DNA of 23,945 bases, taken from a virus. Shown here piece by piece: positions 1 to 23,945 of this stretch (its first letter is position 1; every line of letters starts with the position of its first letter). Both the position numbers and the translations under genes were made by a program. The stretch lies in the IMG/VR virus record IMGVR_UViG_3300009094_000069, positions 1 to 23,945 of that record; one strand, given 5' to 3'. The notes under the pieces were generated by a model. It was given only the letters and a program-made list of their open reading frames with translations. It searched no databases and had not been told where the DNA came from.

Positions 1-48
1 CGCCCGGAGGTGCGCCCGGAGGTGCGCCCGGAGGTGCGCCCGGAGGTG
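1..48. repeat. 12-bp tandem repeat, at least 4 copies
   Basis: Four perfect head-to-tail copies of CGCCCGGAGGTG start at base 1 and probably continue beyond the edge. On the minus strand they encode a Gly-Ala-Pro-Pro repeat at the known end of the glycine-rich protein. The perfect identity at DNA level suggests recent expansion by slippage, so copy number may vary. Confidence 0.9.
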
Positions 49-739
49 TGTTACCAAAATCATAGATCCCGGCATGCGTCGTCATCGCACCCGGAGTATT
101 GGTCGCAACCGGCCCACCAAAACCAAAATTGCCCGGGCTCGGCTGCGAACCGGCATATCCACCAAAACCGCCGCCGCGCCCACCTTGCCCAGTATTGAAG
201 CCTGCAGGTGTATCGCCGCCGAACATCTGCGCCCCGCCCTGCATGGCATTGCTCATGGCGGCCCCATAGCTGGCATTACCGGGGCCGAAATCATTCAAGG
301 ATGCATTCGACGTCGTCATTGCCCCACCGGGCATGCCCGGGCTCGGCTGACCCTCGTTGAAGCTTGGCGTGTTGGCGCCGAACAGCGCACCGATGTCGAC
401 CGAAGAAGCGTCCCCTGCCTGCGTGCCACCAACGCCTTGGCCGCCTTGACCGTACATCCATGCATTCGGGTCCGGGCCGCCTTGGAACGTGCCGAGCGCA
501 TAGCCGCCTACGCCCCCTTGCCCGGGCGTCGGCATGCCGCCGCCCAAGTTCTGGTCCGGTCCACGCGCGACGTCGAAGCCACCGCCACCGCCCCCGCCGC
601 CCATGCCGCGCTGTGCCATCATGGACTGCACAATGGCGTCGCGCCCGGCGTTCGGGTCCGGGCCACCTTGGAACGATCCAAGAGCGTAACCACCCCTGCC
701 GCCAGCGAGCGTCGGGTCATATCCATCGTAGAACGCCAT
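1..739 (-). CDS. Glycine-rich repeat protein, partial at left edge
   Basis: The frame opens with ATG at 739 behind a GGGAG ribosome site and runs 246 codons to the window edge without a stop, so the C-terminus is missing. The product is dominated by Gly, with Pro, Asn, Ala and Met. It has a run of eight Gly at residues 47-54. The segment YALG(S/T)FQGGPDPNA occurs twice (18-31 and 79-92), QPSPG occurs twice and GAMTT occurs twice. It ends in a collagen-like GAPP repeat (from about 232). There is no signal peptide or membrane segment. It starts 11 bases after the tail-hub stop, so a virion role (tail-associated or internal structural protein) is inferred. I do not recognise a family; Gly-rich tail or internal proteins are common in phages. 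The reading frame is certain, the function is not. Confidence 0.8.
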   Translation of the reverse strand, partial: MAFYDGYDPTLAGGRGGYALGSFQGGPDPNAGRDAIVQSMMAQRGMGGGGGGGGFDVARGPDQNLGGGMPTPGQGGVGGYALGTFQGGPDPNAWMYGQGGQGVGGTQAGDASSVDIGALFGANTPSFNEGQPSPGMPGGAMTTSNASLNDFGPGNASYGAAMSNAMQGGAQMFGGDTPAGFNTGQGGRGGGFGGYAGSQPSPGNFGFGGPVATNTPGAMTTHAGIYDFGNTPPGAPPGAPPGAPPG

Positions 740-750
740 TGGAATTCTCC

Positions 751-2673
751 CTAGACGGCAACGCCTGCCTGTTCGGCGATCAGTGAAACGCCAAGCATTT
801 CGACATCAGGCTTGGAAGCCTGATTGATCTGCACCTGCACGATCGGAGCGTGCGAGTATCCGGTCTCGCCGATCGACACCCACAGCGTCGATCTCGTGTT
901 CGGCGCGGGTGGCGAAGCCTGATCCCAGCGCACACCGTCTCCCGGCGGAGCAGGATCCGGAAACGGCAGCGCATGATCGCTGCCCCACAATCCCTGATCC
1001 CACACTTCGGCAATACCGGGATCCCCGCCGACTTCGGGCGGAGGCGGAAGCGGATCATAGACGTAGTTCACCGCGCAGGTGAGCTGCGGGATGAACGGCT
1101 CGATTGCGCGCGTGTTGAACGAGCAGCGACCCTGCCGCACCGTGAATACGTTCGGCGGCGAACCGAACACTTCCCATCCACCGACACAGGTTGCCGTGTA
1201 GGGCACGCGCTGATCGACGTCGGCGCCATCCGTTATGGTGTCATAGCCTCCAATGTCGGCCTGCATGATGCGGCCTTTCTGCGTGCCGAAGTACATCACA
1301 TCCGACAGCACGGCAAAGCACATCGCATCCCACGCGGTGAAGCGGCACCAAGCGCCGGTCATGGTGTTGACGACGCCACAGCGCCGATCACCCGGACCAC
1401 CTCCGGGCCAAGTCACGAACAGCGCGCCAAGCCCGCCGAACTGGTCCCACTTGCACATCGACCACGGCAGATTGTTTTTTGCCATGATCTCGGACATCCA
1501 CATGGGGTGGATGGATGCCGAAACTGCGCTGAATTCGAGCTGGCTCACGTCCTTCACGAGGGCTTGGCTTATTGGAACGATGCCATCCACCGTCGCGATC
1601 AGGACATCGCCTCCCACCCTGATCCATGAGTTCTTCCCCATTGGCCGCGTGATCTGGTAGCGACCTTCCTGCCGCCAGTTGGCTGCATCGGCCGGATTGG
1701 TGCCGGTGAAGATCGCGATCTCGCCTTCGGTCGTGACGAAGACGCACTTGTCGTCGATGCCGTCGCCCGCCGAAACTGACCAAGCGCAACCGAACAGCAG
1801 TGATCCGCCAAGCGTGAACGCACCCGAGAGCGGGATCTGCTGCAGCGCGCCGCCGACAGCGTCGAGGTCGAGATACCAAGCATTCATCGTGCCGCCCTGA
1901 ATGAAGAACAGGCGACGGCGATACTTCCAGACCTGCGTCAGTCCCCTGCCAGCAATGACCGGAGATCCGGTTGGCCCGGTAATCCACGAGGCGCCATCAG
2001 CTGGCGCATTGGCCCAGAAGGTCGGGTTCGCTGCGCGTGCCGCCGCAAAGGTCCCGCTGGCGGGACTGGTATGGGCAACCGCACAGCGCCAGATCGAGTT
2101 GTCGGTATCCTTCGCCAGCGCCGCAACCGCATATGCGGTGCTGTTCGCCCAAGATGCCAATGTGCTCAGGTCAAGACTGACCCAGATCGTTCCGTTGAAG
2201 CGCAGGACCGCGTCGCCATTATCATTGACGGCGACCAGATAGGTCGCGCCACCCGTTGTTGCCATTATCGCAGTCGAGAAATTGCCGTTGGTGATTGCCG
2301 GTGTCACCGCGACCGGAACGCCGAACGTCCCGGCAGCAGTGACGTCGTGCAGCGACGTCGCATTGGCAGCGAACATCTTCTTGATGGCGCCGGCGATGTA
2401 AGTGAACATCGAAATGATGGGACGATTGTCCGGCGTCCCGGTGACACCGATCCGCGTCCACTTCTGTGACCCACCGCGCAGCCTGATCGTGTTGGTGGTC
2501 GGAAACCAGTTGTCGAGCACGAGCGCGGCACCCGGGCTCATGAATGCCGGGTTCTCGATCAGCACCAAGCCGCGCGTCGGAGCTGGCAAGGTCTTCGGAA
2601 TGACCTGCATCTGCACCTGAGCCGGTGCAGCGAAGCGGCGGAATTCGCGATAGTGGGGAAGGGCACGGCTCAT
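751..2673 (-). CDS. Tail hub / tail stabilisation protein (P22 gp10-like)
   Basis: This 640-residue protein is beta-rich and resembles the P22 gp10-type hub proteins that close the portal channel and carry the tail needle or fibres. Visible family features are an N-terminal segment ending near LIENPAFMSPGAALVLDNWF (39-57), followed by blade-like repeats that read out values. Residues 172-220 look like an inserted carbohydrate-binding module of the chitin-binding 5/12 type, with W175, Y181, W195, C197, H201-T202-S203, F209 and W220 spaced as in that fold. The C-terminal third is Pro-rich (about 540-590). The start codon overlaps the stop of the adaptor gene as ATGA, implying coupled translation. 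The hub assignment rests on position plus overall pattern and is fairly confident; the glycan-binding role is inference. Confidence 0.75.
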   Translation of the reverse strand: MSRALPHYREFRRFAAPAQVQMQVIPKTLPAPTRGLVLIENPAFMSPGAALVLDNWFPTTNTIRLRGGSQKWTRIGVTGTPDNRPIISMFTYIAGAIKKMFAANATSLHDVTAAGTFGVPVAVTPAITNGNFSTAIMATTGGATYLVAVNDNGDAVLRFNGTIWVSLDLSTLASWANSTAYAVAALAKDTDNSIWRCAVAHTSPASGTFAAARAANPTFWANAPADGASWITGPTGSPVIAGRGLTQVWKYRRRLFFIQGGTMNAWYLDLDAVGGALQQIPLSGAFTLGGSLLFGCAWSVSAGDGIDDKCVFVTTEGEIAIFTGTNPADAANWRQEGRYQITRPMGKNSWIRVGGDVLIATVDGIVPISQALVKDVSQLEFSAVSASIHPMWMSEIMAKNNLPWSMCKWDQFGGLGALFVTWPGGGPGDRRCGVVNTMTGAWCRFTAWDAMCFAVLSDVMYFGTQKGRIMQADIGGYDTITDGADVDQRVPYTATCVGGWEVFGSPPNVFTVRQGRCSFNTRAIEPFIPQLTCAVNYVYDPLPPPPEVGGDPGIAEVWDQGLWGSDHALPFPDPAPPGDGVRWDQASPPAPNTRSTLWVSIGETGYSHAPIVQVQINQASKPDVEMLGVSLIAEQAGVAV

Positions 2674-3407
2674 GGGTATGGCGTCGCGGGCGCATCAGGC
2701 GTCGGATACGGATAGCTGCGGTTTGTTGCAGCGCTCGAATTCTGCCTGCCAATGATGATCGGCGAAGGCTTGTCGGATCCGGCAATGGTCGAAAGCGCAT
2801 CCTCGTAGTTCGCGATGTCCTCGGCGTAGGTGCCGCCCTTGTTTGCCTTCCATTGCCAGATCATCCCGAGCTTGAGCAGGCGCTCGGGGAGACGATAGAC
2901 GTCGGTGTCGGAGAGGAAAATATCGCTCGGCCCGCCGCCAACGCTGGATCCGAGCGTGATGCAGTTCTTGTGCATGTACCAGAACTTCATCAGCGCGCCG
3001 GATGCAGGCGCCGGACGAAAATTGATCTTGCCGCCAAAGATCGTCCACGATCCGGCGGGATCGATCCAGCCGTTCATCTCCTTGGTCAGCCACTCATCAG
3101 GATCGGAGATGAAGGTCAGCGGGATCGTCGGCTGAGCCGTCGAGTAGATGCTCGACGTCAGCAGCATGCGCTGCCAGTCAGTCGGCAGGTCGAACGCAGT
3201 CTTGACACCGTCACCACTGAGCGATGCGAGCGAACGAAACAGCTGCCATTCGCGCGTGTTGTAGGCAATGCGCTGCGCCATCTCGTTGGCGAGGTTGACC
3301 ATCTCCCACGCAGTGCGATCCTGCGACGGCAGCACGAAGATCGAGCTAGCCGGTGGCCTGACGCCGACAACGGCACAAACCTCCTTGACCACCGACTGAA
3401 CCGTCAT
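2670..3407 (-). CDS. Head-to-tail adaptor / tail accessory protein
   Basis: This 245-residue protein has the pattern of podovirus adaptor proteins (P22 gp4 / tail-tubular A type) that sit under the portal ring. It has a helical N-terminus (1-60) with a conserved-looking EMAQRIAYNTREWQLFRSL segment, then LPTDWQRML (75-83). A beta-rich middle is followed by a helical segment with RLPERLLKLGMIWQWKANKGG near 172-192 and a Pro/Ser-rich flexible tail. The gene starts three bases after the stop of the preceding gene, with a GAGG site reaching into that stop. Its own stop overlaps the tail-hub start. The order capsid, small virion protein, adaptor, hub supports the assignment. The exact family was not checked against a profile. 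Confidence 0.65.
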   Translation of the reverse strand: MTVQSVVKEVCAVVGVRPPASSIFVLPSQDRTAWEMVNLANEMAQRIAYNTREWQLFRSLASLSGDGVKTAFDLPTDWQRMLLTSSIYSTAQPTIPLTFISDPDEWLTKEMNGWIDPAGSWTIFGGKINFRPAPASGALMKFWYMHKNCITLGSSVGGGPSDIFLSDTDVYRLPERLLKLGMIWQWKANKGGTYAEDIANYEDALSTIAGSDKPSPIIIGRQNSSAATNRSYPYPTPDAPATPYP

Positions 3408-3410
3408 GGA

Positions 3411-4202
3411 TCAAGTCCTCGCGTCCTCTGCCATGCGCAGCAGCGTCCTGATCGACGGATTGCCGATTGGCCGTTTGCCAGTGTTCTCGGTGATGTAGGC
3501 ACGCAGCTGGTCGCTGTTCATGCCAACGAACTCCTCGCTCACATTGGCAGCCGCAACAACAACGCCGCTCAAATCGGCCCCGACACCATCCTCGCTTTCG
3601 GCTTCCTCTCCATCATCATCCGGCGGCAACGGCAGTATCTCGTCGTGTTTCGGAGGGCTGGCCAGATACTGGCGTTCCTCCTTCATCACGCCAAGCTGCG
3701 CGGTGAGCGCTTCGATCTGCTGCTGCATGCGGATAACCACGGCATTGTGGTCGCTCGACGCAAGATAATCGGTGGCGAGGTTCTTCAGGTCGCGCCCGCC
3801 CATGCCAAGGTTCTTCAGCGGCTGGCCTTCCAGCTCGGCGAGTGCCTCGGCGGTATAGATCGAGAGCGCACGCAGCTCGGCGCGTTTGCCCTCGGTCAGG
3901 AATGGCAGGTAGTCGAGCGGCGTACCTTCCTTGGTCTGCGCCGTCTTCGCCTTGAACTGCTGATACTGCTTGGGCCAGCGTTCCGCATAGCTGACCCTGA
4001 TCCGCTCGCCCGTTTCCTCATCCTCTTCGAAGTGCGAAAACTCGGTCGAATGGAAAACATAGACATCGCGTGATCCGGCAAAGCGGATCTCCACCACCTC
4101 GACGTCGTCGAAGATCGGTCGACCGGCTTTCGCGGTCTTGCCGGGGTTCTTCATCGCGATGTGCTTGAACAGCGGCGTGATGACCGCAGCCTGTCTGGCC
4201 AT
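3411..4202 (-). CDS. Virion-associated protein with coiled coil and SAP/LEM-like tail
   Basis: This 263-residue protein directly follows the capsid gene. AAGGAG six bases before the ATG is a strong ribosome site. Residues 30-80 form a beta-rich region with VYVFHSTEFSHF. Residues 150-178 are a probable coiled coil (MQQQIEALTAQL...). Residues 180-215 are acidic and Pro-rich. The last 35 residues (GMNSDQLRAYITENTGK... LLRMAEDA) resemble the two-helix SAP/LEM/HeH fold that binds nucleic acid or acts as a small docking module. A similar tail ends the acidic protein at 7436-7987. I do not recognise a named family. A role in head completion or DNA retention is inference from position and the tail motif. 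Confidence 0.6.
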   Translation of the reverse strand: MARQAAVITPLFKHIAMKNPGKTAKAGRPIFDDVEVVEIRFAGSRDVYVFHSTEFSHFEEDEETGERIRVSYAERWPKQYQQFKAKTAQTKEGTPLDYLPFLTEGKRAELRALSIYTAEALAELEGQPLKNLGMGGRDLKNLATDYLASSDHNAVVIRMQQQIEALTAQLGVMKEERQYLASPPKHDEILPLPPDDDGEEAESEDGVGADLSGVVVAAANVSEEFVGMNSDQLRAYITENTGKRPIGNPSIRTLLRMAEDART

Positions 4203-4220
4203 GCCCTTCTCCTTGAATTC

Positions 4221-4249
4221 GGAGGCTGACCAAGTGCTGGCCAGCCTCC
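4221..4249 (-). terminator. Hairpin behind the capsid gene
   Basis: An inverted repeat has arms GGAGGCTGACC (4221-4231) and GGCCAGCCTCC (4239-4249): 10 of 11 pairs match and the loop is 7 bases. It lies in the 58-base gap just after the capsid stop. Neither strand shows a T-run after the stem, so it may be a weak terminator, an attenuator or an mRNA-stabilising end. The position matches the partial terminator placed behind capsid genes in T7-like phages. The right arm and loop contain the recurrent palindrome GCTGGCCAGC. Confidence 0.5.
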
Positions 4250-4260
4250 ACGATCGATCG

Positions 4261-5301
4261 TTACGCTGCCGCGTTGCTGTCGAAGAAGCGCCAGTTGAAC
4301 ATCGGATTGACCTGCGTCAGCTCGCCCATCCATCCGATAAACTGGGCAATTGCATCTTTGTCGATCGGCTGCTGCCCGTCACCGCTGAACAGCTTGTCGA
4401 AATTCCGGTTGGCGTTGTAGCGCAGCCGGAAGCTGTCGGTATTCAGTCCGAAGGTGGTGTCGTCCGGCATGTTTGAGCCAATGCCGCCGTCGAGCACGAT
4501 CTCTGCCCGCTTGCCGCCGCCGATGTACTCCAGCGTCGAGAAGCCGAGCTTGCCGAGCGTGCTCTCGTTGGTCTGCCGCTGGATCGCGACAGTCGCCGCA
4601 TCATAGGCCGCATAGTGCTGCGTGCTCATCACCAGCAGGTCGGCATAGCTTCGCCCGCGCGACTGCTTGGTCATGATGTAGTTGAGCTGCGGCCTGATCG
4701 TGTCCTTGGTCACCTGCGTGAGAAGTGCAGCAGGCCACGGCTCCGCTCCCGCACCAGAGCTTGGATCGTAGGTCTTGGTACGCCAGATCGCGTTGGCGTT
4801 GCGATCGATGCCGCCATAGATCCCGGTGTTCGGCAGCACCGGCACCGCCGTCGCGAGCCCGGTCAATTGCTTGCCGCCGTTCGCGGTCCCTGCGCTGTAC
4901 ATGGCGACGTCCATGCTGTCTTCGAGCGAGCGCTCTGCCGCATCCATGTAGCTTTCCAGCGTGTCCATGATCTGCGCTTCACCCTCGTTGTTGAGGATTT
5001 CCTGCATGGACAGGATGATCGGCACGACCACCATCTTCGGGGAGAAGAAGGCATCGTTGAAGATGTCGATTGCCGGGTTGAGCAGCTGATCATAGCCGCT
5101 GTACCACTGTGCATCGGCCTTGCCGATCTGCAGCGTCTGGCGAATGCGCGGGCCTGAGTAGGTCCGCCACAGTCCCTTCTTGCGCATCAGCGCAAGCAGG
5201 GCGTTGTTGTTGGAGACGAGGTCCTCGTAATCCGCCGAGCGATCCTCAAGTGCCATCGAGAGCACCTGCTGGTAGACGACGTCCGCATTGACGTTGGGCA
5301 T
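4261..5301 (-). CDS. Major capsid protein
   Basis: This 346-residue protein has the size and composition of a phage major coat protein. The N-terminal helix (ADVVYQQVLSMALEDRS) is followed by a long helix region. The central part carries LSMQEILNNEGEAQIMDTLESYMDAAERSLEDSMD, which looks like the spine helix of the HK97 fold. Later segments include DLLVMSTQHYAAYDA and a C-terminal NPMFNWRFFDSNAAA typical of capsids of this group. It begins three bases after the scaffold stop, with GGAG as ribosome site reading into that stop. It is flanked by the putative scaffold and by a hairpin downstream, as expected for the most highly expressed late gene. The HK97 fold is inferred from family knowledge, not computed. 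Confidence 0.85.
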   Translation of the reverse strand: MPNVNADVVYQQVLSMALEDRSADYEDLVSNNNALLALMRKKGLWRTYSGPRIRQTLQIGKADAQWYSGYDQLLNPAIDIFNDAFFSPKMVVVPIILSMQEILNNEGEAQIMDTLESYMDAAERSLEDSMDVAMYSAGTANGGKQLTGLATAVPVLPNTGIYGGIDRNANAIWRTKTYDPSSGAGAEPWPAALLTQVTKDTIRPQLNYIMTKQSRGRSYADLLVMSTQHYAAYDAATVAIQRQTNESTLGKLGFSTLEYIGGGKRAEIVLDGGIGSNMPDDTTFGLNTDSFRLRYNANRNFDKLFSGDGQQPIDKDAIAQFIGWMGELTQVNPMFNWRFFDSNAAA

Positions 5302-5304
5302 TGG

Positions 5305-6549
5305 CTAAACTCCTGATCTGACCTTGCGCATTGCATTGGTGAGCGCTTCGCGGTTCGTCACCCTCTTCTTGGGGTCACGTGCTCGCGTTGAAGGTGTGCC
5401 GCCATTGGGGGCACCGGAAATCGAACGATCGACTTCCTCGGATCGGGTCTGAGCCGTCGTGTCGCGGGTCTGAGCCGCACGTGGTGCCCCGGACCTGCCG
5501 GGGCGAAGTTTCATGGCCCGCTCATAAGCAGCTTGGAGCGGCCAGCCATGATCCATCTCCTGCTTGATGAGGTCGAGCCTGTCATCGAAGCCGGGATGCG
5601 CGTCGGCGAACTTGTCGATCTCCGAGCGCGTACTCTTGAACTCCTGCTGATATTGCAGCTGCTGAAAACCGTTGGCAAGTCTTTCCACCTGCTGATAGAG
5701 CTTGCCGATCTGCATGTTCTGCGCCTGAGCATGGTTCTGGTGCTGCACCAGACGATGCTGCTCGGGGCTCAGGCGCAGTACGTCGCGGGCAAAATCATAA
5801 ACGTTGTAGCGACCGCCATTACGGCCGGGCAGGCGCAGATTGTTGATGATCAGGTCGACGCCACCGAACAGATCACTGCGCAGCCTGTTCTCGATGCTGG
5901 TATAGTTGGTGAGCGCTTCCTTCAGCGATGTTCCGGTCCTCTGCGCCATCTCATGGAATTCACGCAGCTCGTGAAAGGCTTCTGCGGCTCCGCGATACTG
6001 CTGGATGCCACGCTCCATCTGCTGATGCGCCTGATGCACGGCACCACGCACGCTCTCGGGCACACCGTTCCAGTCTGCCTTGGCAGCCTCGCTGAACCGG
6101 GGCGGGGGTTCACGATAGGGCGCATCATCCGCCAGCGGTGCATGCTTGACCGGGGCAGGCTTGACGCCTTCGCGATACTCGTCTCCTTCCGGCGTGCGCG
6201 CGACGAACTTGCCCTTCTCGCGCGGCTGCGGTTCCTTGGCAGGCTGCTTCTCCTGAGCCTTTGCTTCGGGTTTTCCCCGATCTTCACCGTCGGTTTTCCC
6301 CAGATCCTCGGCCGCCTTCTTGTTGGCCCCCTGAATGAGCGCGGACTTGGCGAAGGCACGCTCGATCGCCTCGCGGCGGCCGACGGCACGATCGTGCGCG
6401 ATGCGCTCGGGCGACTTGTCCGGCGCCTGTACCCCCGTGCTGCCATGCTGCGCGTCGGGAGACTGCTCAGGTATCGTTACTTCGGTCTGGCCGGTCTGCG
6501 GTGGAGGCGTGCTGCCGACGTCTGCCGTCTGGATGGTAGTATCGTTCAT
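5305..6549 (-). CDS. Putative scaffolding protein
   Basis: The 414-residue product is highly charged, rich in Gln, Arg, Glu and Ala, and predicted mostly helical with disordered ends, as scaffolding proteins are. Residues 1-150 are Pro- and charge-rich. From about 155 to 310 there is a helical core with PPPRFSEAAKADWNGVP, ERGIQQYRGAAEAFHELREF and LYQQVERLANGFQQLQYQQEF. The C-terminus is basic (KKRVTNREALTNAMRKVRSGV), which fits the positively charged coat-binding tail known from P22 scaffold. It lies immediately upstream of the capsid gene. The ATG at 6549 overlaps the previous gene by 83 bases and has only a weak ribosome site (CAGGGCACT), so the true start could differ. Confidence 0.7.
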   Translation of the reverse strand: MNDTTIQTADVGSTPPPQTGQTEVTIPEQSPDAQHGSTGVQAPDKSPERIAHDRAVGRREAIERAFAKSALIQGANKKAAEDLGKTDGEDRGKPEAKAQEKQPAKEPQPREKGKFVARTPEGDEYREGVKPAPVKHAPLADDAPYREPPPRFSEAAKADWNGVPESVRGAVHQAHQQMERGIQQYRGAAEAFHELREFHEMAQRTGTSLKEALTNYTSIENRLRSDLFGGVDLIINNLRLPGRNGGRYNVYDFARDVLRLSPEQHRLVQHQNHAQAQNMQIGKLYQQVERLANGFQQLQYQQEFKSTRSEIDKFADAHPGFDDRLDLIKQEMDHGWPLQAAYERAMKLRPGRSGAPRAAQTRDTTAQTRSEEVDRSISGAPNGGTPSTRARDPKKRVTNREALTNAMRKVRSGV

Positions 6550-6853
6550 AGTGCCCTGACTTGACCTTCTCGATCGCGTCCTTGATCACACGCTGGCGCG
6601 CGATGCGCTCCCGTGCAGGGGCTGATCGTGTTTTCAGTCGCGGCTTTTCATTGCCCACCTCGGTCAGTCCGAGCGCGCGACCGACAGCCCGGAATTGCCG
6701 CTTCGAGGTGTAGAATTTTCCGTCAACCTGCTCGGTCGGTTCCATCACGTCCGAGATCACGTATGGCATCGGCAGCGTCGAGCGCGCGGGAGCCGTCTGC
6801 TCGCGCACGAAGCGCCAGCGGTTCGGTGCGATCTCGACCAGCGTTGCGTTCAT
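6467..6853 (-). CDS. Small conserved phage protein, unknown function
   Basis: This 128-residue protein opens with ATG one base after the IPT-domain gene's stop. The N-terminal 70 residues (NRWRFVREQTAPARSTLPMPYVISDVMEPTEQVDGKFYTSKRQFRAVGRALG, split here as two blocks 11-36 and 37-62) match a pattern I have seen in many phage proteins encoded just ahead of scaffold or capsid genes. The C-terminal 50 residues are basic and probably disordered. Its 3' end overlaps the scaffold start by 83 bases in another frame, unusually long for this tightly but mostly briefly overlapping genome. Function is unknown; association with the head is inferred from position. Confidence 0.65.
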   Translation of the reverse strand: MNATLVEIAPNRWRFVREQTAPARSTLPMPYVISDVMEPTEQVDGKFYTSKRQFRAVGRALGLTEVGNEKPRLKTRSAPARERIARQRVIKDAIEKVKSGHYERYYHPDGRRRQHASTADRPDRSNDT

Positions 6854-6854
6854 G

Positions 6855-7433
6855 TCACGAGTAGGTCAACGCACGCGGTGCGTTCAATGGAACGTCGGCA
6901 AGGCTGATGCCGACGCTGCGCGCTCCAGCCAGTGCGCGCTTCGGCACGTTCGCGGTGATCGAGGTTGCCGACACGAAGGTCGAGCCAATCACGACGCCAT
7001 CCACCGTGACCTTGGTCTGCGGCGTGAAATTGGTCCCGGTCAGCGTCACGGCAGTCACGCCAGTGCCCACGGTGTCAGTGTTCGGCGAGATCGAGGCGAG
7101 TGCCGGGTTGGTGACTGGAGACATCGACGAGGGATGATCCCTGTTCGGAAACTCGGTGTAGGCACCATTGGTGCTGTGCATGACGGCGCGCGGGTTGGTG
7201 GTGACATGCACCTCGGTGCCGGACCCTTCGGCACGACCGGCGGGAAGTGCAGCATCGAGCGGCGTCAGAAAGATGCCCTTGCTCGCTTCATCCGGCGCCG
7301 CTGCCTGAGACGGCACCTTGCCAGCGGGTGTCGGGGGCGTGCCCTGCCAAGCAGCAGCGACGTTGGTTGGCGGCGTCGGATTGGCAGCCGTCGTGGTGGT
7401 GGTGCGATCAAGTGCAGTGGTCGGCGCAGCCAT
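6855..7433 (-). CDS. IPT/TIG-domain virion protein
   Basis: The start is ATG at 7433, seven bases after a perfect AAGGAGG site. A TTG six bases further upstream would also keep the frame but is less likely. The 192-residue product has a long Thr/Pro/Ala-rich, probably flexible N-terminus (1-105). It then has an immunoglobulin-like IPT/TIG domain at about 109-178 with the hallmark PALASISPNTDTVGTG, VTLTGTNF and ITANVP strands. Such domains in phages are usually surface-exposed on heads or tails and can bind glycans weakly. Placed between an acidic small protein and the head genes, it may be a head decoration or fibre protein; this is inference. Confidence 0.75.
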   Translation of the reverse strand: MAAPTTALDRTTTTTAANPTPPTNVAAAWQGTPPTPAGKVPSQAAAPDEASKGIFLTPLDAALPAGRAEGSGTEVHVTTNPRAVMHSTNGAYTEFPNRDHPSSMSPVTNPALASISPNTDTVGTGVTAVTLTGTNFTPQTKVTVDGVVIGSTFVSATSITANVPKRALAGARSVGISLADVPLNAPRALTYS

Positions 7434-7435
7434 GG

Positions 7436-7987
7436 TCAATCCTCCTTTTTGCGCTTGCGCGCGTCCTTGCGAAGCAGGTCGATGACCTCGTCCTTGTTGC
7501 TGGCACTGCTGACGTCGACACCACGTGCCGCAGCAAGTTCATCCAGCTCGCTGCGCCGCATGCCATGCAGCTCATCGTTCGAGGGAAGCGGATCAAGGTG
7601 CGGCCCTGCCGGATCCGGCGCGGTCGAAGCAGTCGGAGCAGTCGGTGCAGTCGGAGCAGTCTCCGCTTCCTTGGCGAGTTGCTCAGTGCGCTCGGCATCG
7701 GCCTTGCGGTCCTGCTCGGCAAGCTGCTCAGGCTCAGGAGCGGGCTCGCCTGCGTTCTCGGCAAGCTGCTGGTTGAGGTTGGCGTTGTAGACGGCAGTCG
7801 GCATCAGGTCAGCATCCTCGGGTGGAGGCGGCTCGGTTATCTGTGCCTCGGTCTGCTGCACCTGAGCTGGAGCTGGCTGCGGCTGATCCTCCTCAACCCA
7901 GTCCTCTTCCTGCTCGTCGGTGTCATCGTAGACCTCTGCACCCTTGAACAATCCACTCTCGACGGTCCCCTTCGCCTTCTTCGTCAT
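7436..7987 (-). CDS. Acidic disordered protein with C-terminal SAP/Rho-N-like domain
   Basis: The 183-residue product starts at ATG 7987 behind GAGG. A longer reading from 8047 would run into the upstream gene and lacks a ribosome site. Residues 17-60 are very acidic (DDTDEQEEDWVEED), 60-110 are Gln/Glu/Ala-rich, and 111-125 hold the repeat APTAPTAPTASTAP, encoded by near-perfect 9-base repeats. The C-terminal 45 residues (MRRSELDELAAARGVDV... NKDEVIDLLRK) match the SAP/Rho-N/HeH helix-extended-helix pattern, followed by a very basic tail KDARKRKK. Such small proteins are frequent among phage head genes. The acidic body with a basic end could act in DNA packaging or head assembly, but no specific function can be given. 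Confidence 0.7.
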   Translation of the reverse strand: MTKKAKGTVESGLFKGAEVYDDTDEQEEDWVEEDQPQPAPAQVQQTEAQITEPPPPEDADLMPTAVYNANLNQQLAENAGEPAPEPEQLAEQDRKADAERTEQLAKEAETAPTAPTAPTASTAPDPAGPHLDPLPSNDELHGMRRSELDELAAARGVDVSSASNKDEVIDLLRKDARKRKKED

Positions 7988-7997
7988 GTCGGCATCC

Positions 7998-10859
7998 TCA
8001 CTGTTGATAGCCACTTTGGTCTGCAATGCTGCCAAGAGCGGCGCCACCTCCGATCACACCTGCGGCACCATACAACGGGATCTCGGCACGCACCAATCCG
8101 CGCCTGACGATCTCGTCACGCGGCATGCCGGTGATCCGATGCGTGCGCTCGATCGCCTCATTGACGATCTGGATCATCGGCTTGGCGGCAAAGCCACCCT
8201 TGGTCTTTTCATCCTTGGCGCCAGCCCAAGCAACCTCCTGATAATAGCGCGGATCGACGCCAGCATTCTTCGCCGCCTGATGCACCACGTCCTCGAAGTG
8301 ACCATACGATCCAGAAGGCGGCATCTGCAGAACCTTGCCCTTTTTATCCAAGGCTCCGATCAATCCCATCATCTGCTCGTCGATGGTCGCGCCCTTGCCA
8401 TAGCCGGTGAAGTTGCCGGAAAAATTGTAGCGCTTCGGATTGATGGTCGGCGAGATGCCCTGTCCCTGCATAATCATCTTGTCGAACTGATCCATGTTCG
8501 ATCCGGCATAACGCCCGCCAATCGGGAACGGGAAGGCATGGCTCGGCGGGACCTGCTCGCCACGCGCCTTCAGCCAGTTGCCGTAATGCGCCATCATCAG
8601 GTTCGAGGTCGGATCAGCGCCGCCGGTCGTTGCCGCCATGGCGTCGGCAAAGCGTTCCTTGAACATTGCACTGCCCTTCGTCGCGCCATACTCCTTGATG
8701 AATTCATCCTCCAGTTGTTTCATGAAGTACCAGTTCTCCGAGCCTGCCTTCTGCTTCAGGCCGCGCTCGTAGGCGCTGGCCAGCCTCGCCTTTGCTTCCG
8801 GCGTATTGGCCATCTCTTCGTACTTCTGGCGCGTTGCCTCCTTGGCCGGGCGCACCACATCCTTTGTGCTCGTCATCGCGGGATAGTTCGCCGGATTGAC
8901 GTCGGCACGCTTGGCCGGATCGAAGTAGGGCGTGTAGTTCCCGGCATCGATGTCGCGCTGCGCCGCCGCGCGCGCCTTCTGCACGCGCTGCGCCTCCTCG
9001 CTCAGCGTTTTTTGCGGGAACCAGTTCTCGGTCTTCGGATCGTAGGTGTTCACCGGAGGAATGACCTCCGGGTAGCGCTCGGCGACCTCGGGAACGGCAC
9101 CAGAACGCGGCGCGACGGCTGAAGGGACAGACGGGGAACGCTTCCCGGGTGTCGCCATCTGCTGCGACTGACGCATCTCGCGCGGCACGGGATTGAGCAC
9201 GCCGCCCATCTCGGCAAACGGCTCATTGAACTCGACGATCTGCTGCGAGGACGGGATCTTCATCTGCTTGATCGGATCGATCGCGTCGCGCTCGGCCTGA
9301 GTGAGATCCCTGCGCAGGTAATTGAGGTTCGCCCTGTTCTCCCCGGCACTGCGATTGTAGTTCGCAAGCGCAGCCTGATTGCGCGCGTACATCTCCATGA
9401 CCTGACGCTGCGCCGGTCCCATCTTTGCCATCTCTGGCGCGAACTCCGTCATGATCTGCTTGTAGATCCCCTCGGCAGGCGAGCCGGGAGCAAAGTTGGT
9501 CGAGGTGTTCGAGCCGCGCGCGCCACCCTCGACAAAGTCGATCGCATGCTGCGGCTCATGCAGGCCCACCTCCAGCATCTTGCCGCGTGGCTTGTGCCTT
9601 CCGCCGGGGATCAGGACGCTCTCATCAACGTTCTGGCTCGGATTGATCGCCATGAACGGACGCTCGTGCTTGGTCGCTGGCGGATAATAAGCAGCACGCC
9701 ATGAACCTTCATTGTCGATGTAGACCGGCATGTCGCGCAGATAGGGAAACGCTTCGAGCGCGTCCGGGTGATCGTAGAGATCGGCCCACGTCAACGGTCC
9801 CTGTTTCTGGATGCGCTCGGTCGCTTCCTGACGCGCCTTCAGCATCTCGGTGCGGTAACGAGCGCTGCCTTCCTTCGGCGGCTTGATGCCGGTCGTCTGC
9901 CCAAACAGATTGAGGCCCTGCTCGGGATTGTTCTCGCGGAAGATCTGCTGCGTGACCTTGTCGATGTCGTGACTGTCGGGCAGGCCTTTGAAGCGCGCAT
10001 TCTGGTCCGACACCTCGAAGTAGAACTTGCCATCGGGAAAGCGGCGCAGCTTGGTGGCCTGAAAGATCTGCTCATCGGAAAAACGCCCGCCCGCCCGCGC
10101 CATCGCTTCGGCGAGATCAAAGGCAGCCTGATCGGCCTTCGGCGACATGCGCGAGCCGAACATGCCTGCGCTGGCGCCGGGACGTGCATAGCCAGCAGGA
10201 GCGCCGCCGCCCATCAAATTGAGCGCGGTATCGATGCCGAACTTGTCGAGCGCCTGCTGGCGCCTCATCTCGCGTCCCACCCGCTGCGAAGTGAGCGGCT
10301 CATTCGGATCGGGATAGCGGTCGAGGATGGAACGCTGCTCAACCGGCGGCGCGAACATTGCACCAGCAATCTGGCCAGCAGCTCGCAACGGTGCAGTGAT
10401 CGGGCGCGTCGCATACTCGAACGGGGTCTCTGCCGGTGGTTGTGTCGAGGCGAGGCCCGGGCGCGGGCGATCCGGGTCCCACGGCTGCGTCGGCTCGACG
10501 GCACGAGCGCCGCCGAACAAATGTCCCACAAGGCCGGGGCGATCGTAGCGCTCGCGCGCGGCGCGCGCCGCCGGAAGCTCGAAGCTCTCGCGATCGGGCT
10601 GCCCCGGCTCCTGCACCGTCGTCATGTAGCGGTTGCGAAGGTTCTGATCGATGGTCGCGGGGGCAGCGGTCGAACCCATGGCGGGGGAGAGATCCGGCTC
10701 GAACAGCCGCCCTTCCGGTCGACCGGCGGTGCCTCCCGGACGGCCCCATCCGGCGTCATCCGGGGGAGGCACCGGGATGTCGCTCGGACGCACCGTGATG
10801 CGCGGGATGCCACGGCTCTGCAGCTCAAGATCGGTCAGCTCGTCATAGGGGTCAGGCAT
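7998..10859 (-). CDS. Large virion (ejection-type) protein with HExxH motif
   Basis: This 953-residue protein is the largest in the window and follows the lysozyme-domain gene with an 8-base overlap. Residues 1-170 are Pro/Arg-rich and poorly ordered. Residues 255-330 form a compact domain. Residues 375-450 contain a metalloprotease-like core with LEVGLHEPQHAIDFVEGG; H434-E435 and H438 fit an HExxH zinc site and the context resembles the large polyvalent protein-associated domains (LPD23-like) found in phage and mobile-element polyproteins. Residues 680-850 are helical. Residues 927-946 (IPLYGAAGVIGGGAALGSIA) are a hydrophobic, Gly/Ala-rich segment that could insert in a membrane. I infer an internal protein delivered with DNA. 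The domain name is from memory of the family pattern. Confidence 0.65.
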   Translation of the reverse strand: MPDPYDELTDLELQSRGIPRITVRPSDIPVPPPDDAGWGRPGGTAGRPEGRLFEPDLSPAMGSTAAPATIDQNLRNRYMTTVQEPGQPDRESFELPAARAARERYDRPGLVGHLFGGARAVEPTQPWDPDRPRPGLASTQPPAETPFEYATRPITAPLRAAGQIAGAMFAPPVEQRSILDRYPDPNEPLTSQRVGREMRRQQALDKFGIDTALNLMGGGAPAGYARPGASAGMFGSRMSPKADQAAFDLAEAMARAGGRFSDEQIFQATKLRRFPDGKFYFEVSDQNARFKGLPDSHDIDKVTQQIFRENNPEQGLNLFGQTTGIKPPKEGSARYRTEMLKARQEATERIQKQGPLTWADLYDHPDALEAFPYLRDMPVYIDNEGSWRAAYYPPATKHERPFMAINPSQNVDESVLIPGGRHKPRGKMLEVGLHEPQHAIDFVEGGARGSNTSTNFAPGSPAEGIYKQIMTEFAPEMAKMGPAQRQVMEMYARNQAALANYNRSAGENRANLNYLRRDLTQAERDAIDPIKQMKIPSSQQIVEFNEPFAEMGGVLNPVPREMRQSQQMATPGKRSPSVPSAVAPRSGAVPEVAERYPEVIPPVNTYDPKTENWFPQKTLSEEAQRVQKARAAAQRDIDAGNYTPYFDPAKRADVNPANYPAMTSTKDVVRPAKEATRQKYEEMANTPEAKARLASAYERGLKQKAGSENWYFMKQLEDEFIKEYGATKGSAMFKERFADAMAATTGGADPTSNLMMAHYGNWLKARGEQVPPSHAFPFPIGGRYAGSNMDQFDKMIMQGQGISPTINPKRYNFSGNFTGYGKGATIDEQMMGLIGALDKKGKVLQMPPSGSYGHFEDVVHQAAKNAGVDPRYYQEVAWAGAKDEKTKGGFAAKPMIQIVNEAIERTHRITGMPRDEIVRRGLVRAEIPLYGAAGVIGGGAALGSIADQSGYQQ

Positions 10860-11673
10860 ACCAGTCCCCGTCCTCGTAGGACGCGATGTCGCCGAGCGCT
10901 CCCATCTTGGCGCCCGGCAGCGAGCCGACAGCGTCCGAGCCCGGGGTCAGTGGGCTCGGAGCCGTCTCCGGGCGAGGGGAAGGCATTGGCACGATCCCGC
11001 CCGGAAAGGCTGGAGGCTGCGCCGCAGGAGGCGCTGACGCAGCCGTTCTCGACGGGCGAAAAGCCATGCTAAGCCCTTCGCCGAGCGTCTCGAGCCCGCC
11101 CCGGATGCCGCGCCGCTGCGAATTCAGCAGCCCGTATGGCCCGGACACCCCGGACACCCCGGACAGCCCATACCTGTCGTTCCGGTCACGTGTTTCACGT
11201 GAAACATTCCCCGGTGCAGATCCGGTCGCCTGCTGCGAAATTGCACCGGGTTCGAGAGGCTGGCCAGCATCTGCCTCGTAAAGAGCACGCGCGTGCTGCT
11301 GGCGCTCGGGCAGCGACTTGTCACCGAAGCGCACGACCTGATTGCCGAACGCCTTGGTCGCGGCATCGATGTCCTGCGCGGCATAGAAGTCCTGCGCGTT
11401 GCCACGCTCGGTCGTGCTCAGCTCATGCCCGATGAAATCGGTCTGCGCACCCGGATCGTTCCACGGCTTGCCCTGCTGGTTGGCGAAGTTCTGCAACGCC
11501 TGAAAGCGCGGCCCGCGCCACTGCATCATGCCATAGGCGCCTTCGTCGGAATTGTATGCGTTCGGATCAAGGCTGCTCTCGCGCTTCAGATTGCCGACAA
11601 CTGCCGCAGCATGCATCTTCGACATGCCGCCGCGCATCAGACGCTGCATCAGGAAGTTCGGATCGACGGGCAT
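10852..11673 (-). CDS. Phage tail lysozyme-domain protein
   Basis: The 273-residue product begins MPVDPNFLMQRLMRGGMSKMHAAAVVGNLKRESSLDPNAYN (given as blocks 1-20 and 21-41). This matches the phage tail lysozyme family, whose members cleave peptidoglycan during DNA entry. E32 in the KRESSLDP motif is the expected catalytic acid, and GAYGMMQWRGPRFQAL (46-60) is the second family block. The enzyme domain ends near 135; the rest is a Pro/Ala/Gly-rich linker with a GVSG repeat (172-178). ATG at 11673 is preferred over the TTG three bases upstream because GGAGG lies at good spacing. A perfect parS sequence is embedded in codons 155-161. The neighbouring 953-residue protein suggests both are virion-borne. 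Confidence 0.8.
   Translation of the reverse strand: MPVDPNFLMQRLMRGGMSKMHAAAVVGNLKRESSLDPNAYNSDEGAYGMMQWRGPRFQALQNFANQQGKPWNDPGAQTDFIGHELSTTERGNAQDFYAAQDIDAATKAFGNQVVRFGDKSLPERQQHARALYEADAGQPLEPGAISQQATGSAPGNVSRETRDRNDRYGLSGVSGVSGPYGLLNSQRRGIRGGLETLGEGLSMAFRPSRTAASAPPAAQPPAFPGGIVPMPSPRPETAPSPLTPGSDAVGSLPGAKMGALGDIASYEDGDWYA
11191..11206. promoter_or_regulatory. Consensus parS site (ParB-binding sequence)
   Basis: The 16 bases TGTTTCACGTGAAACA form a perfect palindrome identical to the classic bacterial chromosomal parS consensus recognised by ParB. It lies within the linker-coding part of the lysozyme gene and reads Asn-Val-Ser-Arg-Glu-Thr in codons GTT TCA CGT GAA ACA, all A/T-ending in a gene that otherwise prefers G/C at the third position. 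No ParA or ParB gene is visible in the window. Binding by host ParB is inference; the sequence match is direct. Confidence 0.8.
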
Positions 11674-11825
11674 CAAACCCTCCGATAAGCGTCAACATTC
11701 TCGCCGACATGCCTGAACGAGAACCAGCGGTCGAGCCGATGATCGACGATGGCGATTGCCGGAATGATGCGGCCGATCCGGCAGCGTGCCTTCCAGCGGC
11801 GCAGCGAAGTGCGCTTGCGTCTCAT
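11673..11825 (-). CDS. Small basic protein, 50 residues
   Basis: A 50-codon frame fills the gap between the 44-residue membrane protein and the lysozyme gene. Its stop overlaps the lysozyme start as TGATG. The product is strongly basic (MRRKRTSLRRWKARCRIGRI at the N-terminus) with a short hydrophobic patch IIPAIAIV and ends DAYRRV. The start at 11825 lies five bases after the preceding stop. No strong ribosome site is evident; re-initiation after the upstream stop is likely. Function is unknown. The close fit between its neighbours argues that it is translated. Confidence 0.55.
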   Translation of the reverse strand: MRRKRTSLRRWKARCRIGRIIPAIAIVDHRLDRWFSFRHVGENVDAYRRV

Positions 11826-11830
11826 GGCGT

Positions 11831-11965
11831 TCACCAATCATCTGGAACGAACAGCGTCGGGAAAATATTGCGCGTGAACCAAGCCAACGCAATAACACCG
11901 GCAATTCCGATCGTTCCTCCGATCGCCATCGACACCAGCATAATGATCATATCGCGCGCACTCAT
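11831..11965 (-). CDS. Small membrane protein, 44 residues
   Basis: The ATG at 11965 overlaps the portal stop as ATGA. The product has one clear transmembrane helix at about 7-30 (IIMLVSMAIGGTIGIAGVIA) followed by a short tail ending PDDW. Membrane peptides of this size between portal and lysozyme genes could be holin-like or take part in DNA entry, but there is no family signature and no endolysin/spanin set beside it. It is too short to place further. Confidence 0.6.
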   Translation of the reverse strand: MSARDMIIMLVSMAIGGTIGIAGVIALAWFTRNIFPTLFVPDDW

Positions 11966-14352
11966 TGCGCCGGTCCCTTCGGCATCATCATCTGTCTCTC
12001 CTTCAGCTGCGAGGACTGCGCGAACTGCTGGTCCTTCTGGCGCGAGGCCTGATTGAACTGCGCCTGCTTCTGCTGGCGGCCGAGCGCGCTGTCCTGCGCC
12101 TTCATCGCCATGCCCTGACGCACGGCAGCGTTCTTGTCCATCTGGCCGCGCTGCTGGATCTGCGCCTTCTGCGTGTCGATCACGAAGTCGCGCTGCGACT
12201 TATCTGCATCCTGCGCGGCCTTCTCGCGATCGCGCTGCATCTGCGCGGCGATCTGCGCCATCTTGGCCCGACGCTCGCGCTCGGCGCCTTGGAATTCGAG
12301 CATCGCAACTTCCTTCTCGTTCTGCACCTTGGTCTGCTCGACGCGCATGCGCGACATGATCTCGGTCATCTGCAGATTGCGGTCCTTGTCGTTCTCCTGC
12401 GCGGCGTGCTGCATCTTCATCTGCTCGATCTGCAGCTTGGTCTGCGGGTCTTCGCCCATCTTCTGCTGCTGGCCGCCCTGCGGCAGCTGGCCGGACGCTG
12501 CGAGCTGGCCGAGCTGGTCGACCATCTCGTCGATCGCACCGTCGAGCTGGCGACCCGCGCGATAGGGTGCGACCGCGAACTTGAGCACCTCGCCGCCGAA
12601 CTTCGCGGTCTGCGGCATGGTCGTGATCATCACGCCAAGCTGCTGGATCAGGGTCGAGAGCACGGTGACGAATTCGCCGCGCTGCTCTTTCTCCTGCTGC
12701 TCGTCGATCATGATCGTGCTGTCAGTCTCGATGTCGAGCACGAACGAGCGCGTGCGATTGTCGCGCAGGAACGCCAGCACGTCCTCGACCGTTGCCTTCT
12801 CGGACAGCTTCTGCACCTCCTGCTGCGCCTGCTGCATCATCTGCTGCGCCTGCTGCATCATCTGCGGATTAGCCTGCAGCTGCTGCATCATCTGCGGGTT
12901 CGCGCTGAGCTGCTGCGTCTGCTGCTGCACCTGCTGCGTGATCTGCTGGATCTGCTGCTGGATCTCCATCTTGCGCGGCAGCTGCATCTGCGCCATCGCA
13001 AGGATCGTCTCATCGTCGAACTTCTCGGTGATGATCTCGACCGAGATCTGCACACAGTCCTTGGCAATGCGTGCCATCTCGCCCTGCTTGTCGCGGATGC
13101 GCACGGCACCGGACTGCATCTTCATCTTCTGCGCGCCGAGCGTCTCCTGCGGATCAGTCGCACCACGCATGATGTCGGACAGGCCGACGATCTGGTAGAT
13201 GTCCTGAATGATCTCCTTGCGCAGCGCGACCAGCGAATTGACGGTGTTGGCGATCTCCTCGATCGGCAGCCAGACGATCACTTCCTTGCTGCCGCCGAAC
13301 GCCGCCCAATTGTTGATCGGCACGAGAATGCGCCCGGCCGACTTCATCTTGATGGCCTTCTCGACCGCGTCGGCGATCTCGGTGCCGCCAGAGGGATAGA
13401 AGCCCTTCACCTCGATCGCGTCGGCGAGCGCGTGAATGCGCCCGGTGAGCGCGTTCAGTTCCTCCAGCTGGTCGCGATAATACTCGACGTCGGGGATCGG
13501 GATCAGCGAGCCGGGCTGCACCGTCGAATAGGCCGGTTGCGGACAGGGGAAGTAGCCCTGCAGGTCGAGATGCGGCTCGGCATAGTCGAGCAGCACTTCC
13601 GATCCCTCGCTCACCCACGCGACAAGGCCGAGCGTGCGGTGCCACACTTCCCAGATCTTGGCGCGCTCGCGATCGTCGGTGCCGCCGACGTCCTTGCTGT
13701 CGCGCTGCACCTTGTAGTCGAGCTTGTCGTAGGCATCCTTGGAATATTTTTTGAAGCGCTTCTTCGCCTCGCGCCGCGTCAGGTAGCTCGCGGCGGCAAC
13801 CCATTCGACCTCGTACCAGTTGCGGCAGATCGCGTGCAGGAAGTCGCGCCGGTCCTTGTGCTCGATGCAGACCTTCTCGGGCTTGCCGTTCCTGCCCTTC
13901 TCGTGACGGCACCAGAGCACGCCACGCCCGTGCAGCGTCAGGCTGTCGCGCGTCTGCTTCAGCGCCGGATGCACGTAGGCGAGATCGAACGCGACGGTGG
14001 CGCAACGCTCGGCCATCTCGCTCGCGGTCTGCGGGACCGGCCTGCGATCCTTGAACTTCGGCACCACGACCGGGATCGGCGGGCGCGCATAGATCACCGG
14101 GGCAAGCACCTGAATGTTCGACCAGAACATCTGGAATTGCCGGTCGCGGTTGGCGGTGCGCAGCCGTTCGAGATTGCCGTAGAGCTTGTCAATGTTGTCG
14201 CAGGCGTCATTCCACTCCTCGAAGGCGGTCTCGCTCTCGCGGATCAGCTCAAGCCACGTGTCGGCGTTCTTCGGCTCGGTGAAGACGTTGACTTCATCGC
14301 TCAGGCGACCGCGCGGTTCGGCTGCCTTGCCGGGAGGGCTTTCACTTGCCAT
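11962..14352 (-). CDS. Portal protein with Gln/Met-rich insertion
   Basis: This 796-residue protein fits the large portal proteins of podoviruses (P22-like): a helical N-terminus, FWSNIQVLAPVIYARPPIPVV at 76-96, a wing/clip region with HGRGVLWCRHEKG (141-153) and a long helix around IYQIVGLSDIMRGATDPQETLGAQ (385-408), the hallmark stretch of this portal group. Residues 463-515 are an unusual Gln/Met-rich run containing ANPQMMQQ twice. From about 635 to the end it is a Gln/Lys/Met-rich coiled coil of 160 residues, comparable to the barrel of P22 portal. The start overlaps the HAD gene's end by 11 bases. The 12-subunit ring role at the DNA vertex is family knowledge. Confidence 0.85.
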   Translation of the reverse strand: MASESPPGKAAEPRGRLSDEVNVFTEPKNADTWLELIRESETAFEEWNDACDNIDKLYGNLERLRTANRDRQFQMFWSNIQVLAPVIYARPPIPVVVPKFKDRRPVPQTASEMAERCATVAFDLAYVHPALKQTRDSLTLHGRGVLWCRHEKGRNGKPEKVCIEHKDRRDFLHAICRNWYEVEWVAAASYLTRREAKKRFKKYSKDAYDKLDYKVQRDSKDVGGTDDRERAKIWEVWHRTLGLVAWVSEGSEVLLDYAEPHLDLQGYFPCPQPAYSTVQPGSLIPIPDVEYYRDQLEELNALTGRIHALADAIEVKGFYPSGGTEIADAVEKAIKMKSAGRILVPINNWAAFGGSKEVIVWLPIEEIANTVNSLVALRKEIIQDIYQIVGLSDIMRGATDPQETLGAQKMKMQSGAVRIRDKQGEMARIAKDCVQISVEIITEKFDDETILAMAQMQLPRKMEIQQQIQQITQQVQQQTQQLSANPQMMQQLQANPQMMQQAQQMMQQAQQEVQKLSEKATVEDVLAFLRDNRTRSFVLDIETDSTIMIDEQQEKEQRGEFVTVLSTLIQQLGVMITTMPQTAKFGGEVLKFAVAPYRAGRQLDGAIDEMVDQLGQLAASGQLPQGGQQQKMGEDPQTKLQIEQMKMQHAAQENDKDRNLQMTEIMSRMRVEQTKVQNEKEVAMLEFQGAERERRAKMAQIAAQMQRDREKAAQDADKSQRDFVIDTQKAQIQQRGQMDKNAAVRQGMAMKAQDSALGRQQKQAQFNQASRQKDQQFAQSSQLKERQMMMPKGPAQ

Positions 14353-14800
14353 CGCGCTTATTCCACGGTTGGAAGCCTCTCAGCTTGACCGGATCCGGCC
14401 AAACTCCTTCGAAGCAGAACGCGCGGTCGTCGATCGTCATGAAAGCAGTCGGCTTCTCTGACGCGAATTTCACGTCTCCAAGACCGGGACCTGCCGGGCT
14501 TTCCCACCAGACGCCATCGGCATGCTCGACAAGCCAAGCCCGCATCGCATCGATGCCCGCCTTCGTCTTCGAGCGCGAGGAGTAGATCACGACGTCAAAA
14601 TGCTTGAGCGCTTCGAGCAGGAATTCGAACGCGCCGGGGACCGGACCATCCGAAATCGTGTACTCGTTGGTCCATGGCGACGTGTAGGCATGGATCACGC
14701 CATCGAAATCGATGCACAGGATCGGCTTGGGCTTCGGCTTGGGCGGGTCACGCTTGATCCAGCCAGCATCTTCCATCAGCTTCTGCTTCATTGCGCCCAT
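14342..14800 (-). CDS. HAD-superfamily phosphatase-like protein
   Basis: The 152-residue product shows the HAD motifs in order: CIDFDGVIH with D31 and D33 (motif I nucleophile and acid/base), VVIYSSRS with S74 or S75 (motif II), K116 in EKPTAF (motif III) and IDDRA with D124-D125 (motif IV). It lacks a large cap, as in small phosphatases and polynucleotide 3'-phosphatase-like proteins of phages. ATG at 14800 is preferred because AAGAGG lies eight bases upstream; an in-frame ATG at 14791 overlaps the preceding small gene as ATGA and is the alternative. It sits in the accessory cassette between terminase and portal. The substrate cannot be told; a nucleotide or nucleic-acid end is plausible. 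Confidence 0.75.
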   Translation of the reverse strand: MGAMKQKLMEDAGWIKRDPPKPKPKPILCIDFDGVIHAYTSPWTNEYTISDGPVPGAFEFLLEALKHFDVVIYSSRSKTKAGIDAMRAWLVEHADGVWWESPAGPGLGDVKFASEKPTAFMTIDDRAFCFEGVWPDPVKLRGFQPWNKRDGK

Positions 14801-14913
14801 GCGGCAAACCTCTTGTTGGTACAGACCAGCTCGCCGCACCAGAACAGCGCGGGCTTGAACACGACGAAGTGCCAGCGCCAGCGACCTTGGTGCAGGATGA
14901 AGAGCACACGCAT
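14788..14913 (-). CDS. Small Trp/Phe-rich peptide, 41 residues
   Basis: A 41-codon frame begins at ATG 14913, six bases after GAGGAG, one of the clearest ribosome sites in the cassette. It is MRVLFILHQGRWRWHFVVFK (1-20), then a short aromatic stretch ALFWCGELVC and a basic end. The hydrophobic-aromatic composition suggests membrane contact but not a clean transmembrane helix. It overlaps the HAD start region, so the two may be translationally coupled. I do not recognise the family. Confidence 0.6.
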   Translation of the reverse strand: MRVLFILHQGRWRWHFVVFKPALFWCGELVCTNKRFAAWAQ

Positions 14914-14923
14914 CGATCACTCC

Positions 14924-15223
14924 TCAGCTGTAGGCGTAGCGGTTGCGGATGTTGAAGTTGAAGAAGCGTCCGGGCGATCCCGCGCTCACGAGGCCGCGAT
15001 AAATCGAGATCGGGACATCGTAGTAGGTGTAGGTGCGACCGCTATGCAGGAACGTGATCGAGAGCGTTTGGTCCTGCTCGCTGTAGCCGACGCGACTGAT
15101 CGCGCTCGAATTGACGGCTTGACTGTACTCACCGAGCGCCTCGGCCCAACCGATGTTGCGACGCTGCGACCTTGCTGCAGCGAGCCTGCCGGATGCGCGG
15201 ATCAGCTGCGGCGAGATCGCCAT
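14924..15223 (-). CDS. KTSC-domain protein
   Basis: Residues 38-97 match the KTSC domain: VNSSAISRVGYSEQDQTLSI, then a TFLHSGRTYTYYDVP strand and SAGSPGRFFNFNIRNRYAYS, with the conserved Asn-Ser-Ser start, Tyr-x-Asp-Val-Pro centre and the GRFFN..IR end. KTSC domains occur in short bacterial and phage proteins and fused to enzymes; their function is poorly known. The N-terminal 35 residues are helical and basic. The start codon overlaps the previous stop as TGATG. At 99 residues the protein is slightly longer than the bare domain. Confidence 0.85.
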   Translation of the reverse strand: MAISPQLIRASGRLAAARSQRRNIGWAEALGEYSQAVNSSAISRVGYSEQDQTLSITFLHSGRTYTYYDVPISIYRGLVSAGSPGRFFNFNIRNRYAYS

Positions 15224-15390
15224 CAGTCATCTCCCGGGTCAGCCTGCGACGTGGCGTTGCCAATCGCGATCGTTCCGCCAGCGGGCACAGTGATGGTGAT
15301 GGCAATCGTCTTCTCGGACGTGATCGTGATGACGACCACCTTGTCCATGACGACGCCGACATCGTCAGCTGGGCTCAGTCTGTCCTTCAT
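15223..15390 (-). CDS. Small beta-rich protein, 55 residues
   Basis: The most likely start is ATG at 15390, overlapping the end of the Acb2-like gene by 26 bases. A GTG at 15396 and an ATG at 15408 keep the same frame and GGGAG lies just upstream of them, so the exact start is uncertain. The product alternates Val/Ile/Thr (VVVITITSEKTIAITITVPA), predicting two or three beta strands, followed by a short Gly/Asp-rich end. The stop overlaps the KTSC start. No family recognised; its even spacing within the cassette supports its being a gene. Confidence 0.55.
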   Translation of the reverse strand: MKDRLSPADDVGVVMDKVVVITITSEKTIAITITVPAGGTIAIGNATSQADPGDD

Positions 15391-15613
15391 CAGCACGCGG
15401 GCTCCCATCCGCATTGCGCGTGATCGCAACATTGACCCACATCGCAACATCGCGCAGCTTGCGCAGCGCGTAGGTCTTGTCGGCGCCGTCGGGGACGATC
15501 TCGGACAGCGTGCGTGCATACTGCGCGACTGCCTCATGACAGGCCCGAACGCTCTCCGCCTGATCATCCGTCAGCTCAAGATATTCAAACGTTTTCTCGT
15601 GCAGCTGCGTCAT
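15365..15613 (-). CDS. acb2: Acb2-like protein (candidate cyclic-nucleotide sponge)
   Basis: The 82-residue product is a helical hairpin: a first helix with DDQAESVRACHEAVAQYART (16-35) and a second with DKTYALRKLRDVAMWVNVAI (45-64), ending TRN. The N-terminal TFEY (8-11), the Pro before the second helix, and the signature A-L-x-K-L-x-x-x-x-MW-x-N-x-x-I-x-R-N match the Acb2/Tad1 hairpin domain family. Characterised Acb2 proteins form hexamers that bind cyclic di- and trinucleotides and so blunt CBASS and related immune signalling. This gene starts as ATGA overlapping the preceding stop and sits in a cassette of small genes after terL. Family membership is a pattern match by eye; activity is inference. 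Confidence 0.72.
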   Translation of the reverse strand: MTQLHEKTFEYLELTDDQAESVRACHEAVAQYARTLSEIVPDGADKTYALRKLRDVAMWVNVAITRNADGSPRADEGQTEPS

Positions 15614-15924
15614 GCATGACCCTCGATATTGTCGTCGTTTTCCAGAAGCGCCTTGCGGATCTCGTCATCGACCACGAACGTGTTGGCCATGTCTTGCGCC
15701 ATCGTATCGAGATGCGCGGCGATCGTGCGCAGGTTGTCGGCACACTTGATGCCGGTGATGGTGTTGAGCCTGACGGTGTCATCGGCAGACGGACGCGCGA
15801 CAATGAGAACGAACTCGAACTTCGGATCACCGAAGATGCCGGTGAGCACGCCATGAATGCCATTGGCCAAGATCGACAGGCGCGCATCAGGATCAGTGGG
15901 CGCTTGGGGGTTCTCAACGTTCAT
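15610..15924 (-). CDS. Small protein of unknown function, 104 residues
   Basis: The ATG at 15924 overlaps the terL stop as ATGA, and the stop overlaps the next gene the same way, so it is the first gene of the accessory cassette. The protein has a short disordered N-terminus, a beta-rich middle (FEFVLIVARPSADDTVRLNT) and two C-terminal helices (CADNLRTIAAHLDTMAQDM and DDEIRKALLE). There are no cysteine clusters, signal peptide or membrane helix. I do not recognise it. Its neighbour being Acb2-like makes a counter-defence or host-takeover role possible, but nothing in the sequence itself shows this. Confidence 0.65.
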   Translation of the reverse strand: MNVENPQAPTDPDARLSILANGIHGVLTGIFGDPKFEFVLIVARPSADDTVRLNTITGIKCADNLRTIAAHLDTMAQDMANTFVVDDEIRKALLENDDNIEGHA

Positions 15925-17288
15925 AGCTCGATCCTCCCCGGGCGACGGGGGTTCGGCTCATCAGGAGGCGGGATGAACCATCCAGTCGGCCGACGTTCCT
16001 GCACCCTTACCACCGGAAGCAGCTTCCACGCCAGCGATCCATAGCGGAAGGCATCGGCATAGTGCGTCGTCCAGTTGCGCTTTTCCTCCTGCTTGAAGGC
16101 CTTTAGCTCCTCATCCCACGTGCGACAATACTGTTCGAGCGCCGCTACACCGATTTCCTCGCAGCGCGGGTGAAAGATCGAGAGCGGCAGCGTGCGGCGC
16201 GCGGCCTCGATGCCGTCGAGCTTGCTCATGTTCGGCACGAGGATCGGATGCAGACCGTGCTCGATCATGCTCTCGACGCGCGTGCGGCCAGATCCCCATT
16301 CGAGCACCTTGGCATCGTGCGGCACGTAGTCGTTGCCGTCCTTCCAGCCGTGCAGTGCGCGCTTCTGCTCGATCACACCGGCATAATGCTCGACGCCCGC
16401 CGTCATCGCGCCATAGACATCGAGCCAGAGGATCTGCGCGCCGCGCATCTGGAAGAACCAGATCGCAGTGTCGTCGCGCACGCCGATGTCCCATGCGCGA
16501 TGCACCGGCAGCTCGGGATCGTGCTCGACGTCGATGATGCGTTTCTCCTTGCGCACCTCCATCATTTCGAGCGCGAAGTAGGCGCCAAGGATCGCGGCGC
16601 TAAAGTTGCAATTGTATTCCTGCTCGAACTGCGCCTGACCAACGTCGCGACCGAACAGCGCGATGTACTCGGCGAGCGCCTCGTCGAGCTGCGCCTGCGA
16701 GAGCGCTGCGGTGTCGCGCGCGGTGAGCAGCGAGGTGAACCAGTGCGGGCTCTTCATCGCCATGTCGAACATGGTCTTTGCGTGGTTGCGTCCGCGCGGC
16801 GTCGTGATGAAGAGCGCGTAGCCGTTGTTCTCTTCGAGGATGGGACGGTGATAGCCCCACGCACCGGGATGCGAGAGCGCCCACTCGCTGTACGTGATGC
16901 CCGCAACGCCCGAGCCGACAGTCGCATCGTATCGATCGCTGCCAATCACCTGCCACGTCGAGCCGTTGTGAAAGCGGATGAACATCTCATTGTCATTGAT
17001 GTTGGCGCGCAGCTCGGGCGGGAACGCTTCATCAATGCGCCGCTTGCCGGTGTGCGAGTTGACCGCAGTCCATATGGCTTTTCGGCCCTGCTCATACTCG
17101 GGCAGGCAGTGCCAATAATTGCCGACGCGATCATGCGCGGAGCACGCGGCGAAGTGCAGCGCGACGTCATCCTTGCCTGCACGACGATGCCACACCGCCA
17201 TCGCGCGCTTGCCGCCATCGATGAGGTGATAAAACAGCGCTTCCTGATACGGACGCGGTCGCCAGTTATTTGGAAGACGGATCGTCAT
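15921..17288 (-). CDS. terL: Terminase large subunit
   Basis: The ATPase/nuclease motor that packages DNA. Counting from Met at 17288 (455 residues): PRPYQEALFY near the start, a deviant Walker A in VWHRRAGKDD (about 33-42), a Walker B-like GITYSEWA (about 130-137, catalytic Glu in SEW), and a coupling motif FITTPRG (about 161-167). The nuclease domain has acidic residues in HRAWDIG (D267), PHDAK (D325) and HYADAFRYGS (D412). Starts at 17294 and 17309 are in frame and no candidate has a strong ribosome site; 17288 was chosen because recognisable family sequence begins there. It overlaps the small subunit by 23 bases and the next gene by four. Confidence 0.92.
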   Translation of the reverse strand: MTIRLPNNWRPRPYQEALFYHLIDGGKRAMAVWHRRAGKDDVALHFAACSAHDRVGNYWHCLPEYEQGRKAIWTAVNSHTGKRRIDEAFPPELRANINDNEMFIRFHNGSTWQVIGSDRYDATVGSGVAGITYSEWALSHPGAWGYHRPILEENNGYALFITTPRGRNHAKTMFDMAMKSPHWFTSLLTARDTAALSQAQLDEALAEYIALFGRDVGQAQFEQEYNCNFSAAILGAYFALEMMEVRKEKRIIDVEHDPELPVHRAWDIGVRDDTAIWFFQMRGAQILWLDVYGAMTAGVEHYAGVIEQKRALHGWKDGNDYVPHDAKVLEWGSGRTRVESMIEHGLHPILVPNMSKLDGIEAARRTLPLSIFHPRCEEIGVAALEQYCRTWDEELKAFKQEEKRNWTTHYADAFRYGSLAWKLLPVVRVQERRPTGWFIPPPDEPNPRRPGRIEL

Positions 17289-17640
17289 GGCCATTGCCGT
17301 TGAGCGCATGACCGTTCGGCGTCACATCGATCGTCAACGGCTGCGACTGCACTGGCAACGGCTCGAAGCGGCGCACGATCTCGACGACAAGCTTGTTGGC
17401 TTGCACATCGATCTGCAGCGGAATGATTTTCGAGAGCGCAGGCACGAACACCTGCGGATGCGAGAGTGCGACGGACTTCAAATAATTATGAAGTCCGTCG
17501 TCGCCTCCACCACCTGCGCTGTTCGCCGCGCGCAGGAACGCCTCCTTCAGCAGGAGAGTAGGCATCGTAGGGCCGGGTGGCCTGCCCTTTGGGTTGCGAA
17601 CTTCACCCTTCTTGATCGACGTGCGGTTTGCCTTGCCCAC
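17266..17640 (-). CDS. Putative terminase small subunit
   Basis: The product (124 residues from GTG 17640) carries NRTSIKKGEVRNPKGRPPG near the N-terminus, the F/I-x-KG-x-x-x-NPKGRP-G motif of the DUF5681/small-terminase-like group. A helical region LLLKEAFLRAANSAGG and a central LSHPQVFVPALSKIIPLQI block follow. It lies directly before and overlaps terL, the usual place for the DNA-recognition subunit. No ATG precedes the motif. GTG with GAG seven bases upstream is preferred; TTG at 17646 is the alternative. The 5' end overlaps the nuclease gene by 38 bases. Assignment rests on position plus the N-terminal motif. Confidence 0.7.
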   Translation of the reverse strand: MGKANRTSIKKGEVRNPKGRPPGPTMPTLLLKEAFLRAANSAGGGGDDGLHNYLKSVALSHPQVFVPALSKIIPLQIDVQANKLVVEIVRRFEPLPVQSQPLTIDVTPNGHALNGNGHDDPSSK

Positions 17641-18100
17641 GTGCAATCTCGTGCTTTTTCTGATCTGGCGCTCTTACCACGTCGGCGAGCCCGCGCCACC
17701 ACACATCGTGATCGAACGCGAGGGCGCGCGTGCAGAGTGTGAGCGAAACGAGCTGGAAGCGCTGCACGCGCAGGCTCTCGCGACTGCAGTCGTCGAGCAC
17801 CCAGATCCGCCAGCCGCCATAGAGCGGGACGCCAAAAACAAAGCGCGCCCGGCCACCCGCACGGGCAAATGCGTCATGCCAAGCAATCTGCACGCTACGG
17901 ATGTGACGGGGGTAAAGCCAGTCCCCGGTGACCTCTGCAAGCTTCACTTCAACCGGGAGGAGCAACTTCGCAGATTGCACCAAAACGAATAAATCGGGGC
18001 ATCCGGCCGTGCCTCCGCGCGCCGTCTCCACCGGGAAAACGAACCCCGGGGGAGAGCTAAGTTGTTGGACGATATAGCGTTTCAGGGCATTCTCGTTCAT
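17603..18100 (-). CDS. VRR-NUC-like PD-(D/E)XK nuclease
   Basis: From ATG 18100, six bases after GAGGAGG's last G-run, the protein is 165 residues. The core reads ETARGGTAGCPDLFVLVQSA (25-44), then LLLPVEVKL (47-55), giving PD at 35-36 and E51-x-K53, followed by Q71 on the next helix. This is the layout of small VRR-NUC/Holliday-resolvase-like nucleases, which cut branched or damaged DNA. A GTG at 18145 would add MTFLTFLTFL, but that segment is the translation of a DNA repeat and lacks a ribosome site. The C-terminal 50 residues are not part of the usual domain. Together with the helicase and SprT-like gene it forms a repair/recombination group. Confidence 0.72.
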   Translation of the reverse strand: MNENALKRYIVQQLSSPPGFVFPVETARGGTAGCPDLFVLVQSAKLLLPVEVKLAEVTGDWLYPRHIRSVQIAWHDAFARAGGRARFVFGVPLYGGWRIWVLDDCSRESLRVQRFQLVSLTLCTRALAFDHDVWWRGLADVVRAPDQKKHEIARGQGKPHVDQEG

Positions 18101-18154
18101 CGGAGCCTCCTCGGGCAGAAAGGTCAGGAAGGTCAGAAAGGTCACCCGTTCCTA

Positions 18155-18170
18155 CTCTCTCTCTCTCTCT
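18155..18170. repeat. (CT)8 dinucleotide repeat
   Basis: Eight perfect CT units, GA-rich on the transcribed strand, inside the loop of the larger inverted repeat. On the mRNA-sense strand this is a GAGAGA purine tract upstream of the nuclease gene. Confidence 0.9.
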
Positions 18171-18177
18171 TCCCCTT

Positions 18178-18198
18178 CATCATCATCATCATCATCAT
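18178..18198. repeat. (CAT)7 trinucleotide repeat
   Basis: Seven perfect CAT units, read as seven ATG codons in a row on the minus strand. The frame from these ATGs continues about 45 codons as low-complexity sequence and stops inside the nuclease gene. There is no good ribosome site ahead of them. Confidence 0.9.
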
Positions 18199-18255
18199 TT
18201 CTCAAGTAAGAGGAGACTGACCTTTCTGACCTTTCTGACCTTTTGACCTTTTCAC

Positions 18256-18876
18256 TCAACTCCGCTCGCTCGGCATCAAAAGCCGCACACCATGCTCGGG
18301 ACAGGTCAGCCGCCCGGCCGCCATCTGATCAAGCCGCACCTTGGCGACGAAGCCGCACTCCGGGCAGGCGACGTTGGTCATCTTGGGCGTCTTCTGCACC
18401 CGGAAGTCGACCGCCCGGCCATGGGTGTAGCGCCCCGCTGGAAGGGGTCCCAGTCGCGCCAGCGTGGCCGCCCAGAGGCGTTTGAACTCATCCCCTTCCG
18501 TTGTGGCCGTCATCTTGCCGCGCAGCCCTGCGGCCGTCGCAAGCAGCCGGAACTCGCGCCCGTGCTTCACCTCGTGCGGCAGTGCGGCATGGCAAAGCTC
18601 ATGCACGAGGATCCCGGCCACGCGCACCGGGTCCGTCTCGGCCGACGTCACCCAGATCTCGCGCCCCTTGTCCTCGGTCACGTCGCCGGTCCAGCACAGG
18701 CCGATGGCGCGCATCTTGCGGTGCGGCGGGCAGATCGCGGCGCGCAGGTTCCCCGGCAGGGGTGACCCGAGCGCGGCGAACGTGCCGCGCGCGTCGGCAA
18801 TGAACTCGTTCAGCCACTGCTCGCGCGTGAGCTGGCCAGCTTGCGTCTTCTGCGTCTTGACAAGTGCGTTTTTCAT
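18256..18876 (-). CDS. SprT-like zinc metalloprotease
   Basis: The 206-residue product carries GILVHELCHAALPHEVKHGREF (as 88-98 and 99-109): HExxH at 92-96 with the third zinc ligand H105 in the HGREF block typical of SprT/Spartan-type proteases. A C-terminal zinc ribbon follows, with C171-x2-C174 and C192-x2-H195. Cellular relatives degrade proteins crosslinked to DNA. Two ATG codons are adjacent (18879 and 18876); 18876 is chosen because it puts the GGAG of the shared early leader at the same distance as in neighbouring genes. It lies downstream of the SF1 helicase and upstream of the nuclease. The protease call is solid; a role in phage DNA repair or in clearing host proteins from DNA is inference. 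Confidence 0.85.
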   Translation of the reverse strand: MKNALVKTQKTQAGQLTREQWLNEFIADARGTFAALGSPLPGNLRAAICPPHRKMRAIGLCWTGDVTEDKGREIWVTSAETDPVRVAGILVHELCHAALPHEVKHGREFRLLATAAGLRGKMTATTEGDEFKRLWAATLARLGPLPAGRYTHGRAVDFRVQKTPKMTNVACPECGFVAKVRLDQMAAGRLTCPEHGVRLLMPSERS

Positions 18877-18925
18877 CATGGTTCTCCGTTGGTTCCTGAT
18901 TTGATGCCGTGAACACTCATTTTCT

Positions 18926-18962
18926 GGACGGGCGGCAAATATCCGGTATTTGCCGCCCGTCC
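18926..18962. terminator. Perfect 16-bp hairpin between helicase and SprT-like gene
   Basis: Arms GGACGGGCGGCAAATA (18926-18941) and its exact reverse complement (18947-18962) flank the 5-base loop TCCGG. It begins seven bases beyond the helicase stop. There is no T-run on either side, so it may be a terminator of the U-poor kind, an RNase-blocking 3' end, or a protein-binding palindrome. Confidence 0.7.
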
Positions 18963-18968
18963 CGCGCC

Positions 18969-20516
18969 CTAGCGCACGAACACCAGCGTGCTCATGGCCC
19001 GGGTGATCGCCACGTAGGCGAGGTTGCGCTCCTGCAGCTGCTGCCACGGCAGCCGTGCCGCCTTGGACGGGCAGCGCGCCGCATGCTCCAGCAGCAGCAC
19101 GCGCTGCCACTCGCGCCCCTTCGAGCGGTGGTAGGTCGCCAGCACGACCACGTTCGTCCCGACGTCGTCGCCGAACAGGTTCTCGATGAACGCAACCACG
19201 TCCTCGACCGTTTGCCTGCCCTGCAGCTGCACCGCAGTGCAGATCTCGCGCAGCGTGGCGACCTTGTCGGCGACTTCCTGCGCCTTCTGCTCGCTGCCCT
19301 TGGCCAGCGCCTTCTGCGTCTCGCGCGCCTCGTAGTCCTCCAGCCGGACCAGCAGGTCCTCGATCAGCTCGACCTTCCAGCGCCGCGCCAGCTTGGCGAG
19401 CCCGGTGCCGATCGCGCGCCCCTCGACCTTGCACGCCACGCCCTTGCGGATCAGCGCGTATGCGGTCGAGACCAGCGGAGCGGTGTTGCGGCAGAGGATG
19501 GCGTCGCCCGGCGCAAGATCGGCGGGCAGCTCCTCGACGCGCAGCACCTCGCCTTCCGGCGCTTCCGCCGCCGCCTCGTAGTCGGGCACGATCTGCTGCG
19601 CGAGAGCGACCACCTGCTTCGGGCAGCGGAACGTGACGGTGAGCGGGAACACCTCCGCGCCGAGCGCCTCGACCATGTTCGCCATCGCGTTGGTGTCGGC
19701 GCCCGAGAAGCCGTAGATCGCCTGCCGGTCGTCGCCGATGATGTGCAGGTTGCCGCCCGGCGCGACGAACTTGCGCACCAGCGCGAAGCGCGCGCGCGAG
19801 ATGTCCTGCGCCTCGTCGACGAAGATCTCGTCGCGCGTGAACTTCACGCGGATGTTCTTGATCAGCGGGAACAGGATCATGTCGTCGAAGTCGACGATGT
19901 GCGTCATCTGCAGCGAGAGCTTGTAGAGCACCTGCGCGGCGGAAATCACCTGCTCCATCGCATCGGTCTCGTCGAGCCCGTTGACGTCGTAGTGGTCAGC
20001 CAGATCGGCCCACACCTGCACCGAGCCGATCGGCAGGTCGTCGAAGAAGCCGACGCCAGCCTGCTTGCCGAGCGAGACCAGCTGCATCACCTGCGCGCCG
20101 TACTGGCGCAGCACGTAGACCGGAATGGCGTCGCCGTAGGGCGAGGGGCGCCCGTCGGCGTCGGCGCCGTCGATGATCGTGCGCACGATGTCGCGCACCT
20201 TGTTGGCGTCGATCTTCGGCGAGCGGAAGGCGAAGCGCACGAGGCCCCACCCCATCGCGTGCGCGGTCTGCGCGCCAACCGTCTTCCAGTCGTCGTGGCC
20301 GCGCCGCTTCAGCTTGCTCGCGACCTCGTCGGCGATCGCCTTGTTGTAGGCGCATACCGTGACGCTGCGCTCGGGATGCGCGGCGCGCAGCGCGTCGACC
20401 GCGCTCAGGATGGTGGTGGTCTTGCCCGTGCCTGCGCGCGCCTGCAGGGCCTTGTTGCCGTCGCAGCGCGCGACCGCGTCGATGAAGGCCTGCTGCTGGG
20501 TGGTGGGTGCGTTCAT
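18969..20516 (-). CDS. UvrD/Rep-type superfamily 1 DNA helicase
   Basis: The 515-residue enzyme shows all main SF1A motifs: TQQQAFID (Q motif, 5-13), ARAGTGKTT (Walker A, 26-34), IFVDEAQD (motif II, 231-238), GDDRQAIYGFSGA (motif III, 261-273), TFRCP (motif IV, 295-299), TYHRSKGREW (motif V, 461-470) and NLAYVAITRA (motif VI, 498-507). It unwinds DNA 3' to 5' if like its relatives. At 515 residues it is shorter than UvrD (about 720), with reduced 1B/2B insertions, a size common for phage-encoded versions. ATG at 20516 follows the shared CCGGAGAACC leader. A 240-base regulatory gap precedes it. Confidence 0.92.
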   Translation of the reverse strand: MNAPTTQQQAFIDAVARCDGNKALQARAGTGKTTTILSAVDALRAAHPERSVTVCAYNKAIADEVASKLKRRGHDDWKTVGAQTAHAMGWGLVRFAFRSPKIDANKVRDIVRTIIDGADADGRPSPYGDAIPVYVLRQYGAQVMQLVSLGKQAGVGFFDDLPIGSVQVWADLADHYDVNGLDETDAMEQVISAAQVLYKLSLQMTHIVDFDDMILFPLIKNIRVKFTRDEIFVDEAQDISRARFALVRKFVAPGGNLHIIGDDRQAIYGFSGADTNAMANMVEALGAEVFPLTVTFRCPKQVVALAQQIVPDYEAAAEAPEGEVLRVEELPADLAPGDAILCRNTAPLVSTAYALIRKGVACKVEGRAIGTGLAKLARRWKVELIEDLLVRLEDYEARETQKALAKGSEQKAQEVADKVATLREICTAVQLQGRQTVEDVVAFIENLFGDDVGTNVVVLATYHRSKGREWQRVLLLEHAARCPSKAARLPWQQLQERNLAYVAITRAMSTLVFVR

Positions 20517-20519
20517 GGT

Positions 20520-20590
20520 GGTTCTCCGGGTTGCGCCAGCGCCTGCTGGCCAGCTCTTGTCCCATGTCCAAGGGGTAAAGGCAAGGCCTT
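20520..20590 (-). promoter_or_regulatory. Repeated early-gene leader, copy A
   Basis: In the helicase 5' region the plus strand reads GGTTCTCCGGGTTGCGCCAG (20520-20539), GCTGGCCAGC (20545-20554) and AAAGGCAAGGCCTT (20577-20590). The same three blocks occur in the same order and nearly the same spacing before the gene at 21732. The first block supplies the ribosome site (CCGGAGAACC on the sense strand). The other two may be promoter, operator or RNA-structure elements. Confidence 0.75.
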
Positions 20591-20630
20591 ATTTCGGGTT
20601 TGGAAAGGCCTTTTTAGCCTCTGGGAAGCC

Positions 20631-20693
20631 CGCTGGTGCGCTGTTTTTTCCCGGGCATCACCCTAGCGGGCACTCCGGAATAACGCACCAGCG
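20631..20693. repeat. 10-bp inverted repeat in the helicase upstream region
   Basis: CGCTGGTGCG (20631-20640) and CGCACCAGCG (20684-20693) are exact reverse complements with 43 bases between. The spacer includes a T6/A6 tract and a CCCGGG palindrome. It sits in the longest gene-free gap (20517-20758), whose remaining contents are the leader copy and the hairpin at 20711-20743. No convincing sigma-70 promoter could be picked out. Confidence 0.65.
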
Positions 20694-20710
20694 CCCGTCT
20701 CTGGAGCGGC

Positions 20711-20743
20711 GCGAGATGTCCTAGAGTGGCAGGGACATCTCGC
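20711..20743. terminator. 11-bp hairpin after the zinc-motif gene
   Basis: GCGAGATGTCC (20711-20721) and GGACATCTCGC (20733-20743) are perfect complements around an 11-base loop. It lies 16 bases beyond the stop of the 231-residue protein gene, where a terminator or attenuator would be expected. No T-run follows on the transcribed strand. Confidence 0.6.
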
Positions 20744-20758
20744 ACATCGGCAAGGCCT

Positions 20759-21454
20759 TTAGAGCCGGATCCAGAGGTCGCCGTCGCGCTTGTGCGTCTG
20801 CTTCCATCCCTCGTAGCGCACCACGCACTCGGCGAGGAACTCGGCCTGCATGCGGATCTTGCCGTCGCGGTGGCGCACGTCGCGCTTCTTGAAGCCGTCG
20901 AACGTGGCGTCGTCGCCGTAGAACCCCATGCGATAGTCCGAGCTGCCGATCACCTCGGCGAACGTCTCGCGCGTGAAGCTGAGCGTCTTGGTCGTCCGGC
21001 TGCAGTCCTGACCGTACACGATGTAGCCGAACGAGACCGGCGCCAGCTCGGCGACCACCTCGTTGCGCGCCTTGCGCATGACTTCGAGGCTGTTCTTCAA
21101 TCCCTCGATCATGCGGCCGAGCGCGTCGCGCGACACTTCCCAAGGATCCTTGCGGGCGCCCGGGCAGCTCGACGTCTGCCACCCGGTGCCGGGGCGCTCG
21201 TAGCCGTGGTGCGCGATCAGCCCGCCCTTGGCGAGGATCGGACGGGCGCAGCACTGGCAGTGCATGCGCTCGTTGGTGTCGTCGGCCTTCAGCTTGCGCT
21301 GCTCGATCGAGTAGTTCTTGCGGCGTTCCTTGCGGTACGTCTTCTCGATGTAGCCGAGCGCTGCCTCCTTGCTCTCGAAGGCGAGCCCGCGTAGCGCGAC
21401 GTAGCGCCCGCTGAGCGGCTTGAATTCGGTGATCACGTATTTGATGTCGCTCAT
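20759..21454 (-). CDS. Zinc-binding phage protein, 231 residues
   Basis: The central motif has cysteines C66, C68 and C69 (MHCQCCARPI), H82-H83 in GLIAHHGYERPGTGW and C97 in SSCPGA. This pattern recurs in phage proteins of unknown function and very likely binds zinc. The N-terminal 60 residues look like a small alpha/beta domain (YVITEFKPLSGRYVALRGLAF). Residues 110-135 form a helix. The C-terminal half is beta-rich and ends in WIRL. ATG at 21454 follows the CCGGAGAACC leader. The stop TAA runs directly into the recurrent AAGGCCTTGCC motif. A nucleic-acid-binding role is inferred only from the zinc motif. Confidence 0.7.
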   Translation of the reverse strand: MSDIKYVITEFKPLSGRYVALRGLAFESKEAALGYIEKTYRKERRKNYSIEQRKLKADDTNERMHCQCCARPILAKGGLIAHHGYERPGTGWQTSSCPGARKDPWEVSRDALGRMIEGLKNSLEVMRKARNEVVAELAPVSFGYIVYGQDCSRTTKTLSFTRETFAEVIGSSDYRMGFYGDDATFDGFKKRDVRHRDGKIRMQAEFLAECVVRYEGWKQTHKRDGDLWIRL

Positions 21455-21483
21455 GTTGGTTCTCCGGTTGTTGGGTTGTCGGC

Positions 21484-21732
21484 TCAGAACGGGATCTCAT
21501 CGTCGAGCAGCGCGGGCACGTAGCCGAAGGCGCCAAACTGCGGGCCACGGATCTCGATGTCGTCCTGACATTCGATGCGCCATTCGGCCAGATCATGCGC
21601 TGCTTCCTGCGCCAGCATCGCAGGGCTTTCTGCGCCGTAGTACGCGCAGGCTTCCTCGTAGGTGTTGAAGTCGTCGGCCCAACCGCCGAAACGCGGGGAG
21701 GGCATGTCGTCGGGATGCATCGGGTAGCTCAT
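21484..21732 (-). CDS. Small acidic protein, 82 residues
   Basis: The start is ATG at 21732, behind a CCGGAGAACC ribosome leader shared with neighbouring genes. A longer open frame upstream covers the leader and is not favoured. The product is acidic and aromatic, with YPMHPDDMPSPRFGGWADDF, then a helix EEACAYYGAESPAMLAQEAAHD and an acidic end DDEIPF. The DD-x-I-P-F ending resembles the C-terminal tails of single-strand DNA-binding proteins that dock repair enzymes; that comparison is inference. No family recognised. Confidence 0.65.
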   Translation of the reverse strand: MSYPMHPDDMPSPRFGGWADDFNTYEEACAYYGAESPAMLAQEAAHDLAEWRIECQDDIEIRGPQFGAFGYVPALLDDEIPF

Positions 21733-21737
21733 CTGTC

Positions 21738-21805
21738 GGTTCTCCGGGTTGCGCCAGAAGCTGGCCAGCGCTTGTTTCACGGCTGGCCAGCAAAGGCAAG
21801 GCCTT
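21738..21805 (-). promoter_or_regulatory. Repeated early-gene leader, copy B
   Basis: GGTTCTCCGGGTTGCGCCAG (21738-21757), GCTGGCCAGC (21760-21769 and again 21782-21791) and AAAGGCAAGGCCTT (21792-21805) form the second copy of the helicase-type leader. It fills the 77-base gap between two small genes. The extra GCTGGCCAGC copy could pair with the first to form a stem. Confidence 0.75.
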
Positions 21806-21809
21806 TTAT

Positions 21810-22079
21810 TCAGATGTCGTCCACGTCGTCGCCGTTCTCGGGCAGCTCGGCAGGCTCCTTTCCAGCGAGCACCTCGTAGCCGGTGAGCGAGAAGGGAAAG
21901 GTCATCTTTTTGCGTCCACCTCCCGCCTTGATCCGCTCGTAGCGCGACAGCTGCTTCTCGATCGCCTTGAGCTTGAGCGCGATGCGGGTGAGCTTGTCGA
22001 TCGTGTCGTCGCGCTGCTCGACGAGGCGACCGTACTGCGCGGCGAGGGCCGCCGCGCGCTTGGTCTGGAGCTTGTTCAT
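21810..22079 (-). CDS. Coiled-coil protein, 89 residues
   Basis: ATG at 22079 overlaps the preceding stop as ATGA. Residues 1-50 are one long charged helix (KRAAALAAQYGRLVEQRDDT, then IDKLTRIALKLKAIEKQLSR), a probable coiled coil. A basic GGGRKK turn and a short beta segment (MTFPFSLTGYEVL) follow, then an acidic end (ENGDDVDDI). No family recognised. The helical body is likely for oligomerisation; function unknown. Confidence 0.65.
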   Translation of the reverse strand: MNKLQTKRAAALAAQYGRLVEQRDDTIDKLTRIALKLKAIEKQLSRYERIKAGGGRKKMTFPFSLTGYEVLAGKEPAELPENGDDVDDI

Positions 22080-22198
22080 GAGAGCACCCACATTGCTGCA
22101 ACGCCAATGAGCATGCTCACCCAAGCGCAGGCCAAGATCACGAACGGGGCTGCGATCGCGAACAGGATGAGGCTGGCCAATCTGTTGATCGGGTTCAT
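22076..22198 (-). CDS. Tiny membrane protein, 40 residues
   Basis: The gene begins at ATG 22198 with a strong AAGGAGG site six to seven bases upstream, inside the end of the previous gene. The product is almost entirely hydrophobic after NPINR: LASLILFAIAAPFVILACAW and VSMLIGVAAMWVLS, long enough for one bent or two short transmembrane helices. It could be a holin-like or membrane-modifying early protein. Both ends overlap neighbours as ATGA, supporting translation. Confidence 0.65.
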   Translation of the reverse strand: MNPINRLASLILFAIAAPFVILACAWVSMLIGVAAMWVLS

Positions 22199-22374
22199 TT
22201 TGTTTCCTCCTTGCTGATGACTTCGACGTCGCGGATGAACATCGTCTGGCGCAGCGTGCGCGCCAGCGCCTCTGCATCCTCGCTCGTGATGCAATAGGCG
22301 TGGCGCCGTTTCCCATGCGGGTGCTCGTGCAGGGTCACGTTGAAATCGGTCCATCGCACTTCGAACCTGCTCAT
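22195..22374 (-). CDS. Small protein, 59 residues
   Basis: ATG at 22374 overlaps the preceding stop as TGATG. The product MSRFEVRWTDFNVTLHEHPH (1-20) continues GKRRHAYCITSEDAEALART and ends in KEETK. It looks like a compact beta-beta-helix-beta unit: two strands, then a helix (SEDAEALARTLRQ) and a strand (MFIRDVEVIS). No family recognised. Its end carries the ribosome site for the membrane peptide gene. Confidence 0.6.
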   Translation of the reverse strand: MSRFEVRWTDFNVTLHEHPHGKRRHAYCITSEDAEALARTLRQTMFIRDVEVISKEETK

Positions 22375-22646
22375 CAGATCACCACCTTCACGGTGGGCAC
22401 CACCTTGGTGGTGGTGTGCGCGGCGATGAACTGTGGCGACAGCTTGGCGCGCACCGCCTTCATGTCGAGCGTGTTGCGCTCGGGCATGGTGATCTCGACG
22501 GCATAGAGCACGCCACGGTGGCGGCCTGCGCCGAGCGTGAGCACCTCCTCGCGCGCGAGCTTTTCCTCCGCTTCGAGATCCGCGATGCGGCTGCGCAGGA
22601 CCGCGAGCTTGTCGATCGCGTTGATGGTCTTGGCCTGAATGTTCAT
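22374..22646 (-). CDS. Small helical protein, 90 residues
   Basis: ATG 22646 follows a CCGGAGAAC leader. The first 40 residues form a charged helix (INAIDKLAVLRSRIADLEAE, then EKLAREEVLTL). The rest is beta-rich (GVLYAVEITMPERNTLDMKA and TTTKVVPTVKVVI) with the segment DMKAVRAKLSPQFIAAHT. Proteins with this helix-strand layout are frequent small early phage genes with no known role. I do not recognise the family. Confidence 0.65.
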   Translation of the reverse strand: MNIQAKTINAIDKLAVLRSRIADLEAEEKLAREEVLTLGAGRHRGVLYAVEITMPERNTLDMKAVRAKLSPQFIAAHTTTKVVPTVKVVI

Positions 22647-22668
22647 GTCAGTTCTCCGGTTGGTTGGG

Positions 22669-22708
22669 GTTTCAGTCAGTTTCAGTCAGTTTCAGCTAGT
22701 TTCAGTGA
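22669..22708. repeat. 10-bp tandem repeat, 4 copies
   Basis: Four copies of GTTTCAGTCA (two perfect, then GTTTCAGCTA and GTTTCAGTGA) lie end to end. On the sense strand they read TGACTGAAAC and overlap the stop codon of the 75-residue gene, placing stop codons in more than one frame between that gene and the next leader. Confidence 0.9.
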
Positions 22709-22929
22709 TTGTCGGCGAAGGGCGTCTCTGCCCCGCGCCACACGCAGTTGGTCAGCTCCTCGCGCGCGCGGGTCCATGTCTCGACGACGTCGACCAGCAT
22801 GCCGTCACGCACCAGCTCGACTTCGACGTCCCAGCTGTTGCAGCAGGAAAAGTAGGTCGTGCTCGGAACGGCGACCATCTTCTGGCGCTTGCAGGTGGGG
22901 CAGGAGAGGGTGTGGTAGCGGGTGATCAT
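22702..22929 (-). CDS. Small Cys-rich protein, 75 residues
   Basis: ATG at 22929 is seven bases after GGAGG. Near the N-terminus is LSCPTCKRQK with C10-x2-C13, and C29-C30 occur in TYFSCCNSWD, so a four-cysteine zinc site is plausible although the second pair lacks the usual spacing. The remainder is a strand-helix unit (VEVELVRDGMLVDVVETWTR) and ends DNH. No family recognised. Confidence 0.65.
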   Translation of the reverse strand: MITRYHTLSCPTCKRQKMVAVPSTTYFSCCNSWDVEVELVRDGMLVDVVETWTRAREELTNCVWRGAETPFADNH

Positions 22930-22965
22930 GGGCAGTCCTCCGGTTTCCGGCCGCAGCCGGTACCG

Positions 22966-22987
22966 GAGTTAAATCAGGTTTTAACTC
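22966..22987. terminator. 8-bp hairpin at a gene end
   Basis: GAGTTAAA (22966-22973) and TTTAACTC (22980-22987) pair perfectly around a 6-base loop and span the stop codon of the 105-residue protein. It is A/T-rich compared with its surroundings. It may be a weak terminator or may mask the ribosome site of the next gene. Confidence 0.5.
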
Positions 22988-23291
22988 GTGTGGCAAGGCC
23001 TTTCTTTTTCTCCTTGATCATGAACTTGCGCCAGTCCCGCCCGACGATTGACCAGCCGGTTGGCGCCAGTCTGGCGTTGATCTGGTTGACGTGGACATTG
23101 AGCGTGCGCAGGCGCCGCTCGGGCGCCCCGCCGATCCCGCACATCTCGATCAGGCTGGTGCTGGTGACACCATCGGCGCCGCCAAGATTGATCAGATCGA
23201 AGATGCGCGCCTTGAGCGGTGACAGCTCGACGCCCATGCGCTTCGGCTTCAGCAGCTGGCCGCAGACGCGACAGTGCGTTCGATCTTTCAT
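22974..23291 (-). CDS. Winged-helix protein with CxxC knuckle
   Basis: The 105-residue product begins with a single C7-x2-C10 pair. Residues 23-95 (ELSPLKARIFDLINLGG, a second helix near TSTSLIEMCG, then RRLRTLNVHVNQINARLAP and WSIVGRDWRKFMI) match the OmpR/PhoB-type winged helix: starting L-S/T-P, a helix, a second helix, the R-T-L/V-x-V-H-V recognition helix and a terminal hairpin. It is therefore a likely DNA-binding transcription regulator without a receiver domain. The start overlaps the previous stop as ATGA. This is the only evident regulator in the window, near the beginning of the early block. The fold is a pattern match by eye. Confidence 0.7.
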   Translation of the reverse strand: MKDRTHCRVCGQLLKPKRMGVELSPLKARIFDLINLGGADGVTSTSLIEMCGIGGAPERRLRTLNVHVNQINARLAPTGWSIVGRDWRKFMIKEKKKGLATRVKT

Positions 23292-23945
23292 TTGGAAACC
23301 TCCCGCTCGGTGAACGTGACGCCGATGCTCGGGTCACCGCGATAGTGCGGCTCGATCCACGTCGTGTGCGGATTGTCACCGTGCAGGTAATGGCGGAAGT
23401 GCCCCATCACCTTGTGATAGCGGCGGTGCTGGATCGCGCGCTCGCTGTCCAGATCGCCGATGCTGGTGAGCTTGCGCCCGCTCAGCTGCGCGTGGCTGTA
23501 GACCTTGCGCGTGCCGCCGATGCGCACCTTGAGCCGCCGGTACTCGAACAGCGGAGGCTTGCCCGCCGCCGCGCGCGAGCGCTGCAGCTTCGCGCTCGGC
23601 TGCACCTGCACCTCTTCGAGCACCTTCGGCTGCGTCACGAGGAACGAGGCGAACAGCATGTCCATCACGCAATTGTACAGTCCGTCAGTCATATCGAGGG
23701 CTGCTGGCGTGTTCATCTTGCCCTTTGTGGCCAGCTGGAAATCGTCGAACGCCCATTCGAGATCGAAGGCGAGGCATTCACTCCTGTCGCTCGGCCATAT
23801 TCCAACCGGCGGCCAATTGACGAACTGGACCACGTAGACCAGCGAGGCGTGGATTTCGCCGTCGCCCTTCGGGATGCCAGCGGCGATGTACACCCACGTC
23901 GATCCTCCCCGCTTCTCGAACAGCGCGCCCCAGTACCAAGCGCCC
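23288..23945 (-). CDS. Conserved phage protein, partial at right edge
   Basis: The frame is open from the window edge to the TGA at 23288, so the N-terminus is missing. A GTG at 23893 exists, but the 17 codons before it also look coding (AWYWGALFEKRGGSTWVYIA). The visible part is 218 residues: a strand-rich start, an acidic/aromatic helix (AFDLEWAFDDF), a helix DGLYNCVMDMLFASFLV, a basic region, and a C-terminal RYHKVMGHFRHYLHG...WIEPHYRGDPSIG. That last motif (H-x-V-x-GH-x-R-x-Y ... W-x-x-PH-x-RGD) recurs in phage proteins of unknown function. It is coupled to the winged-helix gene by an ATGA overlap. Confidence 0.7.
   Translation of the reverse strand, partial: GAWYWGALFEKRGGSTWVYIAAGIPKGDGEIHASLVYVVQFVNWPPVGIWPSDRSECLAFDLEWAFDDFQLATKGKMNTPAALDMTDGLYNCVMDMLFASFLVTQPKVLEEVQVQPSAKLQRSRAAAGKPPLFEYRRLKVRIGGTRKVYSHAQLSGRKLTSIGDLDSERAIQHRRYHKVMGHFRHYLHGDNPHTTWIEPHYRGDPSIGVTFTEREVSK

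Follow-up and report, generated by a model that had tools for sequence, protein, structure and literature searches.

Why does a phage gene for a tail lysozyme carry, base for base, the centromere site of bacterial chromosomes? The parS site is among the most conserved DNA signals of bacteria, and phages with whole ParABS systems are known. The stretch of DNA analysed here (the window; 23,945 bases, probably a fragment, from a virus record) contains a 16-bp palindrome at 11191..11206 (no strand assigned) that matches the parS consensus TGTTTCACGTGAAACA at 16 of 16 positions, exactly as an earlier note on this DNA had claimed. It is the only copy in the 23,945-base window, where no further site with up to three mismatches was found, and the longest perfect palindrome there (12–18 bp scan; all others 14 bp or shorter). 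At the base composition of the window 1.06e-6 copies of the 16-mer would be expected, and 3.1e-5 of the 14-bp core GTTTCACGTGAAAC (11192..11205, no strand assigned), which is the unit kept across relatives; none of 100 dinucleotide shuffles of the window contained a match to the 16-mer. The rarity asserted in the earlier note thus stands, and its figure of about 6e-6 is replaced by a somewhat lower one. In the viral contigs of IMG/VR, parS is strongly over-represented: the 16-mer occurs in at least 120 stretches, and two control palindromes of the same composition in 1 and 5. A chance origin of the site is ruled out by the expected counts, the shuffles, the control palindromes and the conservation in relatives described below.

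The gene that carries the site (10852..11676, minus strand) encodes a phage tail lysozyme-like protein of 274 aa, starting at TTG or at an ATG in codon 2, with matches to Pfam PF18013 (2.3e-28) and to tail and tape-measure families of PHROGs. Its catalytic lysozyme domain (Phage_lysozyme2, PF18013; 99.6 bits against a curated cut-off of 28.2) covers residues 10–134 (11275..11649, minus strand). In an AlphaFold model built with 14 homologues, residues 1–137 are helical and folded, mostly at moderate confidence, and residues 138–274 (10855..11265, minus strand), where homologues align poorly, have pLDDT below 50 and are predicted to form a disordered linker and C-terminal part. The 16-mer spans the codons GTT, TCA, CGT, GAA and ACA and the final base of the preceding codon; the encoded VSRET (residues 158–162, numbered from the TTG) falls in this predicted disordered part, so that the protein probably demands little there, in agreement with the earlier placement of the site in a non-catalytic linker of low constraint. 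The same linker contains a short tandem repeat of the ccggacacc type (11130–11169 on the plus strand; GVSGVSG in the protein), which was not seen in homologues. Directly upstream of the lysozyme gene lies the portal protein gene (11962..14352, minus strand; phrog_12082, 3.4e-175), followed further upstream by the gene for the terminase large subunit (15921..17309, minus strand; phrog_2, 2.2e-23), with a gene order kept in relatives. After the lysozyme gene comes a large gene of 953 aa (7998..10859, minus strand), regarded as late by its position and by synteny in L122, L124 and L128, with no function assigned (weak sub-threshold match to LPD23).

Relatives were first found by means of the portal protein, and in the closest two with a full lysozyme gene (L122 and L124) GTTTCACGTGAAAC stands at the same codons despite lysozymes that are only 57% identical. 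A search of viral contigs with the single lysozyme sequence gave no matches; an alignment query was needed, which retrieved 27 loci, and a broader alignment added L276 and L278. Conservation was counted over 25 records, window included, in which the lysozyme gene is covered through the linker and protein identity goes down to about 41%. In 21 of the 25 records the homologous codons hold the core with no more than one mismatch, and in 15 it is exact, the six one-mismatch cores being those of L211, L212–L215 and L223, whereas the flanks of the core are unalignable. Several of the 25 records are near-identical; among 14 distinct representative genes, 12 carry the site. Related phages lacking the sequence, named beforehand as evidence against a function, make up two small lineages only, one consisting of L207, L208 and L222 and the other of L221, where the core is removed by a deletion. 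Loss in two lineages indicates a site that is useful but dispensable rather than essential. More distant proteins, which have only the catalytic domain in common with this one (L224–L227, L281–L283), have no site at this place. The lysozyme gene of L222 (L222:10001-10837) is frameshifted after about residue 40, either in reality or by assembly error. One-mismatch cores were also seen, at other places, in two further relatives (G007:C1:32171-32184 and G015:C1:4523-4536; GTTTCCCGTGAAAC and GTTTCATGTGAAAC), in neither of which a lysozyme homologue was found.

The codons of the site separate constraint on DNA from constraint on protein. In ten site-bearing representatives the codons within the core are invariant (Val GTT 9/9, Ser TCA 10/10, Arg CGT 10/10, Glu GAA 9/9), whereas the Thr codon varies (ACA 2, ACG 3, ACT 1, ACC 3); its third base is base 16 of the palindrome, just beyond the 14-bp core, and all four letters occur there. 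Across the gene, mean pairwise codon identity at conserved residues is 0.53, and four-fold sites are 37–57% identical between lineages. The naive chance that all four codons are invariant is 3e-4, measured against the remaining columns of the gene alignment and with the parS identity of the conserved word not yet counted. Among the 1121 14-base windows of the gene alignment the parS window ranks fourth, the better ones mutually overlapping in the catalytic domain; within the linker and C-terminal part it reaches 0.98 (next best 0.83, mean 0.47), and conservation drops exactly outside the 14-bp core. The earlier remark that the A/T-ending codons are atypical of the gene is borne out by the main genes of the window, in which the codons of the site are mostly non-preferred (GTT 12% of Val, TCA 6% of Ser, CGT 17% of Arg, GAA 26% of Glu, ACA 4% of Thr). 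Core codons that are invariant and mostly non-preferred, set against a free Thr third base in a predicted disordered linker, argue that selection acts on DNA, as had been proposed; purifying selection almost certainly maintains the site as DNA and not as peptide. Conservation of VSRET for a protein reason is scarcely credible, even though the peptide is present in most members: synonymous positions are fixed within the core and vary at the one outside it, the peptide itself varies (V to I, E to G, T to M) where one base has changed, disorder is predicted for this region, and protein-level constraint is rejected on the codon pattern.

Because the window is probably a fragment, the absence of parB from it says little, and relatives had to be examined. 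Exactly one site was found per site-bearing record (core with at most two mismatches; other record sets with at most one). G017 (44,835 bases) and G028 (43,965 bases) carry direct repeats at their termini (103 and 127 bases, respectively) and for this reason are probably complete genomes of about 44 kb. Profile searches detected no ParB_N domain (PF02195) in 32 records (the clade together with its portal relatives), no HTH_ParB (PF17762) in 12 records and no ParA-type AAA_31 (PF13614) in 16 records. The single copy holds for the two ~44 kb genomes too, and the lack of detectable Par genes extends to the relatives what the earlier note had reported for parB in the window; a divergent ParB beneath the profile threshold is possible in a clade with many genes of no assigned function. 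The usual setting of parS, beside a replication origin and parAB, was not found: the phage site sits within a lysozyme gene, in a clade without detectable parAB.

Portal relatives were found in genomes of Ancylobacter, Mesorhizobium, a 'Rhizobiales bacterium' and Aestuariivirga, all of which we take to be Hyphomicrobiales. Each of these four genomes has 1–4 copies of the exact GTTTCACGTGAAAC, on one contig each, and no parS was present in the portal regions fetched from them. A search for relatives of the lysozyme in bacterial genomes found none, and among the matches listed for isolated phages and plasmids there were only distant lysozyme domains. For the parS clade itself, a host among the Hyphomicrobiales is inferred from the relatives only. 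The ParB of an alphaproteobacterium, Caulobacter crescentus, has been crystallised on GGATGTTTCACGTGAAACATCC, which is identical to the phage 16-mer (PMC8367383).

On balance, the site is best read as an orphan parS, a host-type centromere through which ParB of the host would be loaded on phage DNA, with positioning or partition as the likeliest purpose. That host ParB is the reader is highly probable; that the phage benefits by having its genomes positioned or partitioned is put forward tentatively, at or just under an even chance. Host ParB would bind the phage parS after genome entry or replication, close as a CTP-dependent clamp and slide onto the adjacent phage DNA; host ParA, and possibly SMC, might then handle the phage genome as an origin region. 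Phage genomes could in this way be kept at a particular place, such as the pole, together with the host origin, or, in a slow or carrier infection with cell division, be passed to both daughters. Foci of ParB are known from phage DNA engineered to carry parS (PMC13190303; PMC4697819). Positioning, titration and gene regulation are indistinguishable by sequence, and positioning or partition is preferred because one site suffices for it, whereas additional copies should favour a decoy.

Exact parS sites also occur in other phages. In a second, unrelated group, about 17 loci among the matches listed (L007, L019, L027, L029, L042, L045, L066, L070, L083, L088, L093, L097, L101, L110, L111, L119 and L120) have an exact parS beside a conserved block, and in the members examined (L120, L101 and similar) the site is intergenic, immediately upstream of the gene for the terminase large subunit. 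L097 has in addition a variant, TGTTCCACGTGGAACA, near its parS. In L092 (position 7754) and L109 (position 3397), contigs with DNA about 75% identical, parS lies within a primase/helicase-like gene, possibly another conserved orphan parS. Among the matches listed, a ParB_N match was found in only 4 of 50 longer parS-bearing records, which may include fragments or host DNA. Orphan parS sites may therefore be common in phages.

The main rival is titration of ParB. With one parS on every copy, the replicated phage DNA would draw ParB off the origins of the host chromosome, so that segregation and division of the host stall, to the gain of the phage. With 1–4 exact cores per related-host genome, a large phage burst would outnumber the host sites; the phage has no detectable ParB of its own, and ParB imbalance disturbs other bacteria (PMC5521831). 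Multiple copies would be expected to pay off for such a decoy, yet each genome has exactly one, and ParB is non-essential in some bacteria, so that we regard titration as unlikely, though worth keeping in view. A regulatory role is improbable: loaded ParB would spread across the late operon and repress or tune late genes, or would serve as a roadblock. The site does lie within the late operon, and the parS of the second phage group stands immediately upstream of the terminase gene; repression by host ParB of promoters close to parS is named for Pseudomonas in the title of PMC5521831, and PMC11652158 refers (its reference 39) to a precedent in a phage-plasmid that involves Sop and late genes. 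The site of the present clade, in contrast, is within a coding sequence and not at a known promoter.

The palindrome might also be the operator of some other phage or host DNA-binding protein, its likeness to parS being coincidental, since sequence alone fails to name the reader of a site. This is distinctly improbable in view of all 16 bases being those of the parS consensus, of conservation that ends exactly at the 14-bp core and of plausible hosts that have the same core. The phage-plasmid, one of the options in the earlier note, here taken as a clade that persists as a plasmid lysogen and is inherited stably via host ParAB, fares worse and is very improbable. A parS without an integrase would suit an episomal lifestyle, and the terminal repeats of two contigs permit a circular form. 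Neither tyrosine integrase nor serine recombinase was detected in the parS clade, nor were ParA or ParB; G017 codes for a DNA polymerase, a primase and a helicase of its own, and among the proteins scanned, most of them unassigned, none was recognisable as a replication initiator or repressor. Integrated or temperate relatives, moreover, were without parS: G010, G011 and G014, which have a tyrosine integrase, have none at up to one mismatch; the temperate isolate RHph_I3_18 (integrase, repressor) has none in the DNA fetched, and neither has Bradyrhizobium phage ppBjS10J-1 in the DNA fetched (first 4.5 kb left out).

The favoured reading is thus still an orphan parS, probably read by host ParB. 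A family of uncultured phages that keeps parS near-unchanged in one virion gene suggests that the chromosome-segregation machinery of the host is recruited. If so, this machinery would be a target or a tool of infection, which could explain the placement or inheritance of some phage genomes in the cell. Whether capture of host ParB through an orphan parS is a general strategy of ParB-less phages, arisen several times (in a lysozyme gene, upstream of a terminase gene and elsewhere), is evenly balanced. Both parS and phage ParABS systems were already known; of a conserved host-type parS without detectable Par proteins no description was found in open-access full texts, a scope that leaves subscription journals and preprints mostly outside.

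Among known systems, the engineered imaging phages lambda-parS and P22-parS (PMC13190303, PMC4697819) show by the ParB foci on their DNA that such loading is feasible, with a parS inserted artificially and a tagged ParB, unlike the natural site described here. The ParB-only phages of Staphylococcus (Lacachita group, PMC10286716) also carry an incomplete ParABS; they have the protein without ParA, and the present clade has the site without any detectable Par protein. Chromosomal parS (ParABS, consensus TGTTTCACGTGAAACA) is a 16-bp palindrome identical to that of the phage, with the same 14-bp core in Hyphomicrobiales genomes; the phage site differs in lying within a virion gene, in being single and in having no parAB detected nearby or in the genome, and its reading by ParB is putative. 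Phage-plasmids and actinobacteriophages with ParABS (P1, N15, cluster A mycobacteriophages) likewise have a centromere-like site on the phage genome, but there ParB, ParA and the site all belong to the phage, whereas in the present clade neither protein was found and the site is of host type. A further parallel is that of IMEX phage elements, which exploit host Xer recombination by way of a short site of the host chromosome and of the protein with which the host reads this site; by analogy, the present phages would use parS and ParB for binding where IMEX elements use dif and Xer for integration.
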